A stretch of DNA of 64,000 bases. It comes from an uncultured Opitutaceae bacterium (GTDB lineage: Bacteria > Verrucomicrobiota > Verrucomicrobiia > Opitutales > Opitutaceae). Both the position numbers and the translations under genes were made by a program. The notes under the pieces were generated by a model, which was not told the origin of the DNA, ran no database searches, and saw only the letters and a program-made list of their open reading frames with translations. Where the stretch lies: contig CALAOT010000115.1 of the NCBI GenBank assembly GCA_937889545.1, forward strand, positions 1-64,000, given 5' to 3'. Of the stretch, positions 1 through 64,000 are shown in pieces (the first letter of the stretch is position 1; each line of letters starts with the position of its first letter).

Positions 1-124
1 AAACAGCTTACCCTTTACGCGTATGTCTTGTGTCCATCAAATCGAGGCAATCTCAGATCATTGACTCCTCACCCTTCATCTTCTTGAGTGAGGTCTTCTT
101 ATTCTCTAGCTGATTGCGCATTAT

Positions 125-262
125 ATGCATCGCTTCTGGGCATCGTTTTTCCTGAGCGCCCTCATTGTTTGTCGGGCCGTTTCCTAAAACGCCCCGCCGA
201 CTAGTCCTCAAGACCCGCAAGCGGCTCAAGCAGCTAATGAGCCTCATGTACCGGGCGATTAT
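125..262 (+). other. Signal-peptide-like leader ORF ending in a stop, in frame with the next gene
   Basis: An ATG at 125 opens 20 codons that read like a secretion signal: MHRF, then a hydrophobic stretch (FFLSALIV), then a TAA at 185-187. The same frame stays open after the TAA. It encodes an Ala/Pro/Gln-rich linker (NAPPTSPQDPQ...) that runs directly into the 434-residue protein starting at the GTG at 263. The linker and the following VIRHRE block match the way the second domain copy begins (DDVIRHR at about 960), so the coding unit probably once began at 125. Either the TAA is a nonsense mutation or the reading is wrong at one base. Confidence 0.5.
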
Positions 263-1540
263 GTGATTCGTCACCGTGAAATTCTTAGGGCTACTTGGGG
301 AATATTTCACAACGCAATCGCGAGTCTTAACCTCACTTCGGAGCAGCGAACCAGGTTACTTAATCTTCTCGTTGCACGCAACGAAGCCAAATGGGACGCT
401 CATTACGTTTCAATAGACTTAGGCGTCACGGATCAAAAGGAAAAGGACCGCGCAGCGTATGAAGCCTATTTGTCGTTCTCATCCGAGATAAGAGATTTGG
501 TTGGCAATGAGGGAGCTCAAGCGCTCTACCACGCAGAGAGTTTCTCCGGCTGGCGCCAAAACCTCCACGGAACCGTAACGGCTGATTTGGCGATCGATGG
601 AGTACCGATCACCCTGGAGACGGAGTCTGCGTTGGCCAACATCTATCTCGATGTCTTGAATGGGCCCGAGGAATCGCGGCCTCGTAACAGCGTTCCGTTG
701 CCTGTTGATCCACAGGGCGCCCTGTCCGAGACCGACCAGACAATCCTAGACCGCGCTTCAAATGTGCTTACTCCTCAGCAGGTTTCAGCCCTAAAGAAGT
801 CACTTGTGGCCTCCAGGAAAGAGAAAACATTTCTTTCAGAGGCGGACGGACCACGCCAAGCTACAGTCTTGACCCCTTCGACGGCAAAGATCGCATCGCC
901 GGGTGGCGGTCCAAGCTCGAAAACAAGCCAGTCTGCCGACGCCCTTCGGGTCGCAAACGACGATGTGATTCGCCACCGGGCAATGCTCAGAAACACTTGG
1001 CTTAATTTTCACGAAGTCATCGCTAGCTTCGACCTTACTCCCGAAAATCAAACAAGACTGCTGAACCTAATTGCCGCACAAGGTGAAGCGATAATTGATG
1101 CCCACGCCGCCGCGCAAGACATCGGCGAAACGGACCAGAAGAATTTGAACCGCTCAGAGGTTGACGCATATTCCTCTCTAACATTCGAGATAGCAGAGCT
1201 CATTGGCCATGCAGGTGTTCGAGCCCTTGAGCACAATCAATCTCTTCTGGGAGCTCGACAGATCGTTCGCGATTCTTTCGGAGTTGATCTGGCGATGGCC
1301 GGAATTCCTTTGACTCCGGATCAGGAGATAGCGATGGCGCAAATATATCACGACGCTATTAGCTGGCCCTTCAAGACCTCCCCTGACAAGAACGGGCAGT
1401 TCCCTGTTGATCCGCAAACTGGCCTATCCGAGATCGATCGACGAATATTAGACAACGCTTCAGCGGTGCTTTCTCCAGACCAGATTTCAGTGCTAAGGAA
1501 GTCCCTAGTTACGACTCAAGAGGAAATGCAACTCCTCATC
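263..1540 (+). repeat. Intragenic tandem domain duplication
   Basis: Two protein-level repeats of about 190 residues lie at 263-830 and 965-1540. They are joined by a Pro/Ser/Gly-rich linker of about 45 residues (around 831-960). The copies are diverged at nucleotide level, so the duplication is old and not an assembly artefact. Confidence 0.75.
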
Positions 1541-1567
1541 GCTTCCCGTGGTAAGAACGCTCCGTAA
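263..1567 (+). CDS. Unknown protein with two tandem copies of one domain
   Basis: I do not recognise the family. The 434-residue product has two copies of a domain of about 190 residues, offset by about 234 residues. Copy 1 starts VIRHREILRATW (GTG as written) and copy 2 starts VIRHRAMLRNTW at residue 235. Each copy runs through matching blocks: LTSEQRTRLLNL / LTPENQTRLLNL, VPLPVDPQGALSETD / QFPVDPQTGLSEID, and LTPQQVSALKKSLV / LSPDQISVLRKSLV. It looks mostly helical. The GTG at 263 is the first usable start after an in-frame TAA that separates it from a signal-peptide-like leader at 125, so the native protein was probably exported. The product as it stands may be a cytoplasmic remnant or not expressed. 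Base composition is less GC-rich than the core of the window. Confidence 0.6.
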   Translation: MIRHREILRATWGIFHNAIASLNLTSEQRTRLLNLLVARNEAKWDAHYVSIDLGVTDQKEKDRAAYEAYLSFSSEIRDLVGNEGAQALYHAESFSGWRQNLHGTVTADLAIDGVPITLETESALANIYLDVLNGPEESRPRNSVPLPVDPQGALSETDQTILDRASNVLTPQQVSALKKSLVASRKEKTFLSEADGPRQATVLTPSTAKIASPGGGPSSKTSQSADALRVANDDVIRHRAMLRNTWLNFHEVIASFDLTPENQTRLLNLIAAQGEAIIDAHAAAQDIGETDQKNLNRSEVDAYSSLTFEIAELIGHAGVRALEHNQSLLGARQIVRDSFGVDLAMAGIPLTPDQEIAMAQIYHDAISWPFKTSPDKNGQFPVDPQTGLSEIDRRILDNASAVLSPDQISVLRKSLVTTQEEMQLLIASRGKNAP

Positions 1568-2194
1568 TGGAACAAGGAAGAAAGCTGTCACCCGATTAAG
1601 AAATTTAAGCCTTTTCGGGATGACTCAGGATCACTGCCCATTCGTGCAACCGCTTCCGTATCCAGCCAATTAGCACACCAGAAGACTCAGGATAAAACAG
1701 GCCAAAATGCAAATTGCGTTTTTGCAGACCTCGGCCTCAATCTTGGTCCCGCTCGCTCATTAATTTTTGAAGCGCCCGCAATCAGGCAGGCGTAATGGGC
1801 GCGAGGGCGAATTCGAAGATATTTCAACGAACTACCCTCGAAATTCCGACGGAACGTTTGCTCGGCATTAACTGTCAGTGAAACTGTCAGTAAAGGTGCT
1901 GACAGAGTTAAGCCGGGTGGTGCCGAGTTAGCCTGGATTGTCCTTGCGCCACAAAGGGAGAAGGATTTTCTCCCTCTGTCCGGATTGTTAAGGTTAGTCC
2001 GATTCCGACCCGCGCCTCCAATCTTAACTGTCTTTGCAGCAAGGATCTTGGAGGTCCCGGGTTCGCAACGGGCAGCAAAATGGACACCACCATTGTTACT
2101 CCGTGAGCATTCCGGGTAACTGGCGTTAACCCGCCGACTACCCGCTAACTGCCCGGGATCGGTTTCATTTATCCTCGCGGTTGCAAAGAGAACC
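1568..2194. other. Region without a convincing gene
   Basis: No coding frame here has a start, a plausible composition and a recognisable family. A 12-bp unit beginning AACTGTCAGT is directly repeated at 1870-1881 and 1882-1893, and an inverted CTGACAG follows at 1899-1905; this could be a protein-binding site. A stretch at 1725-1769 resembles 3505-3549 (about 32 of 44 bases), and both read as the peptide pattern D-x-G-L-N-L-G-x-x-R-S-L-I. The open reading on the minus strand (1687-2196) looks like chance. Confidence 0.4.
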
Positions 2195-2560
2195 ATGAGG
2201 ACACGTTACCGCCTAAGTCGCCGGGGAAGCCGTGGGGATACCTTCTACTGCGTGGATACTCACACGTCCAAACGCACCAGCCTCCACACCTCAGACAAAT
2301 GCATTGCGGGCTACCAATGGTGTTATTGGGCGGCAGCATTTCCTTACGCCTCCCGTAATCCTGGCGAGGTATCTAGCGTTCAATAGGTTATGACTCGTGA
2401 TTTGAGTTTTCCGCGCACAACGTCGGAACACTTTACAGCCACTATGAAACCCGGCTTGGCCGACAAACACGCAAGCCGTTTGAATACAATATCTTGTGAT
2501 ATGAAGGCTGCATGGTCGAAAATGGCATCATTCCTGCTGCATCCGAGGCATGCTGTGCTA
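2195..2560 (+). pseudogene. Decayed N-terminal part of a tyrosine-recombinase-type integrase
   Basis: An ATG at 2195 starts MRTRYRLSRRGSRGDTFYC followed by VDTHTSKRTSLHTSDK. From memory this resembles the N-terminal beta region of integrases common in Verrucomicrobia (YRLxxR..YYCxDTxTGKxxSLxT). After about 2310 the homology moves to another frame (R-Q-x-x-L...ARYLAF, up to about 2385). It then returns near 2400 (TTSEHFTATMKPGL...RLN), which resembles the start of the SAM-like core-binding domain. The region between these segments is shorter than in an intact enzyme, and no catalytic R-H-R-Y domain is visible. It is therefore a frameshifted and internally deleted relic. The family match is by motif memory only. 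Confidence 0.5.
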
Positions 2561-2689
2561 CTGCGACAACGTTGCCAGTGCCATCCGCATCCAAACGTGG
2601 GGACAAATGGGTGGAGCGGGTTCAATCGACAAGACCGCAGACCTGACAATATCAAAGCAAGAAACTAGGAATATCACAAAAAGAAACTT

Positions 2690-3322
2690 ATGAAGACGAC
2701 CAGAACCCCATTGATCCTCGCAATTGGCGTGCTCGCTGCCGGTATTAGCAGTGCTAATGGCCAGAACCTCATCAGCAACGCCAGTTTCGAGGACCCCCCG
2801 CTCCCCACTCCGAACACTTATGTGTTCGAACTGCCAACTGATTGGAATCAGAATTTGGATGCGAACTCGCTTCCGATCATTTTTAACGGCACCATTCCGG
2901 GCTGGCCGTCTCCTGAGCAAGGCAATCAGTTGCTTGATATCGGGAACTCCAGTGGCAATTCGGCAGGCGTAAACCAAACTTTCACGGTGACGGTGCCGGG
3001 CACTTACGATCTCACTTGGTATGACAATGCGGAAATAGGCGAACCCCACACCTATTCCGTTAGCCTCGGCGGAACCACAGTCGACTTCACCAACGGGGTC
3101 GGGAGCACGACTTGGACCGAGCACGAACTTTCAGTAGTTCTCAGCGGGTCCGCCACGCTGACGTTTGACCCAATTCTAGGAGGCGTTGATACGCTGCTTG
3201 ATAACGTGCAATTGCAGCCGGCGCAGGCTTCTGTACCCGACGGTGCGGGCACCTTCGGGCTGCTAAATCTCGCCTTGGGAGGAATGGCCGTCCTGGCCCG
3301 GAGATTGCGTCGGCACCACTGA
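2690..3322 (+). CDS. Secreted DUF642-like protein with a VPDG-CTERM sorting tail
   Basis: The product has 210 residues and an N-terminal signal peptide (MKTTRTPLILAIGVLAAG, cut near SANGQ). A beta-rich domain begins NLISNASFEDPP and continues with GWPSPEQGNQLLDIG, TFTVTVPGTYDLTWY and LLDNVQL. This pattern is typical of DUF642/galactose-binding-like extracellular modules. The C terminus is a three-part sorting signal: VPDG motif, hydrophobic segment (FGLLNLALGGMAVLA) and a basic cluster (RRLRRHH). In Verrucomicrobia such tails are known targets of a VPDSG-type exosortase, and a candidate enzyme lies at 40019-41629. The protein is probably processed at the membrane and released to the surface or matrix. 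It sits alone between relics of mobile DNA, so it may be a recent arrival. No strong ribosome-binding site is seen. Confidence 0.85.
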   Translation: MKTTRTPLILAIGVLAAGISSANGQNLISNASFEDPPLPTPNTYVFELPTDWNQNLDANSLPIIFNGTIPGWPSPEQGNQLLDIGNSSGNSAGVNQTFTVTVPGTYDLTWYDNAEIGEPHTYSVSLGGTTVDFTNGVGSTTWTEHELSVVLSGSATLTFDPILGGVDTLLDNVQLQPAQASVPDGAGTFGLLNLALGGMAVLARRLRRHH

Positions 3323-3582
3323 TTGGAACTGATAGTGAAAGGAATTTGCTTTTTTACCGCGCCGGCGGTTTTGACGCTGCGCGGGTGAAGCGGCTCATTC
3401 GGCAACTGCCAGGAAAGCTCTTTGGGAGGAGCTCACCGGTTCGAGCCCGGAAGCGTCCCGGATCTCCATAGCTCAACCAACGACAACTTACAATAAGGTG
3501 AGCCCAGACTTTGGCCTCAATTTGGGAGTGGTTCGCTCTTTGATTTTGTAAACACGCCAGAGATTTCCTGCACCGACGTTAA
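3323..3582. other. Intergenic stretch between the VPDG-CTERM gene and the transposon
   Basis: No gene is supported here. The segment 3505-3549 repeats, at roughly 70 percent identity, a segment at 1725-1769 and reads PDFGLNLGVVRSLIL followed by a stop. This may be the tail end of a lost gene. A tRNA T-arm-like string near 3441 lacks a matching acceptor stem. Confidence 0.35.
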
Positions 3583-3603
3583 GTTCAGGCCTCCTGACAT
3601 AGG
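3583..3603. repeat. Left 21-bp inverted end of the outer element
   Basis: This copy begins GTTCAGG and ends ACATAGG. It pairs with the right end at 7513-7533 with one mismatch. It also overlaps a small hairpin (CCTCCT-GACAT-AGGAGG, 3591-3607). Confidence 0.7.
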
Positions 3604-3658
3604 AGGGGGGGTTTTCCGCGATTTCTAGAGTGAGAAGGCCGCTTTTGGCAGGGGACGT

Positions 3659-3686
3659 GGGGTGCGAACCAAACCTGTCCGCTTTT
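3659..3686 (+). repeat. 28-bp direct repeat, copy in the transposase leader
   Basis: A 28-bp sequence starting GGGGTGCGAACC and ending GTCCGCTTTT occurs here and again, identical, at 4251-4278 inside the transposase reading frame. Part of it (the TGTCCGCTTTTT core) appears inverted at the right end at 7489-7500. It is a candidate transposase-binding site. Confidence 0.7.
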
Positions 3687-4250
3687 TCGATTTGGAGCGG
3701 TATGACGGGGTCCTATGGAAGACCCCGAAGGACAGGCCGAGCTGTTCCCTATTTCGAGTGGCGTGGACGGTGCACAGGTCATTAATGATCGATGTTTGGT
3801 GCGCACCCAGGAGGGCCGACGCAGGGTGATCGTTTCTGGGATTGTGCTGGCCCACTACGCTGTGGGCGATCGCATCGCCGAGGCCCATGCGAGAGTCAAT
3901 CTGGTGGAACAGAGATGGGCCGATCAAAACGATGTTGCGAGGGCCTTCGATTGTTCGGCTCGCACGGTGCGCAGGGACGAGCAGCGTTTTGATGACGGCG
4001 CCATGGCCGCGCTGGGTCAGGCCTGCGGCTATCCGAAGGGACGCTTGCGGGTGACGCTCACTCGAAGCGTAGAGCGGCTCAAGAGCGAGGGACATTCCAA
4101 CCGCGAGATCGCGCGGCGGCTCGGCGTCAGCGAGACCGCTGTGCGTAAACGGCTGCGACGGATGGGCTGGAAGGATCCGCAACCCGAACAGAAGGTTTTG
4201 TTCGAGCCGACGGGCCCTGAGTCGGCAATGCTCCCGCCGGCTACCGAACA

Positions 4251-4278
4251 GGGGTGCGAACCAAACCTGTCCGCTTTT
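4251..4278 (+). repeat. 28-bp direct repeat, copy inside the transposase gene
   Basis: This is identical to 3659-3686. Here it is translated as part of the transposase (GCEPNLSAF) in the linker after the helix-turn-helix region. Confidence 0.7.
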
Positions 4279-4466
4279 CGCTCCGAGGACGATGCGCCGA
4301 TCTCCTTTGACAACGATCCGGCCGATCGGCGCGTGGACCGACTGATGGCGTATTTGGGACTGTTGGAGGATGCGGCGCCGCTGTTCCGCTCCGAAGCGGC
4401 CGTGCCCCGCGCCGGGGTCTTGTTGGTCGTCGCTCCCATATTGCAAAGCGGCGTTCTGGAGTGTGC

Positions 4467-4476
4467 CCGCGATATT
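4467..4476 (+). repeat. Target duplication, left copy (CCGCGATATT)
   Basis: CCGCGATATT directly precedes the nested element here and directly follows it at 5992-6001. IS256-family elements usually make 8-9 bp duplications, so one or two of the ten bases may belong to the element. Confidence 0.75.
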
Positions 4477-4482
4477 GGTAGT

Positions 4483-4504
4483 GTCCGTCAAGTTTCGCAC
4501 ATTT
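4483..4504. repeat. Left inverted repeat of the IS256-family element
   Basis: This starts GTCCGTCAAG and ends CGCACATTT. It matches the reverse complement of 5966-5987 at 17 of 22 positions. Confidence 0.7.
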
Positions 4505-4662
4505 GGTGACCGGCCAGGCCGGAGGAAGGTTTTGAGTTTGGGTTTAGGATGAGCTGCCAGCGGAATGCCGGGAGCTGGGACTGAAAGATACGAATATGTC
4601 GCGGGAGGGGTCTAAGGGGAGGAGCTCCTCCCCTTCGTGACTCTGGTGAGATGCGCTTGGGG

Positions 4663-5931
4663 TCACGCGAACTCTCCGGCGACGAGGTTGTTTGGCGCTG
4701 CTGGTGCCGGAGCTAGGTCCTTGATGTGGGACATATCCATGTAGCGTTTGCGGCCCCACTGGGTGCCGACGATATGGCGCAGGCGGGCGGGGACGAGGAT
4801 GAGGGCGCTGTTGCCGTCGGGAAATGCACCGACGGCACGGGTACGCCGGCGGATCTCGCGCATCACGCGCTCGAGGGGGTTGTTGGTGCGCAGGCTGCGC
4901 CAGTGCTCCGATGGAAAATGAAAGTACTGGAGGGTCTCCTCGACGCCCTTGGCGATGCAGTCGGCGGCCCCTGCCAGCTTCATCTCCCTTAGCTTGGTGA
5001 CAACGAGCACGGCCTTGGCCTGTGCGGCCGGGCGGTCCTCCTGGGCGTGGATCGCCTTTAGCATCGCGGCCACCTCACGCACCTTCGATGTCGGCACCGC
5101 GGTCCATACGTCCCTGTAGAAATGCACGGCGCAGCGCTGCCATAGTGCGTCGGGATAGAACTCGGCCAATGAACCAACCAGGCCGAGGCACTTGTCGCTG
5201 ATGAAAAGCCGCACTCCGGCGAGCCCGCGCTCCTTCAGGTGCCTCATGAAATTGACCCACGAGGCCTTGTCCTCCTTCGCGCCTTCCATGACGCCCAGCA
5301 CCTCGCGGTAGCCATCCTGGTCGACGCCGATCGCGACCAGGATGCTCACGTTCTTCACCTCGCCGCCCCAGGAGCGCTTGAGCCAGATACCGTCTAGGAA
5401 AACGTAGGGATGCTGGCCCGTGAGCGGCCGGTTGCGCCACTCCTCGATCTGAACGGCGATCTTCTGGTTTAGCTCGCTCACCGTGCTTGGGCTCACCCGC
5501 GTGCCCCAAAGGGCCTGGGTGATGTCCTCGACCCGGCGGACCGAGACTCCGGCCAAGTACATCTCCACCAGGGCCTCCTCGACGCTGATCTCGCGGCGCT
5601 GGTACCGCTCGATGATCGCCGTCTCAAAGGGCAGCTTGCGCAGCTTCGGCATCTTGAGCGTCACCTCGCCGGCCTTCGTGTGGAGCTGGCGCTCGTAGTG
5701 GCCAGCCCGGGTATCGACGCGGTCCGGGGAATGCTCGTAGCGCTTGGCGCCACAGAGCTGGTCCGCCTCGGCGTCCAGGAGAGCGTTTAGAGTCTCTTCC
5801 ACGGTCGTTACGACGATTTTATTGAGGTGGTCCTTGATCAGGCCCTCATTGATGGCGATCACATCACCAAGGGCCTTCGATTGACTGTCCGGGGCGGGCG
5901 CCGAAGCGCCGGGGGGAGTGCCTTCGTTCAT
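4663..5931 (-). CDS. IS256/Mutator-family transposase
   Basis: The 422-residue product catalyses cut-out and insertion of the surrounding element. The family is clear from the opening region (NALLDAEADQLCGAKRYEHS, then RAGHYERQLHTKAGEVTL). The three acidic catalytic residues are visible: Asp in VFLDGIWLKR (near residue 175), Asp in LFISDKCLGL (near 247), and Glu in TNNPLERVMREIRRRT (near 355). The conserved RRRTRAVGAFPDGNSAL block follows. Length is normal for the family, so the enzyme looks intact. A purine-rich GGAGGAAGG lies about 10 bases before the ATG and can serve as ribosome-binding site. It lies antisense within the transposase gene it disrupts. Confidence 0.93.
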   Translation of the reverse strand: MNEGTPPGASAPAPDSQSKALGDVIAINEGLIKDHLNKIVVTTVEETLNALLDAEADQLCGAKRYEHSPDRVDTRAGHYERQLHTKAGEVTLKMPKLRKLPFETAIIERYQRREISVEEALVEMYLAGVSVRRVEDITQALWGTRVSPSTVSELNQKIAVQIEEWRNRPLTGQHPYVFLDGIWLKRSWGGEVKNVSILVAIGVDQDGYREVLGVMEGAKEDKASWVNFMRHLKERGLAGVRLFISDKCLGLVGSLAEFYPDALWQRCAVHFYRDVWTAVPTSKVREVAAMLKAIHAQEDRPAAQAKAVLVVTKLREMKLAGAADCIAKGVEETLQYFHFPSEHWRSLRTNNPLERVMREIRRRTRAVGAFPDGNSALILVPARLRHIVGTQWGRKRYMDMSHIKDLAPAPAAPNNLVAGEFA

Positions 5932-5965
5932 GGGAGGAGACCTTCCTCCGTACTAACCGATTAGA

Positions 5966-5987
5966 AAATGTGCGCAACAATCCGGAC
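5966..5987. repeat. Right inverted repeat of the IS256-family element
   Basis: This is the inverted partner of 4483-4504, with mismatches at five positions. Confidence 0.7.
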
Positions 5988-5991
5988 GTTA

Positions 5992-6001
5992 CCGCGATAT
6001 T
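5992..6001 (+). repeat. Target duplication, right copy (CCGCGATATT)
   Basis: This is the second copy of the sequence at 4467-4476, immediately outside the IS256-family element. Confidence 0.75.
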
Positions 6002-7486
6002 TACGGCACTCTGGGCCCCGCCTTCCAGGGACTTCGGACAAGCTTGGTGACGATGCACTTGATGGCGCTATTACGGATCAAGCGACCCGAAGCACTGAAG
6101 GAGCATTCTCCGGCCGATTTGGGCCGGGTGCTCGGCCTGGATCGGGCTCCCGAAGTCAAGACGCTGCGGCGCAAACTCGCCCGCTTGGCCGGGGCGGGCC
6201 GTGCTGCCGATTTCGGGGAGGCCCTTGCTGAACGCCGGATAGCCCAGCGCGGCGAAGCGCTGGGTTTTCTCTATGTGGATGGCCACGTCCGCGTCTATCA
6301 CGGCAAGCACACGATCCCCAAGGCCCACGTGGCCAGGAGGCGCTTGGCCGCTCCGGCAACCACCGACTACTGGGTCAACGATAAACACGGCGATCCGCTT
6401 TTCGTGGTTACCGCCGAAGCCAACTCGGGCATGGTCAAGGTGCTGCCGATCCTGCTGTCGCAAGTGCGCGCCATGATCGGAAACCGGCGCCTGACGGTCG
6501 TCTTCGACCGCGGAGGCTACAGCCCAAAGCTCTTCCTGCGGCTCGTGGAATCGGGCTTCGACATCCTCACCTACCGCAAGGGCCGCTGTCCCCCGGTGCT
6601 GCGCAAACGCTTTCGCATGCACGAGGGCCGCTTGGACGGACGGGCGCTCTCCTATGTTCTGGCCGACCAACAGGTGCGCTTCTTGAAAGGCAAGCTGCGG
6701 CTGCGCCAGGTCACCCGCCTGACCGACAGCGGCCACCAAACCCAAGTGCTGACTTCCCGCCGCGACCTGAAGGCCCTGGAAGTGGCCTTTCGCATGTTCG
6801 AGCGCTGGAGGCAGGAAAACTTCTTCAAATATTTGAGAGAGGAATATGCCTTGGACCCGCTCGTCGAACACGACGTCGTCCCGGACGATCCGGCCCGCCA
6901 GGTGCCCAACCCGCAGCGCAAGGCGCTCGACGCTGCCCTGCGCTCCGCTCGGGCCGAGCTAACGCGTCTCCAAGCTGACTACGGCCGGGCCGCCTTTTCC
7001 CAACTGGAGGGCGCGCCCCACCCGATGCGCGGCTTGAAGAACGCACAAGTGGCGCTTGGGCGCTCCATCCGCTCGGCCCTCAAGCGCGTCACCGGCCTCG
7101 AGGCCAAGCGGGCCCCGCTGCCCGCCCGCATTCCCGTGCGCCAAGCCGTTTCCGGAGAGATCGTGCGCCTGGCTCCGGAGCGCCAGCACTTGATCAGTCT
7201 GCTTAAAATGGTTTCCTATCAGGCCGAGAGCGACTTGGTTTCGCTGGTCGAGCCGCATTATCGGCGAGCCGATCAGGAAGGCCGCACGCTCATCCAGTCG
7301 GCGTTGGCCAGCGCTGCGGATTTGGAAGTGACAGACAGGCAACTCCGCGTCCGATTGCACCCGCTCAGCTCCTCTCATCGAAGCCACGCCCTCGCCGGCC
7401 TATGCGACGAACTCAACCGCTCCCCATTCCTCTTTTCCGGTTCCCGTTTGCGCCTCCACTTTTCCATCTCCACCCAGCCAAAATGA
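6002..7486 (+). pseudogene. 3' part of the split DDE-type transposase gene
   Basis: This encodes the last 494 residues of the transposase begun at 3715. An internal ATG at 6044 could start a 480-residue fragment. The catalytic core shows likely acidic residues in LGFLYVDGHVRVYHGK and in LTVVFDRGGYSPKLFLRL, as in RNase-H-fold DDE transposases; I cannot assign the third with confidence. The block MALLRIKRPEALKEHSPADL is characteristic of the family. The fragment lacks both helix-turn-helix segments, so it should not transpose the element alone. It could still interfere with a full-length copy elsewhere. The stop lies 26 bp before the 21-bp right end. Confidence 0.8.
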
Positions 7487-7512
7487 ACAAAAAGCGGACA
7501 TTTCAACAGGAC

Positions 7513-7533
7513 CCTATGTCAGGAGGTCTGAAC
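7513..7533. repeat. Right 21-bp inverted end of the outer element
   Basis: This is the inverted copy of 3583-3603 with one mismatch. It lies 26 bp after the stop codon of the transposase gene. Confidence 0.7.
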
Positions 7534-7678
7534 CTGGGAAGGGTCCGATTAAGGAGAATCCTGGCATGATTGGCAGCAACAATAGCGAACATTACAGCAC
7601 CGATTTAGCCTGACCTTTGCCCGAGAAGGCATTGCCTGACCGCCCATTTCTTGCGATTCCTAGGCTGCAAAGAAACGT

Positions 7679-10015
7679 ATGCAACCGCCAGACCCGGCCC
7701 CTCCGCCCGACCCACAGGCGCCCTCTCGTTTTCCGACACCGGTCCTAGCATTGGCCGTATTCGGGGCGGCGCTGGCAGCATACTGGCCCGTCCTCAGGGG
7801 CGGGATCTTATGGGACGATGCCGCTCACATTACGGCTCCCGCGCTCCAGAACCTGGGAGGGTTGTGGAGGATCTGGTTCCGGATCGGGGCCACCCAGCAG
7901 TATTATCCGATCCTTCACAGCGCCTTTTGGCTGGAGCACCTGCTTTGGGGCGACTCGGTACTCGGATATCACCTGGTCAACGTCGGCCTTCACGCCACTG
8001 CGGCCTGTCTCTTCGCGCTCACGTTGCTGCGAATTCGGCCGGAAGAAGGAAGGGCACGCATTCCGCCTGGGGCCGCATGGCTGGCGGCCGCTGTCTTCGC
8101 CCTCCATCCCGTCTGCGTCGAGTCGGTCGCCTGGATATCCGAGCAGAAGAACACGCTTTCCCTGGTCTTTTACCTGCTTTCCGCCCTCGCCTATCTGCGT
8201 TTCGACCGGGAACGAAAACGGGGCTGGTACGCCTTTGCTTTCGCCTTGTTCGTGCTTGCCCTGCTCAGCAAGTCGGTGACGGCGACGCTGCCCGCCGCGC
8301 TGCTCCTTGTGCTCGCTTGGCACCGCCGGCGTCTGGCCTGGCGGCGCGATGTTCTTCCGCTCGTGCCATGGCTTTTACTCGGCGTGTGCGCCGGGGCTTT
8401 CACGGAGTGGGTTGAGCGGAACTATATTGGGGCGCGCGGCCAGACCTATGACCTGAGTGCCGTCAAGAGGTGTTTCCTCGCCGGAAGGATCGTCTGGTTC
8501 TATCTCGGCAAGCTCTTCTGGCCCGCGGACCTTGCATTCATCTACCCGCGCTGGCGGGTCGACTCCGGCTGGACATGGAGCCTGGGCTGCGCCGGCATGG
8601 CCGCAACCTTCGCGATTCTCTATCGGATACGCCGCTGGAGCCGGGCCCCGTTGATCGCGCTGCTATTTTTCGTGGGCTCGCTCTTTCCGGCGCTCGGCTT
8701 TTTCAATGTCTACCCGTTCATCTTCTCCTACGTGGCCGACCACTGGCAGTACCTGCCTTGCCTGGGGCTGATCGCGCTGGCGGCTGGGGGCGCGGCCGGA
8801 ATCGCCCGGTGCCTCGACCAGCGTCTCGTCGGTCCTCGAAGGTCGCCGGCGAGATTAGCCTTCGCGGCCGCGGAGGCCGCGGTGCTTGCGGTTCTTCTTG
8901 TCCTGACCCGCCGTCAATGTGGCCTGTACAGGGATGTCGGAGCCCTTTACTCGGACACCCTGGCCAAGAACCCGGACTGCTGGATGGCCCATAACAACCT
9001 GGGCGCTTACCTGACCGAGAAGGGCTCGTGGAGCGAGGCGATCCCCCACCTGGAAAAGGCGGTCAGGCTGAAGCCCGACCAATCGGACGCCCACAACAAC
9101 CTCGGGAACGCCCTGTCAAAGGCTCCGGGCAGGTCCGCGGAGGCGATCTCCGAGTTTGAGACGGCGCTCAGGCTCGATCCCGGCATGACCGAGGCCCACG
9201 CGAACCTTGGCTCGGCCCTAATCAATATCCCGGGCCGGCTTGCCGAGGGGGTCGTGCACCTGGAGACGGTGCTTCGGGGCAACGCGGACAATCCGGCCTA
9301 TGCGCAGGTGCACGCCGACCTTGGGACCGCGTTTACTAGGATCCCGGGCCGCCTGCCCGAGGCGATCTCGGAGTTCGAGGCGGCCCTTCGACTCAAGCCG
9401 GACGCAATGGACGTGCGAAACAGCCTTGGCATCGCCCTGGACCTCGCCGGCCGCCGCCTCGACGCGGTCGCGCAGTTTGAGCGGATCCTCAGGGACCGGC
9501 CGGACAACCCGGAGGCCCACAACAATCTCGGTAACGTCCTGGTGGAGCTCGGCCGCGGGCCCGAGGCCATTGCCCAATACCGGGCCGCGATCCGCCTGAA
9601 GGCGGACCACCTGGAGGCCCATTTCAACCTGGGCCGGGCGCTGCGCTACGTTGGCGACGGGCAGGAGGCGGTCGCCGAACACCGGGAGGCATTGCGCCTG
9701 GCCCCCGGCTCCGCCGAGATCCGGAGCAGCCTGGGATCGCTCCTGCTCCGGCTGGGGAGGACCCGGGAAGCCCTGGCTCAATACGAGGAATCCGTGCGGC
9801 TCCAGCCCGGCTCCGCCCCGTTCCGCAACAATCTCGGAATCGCGCTGACCCGCGCCGGCAGGCTTGAGGAGGCGGTCGCCCAGTTCCGAAGGGCGCTGGA
9901 ATTGGCGCCCGCCTTCTCCGACGCCCATTATAACCTGGGCCTGGCCCTGCAACACGAGGGCCTTGCGGAGGAAGCGGCGGCAGAATTCCTAAAGTCCGGC
10001 CGGCTGCAACGATGA
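7679..10015 (+). CDS. TMTC-like membrane protein with C-terminal TPR repeats
   Basis: The 778-residue product has two parts. The first 400 residues or so hold about ten hydrophobic helices. They carry motifs of the GT-C/TMTC type: GGILWDDAAHI near residue 42 and FALHPVCVESVAWISEQKN near 140-158. The rest is a run of nine or ten tetratricopeptide units (repeated NLGxAL...A...E..L.L.P), starting near residue 435. TMTC proteins of eukaryotes are O-mannosyltransferases, and bacterial relatives are presumed to transfer sugars to proteins or lipids at the membrane, so the activity here is inferred. The gene stands alone and converges with ahcY. The TPR coding is repetitive at DNA level. Confidence 0.75.
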   Translation: MQPPDPAPPPDPQAPSRFPTPVLALAVFGAALAAYWPVLRGGILWDDAAHITAPALQNLGGLWRIWFRIGATQQYYPILHSAFWLEHLLWGDSVLGYHLVNVGLHATAACLFALTLLRIRPEEGRARIPPGAAWLAAAVFALHPVCVESVAWISEQKNTLSLVFYLLSALAYLRFDRERKRGWYAFAFALFVLALLSKSVTATLPAALLLVLAWHRRRLAWRRDVLPLVPWLLLGVCAGAFTEWVERNYIGARGQTYDLSAVKRCFLAGRIVWFYLGKLFWPADLAFIYPRWRVDSGWTWSLGCAGMAATFAILYRIRRWSRAPLIALLFFVGSLFPALGFFNVYPFIFSYVADHWQYLPCLGLIALAAGGAAGIARCLDQRLVGPRRSPARLAFAAAEAAVLAVLLVLTRRQCGLYRDVGALYSDTLAKNPDCWMAHNNLGAYLTEKGSWSEAIPHLEKAVRLKPDQSDAHNNLGNALSKAPGRSAEAISEFETALRLDPGMTEAHANLGSALINIPGRLAEGVVHLETVLRGNADNPAYAQVHADLGTAFTRIPGRLPEAISEFEAALRLKPDAMDVRNSLGIALDLAGRRLDAVAQFERILRDRPDNPEAHNNLGNVLVELGRGPEAIAQYRAAIRLKADHLEAHFNLGRALRYVGDGQEAVAEHREALRLAPGSAEIRSSLGSLLLRLGRTREALAQYEESVRLQPGSAPFRNNLGIALTRAGRLEEAVAQFRRALELAPAFSDAHYNLGLALQHEGLAEEAAAEFLKSGRLQR

Positions 10016-10019
10016 GGAC

Positions 10020-10045
10020 GCGCCTATGCGCCAATGCGCAGGCGC
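10020..10045. terminator. Strong GC hairpin between convergent genes
   Basis: The stem is GCGCCT (10020-10025) with AGGCGC (10040-10045), and inside it GCGC (10028-10031) pairs with GCGC (10036-10039) around a CAAT loop. No T-tract follows on either strand, so it may act as a bidirectional structural barrier between the TPR gene and ahcY. Confidence 0.45.
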
Positions 10046-10116
10046 GCAATGTGCCCCGCATGAAGACGGGGAAGCATCCCCCACCCTCGGAGCAAACGGC
10101 CGCGCCGTCCCAGGCC

Positions 10117-11550
10117 TCAATAGCGGTAATGCTCCGGCTTGTAGGGGCCGTCGACGGGCACCCCGAGGTACTTGGCCTGCTTCTCGGTCAGCCGGGTCAG
10201 CTTCACGCCAATCCTTTCGAGGTGCAGCCGGGCGACCTCCTCGTCCAGATGCTTCGGCAGCCGGTAGACTCCGGGCCTGTAGCTGTCCCGGTTCTTCCAG
10301 AGATCCAGCTGGGCGAGCGTCTGGTTCGTGAAGCTGTTCGACATGACGAACGAGGGGTGGCCGGTGCCGCAGCCGAGGTTCACAAGGCGGCCCTCGGCGA
10401 GAACGTAGATGGTGCGCCCGCTCGGGAACTTGAACGAATCGTACTGCGGCTTGATCGTCACTCGCTTGACGCCCGGCGCCTTGAAGAGCCGCTCCACCTG
10501 GATCTCGTTGTCGAAGTGTCCTATGTTGCAGACGATCGCCTGGTCCTTCATCGCCTCCATGTGCTCGAGCGTGATGACGTCGCAGTCGCCGGTCGTCGTG
10601 ACGTATATGTCCGCCTCGGCGAGCGCGCTTTCAATGGTGTTGACCTCGAAGCCCTCCATGGCCGCCTGGAGCGCGTTGATCGGGTCGATCTCGGTCACGA
10701 TGACCCTCGCGCCAAAGCTGCGGAGCGAATGCGCGCACCCCTTGCCCACGTCGCCGTAGCCGCAGACGGCTGCGACCTTGCCGGCGATCATGACGTCCGT
10801 GGCGCGCTTGAGCCCGTCAGCGAGCGACTCGCGGCAGCCGTAAAGGTTGTCAAACTTTGACTTGGTAACGGAGTCGTTCACGTTGATCGCGGGAACGAGC
10901 AGCTTTCCCTTCTCGTGAAGCTGGTAGAGCCGGTGCACGCCGGTCGTCGTCTCCTCGGAGACGCCGCGCCAGTCCTTCACCATCTCGTGGAAGACGTACG
11001 GCGCCTCGGCGTGGATCCTCTTAAGGAGGGTCTTGATGACGTCCTCCTCGTGGGATGCGGAGGGCGAGTCCACCCAGCCGCTTCCCTCCTCGAGCTCGAG
11101 GCCCTTGTGGAGGAGGAGCGTGGCGTCGCCGCCGTCGTCGACGACGAGCTGCGGGCCCTTGCCGCCCGGATGGGTGAGGGCCCTCCACGTGAGGCTCCAG
11201 TACTCCTCGAGGGTCTCGCCCTTCCATGCGAAGACGGGGATACCGGCCTTGGCGATCGCGGCCGCTGCGTGATCCTGCGTCGAAAAGATGTTGCACGACG
11301 CCCAGCGGATCGAGGCCCCGAGTTCCGCCAGGGTCTCGATGAGAACCGCGGTCTGGATCGTCATGTGGAGCGAGCCCGTGATCCGGACCCCTTCGAGCGG
11401 CCTCTTGGCCCCGAATTTCCTCCGCACGGACATCAGGCCGGGCATTTCGTGCTCGGCGATGGCAATCTCCTTGCGGCCCCATTCGGCGAGGGCGATGTCC
11501 TTGACCTGGTAGTCCTGGGAGCTGCGGGCGGCGGCGGTGATCGTTGGCAT
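10117..11550 (-). CDS. ahcY: Adenosylhomocysteinase
   Basis: The 477-residue enzyme hydrolyses S-adenosylhomocysteine to adenosine and homocysteine, using bound NAD, in the cytoplasm. Visible motifs include [16 protein letters not shown], the NAD site [14 protein letters not shown], the substrate-binding region [11 protein letters not shown], and the C terminus PYKPEHYRY, which carries the conserved Lys/Tyr. The ATG at 11550 ([12 protein letters not shown]) was chosen. A GTG at 11589 overlapping the metK stop would add 13 unconserved residues. It follows metK by 35 bp on the same strand, so the two form a methyl-cycle operon: MetK makes S-adenosylmethionine and AhcY clears the spent product. 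Confidence 0.97.
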
Positions 11551-11585
11551 GGTCGGAAAGGATTGGTTGTTCTTGGGGCGGCCGG

Positions 11586-12752
11586 TCACTTGGCTGCGGC
11601 CAGGAGCTGCTTAACCTTGTTCGTCTGCTCCCAGGGAAGGTCGGCCTTGCCGAAGTGCCCGTAGTTTGTCGTGGAGCGGTAGATCGGACGTAGAAGGTCA
11701 AGCGCCTTGATGATGTTCGCCGGCTTGAAGCTGAAGACCTTCTGGACGGCGCGGTTGATCCTCTCTTCGGGAATCTTGGCCGTTCCCATCGCGTCCACCC
11801 AGATGCTCACGGGCTCGGGGTAGCCGATCGCGTAGGCAACCTGGAGCTCGCAGATATCGGCAAGGCCCGAGGCGACCACGTTCTTTGCGACCCAGCGGCA
11901 CATGTACGCCGCCGAGCGGTCGACCTTCGAGGGATCCTTGCCCGAGAACGCCCCGCCTCCGTGGCGGCCCCAGCCGCCGTAAGTGTCGACGATGATCTTG
12001 CGACCGGTGAGGCCGGAATCGCCCTCGGGGCCGCCGACCACGAACCGGCCGGTGGGGTTGATCAGGAACTGGGTCGTAAGGTCCATCATCTCGGCGGGGA
12101 TGACCTTCCTGATCACGTATTCGATGAGGAATTCGCGGATGTCGGCGTGCTTAACGTTCGGTGTGTGCTGGGTCGAGATGACGACATTCTCCACCTTCAC
12201 CGGACGGTCATTCACATAGCGGATGGAGACCTGCGACTTGGCGTCCGGGCGCAGCCATCCGACGACGCCGGCCTTGCGCAGCTTCGTGAGCTCGCGGCCG
12301 AGTCGGTGCGCGTACATTATCGCGGTCGGCATCATCTCGGGCGTCTCGTTGCAGGCGTATCCGAACATGAGTCCCTGGTCGCCGGCGCCCTGCTCCGCCG
12401 TCGCCTTGCCGTCGGCGCCCCGCGCATCGACGCCCTGGGCGATGTCGGGCGACTGGCGCGTGATCAGGTTGTGGATGAAGACCTTGTCGCAATGGAACAC
12501 ATCGTCGTCGTTCACGTAGCCGATGTCCCTCACCGCCTCGCGCACCACCAGCTCGTAGTTGATCTTGGCAGTGGTGGTGATCTCGCCGGCGATCACAACC
12601 TGGTTGGATTTCACCAAGGTCTCGCACGCCACGCGGCTCGTGGGATCCTGCGCCAGGCAGGCGTCCAGGACGCTGTCCGAAATGAGGTCCGCCACCTTGT
12701 CGGGATGGCCTTCGCCAACGGACTCGGAAGAGAATACGAATGATTTTGACAT
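11586..12752 (-). CDS. metK: S-adenosylmethionine synthetase
   Basis: The 388-residue enzyme makes S-adenosylmethionine from methionine and ATP. Family signatures are plain: [20 protein letters not shown] near the start, [12 protein letters not shown] in the middle, and [19 protein letters not shown] near residue 260. The length is typical. It is first in the metK-ahcY operon. Its leader runs toward the divergent kinase gene at 12929 and contains a long inverted repeat with two internal hairpins (12816-12908). This could be a regulatory RNA structure or an operator. Confidence 0.98.
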
Positions 12753-12815
12753 TTGAAATCGGCTGAAACTCCACCAGCGAACCGGTGCGAACGGGGGTAA
12801 GGCAAGCTAAATATC

Positions 12816-12908
12816 AACATATCTCGATTTTGTGATGCGACATGGTCACGAAGGTGCTAATCTCCGGCTTACGTATTTCTCTGGCCTGAAACCAGCGCGA
12901 GATATGTT
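12816..12908. promoter_or_regulatory. Structured intergenic region between metK and a divergent kinase gene
   Basis: Perfect 11-bp inverted arms, AACATATCTCG (12816-12826) and CGAGATATGTT (12898-12908), enclose two smaller hairpins: GTGA/TCAC (12832-12849) and CTGG/CCAG (12881-12895). This is the outline of a three-way junction on either strand. It ends 20 nt before the kinase ATG on plus, and 63 nt before the metK ATG on minus. The plus strand contains GGTGCTAAT (12853-12861) and CTGGCCTGAAACC, which recall SAM-I riboswitch strings but are in swapped order. Function is unproven. Confidence 0.45.
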
Positions 12909-12928
12909 ATACGACACTAGCCACATCC

Positions 12929-14050
12929 ATGGATGATTCACAGACAACCCCGTCCATCGATCTCAAGGGACGCAGCGTCCTGATCGTCGACGACGACCGG
13001 GTGAACCTGAAGATCATCGGGGGCATCCTGCGGCACGAGGGATACGAGATCTCCGAGGCCGGCTCCGGCGAGCAGGCGCTGGAGATCTACGCCGAGTACC
13101 GGCCCAACCTCGTGCTCTTGGATGTCATGATGCCGGGAATCGACGGGTTTGAGGCCTGCCGGACGCTCAAGAAGACGTACGGGGAGACGTGCGCTCCCGT
13201 CATCTTCATAACGGCGAAGAACAAGGCGGACGACATCGTCATGGGGTTCGATGCGGGCGGCGTCGACTACTTGACGAAGCCGTTCCGGCCCAAGGAGGTA
13301 CTCGCGAGGATCCGCACCCACCTGAGCAACCAGCTGCTCCTCGAGCAGCTGAGCAAGGCGAACGCGGCCAAGGACCGCTTCCTTGGAATGTGCGCCCACG
13401 ACCTGCGCAACCCCCTTTCGTCGATCCGCGGACTGGCCGAGCTGATGCGCGAGAACGCGGCCGGCAGCCTCACGGACGAGCAGATGGAGATCGTCCAGAC
13501 GATCCACGCCGCGAGCCAATCCATGCTCCAGCTCGTGAACGAGCTTCTCGACGTCGCGACCATCGAGGCCGGCCATCTCAAGCTCGCGAAGGAGCCGACG
13601 AAGATCGCGGACCTCGTCAAGCGGTCGGTCCACCTGAACGGCATCGAGGCCGCGAAGAAGAGCACGCGGGTCGAGATGGTGAACAAGACCAAGAACCCGG
13701 CGATCGACGTCGACCGGAACAAGATGCGGCAGGTCGTGGACAACCTCATCAACAACGCGGTGAAGTACTCGCCGCGGGGCTCCCTGATCACGGTGCAGAT
13801 AAACGCGGATGAATCCTCCGCGGGCTTCTCCGTGAAGGACAACGGCCCCGGCATTCCCGACAACGAGCGCCACAAGCTCTTCAAGGACTACGGGCGCCTG
13901 TCCGCGCAGCCGACGGGCGGCGAGAAGAGCACCGGGCTCGGCCTCGCCATCTGCCGGAATATCGTCGAGGCGCACGGGGGCACCATCGGCGCCGACAACA
14001 TTCCCGGCCACGGGTGCGAGTTCGTCGTCCGCCTGCCCCGCCCAAAATGA
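12929..14050 (+). CDS. Response regulator-histidine kinase hybrid
   Basis: The 373-residue cytoplasmic protein has an N-terminal receiver domain (VLIVDDDRVN near residue 20, phospho-acceptor Asp in LVLLDVMMPG near residue 66, Lys in LTKPF). It is followed by a HisKA dimerisation domain with the phospho-His in CAHDLRNPLSSIRG (near 157) and an HATPase domain with N box (VVDNLINNAVKYS) and G boxes (DNGPGIP, STGLGLAI). There is no membrane segment, so it is probably controlled through its own receiver by another kinase. It heads an operon with a CheY-like protein whose ATG overlaps this stop (ATGA), a small protein, a PilB-like ATPase and an Hpt protein. Confidence 0.93.
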   Translation: MDDSQTTPSIDLKGRSVLIVDDDRVNLKIIGGILRHEGYEISEAGSGEQALEIYAEYRPNLVLLDVMMPGIDGFEACRTLKKTYGETCAPVIFITAKNKADDIVMGFDAGGVDYLTKPFRPKEVLARIRTHLSNQLLLEQLSKANAAKDRFLGMCAHDLRNPLSSIRGLAELMRENAAGSLTDEQMEIVQTIHAASQSMLQLVNELLDVATIEAGHLKLAKEPTKIADLVKRSVHLNGIEAAKKSTRVEMVNKTKNPAIDVDRNKMRQVVDNLINNAVKYSPRGSLITVQINADESSAGFSVKDNGPGIPDNERHKLFKDYGRLSAQPTGGEKSTGLGLAICRNIVEAHGGTIGADNIPGHGCEFVVRLPRPK

Positions 14051-14463
14051 ATTTCAACGGAAGCATCATGCTGGTCGACGACGAGGCCCACATCCGAACC
14101 TTCATCTCGCTGCTGCTTCGGCACCTCGGCGTGAAGCGGGTCTTCGAGGCGAAGAACGGGAGCGAGGCCCTCGAGGTCTATGAACGGGAGAAGCCCGATT
14201 TGGTGCTGCTCGATGTCAACATGCCCATGATGGACGGCATCGAGACGCTGCGCGCGTTGAAGAGGATCAACCCCGACTGCGTCGTGGTCATGCTGACCTC
14301 GCTCGCAAACCGGCAGACCGTGGATGAGTCCGCAACCCACGGGGCCGCCAACTACATCCGCAAGGACGCCCCCTTCGAGGAGATCGGCCGCGCCCTCGCC
14401 GAGACGATCGACACGTGCTTCGAATCCGACGTGCCGGACGCGCCCCCCCCGCCGCAGCCCTGA
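14047..14463 (+). CDS. Single-domain CheY-like response regulator
   Basis: The 138-residue product is a receiver domain only. It shows the acidic pair in IMLVDDEAH, the phospho-acceptor Asp in LVLLDVNMPMMDG, Thr in VVMLTSLAN and Lys in YIRKDAPFEE. The Lys is followed by D rather than the usual P. The ATG at 14047 overlaps the kinase stop in an ATGA arrangement, which favours this start over an upstream in-frame GTG and suggests translational coupling. It most likely takes phosphate from the preceding kinase, with the Hpt protein at 16412 as a possible relay. It has no DNA-binding output domain. Confidence 0.92.
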   Translation: MNFNGSIMLVDDEAHIRTFISLLLRHLGVKRVFEAKNGSEALEVYEREKPDLVLLDVNMPMMDGIETLRALKRINPDCVVVMLTSLANRQTVDESATHGAANYIRKDAPFEEIGRALAETIDTCFESDVPDAPPPPQP

Positions 14464-14465
14464 CC

Positions 14466-14678
14466 ATGAGCCCGCCCGATTCCAGCCCGCCGGACAAGGG
14501 CGCCGAGGCGCCCAAGGCGGTCACGCTCACCGAGGTCAAGTACTCGCTCCCCGAGATGCTGGCGGAGCTCGAGGCCGAGAAGGGCTCCGCGATGTTCGCT
14601 ATGGAGAAGCTCGACCAGGCAGAGATCGGCAAGCTGTTCAAGGCCAAGAAACCAGCCCGTGTTAAGCCAAAAAGTTGA
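14466..14678 (+). CDS. Small unknown protein between CheY-like and PilB-like genes
   Basis: The 70-residue product is not recognised. Its ATG at 14466 lies two bases after the stop of the receiver gene, and its end overlaps the GTG of the ATPase gene at 14659 by 20 bases. The N terminus is Pro/Ser-rich and probably disordered. The middle (KYSLPEMLAELEAEKG...MFAMEKLDQAEIGKLF) looks helical, and the tail is basic (KKPARVKPK). The tight spacing suggests it is a real, co-translated partner of the neighbouring signalling protein or ATPase. Confidence 0.65.
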   Translation: MSPPDSSPPDKGAEAPKAVTLTEVKYSLPEMLAELEAEKGSAMFAMEKLDQAEIGKLFKAKKPARVKPKS

Positions 14679-16365
14679 GAAATTCCTGGCCCGGATGAAG
14701 GAGACCCCGAACTTCGTGGGTCACGCGGAGCTGCGCAGCATGGGCGAGCATTACGGGGACAGCGCGGAGCTCGTCCAGGCCCTGATCGACGCCAAGATGA
14801 TTGGCAAGGACGACGCCTGCCGGTTCTGGGCGGACACGATGAACGTCGCCTATGTGGATCCCTTCGTTTCGGTGATCACCGACGAGGCGGTCGAGAAGAT
14901 CCCGCTCGAGGTCGCCAAGAAGACCAAGACCATCGGGCTCTACATCTTCAACGGCGTGCTCACGGTGGCGATGGCCGCCCCGGACGACCAGGAGACGGTC
15001 AAGAGGCTCGGGCAGATCGCGCGGATCCCCATCAGCCCGGTCTTTGCGCTCCCGAGGGAGGTCGACGACGCGATCGCGATCCACTACTCCAATGAGGACC
15101 GCCTTGAGGACAGCCTGGAGCAGCTCGAGCGCTCGACCCTGTTTGACCAGCCGGAGCTCGCGGGGGACAAGCTCGCCCATCTCGCGGAGAATAACGCCCT
15201 TGTCCAGATCCTCGACGAGATCGTGTACTACGCGATGAGGGAACGGGCGACCGACATCCACATCGAGGCCCAGGAGATCAACTCGAGGATCCGTTTCCGC
15301 GTCGACGGCAACCTGCGCGAGGTCGTCGTGTTCTCAAGGAAGCTCCACCGCGCACTCATCTCCCGGATCAAAATCGTGTGCAACCTGGACATCGCCGAAT
15401 CGCGCATCCCGCAGGATGGGAGATTCTCGCTTCCGATCGGAAACCAGACGGCGAATTTCCGCGTTTCGACGATCCCGTCCGCGTACGGGGAGAAGGCCGT
15501 CGTCCGCATCCTCGCGATGTCGGGCAAGAAGTCGATGATCACGCTCGAGAAGATGATGATGTCCCAGTCGATCCTGGAGCCGTTCAGGCGGCTCATCCAG
15601 AACCCGAACGGGATCATATTCGTGACGGGCCCTACCGGCTCGGGAAAGACGACCACCCTGTACTCCGCCCTCCACGAGATAAACAAGCCGGAGCTGAACA
15701 TCTCCACGATCGAGGACCCGATCGAGATACAGCTCGAGGGTGTCACCCAGAGCCAGGTCAACGCCACGATCGACCTCAAGTTCGCCAACCTCCTGAGGGC
15801 GCTCATGCGGCAGGATCCCGACGTGATCCTGATCGGCGAGATCCGGGACCTTGAGACCGCGAAGATCGCGACGGAGGCCGCCCTCACCGGGCACATCGTG
15901 TTCGCGACCCTGCACACCAACTCGGCGCCCCAGGCGATCACCCGGCTGATCGAGATCGGGGTCGAGCCGTACATGGTTGCCCCGTCGGTCATCGGCGTGC
16001 TCGCCCAGCGCCTGGCCGCGCGCATCTGCGAAAACTGCAAGGAGGCCTATACCCCGACAAGGGAGACGCTCGGCAAGTATTTCAAGGAGGACGGGCTCAC
16101 CGACGTCAAATTCTACCGCGGCAAGGGATGCGCGAAATGCCGCGGGACCGGGTACAAGGGCCGCGTCGCGATCCACGAGCTCGTGCTGATAACCGAGGAG
16201 ATTCGCGCGCTCATCTCCGAGGAGCGAAGCGTCCAGGAGATCACGCGCGCGGCGGCCAAGGTGGGCTACAGGCCTCTCCGCTACGACGGGCTCAAGAAGG
16301 TCCTGCTGGGCCTCACGACCATCTCCGAGATCGAACAGAACACCTCTTTCGAGTGGGCAACGTAG
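14659..16365 (+). CDS. GspE/PilB-family secretion or pilus ATPase
   Basis: The 568-residue protein belongs to the hexameric ATPases that drive type II secretion or type IV pilus assembly on the cytoplasmic side of the inner membrane. Residues 1-160 match the GspE N-terminal (MshEN-like) region. Walker A is GPTGSGKTTT (near 324). An Asp box and Walker B follow (IEDPIE and RQDPDVILIGEIRD), with the His box GHIVFATLHTN. A zinc tetracysteine is present as CENC (near 457) and CAKC (near 491). The start is a GTG inside the end of the 70-residue gene. No pilin, PilC or secretin genes are next to it. Its position among phosphorelay genes suggests regulated motility or secretion. Confidence 0.93.
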   Translation: MLSQKVEKFLARMKETPNFVGHAELRSMGEHYGDSAELVQALIDAKMIGKDDACRFWADTMNVAYVDPFVSVITDEAVEKIPLEVAKKTKTIGLYIFNGVLTVAMAAPDDQETVKRLGQIARIPISPVFALPREVDDAIAIHYSNEDRLEDSLEQLERSTLFDQPELAGDKLAHLAENNALVQILDEIVYYAMRERATDIHIEAQEINSRIRFRVDGNLREVVVFSRKLHRALISRIKIVCNLDIAESRIPQDGRFSLPIGNQTANFRVSTIPSAYGEKAVVRILAMSGKKSMITLEKMMMSQSILEPFRRLIQNPNGIIFVTGPTGSGKTTTLYSALHEINKPELNISTIEDPIEIQLEGVTQSQVNATIDLKFANLLRALMRQDPDVILIGEIRDLETAKIATEAALTGHIVFATLHTNSAPQAITRLIEIGVEPYMVAPSVIGVLAQRLAARICENCKEAYTPTRETLGKYFKEDGLTDVKFYRGKGCAKCRGTGYKGRVAIHELVLITEEIRALISEERSVQEITRAAAKVGYRPLRYDGLKKVLLGLTTISEIEQNTSFEWAT

Positions 16366-16411
16366 CGCGATCCCCCGAGGAAGAGACCCTGAAAACCCGT
16401 CCCAATACCCC

Positions 16412-16768
16412 ATGCTCGACCCCAATATTATCGACCCTGAGGCAATCGCCACCCTCAACGAACTAAACCCGGATGACAATGGCGCGTTCCTACGGGAGAT
16501 CATAGGCATCTACATCGAGGACACGCCGCGGCGGCTCCAGGACCTCAAGTCGAGCCTGGCGTCGGGGGACGTCGCCCTTTTCACGCGCACGGCGCACACG
16601 ATCAAGGGCAGCTCGGCAAACGTCGGCGCCATCGCACTCGCGGGCGTCGCCGACCGCCTCGAGCTGCTGTCCCGGAAGGAGGGGTTGGGCGGGGTCGCGG
16701 CCCTTGTCGCCAGCTGTGAGAATGAGTTCGGACGGGCGCAGGCCGAGCTCCGCGGCCTGCTGGCCTGA
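16412..16768 (+). CDS. Hpt-domain phosphotransfer protein
   Basis: The 118-residue product is a single histidine phosphotransfer domain, with the phospho-His in RTAHTIKGSSANVGA near residue 55. Such proteins relay phosphate between receivers. It closes the operon that begins at 12929, and its natural partners are the hybrid kinase receiver and the CheY-like protein. It ends 16 bp before the convergent opgH stop. Confidence 0.92.
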   Translation: MLDPNIIDPEAIATLNELNPDDNGAFLREIIGIYIEDTPRRLQDLKSSLASGDVALFTRTAHTIKGSSANVGAIALAGVADRLELLSRKEGLGGVAALVASCENEFGRAQAELRGLLA

Positions 16769-16784
16769 CGGGCTGCGCGGCGGG

Positions 16785-18938
16785 CTACCGGTAGAGCGCG
16801 GTTGTCGGCACGGCAGCCAGCACGTTGTACTGCCTCATCGCCAGCCGCCACCAGTCGGCAAGCGATTCCGAGGGCAGCCTCCAGAGCTCGCGGTGCAGCC
16901 GGATCATCGACTGCGGATCGAGCAGGAGCGCCATCTTCTCCTTTGTCGTGAATCTCCCGGGCCCCTCCCTCAGGAGGCGGGCCTGGAGCGTCGCGAACCA
17001 TTCCCGCGCCCCGGCGCTCGGACGGCGCTGCCTGAGGAGCGCGACGTGCATCGCGTTGATGTAGGGGTCGAGGACCGCCTGCATGATGCCGTAATCTGCC
17101 CGAAGGGGCTCGAACGGGGGCAGGTGGCGGTAGCACTCGGCGAGGTTGCGCTCCAGCAGCTCCAGGTCTGCGGGGGCGCTCGTCTCCTCGGGGGTCAGGA
17201 AGATTCCGAGTTCCCTGGCCCTTCTCCCGAACCCCACCTTGCTCAGGAAGATCGACAGCGGGATTGAGCAGACGAGCCCGGCAAGCACGAAGCTGAGCCA
17301 CGCGAAATAGGCGGGGATGAGGATGAGCGAGGAGACTCCCCAGAACAGCCCAAACACGGTGTGGAACCCGTGGGTAATGATCGCCTCCCGCCAGTCGGTC
17401 CCGTCCACGTCAGCGGCGCGTTTCTGCGCGACCCACCCCACACCCTGCCCCAGCAGCGTGAAGATGACGAACTTTGTGTTGAAGAACATGTTTACCGGGG
17501 CGAGGAGCATGGATCCCGCCGACTCCAGGACCGCGCTCGCCACGAGCCTGCCCCGGCCCCCATACAGAACCACCTCCGCCGGGCGGCCGAGCATGACCAC
17601 CACGCTCACGAACTTCGGTAGAAACAGAAGGAGCATCGTGAGGAAAAAGAGGGTCAGCGCTTCCGGGACCGCGACCGAGTACCCGAACAGCGACGTCGTG
17701 TCCGCGGACCCGAGCGCCTCCTGGTTGCCCAGGGCGCTCTTGTTGACCATCTCGAGCGTGCTCAGGAGGAGGAAAAGCAGCCAGAGCGGCGACGACACGT
17801 AGGCCATGATCCCCATCAGCAGGTGAAAGCGGTTGGCGGGCCGGAAGCCGCGCGCGGTCAGGAGCCATGCGTGCTGCAGGTTGCCCTGGCACCAGCGCCG
17901 GTCGCGCTTGGCGCTCTCGATCAACGTGGGCGGCCCCTCCTCGTAGCTTCCCTCTAGGTCGTGCGCGAGCCACACCGCCCAGCCCGCCTTCCGCATGAGC
18001 GCGGCCTCGACGAAATCGTGGGAAAGGATCCGCCCCCCGAACGGCTCGTTCCCGGGAAGGTCCGGAAGGGCGCAGTGGTCCATGAACGGCTGCACGCGCA
18101 GAATCGCGTTGTGTCCCCAGTAGTTTCCCTCGTGCTGCTGCCAGTAGTTGAGGCCCGCCAGAAAAAGGGGGCTGTAGAGCCGGTTGGCGAACGCCTGGAG
18201 CCTCGAGTAAAGCGACTCGCCGCGGACGATCCTGGGCGCCGTCTGGATGATTCCCGTGGATGGATTCGCCTCCATCATCGACACGAGCCTCACGAGCGCC
18301 TCGCCGGTCATGATGGAGTCCGCGTCGAGCACGACCATGTACCTGTAGTTCCTCCCCCACCGCCGCAGGAAGTCGGCGACGTTGCCGGCCTTCTTGTTGA
18401 TCGCCTGCCTGCGCTTCCGGTAGAAGATCTTCCCGAATCCCCCGACCTGCTTGCAGAGCTCGGCCCAGGCGACCTCCTCGCGGATCCACCGGTTGGGCTC
18501 GTTTGAATCGCTCAGGATGAAGAAATCGAAGTGGTCCGCGCCCTCCGTTTGCTGGACCGACTTGAAGACCACCCGGAGCCCCTCGAACACCCGGCTGACG
18601 TCCTCGTTGAAGATGGGCATCACGACCGCCGTCGAGGCGAGGCTGGGCTTGCCGTCGCTTGGCAGGCTCGCGGTTATCCGCGAGCTGTCGCCTCCGCGGT
18701 TGATGACGTAAAAGCCGACGAACGCCGTGCAGAAACCCACGGAGATGTGCGCAAAGAGCGGCGCGAACAGCACAAGCAGGGCGATCTCGAGGCCCGTCAG
18801 CCCAGCGGCGTCGCGCCAGTAGAGGTCCGCCACAAACCAGGTCGCGAGGCTCGTGAGGACGAATACCGCGGAAAAGAAGAGGAACCTCCGCCGGTTCAGG
18901 CGCGCGGGGTCCATGGGGTTGGTGATGAAGATCCGCAT
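16785..18938 (-). CDS. opgH: Glucan glucosyltransferase H
   Basis: The 717-residue inner-membrane GT2 enzyme makes the beta-glucan backbone of osmoregulated periplasmic glucans from UDP-glucose. It has hydrophobic helices near the N terminus (residues 18-80) and a large cytoplasmic catalytic domain: VVMPIFNED, LDADSIMTGEALV, and a shortened QxxRW-type motif in RDRRWCQGNLQH. A C-terminal bundle of helices forms the glucan channel. It is shorter than E. coli OpgH (847 residues), mainly at the ends. It is last in an operon with a uracil-DNA glycosylase, opgG and a 202-residue membrane protein. Confidence 0.93.
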   Translation of the reverse strand: MRIFITNPMDPARLNRRRFLFFSAVFVLTSLATWFVADLYWRDAAGLTGLEIALLVLFAPLFAHISVGFCTAFVGFYVINRGGDSSRITASLPSDGKPSLASTAVVMPIFNEDVSRVFEGLRVVFKSVQQTEGADHFDFFILSDSNEPNRWIREEVAWAELCKQVGGFGKIFYRKRRQAINKKAGNVADFLRRWGRNYRYMVVLDADSIMTGEALVRLVSMMEANPSTGIIQTAPRIVRGESLYSRLQAFANRLYSPLFLAGLNYWQQHEGNYWGHNAILRVQPFMDHCALPDLPGNEPFGGRILSHDFVEAALMRKAGWAVWLAHDLEGSYEEGPPTLIESAKRDRRWCQGNLQHAWLLTARGFRPANRFHLLMGIMAYVSSPLWLLFLLLSTLEMVNKSALGNQEALGSADTTSLFGYSVAVPEALTLFFLTMLLLFLPKFVSVVVMLGRPAEVVLYGGRGRLVASAVLESAGSMLLAPVNMFFNTKFVIFTLLGQGVGWVAQKRAADVDGTDWREAIITHGFHTVFGLFWGVSSLILIPAYFAWLSFVLAGLVCSIPLSIFLSKVGFGRRARELGIFLTPEETSAPADLELLERNLAECYRHLPPFEPLRADYGIMQAVLDPYINAMHVALLRQRRPSAGAREWFATLQARLLREGPGRFTTKEKMALLLDPQSMIRLHRELWRLPSESLADWWRLAMRQYNVLAAVPTTALYR

Positions 18939-18947
18939 CGTCCGGCC

Positions 18948-19556
18948 TCAGCGCGTGAGGTAGAATATCCCCGCCAGCGCCGCTGCGAAGAGCATCCAGA
19001 GGAGGAGGGCGCGCAGGATGGGCCACCGCTCGAACCGCTCGAGCGTCTCACCGGCGGCCTCGGTGATCCTGCCGAGGTCGATCGGCCGGGGCACCATGCT
19101 GGAGACGGCGAGATCGGGACCCGCGTTCAGGTGGCTGGTCCTCATGGCCTGCACGAAGTCGGCCGGTGTGTGCTCCTCGTCGAGGAACGCATAGGGCCAG
19201 TGCTCCGGCCCGTCGCAAAGCAGAAGCGACACCCGGCCGTCGACGGCAAGCCGGTCGAGCGGCTGCCCCTTCTCGTCGAGGACCTCGGCGAACCATGCCT
19301 CCATCAGCGCCTCCGTCTCCTCCGCGGCGATCGTCGTGGGATCGAGCGCGGGGTGCGCCTCGTGGCTCCTCGCCGCCCGCTCCAGGATCTTCTGGATCAG
19401 CCTGCTCTGGTGGAGCCGGTTGTGGATGCGGTGCGCCCTCAGGTAGTCCTCCACGCGCACGTACGCCGCGTTCCAGGACTCCATCGTGCCCGTCCTCGGG
19501 CGGAAGGCCTCGGGAAGCGCGATCTGCTGCGGCGCCTCCCCCGGGGCTTGGCTCAC
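18948..19556 (-). CDS. Unknown protein between opgG and opgH, with C-terminal membrane anchor
   Basis: The 202-residue product is not a family I can name. The GTG at 19556 overlaps the opgG stop (GTGA), which fixes the start; an upstream extension would overlap opgG for more than 100 bases. The first 170 residues look soluble and helical (ESWNAAYVRVEDYLRAHR, RLIQKILERAARSHE). One hydrophobic segment closes the protein (RALLLWMLFAAALAGIFYL), followed by TR, so it is tail-anchored with the bulk probably in the cytoplasm. Its place suggests a regulator or assembly partner of the OpgH synthase. Confidence 0.8.
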   Translation of the reverse strand: MSQAPGEAPQQIALPEAFRPRTGTMESWNAAYVRVEDYLRAHRIHNRLHQSRLIQKILERAARSHEAHPALDPTTIAAEETEALMEAWFAEVLDEKGQPLDRLAVDGRVSLLLCDGPEHWPYAFLDEEHTPADFVQAMRTSHLNAGPDLAVSSMVPRPIDLGRITEAAGETLERFERWPILRALLLWMLFAAALAGIFYLTR

Positions 19557-21058
19557 GGCTGCCACAGGTAGCTCCACGTCTCCGTGAGCACATGGGGCGG
19601 CTTCCGCAGGAAGCAGCGCAGCTCGACGGGCCGCCCGTTCCCGTCGGACTTCAGCGCGAACGCCACCCGCCACGTGCCGTTGAAGGGGTTCTTCTGCACC
19701 GTCGAGTTCACGAGCGTGGCGCCCGCCCCGACCGTGACCACCGGCTCGATCAGCGGGTCCGGGCCCTGCTTGCTGAGGTAGGCGCCGTCAAAGTCGACTA
19801 AGAACCGTTCCAGGTCTGGCTCATGCGTCTTCGTCCGCCCGATCCGCGTGGCGACCGCATAGCCGGCCGGCGGGTGGATCTGCTCCATGGACCAGTGGAT
19901 CTTGTAGCTCAGCTCGATGGGATCCCCCGCCTGCGGAAGCGATTCGGGCACCCAGAACGCCGTGACGTTGTCGTTCGACTCGTCGTCGGCGTGCAGCTCG
20001 AGCAGCCTGACGCTGCCCTTGGCCCACCTGCCGATGGGCTCGACCCAGGCGCTGGGACGCAGGTGGTAGAAGGCCTCGAGGTCCTGGTAGTCCTCGAACT
20101 GCCGGGCGCGCTGGATCAATCCGAACCCCCTTGGGTTCTCGTCCGAGAAGGACGCGATCCGGGCCGAGTTGGGATTGGTGAGCGGCCTCCATATCCACTC
20201 CCCCGCCCCGGTGTATATCATCAGGCCGTCGGAATCGTGCACCTCGGGCCTGAAGTCGTCGTAGCTCGTGTTGGTGTTCTTCCCGTGCCAGAACATGCTC
20301 GTCAGCGGCGCGAGCCCGAGGGCCGCCGGGTTGCGCCTGCAGTAGAGGACCTCGTGGACCTCGGTCACCGTTTCGGCGCCGGGCGCTATCGAGAAGCGGT
20401 AGGCCCCCGTTGCGCTCGGTCCGTCGAGAAGTGCGTACACGACGAGGGCCTTCGAGTCCGGGAGCGGGCGCTCCACCCAGAACTCGCGGAACACAGGGAA
20501 CTCCTCGCCCCCCGGCTCCCCGGTGTTGATCGCGAGGCCCCGGGCGGATAGGCCATACACCGCCCGCTGGCAAACGAACCGGAAATAGCTCGCGCCCAGG
20601 AACGCCCCAATCTCGTCGCCCGGCTTGTTGAGCGGGTATAGGATCCTGAAGCCAGCAAACCCCATCGTGGAGCGGACCGAGGGGACGCGGTTCATCCCGT
20701 AGTCGAAAAGTGCGGGCGAGAACGGGACACGATCGACCGCGTTGCCGCGCACGATGCTTATCTGGACCGTCTGGTCGAAGTTGAATCCGGGATGGAAGAA
20801 CTGCAGCTCAAACGGCAGCCGGTCGCGGCGCCAGAGCGACTCGGCAGGCCTGAAGCGGATGTCGCGGAACTGGTCGTAGCTCAGCTTGAGCAGCGCCTCG
20901 GGCACCGAGCTGGGCCTGGGCGCGTAGGGTTTGGCCGCGAGCATCTTGGCATCGTAGCGAAGCACCTCGAAATCGAACACCTCGTCGGCGGCGAGGCTCC
21001 GGAGACAGGCTGCCGCGAGGCCGGCGGCAAGGAACAGGACGGTGCGGCGGGAGCTCAT
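19553..21058 (-). CDS. opgG: Periplasmic glucan biosynthesis protein G/D family
   Basis: The 501-residue periplasmic protein is needed to process or shape osmoregulated periplasmic glucans. The ATG at 21058 gives a signal peptide (MSSRRTVLFLAAGLAAACL...LAADEV). The twin arginine before the hydrophobic core leaves Tat export possible, as for OpgD. Family blocks include YDQFRDIRFRPAESLWR near residue 60 and FQLQFFHPGF-like FELQFFHPGF. The C terminus carries the Ig-like domain (WSMEQIHPPAGYAVATRIGRT). An N-terminal extension read from 21355 lacks conservation and overlaps the upstream gene. The start is 2 bp after the glycosylase stop, so the genes are coupled. Confidence 0.92.
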   Translation of the reverse strand: MSSRRTVLFLAAGLAAACLRSLAADEVFDFEVLRYDAKMLAAKPYAPRPSSVPEALLKLSYDQFRDIRFRPAESLWRRDRLPFELQFFHPGFNFDQTVQISIVRGNAVDRVPFSPALFDYGMNRVPSVRSTMGFAGFRILYPLNKPGDEIGAFLGASYFRFVCQRAVYGLSARGLAINTGEPGGEEFPVFREFWVERPLPDSKALVVYALLDGPSATGAYRFSIAPGAETVTEVHEVLYCRRNPAALGLAPLTSMFWHGKNTNTSYDDFRPEVHDSDGLMIYTGAGEWIWRPLTNPNSARIASFSDENPRGFGLIQRARQFEDYQDLEAFYHLRPSAWVEPIGRWAKGSVRLLELHADDESNDNVTAFWVPESLPQAGDPIELSYKIHWSMEQIHPPAGYAVATRIGRTKTHEPDLERFLVDFDGAYLSKQGPDPLIEPVVTVGAGATLVNSTVQKNPFNGTWRVAFALKSDGNGRPVELRCFLRKPPHVLTETWSYLWQP

Positions 21059-21060
21059 TT

Positions 21061-21900
21061 TCAAAGGAAGAATCGGCGCTGTTTCTCCGACACGGCCAGA
21101 TTGGCCCGCTCCATGACTTTGAGCAAATCTTCCCAGATCAGCCGTTTCGTCCGGTTCGTCGGGTTGCGCAGAACGTAGCTGGGGTGGTAGGTGACCATGA
21201 GGGGCCGGCCGCCTAAATCGTGCCAGCGTCCTCGGACCTCGCTGAGCGCGCCGAAGGAGCGTGTTCCCAGGAGTCCTTTCGCTGCCGTCGCGCCCAGCGC
21301 CACCAGCAGCCGGGGATTCACGATCTCGACCTGCGCCCGGAGGAACGGAAGGCAATAGGCCATTTCGCTCTCGGTTGGCGGCCGGTTGCCAGTCTGGACG
21401 CCGTCCGGCCCCGTCGGGAGGTCCGGGCGCCAGTTCAGGATGTTCCCGATGTAGACATCGGCCCGCGAAAGGCCCATGCCGCCGATCATCCTGTTGAGGA
21501 GCTGGCCTGCGGGCCCCACGAACGGCTCGCCCTGGACCTCTTCCTCCCCTCCGGGGGCCTCCCCCACGAACATGATCGCCGCGTCCAGGCTTCCAACCCC
21601 CAGCACGACCTTCTTGCCCGGCCGCACCTTCGACCTGCAGACCGGATCGTCAAGCACCCTCTGCCGGAGGGCGGCCCAGCGGACGCTCTTGTCCCCTTCG
21701 GGCAGGACAACCTCAGGCGGCGCGCCGGAGGACGGCGCGGCCGCCGGCTCCGGAGCCGGCTCGGGCACGCCGGCGGACGGCTGTCTTCCGGCCGATCGGC
21801 GGAGGGCTTTGAGGCCGTCGTCGGAGACGGCGACCCGGTCGACTCCGCAGGCCTTCAGGCGGCGTAGCTCGTCGGTAAGCGCGTTGAGGGCATTGCGCAT
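21061..21900 (-). CDS. Uracil-DNA glycosylase, family 4-like, with reduced cysteine set
   Basis: The 279-residue protein should remove uracil from DNA. The N-terminal 75 residues are a Pro/Ala-rich extension. The catalytic domain carries GEAPGGEEEVQGEPFVGPAG (motif 1, near residue 113) and the HPS motif in TYHPSYVLRNP (near 240). Family 4 enzymes normally bind a 4Fe-4S cluster with four cysteines. Here only DPVCRSK and EMAYCLPF keep a cysteine. The second Cys of the first pair is missing, and the usual KCRPP is NWRPD. The cluster is therefore probably absent or altered. It is the first gene of the glucan operon, an unexpected partnership. Confidence 0.85.
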   Translation of the reverse strand: MRNALNALTDELRRLKACGVDRVAVSDDGLKALRRSAGRQPSAGVPEPAPEPAAAPSSGAPPEVVLPEGDKSVRWAALRQRVLDDPVCRSKVRPGKKVVLGVGSLDAAIMFVGEAPGGEEEVQGEPFVGPAGQLLNRMIGGMGLSRADVYIGNILNWRPDLPTGPDGVQTGNRPPTESEMAYCLPFLRAQVEIVNPRLLVALGATAAKGLLGTRSFGALSEVRGRWHDLGGRPLMVTYHPSYVLRNPTNRTKRLIWEDLLKVMERANLAVSEKQRRFFL

Positions 21901-22121
21901 CGATCTATGCTTCGTTTCTATGCAATTGAAGCTGCTTGTCCACGCACTTGGCCTCCGTGTCGAATTCCAAATTGGCGGCTGCGCCGCGGCCGGCGGCGAT
22001 CCCCCCCGGCCCTCGCCAGGCGCGGGTGCGCGGCCTCCACGGGACGGCCTCCCCCGCCAACGGCCCCGCCGAACCCGCCTCCCCGAGTTTTCCGGTGGAC
22101 ATGGCCTCCTTTGGCTGGCCC

Positions 22122-23522
22122 TCAGCGCAGCTTGATCCGGAGCACGGCGGTGTCGCTTCCGCGGCTCACGAGGAACACGGTCTCGGCCCGGTGGGGGTCC
22201 TTCTCAATCTCGGAAAGCTTCGCCGCGGCCGCGGCAAAGCTCGGGATCGAGGCCCCGTCTATCTCCTTGACCCAGTCGTCGGGACGGAGGCCCGCGATGT
22301 CCGCGGGGCTGTTCGGCTTGACAAGGTGCGCCACCACTCCGCTCGGCTCGTCCGCCCTGGTATGCCGCGCGATCGCGTCGCCGTAGACGAACTCGCGGGC
22401 TGTGAATCCGATCTTCTCGAAATACATCCTGTCGGCCTCTCGGACCAGGCGGGGCTCCTCCTGCAGAGACGCCTTCAAATCAACGCGGCTCGAGCCTCGG
22501 AGCACGGAAATCACCATGGCGTCGCCGGGCGCGCGGGCCGCGATCAGGCGCTCGACGTAGTCGACGACGACCCGGTCGGGCCTGAACCGCGGCAGCGGCT
22601 TTCCGTCCACGCCGAGGATGATGTCGCGCGCCTTCATGCCGGCCTTCTCGGCGGGGCTCCCCTCGAGCACCTCGCTGACGACCGCGCCCGACTGGGACTC
22701 GAGCTTGAGGAACGTCGCCACCTCCCGGTCCATCGGCTCGAGGCCGTATGCGCCGAGCCACGCAAGCGGGCGGCCGAACACGCTCCCGGGGATGCGCGCG
22801 ATGTAGGGGAGCACCTCCCCCGCGACCAGGAAGGCGCTGCTCTCCTCGAGGTTCACGAGCATGATGGGGGCGCCGCCCCTCTCCGCGCCGGAGAACTCGA
22901 GGAAGGTCTGCCCGAACGAGCTCGCGCCCAGGCCGACGAAGCGGCCCTCCCGGTCGAAAACGGGCAGGCCCGGCCCCGCCACCTCCTGCTGGGCAATCGC
23001 CGTGCGCTGCGGAAGCATCTGGATGAGAGCGACATGGCTCTGGAGGATGTAGGGCGTGAAATCCTCATCCTTGTTCCGGAGGCCTATCCCCCAGACCTCG
23101 TCGGCGAGCCCCAGCTCCCGGGCTTCGCCCGGTCCGTTGAACGCCGTCACCGGAACGAGCCGGTTCAGGATTGTGGAGCTGGCCCTCACGAAGTGCCAGC
23201 CCGTGAACGCATCGCGGCCAAGGTATTCCGCGGGGTATCCCTCGGGGTCCCCCGGCACGTGCACCTTCAGATCCCGGATCTGCCTCGGGGCGATCCGCAG
23301 GTCGATCGCGGCGGAGGGAAGAATGATGGTCCCGGCCGAATCAACCACCGTGCCGTAGGCGATCGTCGGCCGGCGCTCGAGCTCCGTCTCCGTCACGTAC
23401 TCCACGGCCACGGTGCATTTGATGCGCTCCTGCCAAAGGGCGGGCAGGCCGCCTGCGCTGGCGCGGGCTCGCGTTCCCGCGAGGCAGGCCGCCGCCGCGA
23501 TTATGAGGGCTGTGTGCTTCAT
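22122..23522 (-). CDS. Catalytically inactive HtrA-like protein with PDZ domains
   Basis: The 466-residue exported protein has a signal peptide (MKHTALIIAAAACLAG...ASA), a trypsin-like fold region and two PDZ domains (PAEKAGMKARDIILGVDG near 300 and PADIAGLRPDDWVKEIDG near 420). It aligns in outline with its neighbour at 23519, but the catalytic positions are changed. The TNAHV histidine region reads ILPSAAI, and the GNSGGP serine region reads AGPGLPVFD. It is thus a pseudo-protease, perhaps a substrate adaptor or subunit of the active partner. The ATG at 23522 overlaps the TGA of the active protease gene (ATGA), which indicates coupled translation. A longer upstream reading frame lies inside the active gene and was rejected. 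Confidence 0.85.
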   Translation of the reverse strand: MKHTALIIAAAACLAGTRARASAGGLPALWQERIKCTVAVEYVTETELERRPTIAYGTVVDSAGTIILPSAAIDLRIAPRQIRDLKVHVPGDPEGYPAEYLGRDAFTGWHFVRASSTILNRLVPVTAFNGPGEARELGLADEVWGIGLRNKDEDFTPYILQSHVALIQMLPQRTAIAQQEVAGPGLPVFDREGRFVGLGASSFGQTFLEFSGAERGGAPIMLVNLEESSAFLVAGEVLPYIARIPGSVFGRPLAWLGAYGLEPMDREVATFLKLESQSGAVVSEVLEGSPAEKAGMKARDIILGVDGKPLPRFRPDRVVVDYVERLIAARAPGDAMVISVLRGSSRVDLKASLQEEPRLVREADRMYFEKIGFTAREFVYGDAIARHTRADEPSGVVAHLVKPNSPADIAGLRPDDWVKEIDGASIPSFAAAAAKLSEIEKDPHRAETVFLVSRGSDTAVLRIKLR

Positions 23523-24865
23523 GGCTTTAATACGACGAGCGACACGCGCCGTTCCCTCTGGACCTCGAAGAGCGTCGGTGCGGGTCTGGCGGCGTAGGCC
23601 ATGTCGACCGCCTTGACGACGTCGAGCGAGACCACCGGGTTTTGGTTGATCTTCGTTATGATGTCGCCCCTGGCCAGGCCGGCGACGTCCGCGGGGAATC
23701 CCCGCTGGACCCCGATCACGAGGACCCCCGTGTCGTCCTGGAGCTGGTTCTCGCGGGCGAACGCGCGGGAGACCTTCCTCACGCCGATCCCCCACGTGTC
23801 GGACACCCATTCCTCGCCCATCCGGCTCTCGAGCCTCGCCGTGACGAGGGTGGCGGATTCCTCCTTGGACGCCCTCTTGTAGGCGATCACGAGGGAGGAG
23901 CCCACCGGCTGGCTCGCGATCATGTTCTGAATCGGCGGCAACTGCTCGGGGAAGCGGCCATCGACCTTCTTGCCGTTGATTGCGAGAATGATGTCGCCGG
24001 CCCTGAGGCCGGCGCCGGCAGCGGGCGATTGCGATTCCACGCTGTCGACGAGCATGCCCGTGTTGGTCGCGACGTCGTAGAAGCCCTCGAGGTCCTGGAG
24101 CGCCTTGGGCACGACGCCGATGTAGCTGCGAGTGATCGACCCGTCGCGGACCAGGCCGGCGACGATCCGCTTGGCGGTGCCGGAGGGGATGGCGAACCCA
24201 AGGTTGTTCGCCCCGAGGTACGCGCGCGAGGTGATCCCCACGACCCGCCCGTCGTCGGTCACGAGCGGGCCCCCGGAATTTCCCGGGTTTATCGCGGCGT
24301 CGGTCTGGATCCAGGTGTTGAAGTTGCCCGTCTCGTACCCGTCGACTCCCTCGGTGTCCTCGAAATAGCGGTTGTTGTTCGAGATGATGCCGCGGGTCAC
24401 CGTCCGGGTGAGCCCGTGGGGTGTGCCGACGGCGTACACGGTCTGCCCCACGTAGAGCCGGTCGCTGTCGCCGAACTCCGCGTGCTTGAACGCGAGCCCG
24501 CGCCGCTTGGCGTCGTCGAGGTTGATCCTGAGCAGCGACAGGTCCGTCCAGTGGTCCCAGCCTACGAGCCTCGCGCCCACCCGCTCCAGGCTGGAGAGCG
24601 TCACGTTTATCTCGACCGCCCTGGGGCCGGCGACATGGGCGTTGGTGAGGATAAGCCCGTCCTGCGACAAGATCACGCCCGAGCCGATGCTCGCGTCGAT
24701 CCTGCGCGCCCCCTCCTCGAAATTCAGCTCGCGCACGTCGATCCGCACGACGGAGTCGAGCAGCCGCTCAAACCCGCCGCTCATCGAGGCGCGGGCCTGG
24801 GTCGCGCAGGCGGCGAGGAGCAGCTGGACGGCGGCCAAGATTGACCGGCGGAGTGAATGGTTCAC
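23519..24865 (-). CDS. HtrA/Deg-family serine protease, predicted lipoprotein
   Basis: The 448-residue envelope protease degrades or refolds damaged exported proteins. The GTG at 24865 gives a lipoprotein signal with lipobox LAAC (LLLAACATQARA). The full catalytic triad is visible: His in ILTNAHVAG, Asp in DHWTDLSLLRI and Ser in NPGNSGGPLVTDDG. Two PDZ domains follow (AAGAGLRAGDIILAINGKKV and FPADVAGLARGDIITKINQ). The start codon is only 18 bp from that of the divergent leuS gene, so promoters must overlap coding sequence. It forms a two-gene unit with the inactive paralog downstream. Confidence 0.92.
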   Translation of the reverse strand: MNHSLRRSILAAVQLLLAACATQARASMSGGFERLLDSVVRIDVRELNFEEGARRIDASIGSGVILSQDGLILTNAHVAGPRAVEINVTLSSLERVGARLVGWDHWTDLSLLRINLDDAKRRGLAFKHAEFGDSDRLYVGQTVYAVGTPHGLTRTVTRGIISNNNRYFEDTEGVDGYETGNFNTWIQTDAAINPGNSGGPLVTDDGRVVGITSRAYLGANNLGFAIPSGTAKRIVAGLVRDGSITRSYIGVVPKALQDLEGFYDVATNTGMLVDSVESQSPAAGAGLRAGDIILAINGKKVDGRFPEQLPPIQNMIASQPVGSSLVIAYKRASKEESATLVTARLESRMGEEWVSDTWGIGVRKVSRAFARENQLQDDTGVLVIGVQRGFPADVAGLARGDIITKINQNPVVSLDVVKAVDMAYAARPAPTLFEVQRERRVSLVVLKP

Positions 24866-24883
24866 AATGGCGGGTTTCACACG

Positions 24884-27469
24884 ATGGTTACGGAGTGCAA
24901 AGACTACAACTTTCAGGAGATTGAGCGCCGCTGGCAATCTTTCTGGGAGAGCAATCGCCCCTTCCGGGCGGCGGGGGACCCGGCCAAGCCGAAGTTCTAC
25001 GTGCTCGACATGTTCCCCTACCCCTCCGGGACGGGCCTGCACATAGGCCATCCCGAGGGCTACACCGCGACGGACATCATCGCGCGCTACAGGCGGGCCC
25101 GCGGGTTCGACGTGCTCCACCCGATGGGGTGGGACGCGTTCGGCCTGCCCGCCGAGCAGCACGCGGTGAAGACCGGCACCCACCCCGCTGCGAACACCCA
25201 GAACAACATCGCCAACTTCAGGCGGCAGATCAAGGAGCTCGGGTTTTCCTACGACTGGGACCGCGAGATCGACACGACCGACCCCAAGTACTTTCGCTGG
25301 ACGCAGTGGATCTTCCTTCAGCTCTTCCGGAGGGGCCTGGCCTACGTGGACGAGCGCCCCGTCTGGTGGTGCCCGGAGATGCGGACGGTCCTCGCCAATG
25401 AGGAGGTCGTCGACGGAAAGAGCGAGGTGGGCGGCTTCCCAGTCGAGCGGCGCAACCTGCGCCAATGGGTCCTGAGGATCACCGCCTACGCGGACCGGCT
25501 GCTTTCGGGCCTCGACGGCCTTGACTGGCCCGATTCGACAAAGCGGATGCAGGCGGCCTGGATAGGAAGGAGCGAGGGCGCCGAGATCGTCTTTGGCCTC
25601 GAGAATCCCGGGCTCGGCGGGCTGAGGGTCTTCACGACCCGCCCCGACACGCTCTTCGGCTGCACCTACATGGTGCTCGCGCCGGAGCACACCCTGGTCG
25701 AGCCCCTCACGGCCCCCGAGAGGCGGGCCGCCGTCGAGGACTACCGAAGGCGGGCGGCCTCGAAGAGCGATCTCGAGCGCACCGACCTCGCCAAGGAGAA
25801 GACGGGTGTCTTCACGGGCTCATACGCGGTGAACCCCGTGAACGGGGCGCGCATCCCCATCTGGATCGCCGACTACGTGCTAACGGGCTACGGGACGGGC
25901 GCGATCATGGCCGTGCCGGCCCACGACGAGCGCGACTTCGAGTTCGCAACCCTCTACAGCCTTCCCGTCGTCGCGGTGGTCGAGCCAGCCGCCCCCTCCC
26001 CGGCCGGCCAGGCCGCGAAGCTGCCGTACCTGGGCGAAGGCAACCTGGTCCGTTCGGGCGGATACTCCGGCCTTGGCTGGAGCGAGGGCAAGCGGCGGAT
26101 CACCGACGACCTGGCCGCGAAGGGCTCCGCGAGGCCTTCGGTCAACTTCAAGCTGCGCGACTGGCTCTTCTCCAGGCAGCGCTACTGGGGCGAGCCGATT
26201 CCGATCGTATGGGTGGGCGAGGAGGACTACCGCCGGGCCGCGACCCGCCTTGGCGACGCCATTCCGAAGGAGCCCGTCTCGTTCTCGCAGGACGGTGTCG
26301 CCCGGTTCGCGCTTCCGCTGCCCGAATCCGCTCTTCCGCTCGAGCTGCCCGTCGTCCAATCGTACCTGCCGAGCGGCAGCGGCGAGAGCGCGCTCGCGAA
26401 CGTTTCCGGCTGGGTCGACATCTGGTTCGACTGCACGACGGGCAGGGCGGTGGCGGCCACGGAGCCGAGGCCGGGGGGCGACGGATGGGTCCGCGCGCGC
26501 CGCGAGACGAACACGATGCCCCAGTGGGCGGGATCCTGCTGGTACTACCTGCGGTTCACCGATCCCCACAACGACCGCCAGTTCGCATCGGCGGAGGCGT
26601 TGGCCCGCTGGGGCGGCCCCGACCTCTATGTGGGCGGCGCCGAACACGCGGTGCTCCACCTGCTCTATGCGCGCTTCTGGCACAAGGTGCTGTTCGACAT
26701 TGGCGCCGTGCCCGGCGACGAGCCGTTCAGGAAGCTGTTCCACCAGGGCCTCATCCTCGGGGAGGACGGCGAAAAGATGGCGAAGAGCGGCGGCAACGCG
26801 GTGAGCCCCGACGCGATCATCAAGAGCCATGGGACCGACAGCCTGCGCCTCTATCTCATGTTTCTCGGCCCGCTCGAGGCGATGAAGCCCTGGAACCCGA
26901 GGGGCATCGAGGGCGTGCACCGCTTCCTGCAGAAGGTCTGGCGCGACTGCATCGGCGACGATGGCCGCGCGAACCCCAGGATCGCAGTCGATGGCCAGGA
27001 TCCCGCCGAGCTGCAGAAGCTGCTGCATGAGACGATCCGCAAGGTCGGCGAGGACATCGAGGCCCTGCGCTTCAACACAGCCATATCGCAGATGATGATA
27101 TTCGAGAACGCCTTGCACAAGGAGGCGACGGTCGGCCGCGCGACAGTGCTGGCGTTCATCCAGATCCTGGCCCCGTTCGCCCCCCATTTCGCCGAGGAGC
27201 TGTGGTCCCGCCTGGGCGCCCCCGGCCTCGCCTCGGAGGCTACCTGGCCAACCGTCGATCCGGAGAAGATTTCCGCGGCCGAGGTCCGGCTCGTCTTCCA
27301 GGTGAACGGGAAGCACCGGGGCGACAAGCTCGTCCCCGTCGGGCTCTCGCAGGATCAGGCGGTGGCCCTTGCCCGGGCCGACGAGAAGGTGTCGTCGTTC
27401 CTGGCGAACCGGACGATCAAAAAGGTCGTCTACGTTCCGGGTCGGATCCTCAATCTTGTCGTGTCGTAG
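24884..27469 (+). CDS. leuS: Leucyl-tRNA synthetase
   Basis: The 861-residue class I synthetase charges tRNA-Leu. The HIGH motif appears as GTGLHIGHPEGYT near residue 50. The editing domain contains FTTRPDTLFGCTYMVLAPEH and YGTGAIMAVPAHDERD, and the KMSKS motif is EKMAKSGGN near residue 630. The length matches the bacterial enzyme. The ATG at 24884 (MVTECKDYNFQEIERRW) fits the family. One at 24857 would add nine residues and overlap the divergent protease start. Confidence 0.97.
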   Translation: MVTECKDYNFQEIERRWQSFWESNRPFRAAGDPAKPKFYVLDMFPYPSGTGLHIGHPEGYTATDIIARYRRARGFDVLHPMGWDAFGLPAEQHAVKTGTHPAANTQNNIANFRRQIKELGFSYDWDREIDTTDPKYFRWTQWIFLQLFRRGLAYVDERPVWWCPEMRTVLANEEVVDGKSEVGGFPVERRNLRQWVLRITAYADRLLSGLDGLDWPDSTKRMQAAWIGRSEGAEIVFGLENPGLGGLRVFTTRPDTLFGCTYMVLAPEHTLVEPLTAPERRAAVEDYRRRAASKSDLERTDLAKEKTGVFTGSYAVNPVNGARIPIWIADYVLTGYGTGAIMAVPAHDERDFEFATLYSLPVVAVVEPAAPSPAGQAAKLPYLGEGNLVRSGGYSGLGWSEGKRRITDDLAAKGSARPSVNFKLRDWLFSRQRYWGEPIPIVWVGEEDYRRAATRLGDAIPKEPVSFSQDGVARFALPLPESALPLELPVVQSYLPSGSGESALANVSGWVDIWFDCTTGRAVAATEPRPGGDGWVRARRETNTMPQWAGSCWYYLRFTDPHNDRQFASAEALARWGGPDLYVGGAEHAVLHLLYARFWHKVLFDIGAVPGDEPFRKLFHQGLILGEDGEKMAKSGGNAVSPDAIIKSHGTDSLRLYLMFLGPLEAMKPWNPRGIEGVHRFLQKVWRDCIGDDGRANPRIAVDGQDPAELQKLLHETIRKVGEDIEALRFNTAISQMMIFENALHKEATVGRATVLAFIQILAPFAPHFAEELWSRLGAPGLASEATWPTVDPEKISAAEVRLVFQVNGKHRGDKLVPVGLSQDQAVALARADEKVSSFLANRTIKKVVYVPGRILNLVVS

Positions 27470-27575
27470 GCCGCGCCGCAGGTCCTTTCGGGCCAAATGG
27501 TTGAGTACGGCCCGGGCCCAATCCTAAGCAATTATACTCTCTTGCGTGGGGCGGCTGGCGCGGTAGCATGGCAGC

Positions 27576-28451
27576 GTGATTAATCCCCGCACCTTACTGC
27601 GCTTTGCCTCCGCCGTTATCTGCGTTGCCGCGGTTGCGCAAGCACAGGCCCCGACGAGGAATCCGACAAGCAAGATCTATATCGCGGACACCGAGGGGAG
27701 CTCCCAGATCGCGCTGGGAAATTCGGTCAGCGTTCTTTCGAAGAAGTCCGTTTTCAAGGGCTCGGGGGCGGCGATCGAGACCAAGGCCAATTCGAACTCG
27801 TCGATTGTGCTATCGAACGGCATCGGGATCTATTTCGACGTCAGCACCCGCGTCGAGATACGCGGATTCAACCAGGCGCCCTTCCGGCCCAACCGCACGG
27901 ACTTGGACGAGGAGCCCTCGATCTCGCGCACCGACATGTTCATCGATTACGGCGTGGTCGGGGCCTCCACGAGCAAGATGGCCGCCGGAAGCACCCTTTT
28001 GTTCGAGACGCCGCTTGCCACGGCGAACATCCACGGCCGCCAGGCAGTGTTCCAGGTGGGCGACGACATCACGACGATCTCGCTGCTGCTTGGCGACGCC
28101 ACGATACAGGCGGGCCCCATGGACCGCCCGCGCGATGTGGACGGCGGCAAGCAGGTGATCATCCGCCCGGGCAAGCCGGGCCAAGCGAACATCGTGGAGG
28201 TCCAGGACATACCTGAGGGCAGCCTGGAGGGCCAGCGCATCTGGCTGAACGAGCGGGTCATCGCCGCAGACGGCGCAAGGAAGCTCGTCTACTTCGAGAT
28301 GCAGTCGAGCCCCGACTCCGACGGCCGGATCACACTCTTTGACGGGGAGCAGGCGGGCGGGACGGGGCTTGACATCGTCCCGGTGCCCGTCGTGCCGGTC
28401 AACCCTCCGGTCGAGCCGACCGTAAGCGCCGCCAACCTTTCCAGCCGATAA
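27576..28451 (+). CDS. Exported FecR-domain protein at the head of a polysaccharide export operon
   Basis: The 291-residue protein starts with GTG and a signal peptide (LLRFASAVICVAAVAQAQA). Its middle resembles the periplasmic FecR fold: SVFKGSGAAIETKANSNSSI, VEIRGFNQ, ETPLATANIHG, FQVGDDITTISLLLGDATI. The C terminus is Pro/Val-rich. There is no cytoplasmic sigma-binding segment, so it is not a classical FecR anti-sigma factor. It is 29 bp upstream of a beta-barrel gene and then Wza- and Wzc-like genes, so it probably works in the envelope part of that export system. Confidence 0.75.
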   Translation: MINPRTLLRFASAVICVAAVAQAQAPTRNPTSKIYIADTEGSSQIALGNSVSVLSKKSVFKGSGAAIETKANSNSSIVLSNGIGIYFDVSTRVEIRGFNQAPFRPNRTDLDEEPSISRTDMFIDYGVVGASTSKMAAGSTLLFETPLATANIHGRQAVFQVGDDITTISLLLGDATIQAGPMDRPRDVDGGKQVIIRPGKPGQANIVEVQDIPEGSLEGQRIWLNERVIAADGARKLVYFEMQSSPDSDGRITLFDGEQAGGTGLDIVPVPVVPVNPPVEPTVSAANLSSR

Positions 28452-28480
28452 TCCTGTCGCCCTTCGCCTGCACGAGGTCC

Positions 28481-29635
28481 ATGAATCTGCAGCACCGATT
28501 GCTCACGGTCGCAGCCGTGATGGCGACTGCCGTCTTCCCGCCTAGTGCGCGGGCGCTGGTCTCGCTGGAGGACGGAAGGGACCACCTCTACATAGACGGC
28601 TCGGTCGAGATCGGATACGACTCGAATGTGTTCGCGAACGCGCATAGCGGCGGGAGCATGCTGGTCGAGGGCTCCCTGGGAACCGAGTTCGCGCGCAGGG
28701 CGGGCTGGATCGGGGTCGACGCGACGGCTTCGCTGACCTTTGCACGGTACGCCAATTTCAGAGAGCAGGACTACGTGGATCCGAAATTCACGGCGGAGCT
28801 GACAAAGCAGACGGGCAGGACAACCGGCTCGCTTGTCCTCAGCGTGCAGCGCGAGAACCGCGCGGATGTGGACGTCAACACCCGCGACGTTTCATGGGAT
28901 TACGATCTGGACCTGAGCATCCAATACCCCGTCATCGAGCGCTACTCGATCTCAGGATCCTTCGACTACAGCTACGTGGAATACCAGAACCAGCAGCTGT
29001 TCACGAACCTGGCCACGTACACGGGAAGCCTTTACCTTTACTACCTGCTGGACGCCCAGCGGGACTTCTTCATCGACTACCGAGCCCGGTACTCCGCCCT
29101 GTCCAACGCATCCGACGACGTCGACAATTCGCTGTCGGTCGGTGTGAATGGGAGGGTGTACGGTCCGTTCAACGGATCGCTCCAGGCCGGCTACCAGGTC
29201 AGGTCGGACAACGGCGGCTCCAGCGCCGGCGTATACAGCGATTTCACCGCGAGCGGTTCGATGGCCTGGAACATGAATCGCCGGATGAGCCTGACCGCCG
29301 ATCTGTCCCGGGATTTCTCGACAACGGCGCAGGCGCAGTCCATCGATTCGACGAGAGTTGGGCTCACCTTCAAGGATTCCTTCACCTCAAGGGCCAGCGG
29401 CAACTTGCAGGGGGCCGCAGGACAGAACCGGTTCCTCGGCGCCGAGGGGCTGGTGACCCCCGACGGAACGCGACGCATTGACAACTTCATAAGCTTTAGC
29501 GCTGCCTACTTTTACACCCTCAACGAACATTTGAAGATCTCGATCGATTATGTTTACTTCAGGAACTGGTCCACCCTTGCTTATGCGGAGTTCCCACGAT
29601 CCCAGGTGAACCTGTCCCTGACATCGCATTGGTAG
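28481..29635 (+). CDS. Outer-membrane beta-barrel protein of the polysaccharide cluster
   Basis: The 384-residue product has a signal peptide (LLTVAAVMATAVFPPSARA). A long series of alternating amphipathic strands follows (for example YIDGSVEIGYDSNVFAN, YSISGSFDYSYVEYQNQQL, FINGSLQAGYQV-like FNGSLQAGYQV). It ends in an aromatic residue (NLSLTSHW), as outer-membrane barrels do. Similar barrels accompany exopolysaccharide and exosortase loci in other bacteria. Here it lies between the FecR-like gene and the Wza-like gene, 10 bp before the latter. It may be the outer-membrane pore or a surface anchor for the polymer. Confidence 0.8.
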   Translation: MNLQHRLLTVAAVMATAVFPPSARALVSLEDGRDHLYIDGSVEIGYDSNVFANAHSGGSMLVEGSLGTEFARRAGWIGVDATASLTFARYANFREQDYVDPKFTAELTKQTGRTTGSLVLSVQRENRADVDVNTRDVSWDYDLDLSIQYPVIERYSISGSFDYSYVEYQNQQLFTNLATYTGSLYLYYLLDAQRDFFIDYRARYSALSNASDDVDNSLSVGVNGRVYGPFNGSLQAGYQVRSDNGGSSAGVYSDFTASGSMAWNMNRRMSLTADLSRDFSTTAQAQSIDSTRVGLTFKDSFTSRASGNLQGAAGQNRFLGAEGLVTPDGTRRIDNFISFSAAYFYTLNEHLKISIDYVYFRNWSTLAYAEFPRSQVNLSLTSHW

Positions 29636-29645
29636 ACCCCGCGCC

Positions 29646-30281
29646 ATGAACACCCCCTTCAGGCCCCTGATGATCGCCGCCGCGCTGGTTGCGGCGGTGT
29701 CGGTCTCTGCCCAGGCGGACAAGGGGGCCTCGTCCGGCAATTCCAAGAGGACGCAGACCTACAAGATCCGGACCACCGACAAGCTCAGCATCCGCATATT
29801 CCAGGAGGACGATCTCTCCACGATCTGCAGGGTCGACGCCAAGGGAACCGTCAATCTGCCGCTGGTGGGCGAGGTCCGGGTCTACGGGCAGGCGCTCAGC
29901 CAGGCGGAGCGGACGATCGAGGCCGCCTACAAGGATGGCCGGTTCCTCCGCAAGCCCGAGGTCACGATCACGATCGACGAATACGCCTCCCGGGAGGTTT
30001 CGATCCAGGGCCAGGTGAAGAACCCGGGACGCTTTGAGCTTCCCGTGGAGGCGACGATGAGCGTGCTGGACCTCGTCACGAAGGCCGGAGGATTCACGGA
30101 CACCGCCCAGGGCACGGCGGTTCGGGTCACCCGGATCCTTCCGGACGGATCGACGAAGGTCCTCACGATCGACGTCGAGAGCCTCATCAAGGGCAAGGGC
30201 AACGTTAAGACCAACGGGGAGGACAGCTCCCTGCTGCTGGATCCCGACGATATCGTCTACGTTCCCGAGCGGATCATCTGA
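29646..30281 (+). CDS. Wza-like polysaccharide export protein
   Basis: The 211-residue periplasmic protein has a signal peptide (MIAAALVAAVSVSAQA). The poly-export domain follows (TYKIRTTDKLSIRIFQEDDLST...VDAKGTVNLPLVGEVRVYG). One SLBB domain is visible (REVSIQGQVKNPGRFELP ... LVTKAGGFTDTAQG). There is no lipobox cysteine and no C-terminal outer-membrane helix. It is therefore of the shorter type that relies on another outer-membrane pore, perhaps the barrel encoded just upstream. The Wzc-like gene follows after 20 bp. Confidence 0.92.
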   Translation: MNTPFRPLMIAAALVAAVSVSAQADKGASSGNSKRTQTYKIRTTDKLSIRIFQEDDLSTICRVDAKGTVNLPLVGEVRVYGQALSQAERTIEAAYKDGRFLRKPEVTITIDEYASREVSIQGQVKNPGRFELPVEATMSVLDLVTKAGGFTDTAQGTAVRVTRILPDGSTKVLTIDVESLIKGKGNVKTNGEDSSLLLDPDDIVYVPERII

Positions 30282-30301
30282 CGCCGCACCGAGGACATCC
30301 G

Positions 30302-32470
30302 ATGGCTGACGCCGACCAAGCTAGAGGACTCAAGCATTCCGGCCACGGTTTCGACGATGAGGTCGCGATCGAACGCCGGACGCTTCGGGATTACTACATC
30401 ATCCTGCGCGAGCGCGTGTGGGTCGCGCTCCCGCTGGCAATCGTCGCCGCCGTGGGCTTCTTTTACTGGCAGGCGCGAAAGACGCCCGTCTACGAGGCCG
30501 TCGCGTCGCTCCAGTTCGAGAAGCCGGAGACCGTCGTGACAAGCCAGGGTGTCGTGGACCCCTCGGTCCGGTCGGAGGTCGACCTCAACACCTACATCCA
30601 CGACATCAACAGCAACCGGCTCCGGGCGAGCGTGATAGAGTCCTTCACGCCCGATGAGCGCAGAATCCTCCAGAGGGCCGCCCTCAAGCATCTCCCGCCA
30701 GGCGCCACCCCCCCTCCGGCCGCGGTGCTGCTTGGATCCATCGACCCCGAGCCGTTGAGGAACAGCTACCTCATCACGATCTCGGTGCATCACGAGGATC
30801 CGGCGGCGGCGGCCCTGGTGGCCAACCGCTACGTCGAGAAATTCATGGACTACCTGTTTGAGAGCGTCGGCGGGAAGAACGAGGAGGCCGTGAACTACCT
30901 GAAGGGACGGGCCGAGCAGCTCCGGAAGGATGCCGAGGGCGCCGAGAAGCAGCTGCAGGACTACATGCGCCAACACAATCTGGTCTCGCTCGACAAGAGC
31001 ATCGACATCGTCTCCGACAGGCTGAAGTCCGTGAACACGGCGCTCACGAATGCCCGGCTCGAGATGCTGGGCGTGGAGGAGCTCGTCCAGCAGGTCGCGG
31101 AATTCAAGAAGAGCGGCAAGGAGCTCCTCGAGATCTCCTACATCGCCTCCCACGGCGCGGTGCCGGCGCTCAAGACCCAGCTGAGCGACGCCGAGCAGAC
31201 GCAGTCGCTGCTGATGGAGCGCTACCTCGAGAGGCACCCGAAGGTCATCGACAACGCGAACAGGATCGCGGTCACCAAGACCGAGCTGGGCAAGGCCGTC
31301 GAGCTGGCGATAGCGGACCTCAACACCCGGCTTTCAAGCGCCCGGGACAGCGTGCGGTCCCTCGAGAAGGAATACGCCTCGCAGGAGGCCGAGGAGCTCA
31401 GCCTGCGGGCGCTCAGCGTGGACTACAACTCGCTCCAGAGCCGGGCCACGGTGGCGAAGAGCTACTACATGGAGATCCTGGATCGCCTGAACCAGACCAC
31501 CACGTTCAAGAACCTGGACAAGATATCGCTGCATCCGCTGGACCGGGCGCAGGTCCCCTCCTCGCCGATATCCCCCAACGTAGGGGCGATCACCCGCACG
31601 AGCGTCGGGCTCGGGGTCCTCGTTTTCCTGGGCGTAGCGATCGGGCTGGGATTCGTCGACGACCGCGTCAAGAGCGCGTGGGACGTCGAGTCGTTCATAG
31701 GCGCGCACCTGCTGGGAATCATCCCGCAGCTGGGTTCGATAAGCAGGGACGGCCAATTCGGCCTATCCAAATCGGCGTCGGACAGCGAGTCGGGCAACGA
31801 GGCCTTCCTCAGCCTGTACAGCTCGGTCAAGATCCAGTCGAAGCTCGATTTCCCGAAGGCGATCCTTGTCACGAGCACGATTCCCGGGGAGGGCAAGACC
31901 CTCATTTCGGGCAATCTGGCGGCATGCTTCGCCCGCCACGGGAAAAAAACCCTCCTGATGGACTGCGACCTGCGGCGCCCGATGCTGCACAGGCATTACA
32001 GCCAGCAGAACGCCGCCGGGATCATTTCCTGGTTCGAGCAGGGCGCCAACATGGACGGCGACGTCCTCGCGAACCCGCATCTTGGAATCGTGAAGCTGGG
32101 CGCTAACCTCTGGCTGCTCACCTCGGGAGGGAGGTCCAAGAGCCCGACCGAGCTCCTCGAGAACCCCGTCTTCCCGCTGCTGCTCGAGCGCCTGAAGAAG
32201 GAGTTCGACCTCGTTGTGATCGACTCGCCGCCGATGGGCGCAGTCACCGACTCCATGCTGATCGCGGAGCGCGCCGACGAGGTTGTCTACGTCTGCCGCT
32301 TCAATCGCGCCTACCGCAAGCACATCAAGCTCTACATCAAGGGCCTGAGAGACGGGAAGAACGAGATTCTCGGCATTGTCCTGAACGGCCTGTCACCCCG
32401 AAGGATCGAGTATTACTCGAACTACCGGTACTACAGGAGCTACAAGAAGTACTACGGCGCGCAGACCTAG
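30302..32470 (+). CDS. Wzc-like polysaccharide co-polymerase and tyrosine autokinase
   Basis: The 722-residue inner-membrane protein controls chain length and export of a polysaccharide. An N-terminal Wzz domain starts near residue 20 with helix 1 (VALPLAIVAAVGFFYW). A long coiled-coil periplasmic region follows (residues 190-400), then a second helix near 435 (VGLGVLVFLGVAIGLGF). The cytoplasmic BY-kinase domain has Walker A TIPGEGKTLISGN (near 526), Walker A' TLLMDCDLRRP and Walker B LVVIDSPP. The tail is a tyrosine cluster (YYSNYRYYRSYKKYY), the expected autophosphorylation site. Fusion of both parts in one chain is the proteobacterial arrangement. Confidence 0.93.
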   Translation: MADADQARGLKHSGHGFDDEVAIERRTLRDYYIILRERVWVALPLAIVAAVGFFYWQARKTPVYEAVASLQFEKPETVVTSQGVVDPSVRSEVDLNTYIHDINSNRLRASVIESFTPDERRILQRAALKHLPPGATPPPAAVLLGSIDPEPLRNSYLITISVHHEDPAAAALVANRYVEKFMDYLFESVGGKNEEAVNYLKGRAEQLRKDAEGAEKQLQDYMRQHNLVSLDKSIDIVSDRLKSVNTALTNARLEMLGVEELVQQVAEFKKSGKELLEISYIASHGAVPALKTQLSDAEQTQSLLMERYLERHPKVIDNANRIAVTKTELGKAVELAIADLNTRLSSARDSVRSLEKEYASQEAEELSLRALSVDYNSLQSRATVAKSYYMEILDRLNQTTTFKNLDKISLHPLDRAQVPSSPISPNVGAITRTSVGLGVLVFLGVAIGLGFVDDRVKSAWDVESFIGAHLLGIIPQLGSISRDGQFGLSKSASDSESGNEAFLSLYSSVKIQSKLDFPKAILVTSTIPGEGKTLISGNLAACFARHGKKTLLMDCDLRRPMLHRHYSQQNAAGIISWFEQGANMDGDVLANPHLGIVKLGANLWLLTSGGRSKSPTELLENPVFPLLLERLKKEFDLVVIDSPPMGAVTDSMLIAERADEVVYVCRFNRAYRKHIKLYIKGLRDGKNEILGIVLNGLSPRRIEYYSNYRYYRSYKKYYGAQT

Positions 32471-32483
32471 CGAACCACCGTCC

Positions 32484-33335
32484 GTGCAGACGCCGCCTTC
32501 AGCGTATCTCCCGGAAACGTTCGACCCAAAGCTCCCCATCGCCCTGATCGCGGGCAAGGGGATCTATCCGATGCTTGTGGCGAAGGCCGCCCGCGAGGCG
32601 GGGGTCCCTGTGAAGCTCATCGCATTCGAGGACGAGACTTCCGCCGAGCTCGTCGCCTCGTTTCCGGATGCGGACCGCCACACCGTGCGCGTCGGCCAGG
32701 TGGGCAGGACGCTCAGGCTTCTCGCGGAATTCGGTGCGGGATACGCCCTCATGGCGGGCCAGGTGACCCCCAGGCGCCTGTTCCACGGGCTGCAGCCCGA
32801 CCTGAAGGCCGCGCAGATCCTGCTCTCCCTCAAGCGCCGCAACGCGGAGACCATCTTCGGGGCCGTGGCGAAGGAGATCGAGGCGCTGGGCATCCGCCTT
32901 CTGGACGCGCGCGCGTTCCTGGACGACCATCTCGCGGCGCCGGGCTGCATGACGGGGGGCCGGTTCCCGATCGACAGGGAGTATGTCGACCACGGAGTGC
33001 ACATCGCGCGGGAATGCGCCCGCCTCGACATCGGCCAGGGCTGCGTGGTCCGCAAGGGCACCGTGCTCGCCGTCGAGGCCTTTGAAGGCACCGACGAGAT
33101 GCTCAGGCGTGCCGGATCCCTGAAGGCGGACGACGCCCTGTTCGTGAAGACCGTCAAGGCCCGGCAGGATTTCCGGTTCGACGTGCCCTGTTTCGGAATG
33201 CTGACCCTGGAGACGATGCGCGGGTCGGGAATCCGCGCCGCGGCGCTTGAATCGAAGGGGGTCATCCTTCTCGACAGGCCGGCGGTGCTCGAAAAGGCCC
33301 GCTCATGGGGGATCGCCCTTCTCGGCTTTGGCTAG
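32484..33335 (+). CDS. lpxI: UDP-2,3-diacylglucosamine pyrophosphatase LpxI
   Basis: The 283-residue enzyme cleaves UDP-2,3-diacylglucosamine to lipid X and UMP in lipid A synthesis. It is the alternative to LpxH. The family is recognised from the N-terminal domain (PIALIAGKGIYPMLVAKAARE) and the C-terminal domain (QGCVVRKGTVLAVEAFEGTD, VKTVKARQDFRFDVPCFG). Length and order of blocks match LpxI. It starts with GTG 13 bp after the Wzc-like gene. Its presence shows the organism makes lipid A. Confidence 0.93.
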   Translation: MQTPPSAYLPETFDPKLPIALIAGKGIYPMLVAKAAREAGVPVKLIAFEDETSAELVASFPDADRHTVRVGQVGRTLRLLAEFGAGYALMAGQVTPRRLFHGLQPDLKAAQILLSLKRRNAETIFGAVAKEIEALGIRLLDARAFLDDHLAAPGCMTGGRFPIDREYVDHGVHIARECARLDIGQGCVVRKGTVLAVEAFEGTDEMLRRAGSLKADDALFVKTVKARQDFRFDVPCFGMLTLETMRGSGIRAAALESKGVILLDRPAVLEKARSWGIALLGFG

Positions 33336-33474
33336 TTGACATGGGCCAGACAGTGAGGGCGCGAGGCGGCCGGATCCTCGCGGGCCGCGGACGGCGCCCC
33401 CGCCCGCGCTGCTTGCCCTTTTGCCCGGCGCCCGTCACATTGGCCCGGCGCCGGCCCTGCCGGCTGCCCGAACC

Positions 33475-33945
33475 ATGCAGAATGACGTCGTAGCCGTGAC
33501 GGTCAAGGGGGTGATGCCCACCCCCAACGGGTGCGCCATCTTCCTGGGGAACGAGGAGAAGACGTTTGTCATCTACGTCGACCACTCGGTGGGCAACGCG
33601 ATCCAGATGACGCTCGACGGCGTGAAGAAGGACCGGCCCCTGACCCACGACCTGATCGGCAGCATCTTGCTCGGCCTGGGCACCCGCCTCGAGCGCGTCG
33701 TGATCAACGACGCCCGCGAGAAGACTTTCTTCGCTCGCATATTCCTCACCATGGAGAACGAGCTCGGGACGAAGATCGTCGAGATCGACGCGAGGCCGAG
33801 CGATTCGATCGTCCTTTCGCTGCAGCACAAGCGGCCGATTTATGTGGCCCGCGCCGTCTTCGACGCGGTCGAGGACATGACCGAGATCCTCGAGCAGGTG
33901 CGCAAGCAGCAGGCCGAGGACGAGCCCGAGGAGGAATCTCCCTGA
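33475..33945 (+). CDS. Bifunctional nuclease family (DUF151) protein
   Basis: The 156-residue product matches the DUF151 fold: VKGVMPTPNGCAIFLGNEE, RPLTHDLIGSILLGLG, ERVVINDAREKTFFARI, and VEIDARPSDSIVLSLQHKRPIYVA. A plant member is a dual DNase/RNase, while bacterial members are poorly understood. The ATG at 33475 (MQNDVVAVTV) was chosen. The acidic tail (AEDEPEEESP) is probably unstructured. Its TGA overlaps the likely CTG start of the following Dus gene. Confidence 0.88.
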   Translation: MQNDVVAVTVKGVMPTPNGCAIFLGNEEKTFVIYVDHSVGNAIQMTLDGVKKDRPLTHDLIGSILLGLGTRLERVVINDAREKTFFARIFLTMENELGTKIVEIDARPSDSIVLSLQHKRPIYVARAVFDAVEDMTEILEQVRKQQAEDEPEEESP

Positions 33946-35030
33946 CCCCGGAAAGACAACTGCCGGCGCCCCTGGAGCCGGGACAACCGCTCACGGCGCT
34001 TGCGCCCATGCAGGACGTGACCGACCTCGCATTCATGCGGGTGATCGCCGGCTACGGGGCGCCCGATTATTTCTTCACGGAATTCTTCCGCGTGCATGCG
34101 CAGTCACGTCCCGAGCGCCACATCCTGCGTAGCATCGATGAGAACGACACGGGCCGGCCCGTTTTCGCCCAGCTGATAGGCGAGGACATCGCCCATCTGC
34201 TCCGGACGGCCGAGGAGCTTGCCCGGCATCCCATCGCGGGGATCGACCTCAACCTGGGATGCCCCGCCCCGAAGGTCTACAGGAAGAACGTCGGCGGCGG
34301 GCTCCTGCGGGAGCCGGACCGAATCGCCTCCATACTCGCGGCGCTCAGGGACGCGGTGCCCGGCCTCCTCACCGTGAAGATGCGGATAGGCTTCGAGGAC
34401 GACGTGAACTTCGACAGGATCCTCGATATCGTCAACACGAGCGGCGTCGACATGCTTACGGTCCACGGCCGCACGGTGCGCCAGATGTACCGGAGCGGCG
34501 TCCGCTACGATCGGATCGCCCATGCGGCGGCGCGCATGCGCTGTCCCGTGCTGGCAAACGGCAATGTGACGTCGGCATCGAGGGCCGCGGAGATCGTGCG
34601 CGACAGCGGCGCCATGGGTGTGATGATAGGGCGGCACGCGATCCGCAACCCCTGGATATTCCGGCAGTGCAGGGATCGCTTTGCCGGGCGTGCGCAGGGC
34701 AGGGTTTCGCTCTCCGACGTCCGCGAATACGTCGAGCGGCTGTACCGGTCGACGCGGGTTCCCGGACTCCCCGAGCGGGCCCACGTCAACAAGATGAAGA
34801 AGTACCTGAATTTCGTGGGCCAGGGAGTCGACCGGGAGGGCGCGTTCCTTCGCGACATGCGGCGCGCCGAGTCCGAGTCCGGGCTATTCGAGATATGCGA
34901 CCGCCACCTTCTCGCGCTACCGGACGCCGAGTTCGCGCCCGAGCCCTACCCCGGCGTCATCGCCCGGCCCAACTGCGAGACCCCCGCCGCGGACGCCGGC
35001 GGCTGCTCGCTCGAGGCTGTGACGGCATAG
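33942..35030 (+). CDS. tRNA-dihydrouridine synthase family protein, probable non-AUG start
   Basis: The FMN-dependent enzyme reduces uridine to dihydrouridine in tRNA. Visible blocks are LTALAPMQDVTDLAF (first strand and FMN contact), GIDLNLGCPAPKVYRKNVGGGLL, VKMRIGFEDD, MLTVHGRTVRQMY, CPVLANGNVTS and VMIGRHAIRNPWIF. Unusually the catalytic LGCP cysteine is intact but no ATG, GTG or TTG lies before the first strand. The first in-frame ATG (34008) would cut into it. The CTG at 33942, overlapping the preceding TGA as CTGA, would give 362 residues with a complete barrel. It converges on sufT. Confidence 0.85.
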   Translation: MTPERQLPAPLEPGQPLTALAPMQDVTDLAFMRVIAGYGAPDYFFTEFFRVHAQSRPERHILRSIDENDTGRPVFAQLIGEDIAHLLRTAEELARHPIAGIDLNLGCPAPKVYRKNVGGGLLREPDRIASILAALRDAVPGLLTVKMRIGFEDDVNFDRILDIVNTSGVDMLTVHGRTVRQMYRSGVRYDRIAHAAARMRCPVLANGNVTSASRAAEIVRDSGAMGVMIGRHAIRNPWIFRQCRDRFAGRAQGRVSLSDVREYVERLYRSTRVPGLPERAHVNKMKKYLNFVGQGVDREGAFLRDMRRAESESGLFEICDRHLLALPDAEFAPEPYPGVIARPNCETPAADAGGCSLEAVTA

Positions 35031-35052
35031 CGGCGCGCGCGAAGCCCGACGC

Positions 35053-35580
35053 CTATTCGAGCCCGAGCGCGCGGCGACCCTCCTCGGAGATCATGCGGGG
35101 GCTCCATACCGGGTCCCAGACGATGTGCACCTTGGCCCTTTCTACACTTGGGAGCGCGGCGATCTTCTTTCGGGCGTCCTCCGCGATCACGGGCCCCATG
35201 CCGCACCCCGGCGCCGTGAGCGTCATCTTGACGTCGACCGCGTTCGACCCGGAGGGCGTCTTCTCGATCGACAGGTCGTAGACAAGCCCGAGATCGACGA
35301 TGTTCACCGGAATCTCGGGATCGAAGCAGGTCCTCATCGCGTCCCAGACCGCCTTCTCGCTAAACTCGCCGGCCGGAGCGGCGCCCTCGTCGGACCGCGC
35401 GAAGCCCTCGACCGCGCCGGCATGCTCGCTGGCGATCCGGAAAAGCCCGCCGTCCGTCCGGACCGTGACGTTTCCACCCAGCGTCTGCACGATGGCGACC
35501 TCCTGGCCGGCGGCCAGCGTGGCCGGATGGCCGGCTGGAATCGCGGTGGCCGGGCAATCCCTTGACATGCGGTGCGTCAT
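35053..35580 (-). CDS. sufT: SufT-like Fe-S cluster assembly protein (DUF59/MIP18)
   Basis: The 175-residue protein has the two parts of SufT. The N-terminal domain holds DCPATAIPAGHPATLAAGQE and VAIVQTLGGNVTVRTDGGLF. The DUF59 domain (residues 85-175) shows FDPEIPVNIVDLGLVYDL, LTAPGCGMGPVIAEDARKK and WDPVWSPRMISEEGRRALGL. The cysteine of the GCG motif is conserved. SufT helps mature Fe-S proteins under high demand. The usual suf genes are not beside it; it follows sppA on the same strand. An earlier start would overlap sppA deeply. Confidence 0.9.
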   Translation of the reverse strand: MTHRMSRDCPATAIPAGHPATLAAGQEVAIVQTLGGNVTVRTDGGLFRIASEHAGAVEGFARSDEGAAPAGEFSEKAVWDAMRTCFDPEIPVNIVDLGLVYDLSIEKTPSGSNAVDVKMTLTAPGCGMGPVIAEDARKKIAALPSVERAKVHIVWDPVWSPRMISEEGRRALGLE

Positions 35581-35599
35581 GGCGCGGAGCTCGTCCCGT

Positions 35600-37399
35600 T
35601 CAGCGGATCGCGATCTCCATCGGCATCCTGGCGTAGATCCCCCGCGGGTCGTTGAGCGCGCGCAGCCGGGCGAACGCCCCCTCGAGTTCGTCGACGATCT
35701 GGCCCACGAGCCCCGTTTCGCGCGCGTGCAGGCTGGCGGGCTCATACTTCCCGAGGATCTCCGCCAGCGCCTCCGAAAGGTTCTTCGACCTCGGGTACTC
35801 GACCACCTTGAAGTTTGACCCGAGGCCGGCCTGCTTTCCCGCGTACCGGATCGCGTCGTTGAGGCTGCCGAGCTCGTCCACGAGACCGAGCTTCTTCGCC
35901 TCGGCGCCGGACCAGACCCGCCCCTGAGCTATCTCCTCGACGAAGGTCGGCTTGAGCTTTCGCCCTTCGGCGACCTTGGCGATGAACTGGCTGTAGACCC
36001 AGTCCACCATCCTCTGCAACACCGCCATCTCCTCCTCCGTCTTTGGCCGCTCGATCGTGATCGAGCCCGCATACTTGCCGGTCTTCACGCTGTCGAAGGT
36101 GATGCCGTGCTCGTTCGCGAGCTTCTGGACGTCGAACTGTATGCCGAATACGCCGATCGAACCCGTGATGGTAGTTGGCTCCGCGAAGATGCGGTTCCCG
36201 TAGGCCGAGATCCAGTACCCGCCCGATGCGGCGTACGATCCCATCGACACGATGACGGGCTTGGCCTTTCCGGCGAGGCGCAGCTCCCGCTGGATCGTCT
36301 CCGCCCCCGACACGCTCCCTCCGGGGCTGTTCACGCGCAGCACGATCGCCTTGACCGACGAATCCTCGCGCAGGCTCCTGATTTCCCGCGCAAACCTCGC
36401 GCCGCCGACCTCGGTCGAATCGCCCTCGCCGTCGACGATGTCGCCCTCCGCGTACACGACGGCAACCTGGCCGTGACCCGAAGGCACGGGGGGGCGGACC
36501 GCGGTCCTGGCATAGGCGCCGAGCGGCACCTGCCTGAATGACTCCGTCGCCGACGTGACCCCGGTCTCCTTCTTGAGCCGGTCGATCATTTCGTCGCGGT
36601 AGGCCACCTTGTCGACCAGGTGCGCCTTGAGGGCGGCCGCGGGCCTGATGATGCCCTCCGCGTCGACGGTCGCCTGGATCGCCTCGGCGGTCACGCCGCG
36701 CGACCGCCCGATGTCAGAGATCAGGCTCCCCCAGACGTCGTCCAGCAGCTTCTGGAGCTGCTCGCGGTTCTCGGGGCTCATGTCCGTCCTCGTGAACGGC
36801 TCGACGTACGACTTGAATTTCCCGACGCGCGTCACCTGGATGCCGATGCCGTATTTCTCGAACGCGCCGGCGTAGAATACGGGCTGGCTCGCGAGGCCTG
36901 GCATGTGGATAAGCCCGTAGGGGTCGATGGCCACCTCGGTCGCCACCGAGGCGAGGTAGAAATCCCGGGTCGTCGCATAATCGAAGTAGGCGAGCACGGG
37001 CTTCCCGGAGGCGCGGAAGTCGCTGAGCGCGGCGCGCACCTCCCGCAGGGCGGCGAAGCCGGAACCCAGGGCCTTGGGGGACAGGTTTCCCAGGAGAAAC
37101 ACGCCGCGAATCCTGTTGTCGTGCGCGGCGAACCTGATGGCCCTTGTGATGGAGCGCAGCTGCAGGACGTCGTTCCTGCCGGCCGAGAGCCCGTCCAGGT
37201 CGATCGGCGGCGGCGCATCGGTGATGTTGGCGGACAGGTCGAACACAAGGTACGACCCCGACGTCACCTCAGGGGCCTTCTTCTGCTGTCCCATCGCGAC
37301 AATCGCCCCGATGAAGAAGATGAAGAGCAGGCAGGCGCCCGTGGAAAAGACTACGAGAGCGACAAGGGCTCCCAGCATCGAGGTGATGAAGTTCTTCAT
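35600..37399 (-). CDS. sppA: Signal peptide peptidase SppA, 67K type
   Basis: The 599-residue inner-membrane protease digests leftover signal peptides. One N-terminal membrane helix (ITSMLGALVALVVFSTGACLL) is followed by two tandem SppA domains. The catalytic Lys lies in the first (RVGKFKSYVEPFTR) and the nucleophilic Ser in the second (SMGSYAASGGYWIS), as in the E. coli enzyme. The ATG at 37399 (MKNFITSML) was preferred. One at 37435 would add 12 polar residues. It is followed after 19 bp by sufT. Confidence 0.93.
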   Translation of the reverse strand: MKNFITSMLGALVALVVFSTGACLLFIFFIGAIVAMGQQKKAPEVTSGSYLVFDLSANITDAPPPIDLDGLSAGRNDVLQLRSITRAIRFAAHDNRIRGVFLLGNLSPKALGSGFAALREVRAALSDFRASGKPVLAYFDYATTRDFYLASVATEVAIDPYGLIHMPGLASQPVFYAGAFEKYGIGIQVTRVGKFKSYVEPFTRTDMSPENREQLQKLLDDVWGSLISDIGRSRGVTAEAIQATVDAEGIIRPAAALKAHLVDKVAYRDEMIDRLKKETGVTSATESFRQVPLGAYARTAVRPPVPSGHGQVAVVYAEGDIVDGEGDSTEVGGARFAREIRSLREDSSVKAIVLRVNSPGGSVSGAETIQRELRLAGKAKPVIVSMGSYAASGGYWISAYGNRIFAEPTTITGSIGVFGIQFDVQKLANEHGITFDSVKTGKYAGSITIERPKTEEEMAVLQRMVDWVYSQFIAKVAEGRKLKPTFVEEIAQGRVWSGAEAKKLGLVDELGSLNDAIRYAGKQAGLGSNFKVVEYPRSKNLSEALAEILGKYEPASLHARETGLVGQIVDELEGAFARLRALNDPRGIYARMPMEIAIR

Positions 37400-37512
37400 G
37401 ACGAAGCGCAAACTAGCCTGTTTCAGCCCTTCCACCAGTCCAAACGGGCGATTCGAGGAAGTTACACAGGAACGGGTTGCATCCCCTTGTGACCCGAGCC
37501 AATGTTCCGGGC

Positions 37513-39003
37513 ATGAACGGGCAAAAGGAACTCCTGACCACGAGTCAGAAGGCGCTCACGATCAACCTCGACGCGCCCAAGTACGGCACGTTTGCGGAGA
37601 TCGGAGCCGGCCAGGAGGTGGCGCGCGAGTTCTTCCAGGCCGGCGGGGCCTCGGGGACGATCGCCAAGTCGATCTCAGCGTACGACATGGTCTTCAGCGA
37701 CGCCATCTACGGAAAGGCGCCGCGATACGTCTCGCGCGAGAGGCTCAAGCTGATGCTGGACCATGAGTTCAACCTTCTGGTGGAGCGCCTTTCCGCGACC
37801 CGGGGTGACCGGACGAATTTCTTCGTCTTTGCGGACACCGTCGCGACGAGCAGCTACATGGGCTCCAACGAGCCTCACGGATGGCTGGGCTTCCGGTTCC
37901 AGACCGAGCCCAAGGGCGAGCCGAGCGAGATCGTCCTCCACGTCCGGATGTGGGACAAGGTGGCCGTGCTCCAGCAGCAGGCCCTCGGCATCGTCGGGGT
38001 GAACTTCATCTACGGCGCCCTGTATTACCGGGACGACCTCGGCAGGCTGATCGAGTCGTTCCGCGACAACCTCGGGACCGACCGGATCGAGATCGACATG
38101 CTGCGATTCTCCGGGCCCGCATTCGAAGACGTCGACAACCGGCTGATGTCGCTCTTCCTCGTCAAGCACGAACTGACGAACGCGGTCATGTTCGGCAAGG
38201 ACGGCGAGGTCCTCCAGCCGTCCGAAGTGCTGCACAAGAAGGCGATCCTCGTCGAGAGGGGCAGCTTCAGGCCGGTGACGAACGTGCACGTCGACATGCT
38301 CAACTGCGCCACGGCGCAGTTCGTGCAGGAGCCGCTCGCGAAGGGCAAGGACATGGTGGTCCTCATGGAGATCACCATGAACAACCTGCTCCTGGCCGGT
38401 GAGCTCGACGCGCAGGACTTCCTTTCCCGCGTCGACCTCCTGGCCGACATAGGATTCACGGTGCTCATTTCGAACTACTCCGAGTACTACCGGCTGACCT
38501 CGTACTTCCGCCGCTATACCAAGGAGATGATCGGCGTCGCGATGGGGATCAGCAACCTGGTCGAGATATTCAACGAGAAGTACTACGAGAACCTCGAGGG
38601 AGGGATCCTTGAGTCGTTCGGGCGCCTGTTCCGGAATTCGGTGAAGCTCTACATCTATCCGATGAGCAAGGAGGCCTATGAAAGGTACGTCTCCCAGGAG
38701 GGCTCCGGGCAGGGCTCCCCGGCCAACGCATTCAGCTCCAACGTCCTGATCACCGCAAAGAACGTCAAGGTAGTCGACCACCTCTCGAACCTCTACGCCC
38801 ACCTGCTCGAGAACCGCTACATCGACTGCATCGTCGGATTCGACTCGGACTCGCTGCACATATTCTCGCGAGACGTGCTTCGCCGCATCAAGGACAAGGA
38901 TGCGACGTGGGAGGACATGGTCCCGAAGCCGGTCGCGAAGGCAATCAAGCGCAGGGGCCTCTTCGGATACTCCGACCACCTGATTCTCGAGGGGAACAAG
39001 TAG
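37513..39003 (+). CDS. Large conserved cytoplasmic protein of unknown function
   Basis: The 496-residue product begins MNGQKELLTTSQKALTINL and continues with KYGTFAEIGAGQEVAREFF and GGASGTIAKSISAYDM. I recall close relatives in Bacteroidetes and Verrucomicrobia that carry unreliable names (TonB-dependent receptor, nucleotidyltransferase). This protein has no signal peptide, barrel or recognisable nucleotide-binding motif. It is rich in acidic and aromatic residues, with conserved blocks such as DTVATSSYMGSNEPHGWLG and MEITMNNLLLAGELD. No function can be assigned. It sits 1 bp before dapF on the same strand, so the two are probably co-expressed. Confidence 0.85.
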   Translation: MNGQKELLTTSQKALTINLDAPKYGTFAEIGAGQEVAREFFQAGGASGTIAKSISAYDMVFSDAIYGKAPRYVSRERLKLMLDHEFNLLVERLSATRGDRTNFFVFADTVATSSYMGSNEPHGWLGFRFQTEPKGEPSEIVLHVRMWDKVAVLQQQALGIVGVNFIYGALYYRDDLGRLIESFRDNLGTDRIEIDMLRFSGPAFEDVDNRLMSLFLVKHELTNAVMFGKDGEVLQPSEVLHKKAILVERGSFRPVTNVHVDMLNCATAQFVQEPLAKGKDMVVLMEITMNNLLLAGELDAQDFLSRVDLLADIGFTVLISNYSEYYRLTSYFRRYTKEMIGVAMGISNLVEIFNEKYYENLEGGILESFGRLFRNSVKLYIYPMSKEAYERYVSQEGSGQGSPANAFSSNVLITAKNVKVVDHLSNLYAHLLENRYIDCIVGFDSDSLHIFSRDVLRRIKDKDATWEDMVPKPVAKAIKRRGLFGYSDHLILEGNK

Positions 39004-39004
39004 C

Positions 39005-39856
39005 ATGCGATTCCACAAGTACCATGCCCTGGGCAACGACTACATTGTGCTCGACCCGGCCGACTTTCCGCAGTGGGCGAGGCCGAGCGAGGCCCAGATC
39101 CGCGTCATCTGCCACCGCAATTTCGGCGTCGGATCGGACGGGATCCTGTGGGGCCCCATTGCCTCCGAGACAGCTGACTTCGGCCTCCGCATCTTCAACC
39201 CCGACGGCTCCGAGGCGGAGAAGTCGGGCAACGGGCTCAGGATCTTCTCGCGCTACCTTTGGGACCAGTCGCGGGTGAAGGCGCAGTCGTTCGCGGTGGA
39301 GACGCCCGGGGGGGTCGCCCGCTCTGAGATAAGGGAGGAGGGCCGCCTGATCAGCGTCGCGATGGGCGCGGTGAGCTTCGACAGCCGCAGGATCCCGGTG
39401 GCCGGGACCGCGCGGGAGGTGATCGGCGAGTCGATCGAGGCGCAGGGACGCAGGTTCACGTTCTGCGCCGCGACGATCGGCAACCCCCACTGCGTCATCC
39501 CGGTCGACGAGCTTTCTCCCGATCTGGCAAGGCGCTACGGGCCCGACATCGAGATCCATCCCCTCTTCCCGAAGAGGACCAATGTCCAGTTCATGAGGGT
39601 GCTCGACCGTTCCAGCATCCAGATCGAGATCTGGGAGCGCGGCGCCGGCTACACACTCGCGTCGGGAACCAGCTCGAGCGCGGCCGCCGCGGTGGCCCAC
39701 AGGCTCGGCCTCGTGGACCGGTCGGTCGCCGTCCGGATGCCGGGAGGCACGCTCGACATCGAGATCGGCGACGGGTTCTCGATCCGGATGACGGGAACCG
39801 TGAACAAGGTTGCCGAGGGCGAGTTCGACCCCGAGCTCTTCGCGGTGACGGTGTAG
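39005..39856 (+). CDS. dapF: Diaminopimelate epimerase family protein with both catalytic Cys replaced by Ser
   Basis: The 283-residue protein has the full DapF fold pattern: FHKYHALGNDYIVLD at the start, FNPDGSEAEKSGNG, ATIGNPHCVIPVDE, TNVQFMRV, WERGAGYTLASGTSSSA and LPGG-like MPGGTLDIEI. DapF uses two cysteines as acid/base pair (Cys73 and Cys217 in E. coli) to convert LL- to meso-diaminopimelate. Here both positions are Ser (residues 74 and 220). The Glu of GAGET is Tyr, and the second Cys-rich segment (CGTGACA in typical enzymes) reads SGTSSSA. Either a serine-based variant exists in this lineage, the enzyme does another reaction, or another epimerase supplies peptidoglycan. Confidence 0.88.
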   Translation: MRFHKYHALGNDYIVLDPADFPQWARPSEAQIRVICHRNFGVGSDGILWGPIASETADFGLRIFNPDGSEAEKSGNGLRIFSRYLWDQSRVKAQSFAVETPGGVARSEIREEGRLISVAMGAVSFDSRRIPVAGTAREVIGESIEAQGRRFTFCAATIGNPHCVIPVDELSPDLARRYGPDIEIHPLFPKRTNVQFMRVLDRSSIQIEIWERGAGYTLASGTSSSAAAAVAHRLGLVDRSVAVRMPGGTLDIEIGDGFSIRMTGTVNKVAEGEFDPELFAVTV

Positions 39857-39956
39857 CGAGCGACGCCGGGAGGACGGGAAGGCGGGAACTGGGAGCCGCC
39901 GGTTTCGCTGGAGGCCCCTTTCCTCGCGCTTGAGGCTCGGGTTCGCAGGCATTTTC

Positions 39957-39978
39957 CCGGCCCGCCGGTGCTTTTTTT
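39957..39978 (+). terminator. Rho-independent terminator after dapF
   Basis: The hairpin CCGGC (39957-39961), CC loop, GCCGG (39964-39968) is followed by TGC and seven T (39972-39978). It lies about 100 bp after the dapF stop. It overlaps a possible GTG start at 39968 of the exosortase frame, which argues for the later start at 40019. Confidence 0.65.
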
Positions 39979-40018
39979 GGCCGTTGCGCGCCGTCCGCGG
40001 CGCACCCAGCATTCCCGG

Positions 40019-41629
40019 GTGACTGGTAGCGAGGCCACCCACCGGCTGCCGACCGCGGCGAAGCTTAATCTTGCGGCATTGGCGATCCTCGCCGCCGCGC
40101 TTGTGGCCCACCTGTGGCCCGAATGGTCCCACGACGCGGACCTTTCCCACGGATTCCTGGCTCCGATAGCCAGCGTGCTGCTGATCTACCTGTGCCGGAG
40201 CCCCGGCGCCCGCGGCACCCTGCAGGGCCCCACCTCCATGATCCTCGCAGCCTCCTTCGGCGCGGCGGCCCTGGCGGCCCTCTGGACGGCCGGCCTCTTT
40301 GCGGTCGCCCTCGATTGGACGAGCCCCCTCGTGGATTTCACGCTGGCGTGCTCGTTCGCGCTCCTCGGATGCGGGGCCATCGCCGCCTTCGCGGACCGGC
40401 GCGTGGCCCTGGTTCCGTTCAGCTGGGCCTGCCTTGCAGCGGCGGCCCTCTGGCCGCTGAGCTCGCCCATCCCCCCGGGAACGTACTCGCGCCTGACGTC
40501 GGGGCTGCAGCTGTGGGTCTCGGGCGGGGTGATGCACGCGCTCAATCTTCTCGGAATCGCGGCCCACAGGGAGGGAAACATCATCGAACTCGCGCGCGGG
40601 ACGGTCGGGATCGAGGAGGCGTGCAGCGGCGTGCGCAGCTTGGTCTCGTGCGTGTTCGCAGGCGTCCTCTTCTCCGCGGCGCTTGTTCGCACGCCGCGGG
40701 CGCGGGTCCTCATCATCGCCCTTTCCGCGGTCCTCGCGCTCGCGATGAACTTCATCCGCTCGCTGGTGCTCACGCTCCTCGTCAACGGAGGCGTCCACGT
40801 GGAGGGCGCCTGGCATGACCTTACGGGCTATTCGATCCTCGCCTTCACGGCGGCCCTTCTTGTCTGCGTCGCGGTCGCGCTCGAAAGGGCAACCCCTGCG
40901 CAGGGTCCGGCAGCGGAGACTGGGCCCGCTCCGCCCGGGGTCGAGGGCCCGCGGCGATTCCACGGCCCGCAAGCCGTGCTCACGTGTGTCCTCGCGCTGG
41001 CCGCCGCCTCGCTGGGCTTCTTCGCAGCAAACACCCACCCACCCGTCGGGAAGGACTCCTCTTCCCCCGACCTGCTGGCAGTCCTGCCTCCATCGGCGGC
41101 GGGTTGGAGCGTGCAGACGACCCCGGGCCTGGACCGGTTTGTCGGCATCCTCAGGACTGACCACCTTGCGCAGCGCACGTACGTCCGCGGGGCGGCCGGC
41201 GGCGAGGACCAGGTCGCGCTCTTCCTGGCGCACTGGTCCAGGGGGCAGGCCTCCGTCGGGCTAGTGGAGTCCCATACCCCCGACGCTTGCTGGCCCGGAT
41301 CGGGGTGGGTGGCGCAACCCATTGAAGATTCGCATGTTGCTCTTGACATCGGCGGCAGCCGGCTGCCGTGGGCGCAGCATCGCCTCTTCGTCAATGGCGG
41401 GTATCCCCAGCACGTCTGGTTCTGGCAGATCCACGACGGCCGCGCGATCGAGATCGGAGACCCGTTCTCCCTGAAGGCGCATCTCGCGATCGCGCTGCGT
41501 TTCGGGTTCCGGGCCAGCGGCGAGCAGGTGTTCATCCGGGTCTCCAGCAACCGTCCCTGGGACGAGATTTCGCGCGAGCCCTTCCTCGCCGAGTTCTTCG
41601 AGCGTGCCCGCCCCCTCGGGCTTCACTGA
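40019..41629 (+). CDS. Exosortase fused to an EpsI-like C-terminal domain
   Basis: The 536-residue protein is a membrane transpeptidase-like enzyme predicted to cut C-terminal sorting tails of exported proteins. The first 300 residues contain about eight helices with exosortase signatures: the SHGFLAP block near residue 45, catalytic Cys in EEACSGVRSL (Cys202), Arg in NFIRSLVL and His in WHDLTGYSIL. The rest is an EpsI/DUF3485-like domain with PDACWPGSGW, fused as in several exosortase types. The VPDG-CTERM protein at 2690-3322 is a likely substrate. The GTG at 40019 is preferred because an earlier GTG (39968) lies inside a terminator. Confidence 0.92.
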   Translation: MTGSEATHRLPTAAKLNLAALAILAAALVAHLWPEWSHDADLSHGFLAPIASVLLIYLCRSPGARGTLQGPTSMILAASFGAAALAALWTAGLFAVALDWTSPLVDFTLACSFALLGCGAIAAFADRRVALVPFSWACLAAAALWPLSSPIPPGTYSRLTSGLQLWVSGGVMHALNLLGIAAHREGNIIELARGTVGIEEACSGVRSLVSCVFAGVLFSAALVRTPRARVLIIALSAVLALAMNFIRSLVLTLLVNGGVHVEGAWHDLTGYSILAFTAALLVCVAVALERATPAQGPAAETGPAPPGVEGPRRFHGPQAVLTCVLALAAASLGFFAANTHPPVGKDSSSPDLLAVLPPSAAGWSVQTTPGLDRFVGILRTDHLAQRTYVRGAAGGEDQVALFLAHWSRGQASVGLVESHTPDACWPGSGWVAQPIEDSHVALDIGGSRLPWAQHRLFVNGGYPQHVWFWQIHDGRAIEIGDPFSLKAHLAIALRFGFRASGEQVFIRVSSNRPWDEISREPFLAEFFERARPLGLH

Positions 41630-41666
41630 ACTGCACCGGAACCCTGGCGCCCGCCCTCCCGACACG

Positions 41667-42305
41667 ATGCCGACGGATGAATCAAGGATCGAGCTGCCCG
41701 CATGGCTTCCGTGGGCCACGACCGCATGCCTCGCGGCGCTGGTCGCGTGCCTGGGGGAGCTCTGGGTCATCGAGAGGGCAAGATCCCAGCTCCTTCGGGA
41801 GGAAGGCATGCTCACCGAGGCCGCGCTGAAGGGAATGCAGAACCAGCTGGAAGCGGAGCGGATTGTGAACAGGCGGGAGCTCGCCGGCCTGCGTGCCGCT
41901 TCCGGCCAGCAGGCGGGCCTCCGGGTCGCCCTGCTCCTGGCGCCGGAAGGCAGCCCCGCGCGCGCGCCGGTGTTCCGCTTCGGCGCCGTGGCGTGGGATC
42001 CGGCGGGAAGGCGCGCCCTGCTCAGGCTCTACGGCTTTGCCGAGCAGCTGCCGGAGAGGGACTGCCAGCTTTGGCTGGCAGGCCCGGGGACGGGGAACCC
42101 GTCCAGTTGCGGCGTCTTCCACGCGCCTCCGGGCGATGACGGACCGGGCATCGCGATCACGATATCGGGTGCGTTGGCGCCCGGATGTCGCTTCCTCCTG
42201 GTCGACGGGCCCAAGGGCGGGGCTCGAACCTTTGAGGAGGCCCAGGCCGGCGGCTCGATCGTACTTGCCACGCTCCCCTTGGGCGAAAACATCTTACGTA
42301 GATGA
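41667..42305 (+). CDS. RskA-like membrane-anchored protein without a zinc-binding anti-sigma head
   Basis: The 212-residue product has one N-terminal membrane helix (WATTACLAALVACLGELWV, residues 13-31). A short coiled-coil stretch and a periplasmic domain follow. The domain resembles the C-terminal domain of anti-sigma-K factors: FGAVAWDPAGRRALLRLYG, CQLWLAGPG, SGALAPGCRFLLVDG. The first 12 residues are too few for the usual cytoplasmic zinc-finger (ZAS) domain, and no sigma factor gene is adjacent. It lies 37 bp after the exosortase gene and overlaps fabV by ATGA. Confidence 0.7.
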   Translation: MPTDESRIELPAWLPWATTACLAALVACLGELWVIERARSQLLREEGMLTEAALKGMQNQLEAERIVNRRELAGLRAASGQQAGLRVALLLAPEGSPARAPVFRFGAVAWDPAGRRALLRLYGFAEQLPERDCQLWLAGPGTGNPSSCGVFHAPPGDDGPGIAITISGALAPGCRFLLVDGPKGGARTFEEAQAGGSIVLATLPLGENILRR

Positions 42306-43489
42306 TCATCAAACCGAAGGTTCGCGGGTTCGTGTGCGTGACCGCCCATCCTGCGGGGTGCGCCGCGCATGTCGATGAATGGATAAGCTACGTGAAATCA
42401 AATGGTTCTATTCCAAATGGTCCGCGTAAGGTCCTCGTGATTGGGGCATCGACGGGCTATGGCCTGGCCTCGCGGATAAGCGCCGCATTCGGCTCGGGCG
42501 CCGCGACGCTCGGCGTCTTTTTCGAGCGTCCGTCCGAGGAGGGCCGCACGGCGACCCCGGGCTGGTACAATTCAATAGGATTCACGAAGGCGGCGCGCGC
42601 AGAGGGACTCTACGCGAAGAACATCAACGGCGACGCATTCTCGGACGAAATCAAGGCGCAGGCGCTGGAGACGATCCGGAGGGACATCGGCCAGGTCGAC
42701 CTGGTGGTCTACTCGCTGGCCTCGCCCCGAAGGACGCATCCGCGGACCGGCACCGTGCACAAGTCCGTCCTGAAGCCCGTGGGATCGGCGTACACCAACA
42801 AGACCGTCGACACCGACAAGGGAATCGTGAGCTCCGTGACCATCGAGCCCGCGAATGAGCACGAGATCGCGGACACGGTGGCGGTCATGGGCGGCGAGGA
42901 CTGGGAGCTGTGGATGAACGCCCTCTCGGGCGCCAGGCTCCTCGCCCCCGGCGCGCGATCGGTGGCGTATTCCTACATCGGGCCGGAGCTCACCTGGGCG
43001 ATCTACAAGAACGGCACGATCGGGCTCGCAAAAAACGACCTCGAGCGCGCGGCGGGGAGCATCGACTCGATGCTCAAGGCAATCGGGGGCGGGAAGGCGT
43101 TCATATCCGTGAACAAGGCGCTCGTGACCCAGGCAAGCTCCGCCATCCCCGTCGTGCCGCTATACATTTCGATCCTTTACAAGATCATGAAGGCCAATGG
43201 GACCCATGAGGGCTGCATCGAGCAGATGCAGCGGCTGTTCGCGAGGCAGATGTACGCCGCGACCGGTCCAAGTTTCGACGAGTCCGGCCGCGTCCGCCTG
43301 GACAACCTTGAAATGAGGCCCGAAGTCCAGGCGTCCGTCGCGAGGATATGGCCCGACGTCACGACCGAGAACCTCGCCGCGCTCACCGACATCGCCGGAT
43401 ACCGGGGCGAGTTCCTGAAGCTTTTCGGCTTTGGAATGCCGGGCATCGACTACGGCGCCGAGGCCGAGCCGCACGTGCCCATGGCCTGA
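42302..43489 (+). CDS. fabV: FabV-type trans-2-enoyl-ACP reductase
   Basis: The 395-residue NADH-dependent enzyme completes each cycle of fatty acid elongation. Recognition is from MIIKPKVRGFVCVTAHPAG, the cofactor loop KVLVIGASTGYGLASRI, VVYSLASPRR and the active-site Tyr-x8-Lys in SYIGPELTWAIYKNGTIGLAKNDL (Tyr at YIGP, Lys at LAK). FabV enzymes are poorly inhibited by triclosan compared with FabI. The ATG overlaps the previous stop. The gene converges with an SDR gene only 8 bp away. Confidence 0.96.
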   Translation: MIIKPKVRGFVCVTAHPAGCAAHVDEWISYVKSNGSIPNGPRKVLVIGASTGYGLASRISAAFGSGAATLGVFFERPSEEGRTATPGWYNSIGFTKAARAEGLYAKNINGDAFSDEIKAQALETIRRDIGQVDLVVYSLASPRRTHPRTGTVHKSVLKPVGSAYTNKTVDTDKGIVSSVTIEPANEHEIADTVAVMGGEDWELWMNALSGARLLAPGARSVAYSYIGPELTWAIYKNGTIGLAKNDLERAAGSIDSMLKAIGGGKAFISVNKALVTQASSAIPVVPLYISILYKIMKANGTHEGCIEQMQRLFARQMYAATGPSFDESGRVRLDNLEMRPEVQASVARIWPDVTTENLAALTDIAGYRGEFLKLFGFGMPGIDYGAEAEPHVPMA

Positions 43490-43497
43490 CGCCCCCC

Positions 43498-44184
43498 TCA
43501 GTCCTCGAACCCGCCGACGCTCGCAGACTTTCCATTGTCCCCGGGCCCGAGGCCCAGGATGAACGGGGCGGCCTTTTCCGCCCAATCGCCCGGCTTGGGA
43601 TACGAGGAGGCGCTGTCGGAAAAACACTTGCGGAGCATTTCCGTGTCGATGACTCCGGGGTTGAGCGCCACGGCGGCCATGCCTGCCGGCAGCTCCGCGG
43701 CAAGGGCCTTGGTGAGACCCTCGACCGCCCACTTGGTCGCGCAGTAGGGAGCGACCTCGGGCGCCACGCTCCTGCCCCAGCCCGAACTCAGGTTCACGAT
43801 CGTGCCGCTTCCGCGCTCGATCATCGCCGGTACGAATGCCCGGATGACGTTGGCCACGCCGGCGATGTTGACCGAAAGCATCGACGCAAACTCATCCGCG
43901 GGAACCTTCCAGAGCGGAGCCGGCTTGTTCATCAGGCCGGCGTTGTTGACCAGGACATCGGGCGCGCCCATGGCCCCCAGGACGCGTTCGGCCCACAGGC
44001 CGACCTTCACCGCCTGGGTCACATCGACCGCGTCAAAGCTGTGCGGCTCGGGATGCGTGAACCGCAGGTCGAAGATAGCCGGGCCGTTCCTTCCGCAGCC
44101 CGCAACCGTGTGCCCGTGGGCTATGTACCACTCGCCGAGAGCACGGCCGAGGCCGCGCGTTACGCCGGTGATGACAATCTTCAT
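43498..44184 (-). CDS. Short-chain dehydrogenase/reductase
   Basis: The 228-residue classical SDR has the cofactor motif MKIVITGVTRGLGRALG, NNAG in DVLVNNAGLMNK, the catalytic Ser in IVNLSSGWGR and the YxxxK pair in YCATKWAVEGL. The substrate is unknown. The ATG at 44184 is right at the fold start. It lies 5 bp after the exbD stop on the same strand, so it is probably co-transcribed with exbB-exbD, though a functional link is not evident. Confidence 0.92.
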   Translation of the reverse strand: MKIVITGVTRGLGRALGEWYIAHGHTVAGCGRNGPAIFDLRFTHPEPHSFDAVDVTQAVKVGLWAERVLGAMGAPDVLVNNAGLMNKPAPLWKVPADEFASMLSVNIAGVANVIRAFVPAMIERGSGTIVNLSSGWGRSVAPEVAPYCATKWAVEGLTKALAAELPAGMAAVALNPGVIDTEMLRKCFSDSASSYPKPGDWAEKAAPFILGLGPGDNGKSASVGGFED

Positions 44185-44189
44185 CGGGC

Positions 44190-44588
44190 CTACCGGGACT
44201 GGAGGCTGAACTTGTTGAGGCCGGCCGTGCGGCACGCGTCCATGACGAATGCCAGCTTCTTCACCTGGCTCACCTCGTCGGCCTTGATGAGGACGGGGAT
44301 GTCCTTGTCGACGTCATGCACCTGCTTGAGCAGGGAGATCATCTCCTCGTCGGTCACCGCCTTGCCGTTGAACGAAATGAGCCCCGTCTTGTCGATCCCG
44401 ATCGTGACCGTGCCCTTGTACTCGTTCTTGCCGGCGGTCGAGATCTTCGGGAGCGTTATGTTGAGCATCGTTGCGGACCTGAATTGCATCGTGACGAATG
44501 CAAAGAAGATCAACATGACGAGCACGTCGATCAGCGGAACTAGGTTGAGCTCCGGGCGCTTGCGGCGCCTCTGGATGAATCCGCTCAT
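44190..44588 (-). CDS. exbD: ExbD/TolR-family protein
   Basis: The 132-residue protein has a short cytoplasmic start (MSGFIQRRRKRPELNLVPL), one membrane helix with the key Asp (IDVLVMLIFFAFVTM), and a periplasmic domain (LPKISTAGKNEYKGTVTIG, DKDIPVLIKADEVSQVKKL). With ExbB it forms a proton-driven motor. The start overlaps the exbB stop by ATGA. No tonB, tolB or pal gene is adjacent, so its energy client cannot be named from context. Confidence 0.92.
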   Translation of the reverse strand: MSGFIQRRRKRPELNLVPLIDVLVMLIFFAFVTMQFRSATMLNITLPKISTAGKNEYKGTVTIGIDKTGLISFNGKAVTDEEMISLLKQVHDVDKDIPVLIKADEVSQVKKLAFVMDACRTAGLNKFSLQSR

Positions 44589-45157
44589 TCGCGGCCGCGC
44601 TTGAGGATCCGCTCAAGCAGCACGTCGAGCTCGGCTGCGTAGTTGTCGACCTTGCGGGAAAGGTACCCCGCCCCGACTAGCGAGGGTATGGCGATGGAAA
44701 GGCCGATCACGGTCGATGAGAGCGCGAGCGCCACGCCCTTCGTGAACGCCACGGGGTCTGGCAGGCCGGTATCGGGGGCGATCTGCGAAAACACCTGCAG
44801 GAGGCCGGTCACCGTGCCCGAGAGGCCGATCAGGGGCGCCGCCGCGTAGATGACGTCCAGGTAGGGCACGCCCCGTTCCATGCGGTTAACCTCGAGCCTT
44901 GCAAAGGCCTTCACCGCTCCCTCCTCGTTGTTGTGCTGCTCGGCGAACTCCACGATCCTGGCCAGCACCGTGTGGCGCCCCCCCATGAGCGGTTTGCCGA
45001 CCATGACGGCATCGACCAGGTCCTGGGGCATCACCGCCGCCCTGCGCAGGGCATAGAGCCGCTCGGCGATGATGAAGACGGCCAGTGCCGAGCATAATCC
45101 GAGCGGATAAATCAGGAGACCCGCTCCCTCGAAAATCTTGATCATTCCAAGTGTCAT
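44585..45157 (-). CDS. exbB: ExbB/TolQ-family proton channel protein
   Basis: The 190-residue protein has three membrane helices: near residues 10-30 (LLIYPLGLCSALAVFIIAE), 108-130 (AAPLIGLSGTVTGLLQVF) and 145-170 (ALSSTVIGLSIAIPSLVG). The conserved GLSGTVTGL and a Thr/Ser-lined channel helix are typical of the ExbB/TolQ/MotA superfamily. It forms the motor complex with the overlapping exbD. Confidence 0.92.
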   Translation of the reverse strand: MTLGMIKIFEGAGLLIYPLGLCSALAVFIIAERLYALRRAAVMPQDLVDAVMVGKPLMGGRHTVLARIVEFAEQHNNEEGAVKAFARLEVNRMERGVPYLDVIYAAAPLIGLSGTVTGLLQVFSQIAPDTGLPDPVAFTKGVALALSSTVIGLSIAIPSLVGAGYLSRKVDNYAAELDVLLERILKRGRE

Positions 45158-45316
45158 AATGAATTGTGCGCTAGTAAGACGCCTTGTCTAAGAAAAGGGT
45201 CCGGGAAAATAGGGTCAACATGGCCCGCAGCCAAGCTGATAACAGCCGGCGTCGCCCGGATCGCGGCCAGTCGGCCCCGGGCGCGGGTGCCGCCCCCGCC
45301 GATGGGCCGCTCCCCG

Positions 45317-45919
45317 TCAGACCGCCATATATCGCAACCGGCTGGCGGCCTTCCTGGCGTCAGCAGCTCCCTCCAGGAGCTCGCCTATGGGGTCCCAGCG
45401 CCCGTTTAACAGCGCGTCCCTCGCGCTATCGCGAAGCGACGCGCTGACAGTCTGGCCGGCAAACGACACCTGCTGCGTCGCCAGGTCGATCGCGACCTCC
45501 GTATCCGGATCGGCCTTGACCGCGGCCGCTATCCTCAAGATGTCGTCACGGCTTGCGCTCACGCAGGGCATTCCAAGGGTGATTGAATTCCCGAAGAATA
45601 TCTCCGCGAAACCCTCGGCGATGACGGCCCTTATCCCGTGTTTCTGGAGCGCCTGGGGCGCGTGCTCGCGCGACGAGCCGCATCCGAAATTCGCGCCCGA
45701 CAGGAGGATCGTGGCCCCCTTGTGCCGCGCCTCGTTGAGGGGATGCGGCTTGTCCGACCCGTCGGCGTTCTTGCGGACGTCGTGGAAAAGGAACTCGCCG
45801 AGTCCGTCGAAGGTGATGCACTTAAGGTACCGGGCCGGAATGATCCGGTCCGTGTCGATGTCGTTTCCCGGGACGTGGACGGCCCGGCCCGCAACGCGGG
45901 TGATTTTTTCGAGTGCCAT
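45317..45919 (-). CDS. leuD: 3-isopropylmalate dehydratase small subunit
   Basis: The 200-residue subunit works with LeuC in leucine synthesis, isomerising 2- to 3-isopropylmalate. The swivel domain motifs are clear: GNDIDTDRIIPARYLK near residue 18, LSGANFGCGSSREHAPQAL near 72, and GNSITLGMPCV. The start ATG at 45919 is typical for LeuD. A longer upstream frame lies inside leuC. It follows leuC by 23 bp. Confidence 0.96.
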   Translation of the reverse strand: MALEKITRVAGRAVHVPGNDIDTDRIIPARYLKCITFDGLGEFLFHDVRKNADGSDKPHPLNEARHKGATILLSGANFGCGSSREHAPQALQKHGIRAVIAEGFAEIFFGNSITLGMPCVSASRDDILRIAAAVKADPDTEVAIDLATQQVSFAGQTVSASLRDSARDALLNGRWDPIGELLEGAADARKAASRLRYMAV

Positions 45920-45942
45920 GGGAGGGATCTGGGTCGCGTTCG

Positions 45943-47361
45943 TTAATTGGCGCGCATGCCGAACACCTCGCGGGCGTCGGCCACCGATCCGGTGACGGCG
46001 GCGGCCGCGACCATGATCGGACTCATGAGGATCGTGCGCCCGGTAGGGCTGCCCTGCCGTCCCTTGAAGTTGCGGTTCGACGAGCTTGCGCAAATCTGGT
46101 CGCCGACCAGCTTGTCCGGGTTCATCGCCAGGCACATCGAGCACCCGGCGCTGCGCCACTCGAACCCCGCGTCGCGGAAGATCTTGTCGATCCCGAGCTC
46201 GGCGCACAGGAGACCCACGCCCTGCGAGCCCGGGACGGCGATCGCCTTCACGCCGGGCGCCACCCGCCGTCCCTTGATAAAGCGGGCGACCTCCTGGAAG
46301 TCGCTGAGCCGGCCGTTCGTGCAGGAGCCCAGGAAGGCCACGTCTATCTTGGTCCCCTTGATGGGCGCCCCCGGCTTCAGCTTCATGTAGGCGAGCGCCT
46401 CCTCGATCGAGGCCCGCTCGTCCGAACCCTTCGCCTTTGCCGGGTCGGGCACCATGCCGGTGATCGGGATCCCCTGCCCCGGGTTTATGCCCCACGTGAC
46501 GGTCGGAGCGATGTCGGCCGCGTCGATCCTGACCACGTCGTCGTAGGCGCAGCCTGGATCGCTGGCCTCCGCCCGCCAGCGGGCCACCGCCGCGTCCCAT
46601 TCGGCGCCCTTAGGCGAGTAGGGCCTTCCCTTGAGGTAGGAGAAGGTTGTCTCGTCGGGATTGACGTAGCCCGCGCGGGCTCCCCCCTCGATCGACATGT
46701 TGCAGACCGTCATGCGCTCCTCCATCGAGAAACGGTCGAAGACCTCGCCGGCGTATTCGTAGGCGTAGCCCGTGCCTCCGTTCACGCCGAGCGAGCAGAT
46801 GATGTGGAGGATGACGTCCTTTGCGTACACCCCGGGGCGGAGCCTGCCGTTCACCTCGATCCGGCGCACCCTGAGCTTGCCGAGCGCCATCGTCTGGGTC
46901 GCGAAAATGTCCCGGATTTGGGTCGTTCCGATGCCGAAGGCGATGGCGCCGAAGGCCCCGTGCGTGCTCGTGTGGGAGTCGCCGCAGGCGATGGTAGTCC
47001 CGGGCTGGGTGATCCCCTGCTCCGGGCCGACGATGTGCACGATCCCCTGCTTTCCGGTCGAGCGGTCGAAAAAGGTGATCCCAAACTCGCTGCAGTTCCT
47101 GCGGAGCTCCTTGATCATCGCATCGGCGAGCGGATCGGCGTAGGGCTCGCTCGCCTGGTCCGTCGGAACGATGTGGTCGACCGTGGCGAACGTCCGGTGC
47201 GGCATGGCCACGCCCAGGCCGAGGTCGCGCATCATCCCGAACGCCTGGGGGCTCGTGACCTCGTGGATGAGGTGCGTTCCCACAAGGAGCTGCGTCTGGC
47301 CGTCGGCGAGCCGCCGCACGGCGTGGGCGTCCCAGACTTTCTCAAAAAGGGTTTTGGGCAT
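45943..47361 (-). CDS. leuC: 3-isopropylmalate dehydratase large subunit
   Basis: The 472-residue aconitase-family enzyme carries a 4Fe-4S cluster. Ligands are seen in [15 protein letters not shown] (one Cys) and [13 protein letters not shown] (two Cys). Other blocks are [36 protein letters not shown] and GSQGVG. It is the first gene of leuCD. The divergent LysR gene begins 58 bp away, and a palindrome between them (47385-47402) is a likely operator. A TATAAG sequence only 7 bp before the ATG would, if it is the -10 box, imply a leaderless message. Confidence 0.97.
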
Positions 47362-47384
47362 GGGTCATCTTATAACACGGAGTT

Positions 47385-47402
47385 GCATTGTCTGGGAAAT
47401 GC
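47385..47402. promoter_or_regulatory. Candidate LysR-type operator between leuC and its regulator
   Basis: The interrupted palindrome GCATT-N8-AATGC lies in the 58-bp gap between divergent leuC and the LysR-family gene. Its size fits the T-N11-A type sites bound by this family. Position supports shared control, and sequence alone does not prove binding. Confidence 0.45.
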
Positions 47403-47419
47403 TTGTTTGTGTACCAGTG

Positions 47420-48331
47420 ATGCCCAGGGAGTATCAATATCCTTTTGAATTGCGCCACCTCGTCTATTTCCGCGAGGTCGCCCGCAGGCTCCATTTCAGG
47501 AAGGCGGCGGAAGCGCTCGCAATCGCCCAGCCAGCGCTCAGCCGCCAGATAGCCCAGCTGGAGGCGGCCCTCGGCGCGCGCCTGCTGAACCGGTCCAGCC
47601 GCCGCGTCGAACTGACCCCGGCGGGCGCCGCGCTTGTCGAGCGCATCGAGCCAATGCTGTCGGCCCTCATGCGAGTCCCGGCCGACGTGAGGGCCGTCGC
47701 CGAGGGCCGGGTCGGCCGCCTTAGGGTCGCGTTCACGGGGCTCGCCATGGCGACCGTCCTGCCCGACATCCTGCGGGGATTCCACCGAGGTTTCCCGGGA
47801 ATCCGCCTGGAGCTCAACGAATCCCCCACCACACAGCAGCTCGCGGCGCTGCATGCGGGCGAGATCGACTGCGGCTTCTTCCATCCGGACGCCCCGTCGC
47901 CCGGCATCGACACCACGCTACTGCTGCGCGAACGCAACGGCGTTCTCCTTCCTGCGGACCACCCGCTTCGCTCCAGGGATTCCCTCCGGCTGAGGGACCT
48001 CGCCGCCACCCCGTTCGTCCTTTTCCCGAGGACCCACAACCCAGGCTTCTACGACCGCATCCTCGGCGCATTCGCGGCGGCGGGCGTGGCGCCGCAGATC
48101 GCCGAGGAGGTGTGGCCCCGCTCCAATGGCGTGGGGCTCGTGCGCGCCGGCATCGGGGCCACGTTCGCCTGCCCGTCCGAGGCCCGGCATCTTCCCGAGA
48201 AGGTGGTCTTCCGAAGGCTAGCCGGGCCCGCCCCGGAAAGCAGGCTGGTCGTGGGCTGGCGCAGCGCCCAGCCCGTTCCGCCCGCGCTGGCGGCCCTTCT
48301 CGAGGCCGCGGCGGCCCACGCCGCTCCCTGA
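47420..48331 (+). CDS. LysR-family transcriptional regulator
   Basis: The 303-residue protein has the LysR winged helix-turn-helix at residues 8-65 (LRHLVYFREVARRLHFRKAA, then AQPALSRQIAQLEAALGARL) and a periplasmic-binding-protein-like effector domain (residues 95-300). It is divergent from leuCD with a 58-bp gap, so it probably senses a leucine-pathway intermediate such as isopropylmalate and controls leuCD. That ligand is inferred from position. The ATG at 47420 fits the family; in-frame starts upstream lie within leuC. Confidence 0.93.
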   Translation: MPREYQYPFELRHLVYFREVARRLHFRKAAEALAIAQPALSRQIAQLEAALGARLLNRSSRRVELTPAGAALVERIEPMLSALMRVPADVRAVAEGRVGRLRVAFTGLAMATVLPDILRGFHRGFPGIRLELNESPTTQQLAALHAGEIDCGFFHPDAPSPGIDTTLLLRERNGVLLPADHPLRSRDSLRLRDLAATPFVLFPRTHNPGFYDRILGAFAAAGVAPQIAEEVWPRSNGVGLVRAGIGATFACPSEARHLPEKVVFRRLAGPAPESRLVVGWRSAQPVPPALAALLEAAAAHAAP

Positions 48332-48375
48332 CGCTCCGTTGCGGCGCCGCTTCCGGCACCGCAGCCGGCGGCGAG

Positions 48376-49605
48376 TCAGGCTTCCTCCCCCACGCGGTCG
48401 TCCAGCTGGAACGAGCGAAACGCAAGTGCGAGGGCGACCAGTATGAGCACGGAGGCCTCGTAGAAGGCGACCCCCGGCAGGTTGGGAATTCCCTTGCCGA
48501 AGCTCCACGCGGCGAAAATCGGCGCGCCGATGCCGGCCAGGCTTGTCAGCCCGGAGAGCGAGCCCTGCACGCCGCCCTGCTCGTTGGCGGGCACGTGCTT
48601 TGTTATGAGCGCCTGCGCCGACGGTCCCGCAATCCCGCCCCATGCGCCCAGGAGGACGAGCCCATAAATCATCCACCCCTGGGTCGCCGTGCCGTATGCC
48701 GCCAGGGTGATCGCCGAAATCACGAGCCCGATGACGAGCCCCTTCCTTTCGCCCGTCCAGGCGATAATCCGGCGCACGAAGCCCCCCTGAACCACGATCG
48801 CCATCACGCCCATGAGGGTGAGCGAATTGCCAACCTCCGAGGGGCTCCAACGGTAGCGGTAGTCCGTATAGAGAGCCCAGATGCTCTGGAGCATCGAGTT
48901 AGCGGACATGAATATGAAATGCATGCACGCCAGGTCGAAGACTCCCCGAAACCGTCGCAGCGCGAGCAGCGAACCCACCGGATTGGCGCGCTTCCACGAG
49001 AACGGGCGGCGGTTCTCCGGCGCCAGCGACTCGGGGAGGACGAACGCCCCGTAGAGCCAGTTGATCCCGACGCATCCCGCCGCCACGAAGAACGGAAGCT
49101 TGAGGCTGATCCCCCCCAGGTAGCCGCCGATCGCCGGGCCGATCGCAAAGCCAAATCCGAAGGCTGCGCCGACGAGGCCAAATGCCTGCGCCCGTTTTTC
49201 CGGGGGCGTGACGTCCGCGATGTAGGCATTGCAGGTGGCGAGGGCGCCCGCCGTCATGCCCGAGATGATGCGGGCCACGAACAGCCACGCCAGGTTCGGC
49301 GCAAGGCCCATGATCACGTAGTCGATCGCCGACCCGGCAAGCGCAAGCAGGATGATCTTCCTGCGGCCGAACCGGTCCGAGAGCGAACCCAGGATCGGGG
49401 AAGCGATGAACTGCATCACCGCAAACACGCTCACGAGCAGGCCGTAGGAGCTGGACCCCGCCGCGAAGCTGCCGCCCCGGAATTGCACAATGAGCCTCGG
49501 GAGGATCGGGATGATGATCCCAAACCCAAGCACGAGCAGCACCAGCGTGATGAAGATGAATCCGAGGGCGGGCTTGCGCTGGGCGGATGCGTCCATTGCA
49601 CCCAT
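48376..49605 (-). CDS. MFS efflux transporter, TetA-like
   Basis: The 409-residue inner-membrane protein has about 12 helices. It carries the MFS motif GSLSDRFGRRKIILLAL after helix 2 and the drug/proton antiporter-like region GFGFAIGPAIGGYLGG in helix 5. The opening (LVLLVLGFGIIIPILPRLI) is close to tetracycline-resistance-like DHA1 pumps. The substrate is unknown. It converges with the LysR gene. A start at the second Met (MDASAQRK) is also possible. Confidence 0.88.
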   Translation of the reverse strand: MGAMDASAQRKPALGFIFITLVLLVLGFGIIIPILPRLIVQFRGGSFAAGSSSYGLLVSVFAVMQFIASPILGSLSDRFGRRKIILLALAGSAIDYVIMGLAPNLAWLFVARIISGMTAGALATCNAYIADVTPPEKRAQAFGLVGAAFGFGFAIGPAIGGYLGGISLKLPFFVAAGCVGINWLYGAFVLPESLAPENRRPFSWKRANPVGSLLALRRFRGVFDLACMHFIFMSANSMLQSIWALYTDYRYRWSPSEVGNSLTLMGVMAIVVQGGFVRRIIAWTGERKGLVIGLVISAITLAAYGTATQGWMIYGLVLLGAWGGIAGPSAQALITKHVPANEQGGVQGSLSGLTSLAGIGAPIFAAWSFGKGIPNLPGVAFYEASVLILVALALAFRSFQLDDRVGEEA

Positions 49606-49645
49606 CCTTCATGGGCTGCCGCCGTTTTGAAAGCTTAACAGGAGG

Positions 49646-51472
49646 TCAATCCTGAAGCCTCGCCATCAGCTTGTCGGCTTCCGCAGCGATCTTGGTGCCG
49701 GGCTGGACCTCGAGCAACTCCCGGGCCCGCTCGACGGCCATGCGGGCCTGCGGCCTCATGTGCATGATCGCGAGGTGCTCGGCAAAGGCGACGACGACCT
49801 CGTCAAAAAACATCATCCCCTCTCCGTGCCCGAACTGGACGAGGATCGCGTTGTACGTCGCGATCTGGTCGGAGACCGACTGGCTCGCAATGCTCCGCGA
49901 AAGGATCGACGCCGCCTGCTGGATGGCCAGGTCCGCGCGGTTTCCCCTGAGGCTCTCCGCGATGCTGCGCTCCTCGTAGTCGGCCAGGCTCGTCTCGCCC
50001 CGGGCGCGGAGGCTCTGGCAGGTCCGGTTCTTGTACCAGATCACGAGGTCCGGATACCGGGTGAAGGCCAGGGCGGCCTCCCTGAGGACGCCCTCCTGGC
50101 TCGCCGCGTTGAGGCCCAGCTTGGCATTCGCGGCAACGAGGGTCTCCCAGGCGGGCAGGTTGCGCCTCTCATAGTTGACCGCTGTGCGTGCGGCGCGTGC
50201 CGCCATCGCCGGGTTGCCCAGCACGAGGAAATCGCGGGCGAACTCCTCATTGACGCGCGATTGCATGAAGGACGGAAGCGCCCGGAAGCGCTCCGAAAGG
50301 AACTGGAGCTCGTGGTCGGAGATGAACATCCAGGTCTGCGGGTCTATCGCGGTCCCCGTGACCAGGCGCTGCTCGGCGTACCGGCCCGCGTCGAGCCTCC
50401 AATTGCCCTCCCCGTCGAGGAACCCGAACCATGCGTGGTACCCGTCCTGTGCGGCTCCCGCGAAGAGGAGCGTCGGGATCCCGCGAGCCTTCCCGGCCTC
50501 GCAGGCGAAATAGGCCCGATCGACGCAGATCCCCCCCTCCGAAAGGATTGACTCGAGCGTGTAGGGCTGGCCGGTCCAAGTCAGCCTCGCCGAATCCTTG
50601 GCCACCCGGTCGTCCCGGTAGTTGACCATGGAATATGCGCCCTCGAACGAGTCCAGCGGATAGCCGACGGCCGTCTGGGACCAGGCGAGCTCCGGGATGG
50701 GCGCCGCGGCGTCGACGACGAACTTGAGCTCTTCCGCCCGCAACCTGGTGAGCTTGTGGTAGGTGCGGCCCAGCATGTCCTCGCGCGTCAGCCAGTCGAA
50801 CGGCGCCGCTGGGTTGGGCAGCCTTCTCGAAAGCGCCTCCGCGCTCACCTGATGATGCGGCCACCAGGGCGGCGGCGGCACGTCGTAGACGAGGGCTAGG
50901 GCAAGGGCGAGGGACGAGTATCGGGCGAACCTCGCAGGATCGCGGCGGTGGAGCCCCTCGAGGATGTCGAAGACCATGGGCAGGTTGTCCTGGGGCTTGA
51001 GGGTCGAGAAGAACTCCTCGGAGAACGCGTCGTTCGACAGGACCCATTCCTTCATCTCCGGGGACAGCTTGATCCCGATCGGCCTGTCACCCGGGCGGTA
51101 GTCCCCGGGGATGGCCCCCGGGTAGTTCACCTGGGCGGCCTGCAACGCTGCCGTCCAGTTCGCGTAGAACCGGTCCTCCGACTCCGAAAAGACCAGCGCC
51201 CATTGGTACACGTGGAACCACGCGTCGGCGGCGATGAGCCTGTCCTGCTCGTAGGCGCGCAGCGCCACGCCGCGGAGCGGCAGGGCGACGGAGGCCCACC
51301 CCGATTCGGCGGCGGCGGCCTCGATCGCCTGCAGCCGGGACCGCGAAGGCGGATCGCGCGTCTCCAGCTCGGGAATGGAGATGCCCTGATCCTGCGCCCT
51401 GGCCACCCGCGCCGGAACGACGAGCGCAAGCGCGAACAGCGCAGCCGCAATCGGGCGGAGGAGGAGACTCAT
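49646..51472 (-). CDS. Exported protein with a transglutaminase-like Cys-His-Asp domain
   Basis: The 608-residue product has a signal peptide (LLLRPIAAALFALALVV, cut near ARAQ). Helical repeats fill much of the chain. In the middle (about residues 310-370) is the arrangement typical of transglutaminase-like enzymes: Cys in SEGGICVDRAYFACEAGKARG, His in DGYHAWFGFLDGEG and Asp in NWRLDAGRYAEQR. Such domains act as proteases, amidases or cross-linking enzymes. The C-terminal 200 residues look like TPR-type helices. The gene stands alone between an MFS pump and clpC. Substrate and exact role are unknown. Confidence 0.75.
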   Translation of the reverse strand: MSLLLRPIAAALFALALVVPARVARAQDQGISIPELETRDPPSRSRLQAIEAAAAESGWASVALPLRGVALRAYEQDRLIAADAWFHVYQWALVFSESEDRFYANWTAALQAAQVNYPGAIPGDYRPGDRPIGIKLSPEMKEWVLSNDAFSEEFFSTLKPQDNLPMVFDILEGLHRRDPARFARYSSLALALALVYDVPPPPWWPHHQVSAEALSRRLPNPAAPFDWLTREDMLGRTYHKLTRLRAEELKFVVDAAAPIPELAWSQTAVGYPLDSFEGAYSMVNYRDDRVAKDSARLTWTGQPYTLESILSEGGICVDRAYFACEAGKARGIPTLLFAGAAQDGYHAWFGFLDGEGNWRLDAGRYAEQRLVTGTAIDPQTWMFISDHELQFLSERFRALPSFMQSRVNEEFARDFLVLGNPAMAARAARTAVNYERRNLPAWETLVAANAKLGLNAASQEGVLREAALAFTRYPDLVIWYKNRTCQSLRARGETSLADYEERSIAESLRGNRADLAIQQAASILSRSIASQSVSDQIATYNAILVQFGHGEGMMFFDEVVVAFAEHLAIMHMRPQARMAVERARELLEVQPGTKIAAEADKLMARLQD

Positions 51473-51578
51473 GGCGCCGGTCATTGGATGCTCAACGGTG
51501 CGTGGCTTCGACTGAAATCCCCGATCCCGTTGCCTTCGGGAGTGGGGCTTCGTTCGGCGGCGGTTGGCCGCCTTCTTT

Positions 51579-54098
51579 TCAGGGCGCCACGCCTGTGGCG
51601 GCGGGAGGCGTCTTTTGCTTGAAATTGAGGACTTCCCCGTCGCGGCCGACCATGACCGATTCGCCCTCCTTCACCTCGCCGCGCAGGATGGCCTCGGCCA
51701 GCGGATCCTCGAGGTAGTGCTCGACGGCCCTTCTGAGCGGCCGCGCGCCATATTTCTCGTCGTACCCCTTCTCGATCAGCATCTCCTTCGCCTCCGGCGT
51801 GATCTCGAGCATGATCTTACGGTCGACGAGCCTCTGGGCGAACTTACCGACCTCAAGGTCGACGATCGCCGCAATGTCATTCCTGTCCAGCGGCCTGAAG
51901 AACACGATGTCCGAGATCCGGTTGAGGAACTCCGGCCTGAACACGCGCTTGGCCTCCTCGAGCACCTTCTCGCGCATCTTCTCCGCGTCGTTGAAGCTCG
52001 ATGCCGCGGCGGCAAATCCCATGGATGTCTGCCGCTGCAGGAGCTGCGCGCCGACGTTGGAGGTCATGATGATGATCGTGTTCCGGAAATCGACGGTGCG
52101 GCCGAGCGAATCCGTCAGGCGTCCATCCTCGAGAATCTGCAGCAGTATCTGGAGAACGTCGGGATGGCCCTTCTCCACCTCATCGAAGAGGATGACCGCG
52201 TACGGCCTCCTGCGGATCGCCTCCGTCAGCTGGCCTCCCTCCTCGTATCCCACGTAGCCCGGGGGGGAGCCGATCAGCCGGGACACGGAGAACTTCTCCA
52301 TGTACTCGCTCATGTCGATCTGGATCAACGCCTCCTGCTTGCCGAACATCTGCGCGGCAAGCTGCTTCGCGGTCTCCGTCTTGCCGACGCCGGTTGGCCC
52401 GACGAAGAGGAACGACCCTATGGGCCTGCGCGGGTCCTTCAGGTCCGCCCGTGAACGGCGGAGCGCCCGGGCGATCGACCCGGCGGCGACGCCCTGCCCC
52501 ACCACGGTCTTCTGTATCTCCGCCTCGAGGTTGAGGAGCTTTTCGCTCTCCTTCTTCTCCATGCGGGAGAGGGGAATGCCCGTCCAGTCGGCGACGACCT
52601 GAATCATGAGGTCCTCGTCGATCGTGACCCTCTTCTCCTCGCGGGCCTTCTTCCACTGCTCGGTCGCCTGCTCGTGCTTCGCCCGGAGTTGCTTCTCCCG
52701 GTCGCGGAACTTGGCCGCCTCCTCAAAGTGCTGCTCGCTGATCGCCTTCTCCTTGAGGGCGCACACCTCCTCGATCTCCTTGGAGAGGCTTTCGATGTCC
52801 GGCGGCCTGTTGAGCGCAGTGATGCGCGCGCGCGAGCCCGACTCGTCCATCACGTCGATCGCCTTGTCGGGCAGGAAACGCCCCGTGATGTAGCGGTCGG
52901 ACAGCTTTACCGCCGATTCAAGAGCAAGGTCGGTGAAGACCACCTTGTGGTGATCCTCGTACTTTCCGCGGATGCCCTTAAGGATAGTGATCGTGTCGTC
53001 GACCGAGGGCGGCTCCACCTTGATCGACTGGAATCGGCGGTCGAGCGCGCTGTCCTTCTCGATGTACTTGCGGTACTCGTTGAGCGTCGTCGCGCCCACG
53101 CACTGGAGCTCGCCGCGCGAAAGCGCCGGCTTGAAGATGTTCGAGGCATCCATTGCGCCCTCGGCCGCGCCGGCGCCGACGATCGTGTGCAACTCGTCGA
53201 TGAAGAGGATGACGTTTCTCGCGCGCTTGATCTCGTCCATCACGGCCTTGATCCGCTCCTCGAACTGGCCGCGGTACTTCGTGCCCGCCACCATGAGGGC
53301 GAGGTCGAGCGTGACGACCTTCTTCTCGAACAGGATCTCGGGGACGTTGCCTGCCACGATCTCCTGGGCCAGGCCCTCGACGATCGCCGTCTTGCCGACC
53401 CCCGCCTCTCCTATCAGGACGGGATTGTTCTTCGTGCGCCGGCAAAGGATCTGGATGACGCGGCGAATCTCGGCCTTGCGCCCGACAACGGGGTCCATCT
53501 CGCCCTTGCGCGCGAGTTCGGTCAGATCCCTGCCGAACGCCTTGAGGGCCGGGGTCTTGACCTCCTTTTTCTCGTCGGACTGGCCGGCCGGCCTCTGGGG
53601 GGTGCCGGCCGCGGCCTCCTCGCCGCTGCCCTCCCCCCCTCCCGAGAACTGGGGGTCGAGCTCGCGCAGGATCTCGTTCCTGGTGCGCTCAATGTCCACA
53701 TCGAGCGACTTGAGCACCCGGGCCGCGACGCCCTCGCCCTCGCGCAGCAGGCCGAGCAGGATGTGCTCGGTGCCGACGTACGAGTGATTGAGCGCCTTGG
53801 CCTCCTTGCCCGCGAGCGCGAGAACCTTCTTCACGCGCGGCGTGTACGGAATGCTGCCCTGGGCCTTGGTCTCCTGCCCCGTCCCCACCTGCTTCTCCAC
53901 GGCGGCGCGAACCGTCTCCAGGTCGAGCCCCATCTTCTGGAGCACGCTCACGGCCACGCCCTGCCCCAACTTGATCAGGCCGAGCAGGATATGCTCGGTC
54001 CCGACGTAGTTGTGGTGGAAGCGGTCGGCCTCCTTGCGCGCCAGCGCCAGCACCTGCTGGGCACGGGGCGTGAAGTTGTTCATCGGTTCCTGGGACAT
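51579..54098 (-). CDS. clpC: ATP-dependent Clp protease ATPase subunit ClpC
   Basis: The 839-residue Hsp100 unfoldase feeds proteins to ClpP. It has a double Clp-N domain ([40 protein letters not shown]). AAA-1 has Walker A GEAGVGKT (near 215). A UVR-containing middle region follows ([17 protein letters not shown], near 445), then AAA-2 with Walker A GPTGVGKT (near 565). A ClpP-docking loop is likely at TSMGFAAA. The middle domain marks it as ClpC rather than ClpA, and ClpC is the partner of McsB-marked substrates. It is the last gene of mcsA-mcsB-clpC. A start at the second Met (MNNFTPRAQ) is possible. Confidence 0.95.
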
Positions 54099-54116
54099 GG
54101 AGTTCGGGGCGGCGGG

Positions 54117-55208
54117 TCAGTTGTTGCCGTTTGCCGAGAGAGTGAAGTCGGGCCGGCCAAAATTGGCAAACTCGGAACGAAGCCTTTCTGCGCGCAGCAG
54201 ATCACGCTGCCCGGGTTCGAACTCGCCCTTCTGGGAGTGCTGCAGGTGCCCGGGCTGGGCCTCGATGAAGAGCCGGTCGGTCACGGAGCGCTTCGCGTCC
54301 GGGAACACGCCCAGGTCCACGCCGAGCCGGATGAGCGAAAGCAGGTTCATGGCTTCGCTGGAGCTGAGCACATGCCCGTTCTGTAGGATCCCGAAGGCGC
54401 GGCCGATCTTGTCGAAGAGCTTTCCCGCGTCCGCCTCGAGAAGCCGGGCGCGCGCGTTCATCTCGTGCTCGATGATGGACTGGAGGACCCCGGAGAGCCT
54501 CTTGAGAATCTCCTCCTCGGACTCGCCGAGCGTCGTCTGGTTCGAGATCTGGAAAATGCTTCCGCTCGCGTCCGAACCCTCTCCAAAGAGCCCGCGCACG
54601 ACCATCCCGAGCTGGTTGACCGCGCGGACGACCTTCTCCATCTGGTTCGCGATGACGAGCGCCGGAAGGTGCATCATGGCGGATGCGCGCATCGCGGTGC
54701 CCAGGTTCGTCGGGCAGGCGGTCAGGTAGCCGAGGTCGGGCAGGAACGCGAAATCAAGGGTCTCCTCGAGCGTCGAGTCCAGGTCGTCGATCGCGGCCCA
54801 GGCCTTCCGAAGCTGGAATCCGGCGCGCATCAGCTGGATCCTCAGGTGATCCTCCTCGTTGATCATCACCGAGATCGCCTGGTCCCTGCTGATCACGACA
54901 CCGCTTCCCTGCTTCGATCCACCCAGCTCGCGGCTGATCAGGTGGCGCTCGACAAGGATCCGCTTCTCGAGCTCCCCCAGTTCGCCCACGGTGACCGCCA
55001 GGCCGCGCTTCATGACCGGGGTCGCGGTGACCGCCGCGCGGCAGGCCTCGAGGATCTTCTCGCGCTGCGCGGGCTTCGCCCAGCCCGGGAACGGCTGGCC
55101 CGAGAGGTTCCGCGCAAGCCGGATCCGCGTCATGAGCACGATGGCCGACTTGCTGCTCGCCGAATCGGTCAATTCGGACGGCGTGTCGATTAGCGATGCG
55201 ATAGTCAT
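54117..55208 (-). CDS. mcsB: Protein arginine kinase McsB
   Basis: The 363-residue enzyme phosphorylates arginine side chains and so marks proteins for ClpC-ClpP. It belongs to the phosphagen-kinase fold. Nucleotide-contact arginines appear in IVLMTRIRLARNLSG. The INEEDHLRIQ loop and the signature CPTNLGTAMRAS near residue 175 are plain. The C-terminal domain includes SSSEAMNLLSLIRLGVDLG. The ATG at 55208 lies 4 bp after the mcsA stop, and clpC follows after 18 bp. Gene order matches the Firmicutes operon except that ctsR is missing. Confidence 0.94.
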   Translation of the reverse strand: MTIASLIDTPSELTDSASSKSAIVLMTRIRLARNLSGQPFPGWAKPAQREKILEACRAAVTATPVMKRGLAVTVGELGELEKRILVERHLISRELGGSKQGSGVVISRDQAISVMINEEDHLRIQLMRAGFQLRKAWAAIDDLDSTLEETLDFAFLPDLGYLTACPTNLGTAMRASAMMHLPALVIANQMEKVVRAVNQLGMVVRGLFGEGSDASGSIFQISNQTTLGESEEEILKRLSGVLQSIIEHEMNARARLLEADAGKLFDKIGRAFGILQNGHVLSSSEAMNLLSLIRLGVDLGVFPDAKRSVTDRLFIEAQPGHLQHSQKGEFEPGQRDLLRAERLRSEFANFGRPDFTLSANGNN

Positions 55209-55212
55209 AGGA

Positions 55213-55716
<504 letters not shown>

Positions 55717-55856
55717 GAATAGTCGCGTTTCCTATGCACTTAATGTGCCACGACTAGCCCCGATGGGCAAGCCGCGTGCGCAATCGGGCAACCTAGGCGC
55801 AAATCGGCCCAGATGAGCCCCCTGGAGCGCCATAGAGGCGCACCGGCCCGGCCGCT

Positions 55857-56723
55857 TCAAATCCGCGTGCCCTCCATGAGCACGCGCTTTCTGAATTCCA
55901 TGAGCATCTTGCGGGTGATCGGGCCGGGCCTGCCCGCGCCGATCGTCCGGCCGTCCAGCTTCACGACGGGGATGACCTCGGCCCCGGAGCCCGTGAGGAA
56001 ACACTCGTCCGAGCACCACAGATCGTAGCGGGTGAGATTGTCTTCGCGCGCCGGGATGCCGAGATCCCTCGCTATGTCGATGATGGCGCCGCGGGTCACG
56101 CCCCGGAGGGCGCCCTGTGACGCTGGGGGGGTCAACACCTCGCCCTTGCGGACAATGAAGACGTTGTCGGCCGTGGCCTCCGCGACGTAGCCCTGCTCGT
56201 TGAGCATGATCGCCTCAAGGGCCCCGAACTGCTTGGCCTCGATCTTGGCGAGAATGTTGTTCAGGTAGTTGAGCGACTTGACCGTGGCCGGCAACGCCCC
56301 CTGGCCAACCCGTCTCGTGGGGACGGTGACGATCGCGAGCCCGTTCTCGTAGTACTCGGGCGGGTAGAGGGAGATCCTGCTCGCGATCACGAAGTAGCAC
56401 GGCTTCGCGCAGAGCCAGGGCGCGAGGCCGAGGTCTCCCACGCCGCGGGTGATGACCAGGCGGATGTATCCGTCGGTGAGGCCGTTCACGCGGCATGTTT
56501 CGCACACCGCGTGGCTCCATTCGGCGCGCGTGAGCGGAAGGTCGAGCAGGATGGCCTTCGCCGAGTTCTCGAAGCGCTCCAGGTGCTCTTCCAGGCGGAA
56601 CACGTTGCCGCCGTAGAGCCGGATCCCCTCAAACACGCCGTCCCCGTAAAGCAGCCCGTGGTCGAAGACCGACACCTTGGCGTCGGCCTCGTCCACAAAC
56701 CTGCCATCGAGATAGATCTTCAT
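55857..56723 (-). CDS. ilvE: Branched-chain amino acid aminotransferase
   Basis: The 288-residue class IV PLP enzyme makes or degrades leucine, isoleucine and valine. It begins MKIYLDGRFVDEADAKVSVF then DHGLLYGDGVFEGIR. The PLP-binding Lys lies in TVKSLNYLNNILAK near residue 150. The class signature EATADNVFIVRKGEVLTPP follows, with TGSGAEVIPV near the end. D-amino acid transaminase or aminodeoxychorismate lyase are less likely alternatives. A role in leucine synthesis would fit the leuCD genes 9 kb away. Confidence 0.9.
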   Translation of the reverse strand: MKIYLDGRFVDEADAKVSVFDHGLLYGDGVFEGIRLYGGNVFRLEEHLERFENSAKAILLDLPLTRAEWSHAVCETCRVNGLTDGYIRLVITRGVGDLGLAPWLCAKPCYFVIASRISLYPPEYYENGLAIVTVPTRRVGQGALPATVKSLNYLNNILAKIEAKQFGALEAIMLNEQGYVAEATADNVFIVRKGEVLTPPASQGALRGVTRGAIIDIARDLGIPAREDNLTRYDLWCSDECFLTGSGAEVIPVVKLDGRTIGAGRPGPITRKMLMEFRKRVLMEGTRI

Positions 56724-56819
56724 GCTCCCATGCTACGATCCGCGCCAAAGTCTGTCGAGTCCCTTGAATCCTAAGCCAATGGAAATCCTCCGGATTCGGG
56801 CCCCGCGCAGCCTTCCGGG

Positions 56820-57371
56820 TCAAGGCGAGGAGGCCGCCTCCAGCTCGTGCAGCCTCGGCCCGACGAGGGCCCCCAGCCGCCCGCCCGCGGTGTAGACGAC
56901 CCATGCGAAGCCCGCGAGGGCCAGCAGCAGGATGACGGACGCCCAGCGGTGGCGGGACTCGAAGCGCTCGATCGACCTCATGTAGGCGCAGAGCCCGAGC
57001 ACCGCGGCGACGATGATGACCGCGTCGACGCTCGCCCGCTGCCAGTAGCTCCCGCCCAGGTGCAGCCACATGCCGAACTCGTCAAACGTGAGCGCCATCG
57101 CGATGCCATACGCCAGGGCCGTGATTTCCGCGACCCGTCCGCCCGGGCGGCGGAACACGCTGTATCCGCCGACGGCAGCCAGCAGAAAGATGCCGTAATT
57201 GAGGTGGTGGACGTGGGTCCCCTGGAGGAAGAAATACAGGTTCGGTATCTCGCGCGACATGATCATCACGACGAACGCCCGCGCGACGATGAAGGTCAGG
57301 ATGAAGCCGAACAGGGCCATCCGGGCCAGCTTGTGGACATTGACGTGCAGTGCGGGGTGTTCCGGAGTCAT
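56820..57371 (-). CDS. Conserved integral membrane protein of unknown function
   Basis: The 183-residue protein has about five membrane helices. A polar signature sits between helices: GTHVHHLNYGIFLL near residue 50 and LTFDEFGMWLHLGGSYWQR near residue 95. Both carry His, Asp and Glu residues that could bind metal. I remember similar small membrane proteins in other bacteria but no assigned function. No informative neighbour is present, since ilvE lies 96 bp downstream. Confidence 0.75.
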   Translation of the reverse strand: MTPEHPALHVNVHKLARMALFGFILTFIVARAFVVMIMSREIPNLYFFLQGTHVHHLNYGIFLLAAVGGYSVFRRPGGRVAEITALAYGIAMALTFDEFGMWLHLGGSYWQRASVDAVIIVAAVLGLCAYMRSIERFESRHRWASVILLLALAGFAWVVYTAGGRLGALVGPRLHELEAASSP

Positions 57372-57518
57372 TGGGGCAGATCTGCTGAAGGGACAGGAAT
57401 GCCGGCGCGGGCGCCCCCCCGACGCGGAAGGGATCCGCTGATAGCAAGTGCGCGCCCGTCCGGAAGGGGCAAGCGTATTTGGAGCGCCGTCCGTGGCGCA
57501 CCCGCCCCCGCCGTTGGC

Positions 57519-58501
57519 CTACGCGGCGGGCTTTGCGGACCTCATCAGCCAAGCGAGGTCGGCCAAGATTCTCTGGGCGCCGCGGATTGGAGCCTCTTCC
57601 GGGTCAGGCGGGACCACGACTCGAAGGCCGAAGGCCCGCGAGACAAGGTCGGTCACGCCGGGCGTCCGCGCGTAAGGTCCGCATAGATGGAGCGGGGCAA
57701 TGGATGCATCGCGCCTCTTCGAGGCATCCAACGCGGCCATCGCATTGCGGCAGCGCCAATTCAGGCGAAAGGTGCAGAGCTGCGCAGAAAATCGCCGTTG
57801 CTCGCCGCCGCCACGGCGCTGCGGCCGGTCTCCAGTTCGCCGGCCCAAGCCTCCCAGCCGAGGATTTCAGATCCGGCAATTCCGCGCGCACGGAAGGCCT
57901 CGTGGATCGAATTGGGCTCCAGCGCGATTCCCCTGGTGGCCAGCGCATGGATCGCAAAATCCTCGATGAGGAGATCAACGCCTCCGGGCAGATCAAACGA
58001 CGCCACGATTCCATTGAGGCTTATGATTGCGAAGGAGCAGCAATCGCGATCGAGAACGAATACCCCGTTGAACGCCGGCTCGTCGATCGGCACCCCGGCC
58101 CCGATGGCTGCCGCCATCGCGGGGAGGATCGTGACGACCTTGCTGGCGCCGGCCTTCACAATTATGTCGCAAACGCCGCGCTTCTGCAGGTTTGACCAGA
58201 CGGCAAGCACCCGCGGGGGCAAGAGGCGAAAGCGGCTGTTCCGAGCCAAGACATACCTTAGAAAGGCGGTCGCAAGCTCGGGCTCCCCGAACCCCCCTTC
58301 GCGCGTCATTCGCGAGACCGTGAGGTTTCCCGGCTCCTTGCCCGGCATCCTCAGCGCCTCCTCCCCGGCCGCGAGCACCCTTCCGCCGCTGTGGGTCACA
58401 TACGCGGGAGTCGCGCTGACGGGGCCCTTCGGGCCGTTGGCCAGCCAGACTGTGTCGCCGCCCACGGCGATCGCCAGGTCGTTGCTCGCGAATAATGCCA
58501 C
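57519..58501 (-). pseudogene. Divergent MreB-like actin homolog with a frameshift
   Basis: Translation from GTG 58501 gives FASNDLAIAVGGDTVWLANG, GGRVLAAGEEALRMPGKEPG and AMAAAIGAGVPIDEPAFNG, the order of MreB phosphate loops and helices. It is strongly divergent: the usual DLGTANT is AVGGDTV. This frame stops at 57761 after SSAPFA. The neighbouring frame continues with the expected MreB C terminus (ASIAPLHLCGPYARTPGVTD, then FGLRVVVPPDPEEAPIRGAQR) to 57519. Adding one T at the CCTTTC near 57770 joins both into about 326 residues, the usual length. It is a recent frameshift, a programmed slip, or a base-call error. It lies 35 bp after lpdA. Confidence 0.7.
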
Positions 58502-58536
58502 AGCGCAGCCGCCAGGGTTCCGTGTTGCCGTGCGCG

Positions 58537-59934
58537 TCAGATGTGGATCGCCTCGCCGACGGCGGCGGCGGCGGCCTCCATGACGGCCTCGCTGAGCGTC
58601 GGGTGGGCGTGGATCGACCGGTGGATGTCCTCGGCCGTGGCCTCGAGCTCCATGGCGAGGCCGTACTCCGCAATGAGCTCGGTCGCCTCGGAGCCGATGA
58701 TGTGCGCTCCGTAGATCTCGCCCGTCTTCGCGTCGGTGATCACCTTGACAAAGCCCTCGGTCTCGGCCGAGGCCACGGCCTTGCCCGACGCCGTGAACGG
58801 GAACTTGCCCACCTTGATCTGGAAACCCTTCTCCCGCGCGGCCCTCTCCGTGAGGCCCGTGCTCGCGACCTGCGGCTGGCAGTACGTGCAGCCGGGGAAG
58901 TTCTTCACGCGGTTGGGCTTTCCGTGGCCGAACATGCCGTTGACCGCGTTGACCGCCTCGAAGGTCGCGACATGCGCGAGCCACGGGGGGCCGATGATGT
59001 CGCCCGCCCCGTAGATTCCCTTGATGCTCGTCTGGTAGTCGTCCCCCACCCTGAGGAAGTTCCTGTCGAGCTCGGGCTTGAGCGTCGAAGCGAGCACCCC
59101 GTCGAGATTGGCGACGACGCCGATAGCCGAGAGAACCACGTCTGCCTCCACCGTGGTCCTCGCGTCCCCGGCGACCAGGTCCGCCCGGACCGATTTCTTG
59201 CCGACGGAGAAGTTCTCGCACTTCGTCCCAACATGAAGGGTGATCCCCTGCCTCTCGAAGGCCCTGTGAAGGGCCTTGGAGACCTCATCATCCTCCAACG
59301 GCAGGATCTCCGGGAGCATCTCCACCAGGGTGACCTTAGACCCGAACGAGTTGTAGAAATAGGCGAACTCCACGCCGATCGCCCCTGCGCCAACGATCAG
59401 GATGGACCCCGGCAGCTCCCTTGAGGCCAGGGCCTCGCGCGAAGTCATGGCGCGGACCCCGTCAAATTCGAGGCCCGGGATCCTCCGCATCTTGCAGCCC
59501 GTGGCGATCAGGATGTTCTTCGCGCGGAAGAACTTCCCCTTGTGGTCGCCCTGCGTGATCGAGACCATCCCGGGCGCGTTCACCTGGCCCGCGCCCACGA
59601 AGTACTCCACCTTGTTCTTTCTGAAGAGGAATTCGACTCCCTTGGCCATCTGCCCGGCGACCGCGCGGGAGCGCTCCATCACCTTGGCGAAATCGAAGCC
59701 GACGTCCTTGGCGCTCAGGCCGTAGGCCTCGGCCTTCTTCATCTTCTGGAATAGTTCCGCGCTCTTGAGAAGGGCCTTGGTCGGGATGCAGCCCCAATTG
59801 AGGCAGGTTCCGCCGGCGCGCTCGAGCTCGATGCACGCCACCTTCCTGCCGAGCTGGCCGGCCCGGATGGCCCCGGCGTAGCCCGCGGGCCCGCCGCCGA
59901 TGACAATGAGGTCGTATTCCGTCGATTCCGGCAT
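58537..59934 (-). CDS. lpdA: Dihydrolipoyl dehydrogenase
   Basis: The 465-residue flavoenzyme reoxidises dihydrolipoamide in 2-oxoacid dehydrogenase or glycine cleavage complexes. It has the FAD loop YDLIVIGGGPAGYAGAIRAG, the redox disulfide GGTCLNWGCIPTKAL near residue 45, an NAD-binding GAGAIGVEFAYFY and the dimer-interface HAHPTLSEAVMEAA with the catalytic His. The ATG at 59934 gives the normal N terminus. No E1 or E2 genes are in the window. Confidence 0.96.
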   Translation of the reverse strand: MPESTEYDLIVIGGGPAGYAGAIRAGQLGRKVACIELERAGGTCLNWGCIPTKALLKSAELFQKMKKAEAYGLSAKDVGFDFAKVMERSRAVAGQMAKGVEFLFRKNKVEYFVGAGQVNAPGMVSITQGDHKGKFFRAKNILIATGCKMRRIPGLEFDGVRAMTSREALASRELPGSILIVGAGAIGVEFAYFYNSFGSKVTLVEMLPEILPLEDDEVSKALHRAFERQGITLHVGTKCENFSVGKKSVRADLVAGDARTTVEADVVLSAIGVVANLDGVLASTLKPELDRNFLRVGDDYQTSIKGIYGAGDIIGPPWLAHVATFEAVNAVNGMFGHGKPNRVKNFPGCTYCQPQVASTGLTERAAREKGFQIKVGKFPFTASGKAVASAETEGFVKVITDAKTGEIYGAHIIGSEATELIAEYGLAMELEATAEDIHRSIHAHPTLSEAVMEAAAAAVGEAIHI

Positions 59935-59968
59935 TGCGGCAACGTGCTTCCCCGGCAGCCTTCGGCAA

Positions 59969-60388
59969 CTAAATATCAATCACGTCGCCGCCCGAGCGCG
60001 GCGGCCCCGGCGGGCGCCCCCCCCGGCGCGCCGCCGTCGAGCGCGGGACCGCGCTCACGACGAAGTTGGTCGCGCTCAGGACCAGGGAGCCTCCCACGGC
60101 CGGCCAGAATCCCGTGACCGTGAATCCATCCACGAGGCGCCCGACAAACAGGAACAGGATGGCATTGATAACGACTATACCAAGCCCCATCGTTACGATG
60201 ATGAACGGCAACGTGAACAGCACCAGGATCGGCCTGAGGATGGCGTTGAAAAAGCTCAGGAGCACGACGACGGCGATCAGCGCCCCGACGTCGCTGCAAT
60301 GAATCCCCGGGATCAGGTGGGTCGCGATAACGACGCCCAATGCGAGCACCAGCCATCGCACGAGAAGATGGGCGAGCGGTGAGTTCAT
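59969..60388 (-). CDS. Small membrane protein of the phage holin family 4 / YvlD type
   Basis: The 139-residue protein has four hydrophobic helices and the family pattern LRPILVLFTLPFIIVTMGLG, IVVINAILFLFVG. The C-terminal tail is basic and Pro/Gly-rich. Despite the family name, such genes are mostly chromosomal and of unknown function; no phage genes surround it. Confidence 0.85.
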   Translation of the reverse strand: MNSPLAHLLVRWLVLALGVVIATHLIPGIHCSDVGALIAVVVLLSFFNAILRPILVLFTLPFIIVTMGLGIVVINAILFLFVGRLVDGFTVTGFWPAVGGSLVLSATNFVVSAVPRSTAARRGGRPPGPPRSGGDVIDI

Positions 60389-60425
60389 TGTTCATGCCAC
60401 TTTCCCCCGGCTGCGCTCACGGGCA

Positions 60426-61535
60426 ATGAAAATCACAGTCCTCCAGGACCATCTGCGCAGCGGGGGGACGGAAAGGCATTCCATTCTCCTGAGCCGGGAA
60501 TTCGGCGGACGAGGCCATGCCGCTAGGCTGGTCACGTTCCGCCCCGGCGGCCTGCTCGCCGGCACGGCCGGCGCCGAGCACCTCTCGCTGCAGCCCTTTG
60601 ACACAGGGATTGACTGGTTCGGACCGGGACTTCTGCGGACCGTCCTCGGCGCAGGCCCCGACATCGTCCTGTGCATGGGAAAGACCGCAAACTGCTTCGC
60701 CGGGCGCATCCAGCGCCGCGCGGCGGGCGGCGGCCTCCGGACGAAGGTCGTCGCAACCCTGCGCGCGGGCGGCCGGCTGCCCTGGTTCTACTACTCCTCG
60801 GTGCGCCGGGCGGCGCACCTTGTAACCAACAGCCGCGAGGCGGCCGAAGGGCTCGTGTCGCGTCATGGGCTCGACCCGGCCCGGGTGTCGGTGATCCGCA
60901 ATGCCCTAGTCTTCCCCGAATCACCCCCCGGCCGCGACGAGGAGCTGCGCGCCCGGCTCGGGGCCGGCCCGGCAGCGACGGTCCTCCTGTCGGTCGGCAT
61001 GTTCAGGCCGGAGAAGAACCAGCGGGCCCTGCTCGAGATCGCCGCCGGCCTGCCGGCGGGCTGGGACTGGAAGCTCTGGCTCGTGGGCGACGGCCCGGAG
61101 CGCGCCCGCTGCGAGCGGCTCGCCGCGCGCCTGGGGGTCGCCGGGCGGACCCGCTTCCTCGGATTCCAGCCCGACCCGGGCGCCTATTTCCGTGCCGCCG
61201 ACATCGGCGTTCACGCGTCGCGCGAGGAGGCGCTCTCGAACGCCCTGATCGAGGCGCAGTCCCACGGGCTCCCGGTGGTCGCATGCCGGGCGCTCGGCGT
61301 CGGGGAGTGCGTGGTCGAGGGCCGGACGGGATTCGTCGTCGCGCAGGGTGATTACGAGGGGTTCCGGGCCGCGCTCGCCGTCCTCGCGGCCGACACGCCG
61401 GGCGAGCGCGCCGGGCGCGCAGGCGAGGCGCGGGCATTCGTGCGCGGCGCCTTCGATCCCGGAAGGCAGGTGGGCGCCTATCTCGGGCTCTTTGAAACCC
61501 TCCTGAGGGACGCCGGTCCCGCCCCGCGCCCGTGA
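60426..61535 (+). CDS. GT4-family glycosyltransferase
   Basis: The 369-residue retaining glycosyltransferase has two Rossmann domains. The N-terminal acceptor-side loop is LQDHLRSGGTERHSILLS. The C-terminal donor domain shows LLSVGMFRPEKNQRALLE, LWLVGDGPERARCE, and the E-x7-E-like segment SREEALSNALIEAQSHGLPVV. It probably adds a sugar to an outer-surface glycan. The donor cannot be told from sequence. Its stop overlaps the GTG of the uvrA-like gene, which suggests co-transcription. Confidence 0.9.
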   Translation: MKITVLQDHLRSGGTERHSILLSREFGGRGHAARLVTFRPGGLLAGTAGAEHLSLQPFDTGIDWFGPGLLRTVLGAGPDIVLCMGKTANCFAGRIQRRAAGGGLRTKVVATLRAGGRLPWFYYSSVRRAAHLVTNSREAAEGLVSRHGLDPARVSVIRNALVFPESPPGRDEELRARLGAGPAATVLLSVGMFRPEKNQRALLEIAAGLPAGWDWKLWLVGDGPERARCERLAARLGVAGRTRFLGFQPDPGAYFRAADIGVHASREEALSNALIEAQSHGLPVVACRALGVGECVVEGRTGFVVAQGDYEGFRAALAVLAADTPGERAGRAGEARAFVRGAFDPGRQVGAYLGLFETLLRDAGPAPRP

Positions 61536-64000
61536 CCAGGGCCCCACGGGAACGATCCGGCGCTTCCCCGTCGAAGCCGGAATGCATCCGGCTGCGCGGC
61601 GTCCGCCAGAACAACCTCAAGGGATTCGATCTGGACGTCCCGCTCGGGCGCTACGTCGTGGTCACCGGGCTGAGCGGCGCCGGCAAGAGCTCGCTCGTGT
61701 TCGAAACGCTCCATGCGGAGGGGCAGCGCCGCTATGTCGAAACGTTCAGCGCCTACACGAGGCAGTTCCTCGAGCTGCTCGCCAAGCCCCGCGTCGACTC
61801 CATCGAGAACATCCGGCCGTCGATCGCGATCGAGCAGACCAACACGGTGAAATCCTCCCGGTCCACCGTCGGGACGATGACCGAGCTGACCGACTTCTTC
61901 AAGGTGTGGTTCAGCCATGTGGCGGAATGCTTTGACCCGGGGACCGGGGAGAAGGTCGAGGACGACGATCCCCAGAAGGTCTGGAGGAAGACGCTCGGAT
62001 CCAGCCCCGGCGACCCGGTCGTGATCGCGTTCGAGGTGGTCCGGCCGGAGAACCTCGCCTGGGCCGAGATCCTCTCGAGCCTGAAGAACCAGGCCTATGT
62101 CCGGGTCCTCGCGGCAAAGTCGATCTCCTCGGACCTCGCGGCCCATCGCGTCGACGACCTGCTGGCGGATCCCGGCGCCCTGTCGGGCGCCGGGCGGATC
62201 TACGTCGTGCAGGACCGGGTCCGGGTCGAGCCCCCGAACATGGTCCGGTTCACGGAGGCGGTTGAGACGGCGATGCACTTCGGCCGCGGCGAGGTCCGCA
62301 TCTTTGCCGGCGAGGGGCTCTCTGAGCTCGGCCACTATTCCCGCGGGCTGCATTCGCCCAAGACGGGCCGGAAGTTCCGCGCAGCCACGCCCCCGCTGTT
62401 CTCGTTCAACTCCCCGCTCGGCGCCTGCCCGCGGTGCAGGGGATTCGGCCGGGTCATCGACATCGACTATCGCCTGGCGATCCCCGACCCCTCGCTCTCG
62501 ATCGACGCGGGGGCGATCCGGTGCTGGGAGGGGGCCGTCTATGGCGCGTCGAAGGACGACCTGCGAGTCTTCGCGAGGAGGAAGAAGATCCCGACCGACG
62601 TCCCGTTCGAGCGGCTGAGCCCGGAGCAGCGGGCCTTCGTGGTCGATGGCGAGCCGGACTACGGCGCGGAGAACGGCAAGGAGTGGCCCAAATACTGGTA
62701 CGGGGTGAAGGGATTCTTCCGATGGCTGGAGAAGAACACGTACAAGATGCACGTGCGGGTGTTTCTGTCGCGCTACCGCTCGTACAACCCCTGCCCTGCC
62801 TGCGGCGGAAGCAGGCTGCAGCCCGAGGCCCTCTGCTGGAGGTGGCAGGGGCTCACGCTTCCGGAGCTCTACAAGATTCCCGTCGACCGGCTCCTTGAAT
62901 TGGTCAGCGGCTCCAGGCCGGCCGCCGGCGTGAGGCAGGCGGAGCTCGCGTTCGATTCGATCCTCGCCCGCCTTCGCTACCTGCGCGAGGTCGGCCTCGG
63001 CTATCTCACCGCCGACCGGCCGTCGCGCACGCTCTCGGGCGGCGAGGTGGAGCGCGTCAACCTCACCGGCTGCCTCGGCACCTCGCTCGTGGACACGCTC
63101 TTCGTCCTGGATGAGCCGAGCGTCGGCCTCCACCCGAGGGACATCGACCGCCTGGTCGCGATCATCCGCTCGCTCGTGGCAGCCGGCAACACCGTGGTCG
63201 TGGTCGAGCACGACGAGTCGATGATCCGGGCGGCCGACCACGTCATCGAGATCGGGCCGGAACCCGGCGCCTGCGGCGGCCACGTCGTGTTCCAGGGCTC
63301 GGTGGGGCAGATGCTGCGGGACACCGAAAGCATCACGGGCGCGTATTTCTCGGGGAGGAGGCGGATCGCGAACCCCGCGGCGCGCCGGGCCGTCCCCGGC
63401 GGGCACCCGGCCCTGGAATTCGACCGTGCGGAGAAACACAACCTCCGCGCGCTCGACGTGAGGATCCCGCTCCGGCGCTTCGTGTGCCTGAGCGGCGTGT
63501 CGGGCTCCGGCAAGTCGACGCTCCTCGACAACGTGATCTACCAGGGGCTGCGCTCGCACCGGGGGCTGCCCGCGGAGGATCCGGCGTCCTTCGCCTCGAT
63601 CCGCGGGGCGGAGTCCGTGTCCGAGGCCGTGCTCGTGGACCAGGGACCCATCTCCAGGACCCCCCGCTCAAACCCCGCCCTCTACGTGGAGGCCTGGGAT
63701 GCCATCCGCGAGCTCTTCGCGGGAACACCCGGCGCGCAGCAGGCGGGCATGGGGCCGTCCAGCTTCTCATTCAACAGCGGAGACGGCCGCTGCGACCACT
63801 GCCAGGGGCTCGGCTACGAGCGCGTGGAGATGCAGTTCCTGTCGGACGTCTTCGTGCCCTGCCCCGTCTGCGAGGGCCGGCGGTTCAAGGCCGAGGTCCT
63901 GGCGATCGAGTGGAAAGGGACGACCGTGGCGGACATCCTTGAGATGAGCGTGACGGAGGCCCTCCGCCTCTTCGAGGACTCGGCGCAGATCCGCCACCGG
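61532..64000 (+). CDS. uvrA: UvrA-family excision nuclease subunit A, truncated by the window edge
   Basis: Translation from the GTG at 61532 (overlapping the previous TGA) stays open to the end, 823 codons. The first ABC half has Walker A VTGLSGAGKSSLVFETLHAE and GQRRYVETFSAYTRQFLE. Its signature is RTLSGGEVERVNL and Walker B is LFVLDEPSVGLHPRD. The second half has Walker A LSGVSGSGKSTLLDNVIY. The zinc module of the second half is complete (RCDHCQGLG ... PCPVCEGRRF). The first module has only CPRC in FSFNSPLGACPRCRGFG, and the usual preceding CxxC is absent. It may be a UvrA paralog rather than the housekeeping copy. The C-terminal ABC signature lies outside the window. Confidence 0.9.
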   Translation, partial: MTRAPRERSGASPSKPECIRLRGVRQNNLKGFDLDVPLGRYVVVTGLSGAGKSSLVFETLHAEGQRRYVETFSAYTRQFLELLAKPRVDSIENIRPSIAIEQTNTVKSSRSTVGTMTELTDFFKVWFSHVAECFDPGTGEKVEDDDPQKVWRKTLGSSPGDPVVIAFEVVRPENLAWAEILSSLKNQAYVRVLAAKSISSDLAAHRVDDLLADPGALSGAGRIYVVQDRVRVEPPNMVRFTEAVETAMHFGRGEVRIFAGEGLSELGHYSRGLHSPKTGRKFRAATPPLFSFNSPLGACPRCRGFGRVIDIDYRLAIPDPSLSIDAGAIRCWEGAVYGASKDDLRVFARRKKIPTDVPFERLSPEQRAFVVDGEPDYGAENGKEWPKYWYGVKGFFRWLEKNTYKMHVRVFLSRYRSYNPCPACGGSRLQPEALCWRWQGLTLPELYKIPVDRLLELVSGSRPAAGVRQAELAFDSILARLRYLREVGLGYLTADRPSRTLSGGEVERVNLTGCLGTSLVDTLFVLDEPSVGLHPRDIDRLVAIIRSLVAAGNTVVVVEHDESMIRAADHVIEIGPEPGACGGHVVFQGSVGQMLRDTESITGAYFSGRRRIANPAARRAVPGGHPALEFDRAEKHNLRALDVRIPLRRFVCLSGVSGSGKSTLLDNVIYQGLRSHRGLPAEDPASFASIRGAESVSEAVLVDQGPISRTPRSNPALYVEAWDAIRELFAGTPGAQQAGMGPSSFSFNSGDGRCDHCQGLGYERVEMQFLSDVFVPCPVCEGRRFKAEVLAIEWKGTTVADILEMSVTEALRLFEDSAQIRHR

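Follow-up and report, generated by a model that had tools for sequence, protein, structure and literature searches.

Diaminopimelate (DAP) epimerase, DapF, serves as a model for racemisation without a cofactor, and standard teaching ascribes its mechanism to a cysteine thiolate/thiol pair. Serine is a poorer base than cysteine by both pKa and desolvation (PMC8142540), and Cys-to-Ser mutations are said to hinder catalysis in DapF-like enzymes (PMC12039745). In the histidine racemase HisR, a relative of DapF, the single mutants C67S and C209S lose most of their turnover (PMC11602996). Serine does occur naturally in the proline racemase superfamily, for which the accessible part of the source describes a 4-hydroxyproline 2-epimerase with a Ser-Cys dyad (B9JQV3) and a trans-3-hydroxyproline dehydratase with a Ser-Thr dyad in which the serine is catalytic (B9K4G4), and describes no Ser/Ser epimerase (PMC4113996). 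Together, these two enzymes of a sister superfamily indicate that a serine in this fold can be an alpha-carbon base. Our search of the open-access literature, to which it was confined, found no mention of a Ser/Ser DapF.

The window studied here, a 64,000-nucleotide stretch from an uncultured Opitutaceae bacterium, carries a dapF-family gene of just this Ser/Ser type at 39005..39856 on the forward strand, with its ATG at 39005, a stop codon ending at 39856 and a product of 283 aa. The protein matches the Pfam family DAP_epimerase (E 3.5e-55) and no other, and scores as a full-length DapF with the NCBIfam equivalog model (234.8 bits, cut-off 114.65). It nonetheless lacks the two catalytic cysteines of DapF. 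Ser74 (codon 39224..39226, forward strand) stands in place of Cys73 of the E. coli enzyme and Cys75 of the Anabaena enzyme, and Ser220 (39662..39664, forward strand) in place of Cys217 and Cys224, respectively. This equivalence was established by aligning the protein with the DapFs of P. aeruginosa and Anabaena and by a multiple alignment that takes in the E. coli enzyme, and it bears out the initial annotation, which had placed serines at both catalytic positions and read the CGTGACA block of ordinary DapF as SGTSSSA. Its further claim of an otherwise well-conserved fold agrees with an AlphaFold2 model (pLDDT 92.5), which predicts the two pseudosymmetric domains of DapF and superposes with VIA-align on P. 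aeruginosa DapF 8qzy with Z 36.8 and an rmsd of 1.7 Å over 271 residues, and on E. coli DapF with Z 35.8. Ser74 and Ser220 lie in the model immediately N-terminal to helices 75-87 and 221-233, like the cysteines of known DapFs.

Apart from the catalytic pair, the active site is close to that of a DAP-binding enzyme. In Anabaena DapF with bound inhibitors, DAP is contacted by Asn13, Asn66, Gly76, Asn77, Asn164, Asn197, Glu215, Arg216, Gly225 and Thr226 (PMC12039745). By alignment, all ten of these non-catalytic contacts are kept here, as Asn11, Asn65, Gly75, Asn76, Asn160, Asn193, Glu211, Arg212, Gly221 and Thr222, and they are likewise kept in the aligned chromosomal Ser-type sequences, with Thr or Ser at the Thr226 equivalent. 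Measured in this way, the Ser form is more DAP-like than several Cys-type DapFs from elsewhere in the Verrucomicrobiota, in which the contact at Asn164 has disappeared. The only active-site residues that differ from Anabaena are Cys75, Cys224 and Gly227, each of them altered to serine. The last of these, Ser223 (39671..39673, forward strand), is Ser in 141/141 Ser-type and Gly in 36/36 Cys-type sequences; in Anabaena, the amide of Gly227 is within hydrogen-bonding distance of the second catalytic sulfur (PMC12039745).

The glutamate of the GAGET motif is replaced by Tyr216 (39650..39652, forward strand), as the initial annotation had noted, but this residue does not hold as a mark of changed chemistry. 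Cys-type enzymes have Glu, Ile (Anabaena), Tyr (Ilyobacter, with both cysteines present), Pro (Paenibacillus) or Val at this position, and Tyr216 is therefore no sign of altered catalysis. More characteristic of the Ser clade are the fixed or near-fixed residues Tyr6, Lys73, Ile80, Glu208 and Ser223, which set it apart family-wide from the Cys-type DapFs of Verrucomicrobiota (M6Y, M73K, C80I, R208E and G223S). Two cysteines were considered as substitute bases. Cys163 was set aside, as two Ser-type members have Val in its place. Cys36 is present in every Ser-type sequence (141/141) but is shared by 20 of the Cys type, and is therefore not specific, although it could still act as a base.

The serine pair is a property of a lineage. 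Among 177 distinct proteins drawn from the loci compared, 141 carry the serine pair, 36 carry the cysteine pair and none combines the two, a pattern far beyond chance; the Ser-type proteins come from Opitutales and from scattered other families of Verrucomicrobiota. Of 388 Verrucomicrobiota genomes searched with a degenerate DNA pattern of the second motif, 78 contain the Ser form, with the same distribution, and the reversed control pattern gave no match. Most sampled Opitutaceae genomes carry the Ser form. Near relatives with the cysteine pair, which the initial annotation held would point to mutation or error, were looked for: the same-genus relatives are all Ser/Ser, and a Cys-type DapF takes the place of the Ser type only in some other Opitutales genera (G020, G025, G031 and G043). 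The Ser/Ser proteins form one clade in two trees (support 100/99, and all 200 bootstrap trees), figures obtained with each long-branch plasmid protein, discussed below, added alone. A search of viral contigs found no relatives.

Selection appears to hold the serines in place. Site 74 is encoded by TCN in 109 and AGY in 32 of the 141 sequences, and site 220 by TCN in 138 and AGC in three. The TCN and AGY families are more than one base apart, which suggests that serine itself is selectively kept. Pairwise dN/dS among near relatives is ~0.1-0.35, indicating purifying selection.

The LL-DAP aminotransferase DapL makes LL-DAP, and the DAP decarboxylase LysA and the meso-DAP type of MurE consume meso-DAP. 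The source genome (92% complete, 128 contigs) encodes DapL (546 bits), LysA (431.6 bits) and MurE (515 bits), the last with a DNPR motif, which we take to be typical of meso-DAP-adding ligases. No match to the meso-DAP dehydrogenase Ddh was found in this genome at E 0.001. With LL-DAP produced, meso-DAP used and Ddh absent, an epimerase is needed. The second, Cys-type dapF for which the initial annotation advised a search was not found; the Ser/Ser gene is the sole DapF-family copy in the genome. The same is true of eight single-contig genomes that are 98-100% complete (G015, G016, G032, G072, G169, G186, G318 and G321), one of which, G015, also has Ddh. For this large group of bacteria, a conserved DapF free of thiols is the one candidate for the epimerase. 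GC/MS has revealed DAP in Opitutus terrae and in three strains of Lacunisphaera, all Opitutaceae, and the annotation of strain IG16b includes both DapL and DapF (PMC5303756); the DapF of these strains may be the Ser form common in their family.

Gene presence and absence tell a similar story. Ddh occurs in 10/11 Verrucomicrobiota genomes examined that have no DapF and in 3/38 Ser-type Opitutales genomes (Fisher p 4e-7), and, when the comparison is kept within Opitutales, in 4/5 and 3/38, respectively (p 0.001), statistics that treat genomes as independent and ignore relatedness; the 38 genomes are at least 90% complete, with type assigned by motif or at least 44% identity. Ser-type and Cys-type genes occur together in 5/289 genomes where ~43 would be expected under independence, relatedness again being ignored. 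In those five (L155, L225, L226, L227 and L228; Ser-type genomes outside Opitutales) the Cys-type gene stands apart as a divergent paralogue, and contamination affects two of the assemblies, both of them large. The complementarity with Ddh and the near-exclusion with Cys-type DapF suggest that the Ser form fills the slot held elsewhere by one or the other. The divergent paralogue itself has the motif LCGNGTAC and a long branch. Two further genomes deserve mention. A 97%-complete Opitutaceae genome (G033) has DapL, LysA and MurE, and neither DapF nor Ddh was found in it, which may reflect an assembly gap or a further route to meso-DAP. A reduced Opitutales genome of 0.9 Mb (G042, locus L181) has a divergent Ser/Ser DapF and no LysA, DapL or MurE match over the cut-off.

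We consider it probable that this gene encodes the cell's working DAP epimerase with a changed chemistry, a reading that draws on conservation, single copy, pathway context, binding site and predicted fold. Against it stand the losses seen in the HisR mutants, the weakness of serine as a base, the possibility of an unrelated racemase, and G042 with none of the three partner enzymes. The initial annotation spoke of changed chemistry or function. A change of chemistry is likely, as we infer, but a change of function is not supported for these genomes, since the DAP contacts are kept and the pathway demands a DAP epimerase.

We propose a model where LL-DAP from DapL would be converted to meso-DAP by the Ser-type DapF, and then passed to LysA for lysine and to MurE for peptidoglycan. 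Ser74 and Ser220 would take the place of the two-thiol acid/base pair, each at the N-terminus of the helix that the cysteine precedes in ordinary DapF, and their hydroxyls, activated by helix dipoles and local hydrogen bonds, would remove and return the proton. The family-specific Ser223, at the position where the Cys form has a thiolate-hydrogen-bonding Gly, is perhaps among the activating contacts, and a neighbouring residue or water may aid proton transfer. That the serines are themselves the bases is speculative; an overlooked side chain or a water may act in their stead. As for the full proposal, in which a whole lineage uses an acid/base pair of two serines and no thiol to epimerise DAP within the DapF fold, and needs neither catalytic cysteine nor cofactor nor metal, we put its chances at about even.

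It could instead be that this is a DapF-fold protein that does not epimerise DAP at all, having a binding or regulatory role or another reaction, and that an unrelated racemase makes meso-DAP. The loss of both catalytic thiols and the strong impairment of the Cys-to-Ser mutants of a relative would fit such a protein. So would the chromosomal surroundings, which form no DAP operon and are not conserved between families. Upstream, a conserved ORF of 497 aa (37510..39003, forward strand), which has no Pfam match and by that measure is not a DAP-pathway gene, ends 2 bases before dapF; where a relative's locus reaches far enough upstream, the ORF occurs on the same stretch as dapF in roughly half of the cases. 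Directly downstream comes a fusion of an EpsH-family exosortase with a DUF3485 domain (39968-41629), and after it a protein whose RskA_C domain is anti-sigma-K-like (41604-42305). Guilt by association gave no lead in Verrucomicrobiota, where the flanks of dapF vary between families and hold no DAP genes. However, if the protein did not epimerise DAP, many families would all have to possess one undetected enzyme that does. The protein also keeps every DAP contact, and this alternative fits poorly with the complementary occurrence of DapF and Ddh and with the near-exclusion between Ser-type and Cys-type genes. We regard it as unlikely.

A second alternative is that the enzyme acts on DAP or a close analogue with a changed outcome, such as one-way or one-base epimerisation, elimination, or another stereoisomer or substrate. 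Dehydration, not epimerisation, accompanies the Ser/Thr dyad of the proline racemase superfamily (PMC4113996), and enzymes with Cys/Thr pairs act one way or carry out eliminations (PMC8142540). Ser/Ser relatives on plasmids point the same way. One from Streptomyces sp. NBC_01216 (WP_327378980.1) and one from Agrobacterium vitis (WP_180608185.1), both with a DapF annotation, have both serines and, when each was added alone as a check on a long-branch warning, still joined the Ser/Ser clade (100/99). In a survey that took in Verrucomicrobiota and plasmids, the Ser/Ser state thus extends beyond that phylum; plasmid "DapF" proteins from Rhizobium and Sinorhizobium are of the Cys type. Both plasmids share a gene order (L247:7308-13006 in Streptomyces and L248:7177-13113 in A. 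vitis) of iron-containing redox enzyme, 2OG-Fe dioxygenase, DapF-like protein, molybdopterin oxidoreductase and aldo/keto reductase, with an EamA transporter nearby, which looks like a small biosynthetic pathway for a small molecule. Unlike the chromosomal Ser-type proteins, the plasmid proteins have lost the Asn160 contact and kept Gly223, and from these residues they probably act on a substrate other than DAP; the Ser/Ser state may also predate Ser223. For the chromosomal form, however, a changed outcome is harder to sustain. DAP offers no beta leaving group, all DAP contacts are present, and the protein is the only candidate epimerase, so we hold this alternative to be improbable.

Local mutation, pseudogene decay or sequencing error, for which an assembly in 128 contigs might give some cause, is scarcely credible and is refuted by clade-wide Ser/Ser, given identical residues in 141 distinct orthologues of independent assemblies, an intact frame and purifying selection; the initial annotation was right to set random decay aside, as both serine codon families and the single copy also attest.

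Beyond its biology, a conserved and apparently needed cysteine-free form asks whether the thiols of DapF are required at all, and it lets nature itself test the argument that cysteine is preferred for its pKa and desolvation. If DAP is indeed epimerised by this thiol-free enzyme, it would resist both oxidation and thiol-directed DapF inhibitors, and such inhibitors would miss part of the Verrucomicrobiota. The annotation "diaminopimelate epimerase" also covers two active-site classes.

Among known systems, PhzF works without a cysteine pair, using other active-site residues, and catalyses an isomerisation; the Ser-type DapF shares its two-domain fold (Z ~24) but is only ~15% identical to the PhzF family. 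The serine enzymes of the proline racemase superfamily are alike in overall fold, in the natural loss of one or both thiols and in having serine at the first site. They differ in family and substrates, with 11-16% identity between our protein and the structures of proline racemase and hydroxyproline epimerase, and their Ser-Thr enzyme with a structure is a dehydratase. Closest is DapF itself (TIGR00652), as known from E. coli, H. influenzae, P. aeruginosa and Anabaena, with which the Ser form shares length, fold (Z ~33-37), DAP contacts, a catalytic pair at helix N-termini and a slot in the pathway, and from which it differs in having serine for both catalytic cysteines and for the glycine three residues past the second site.
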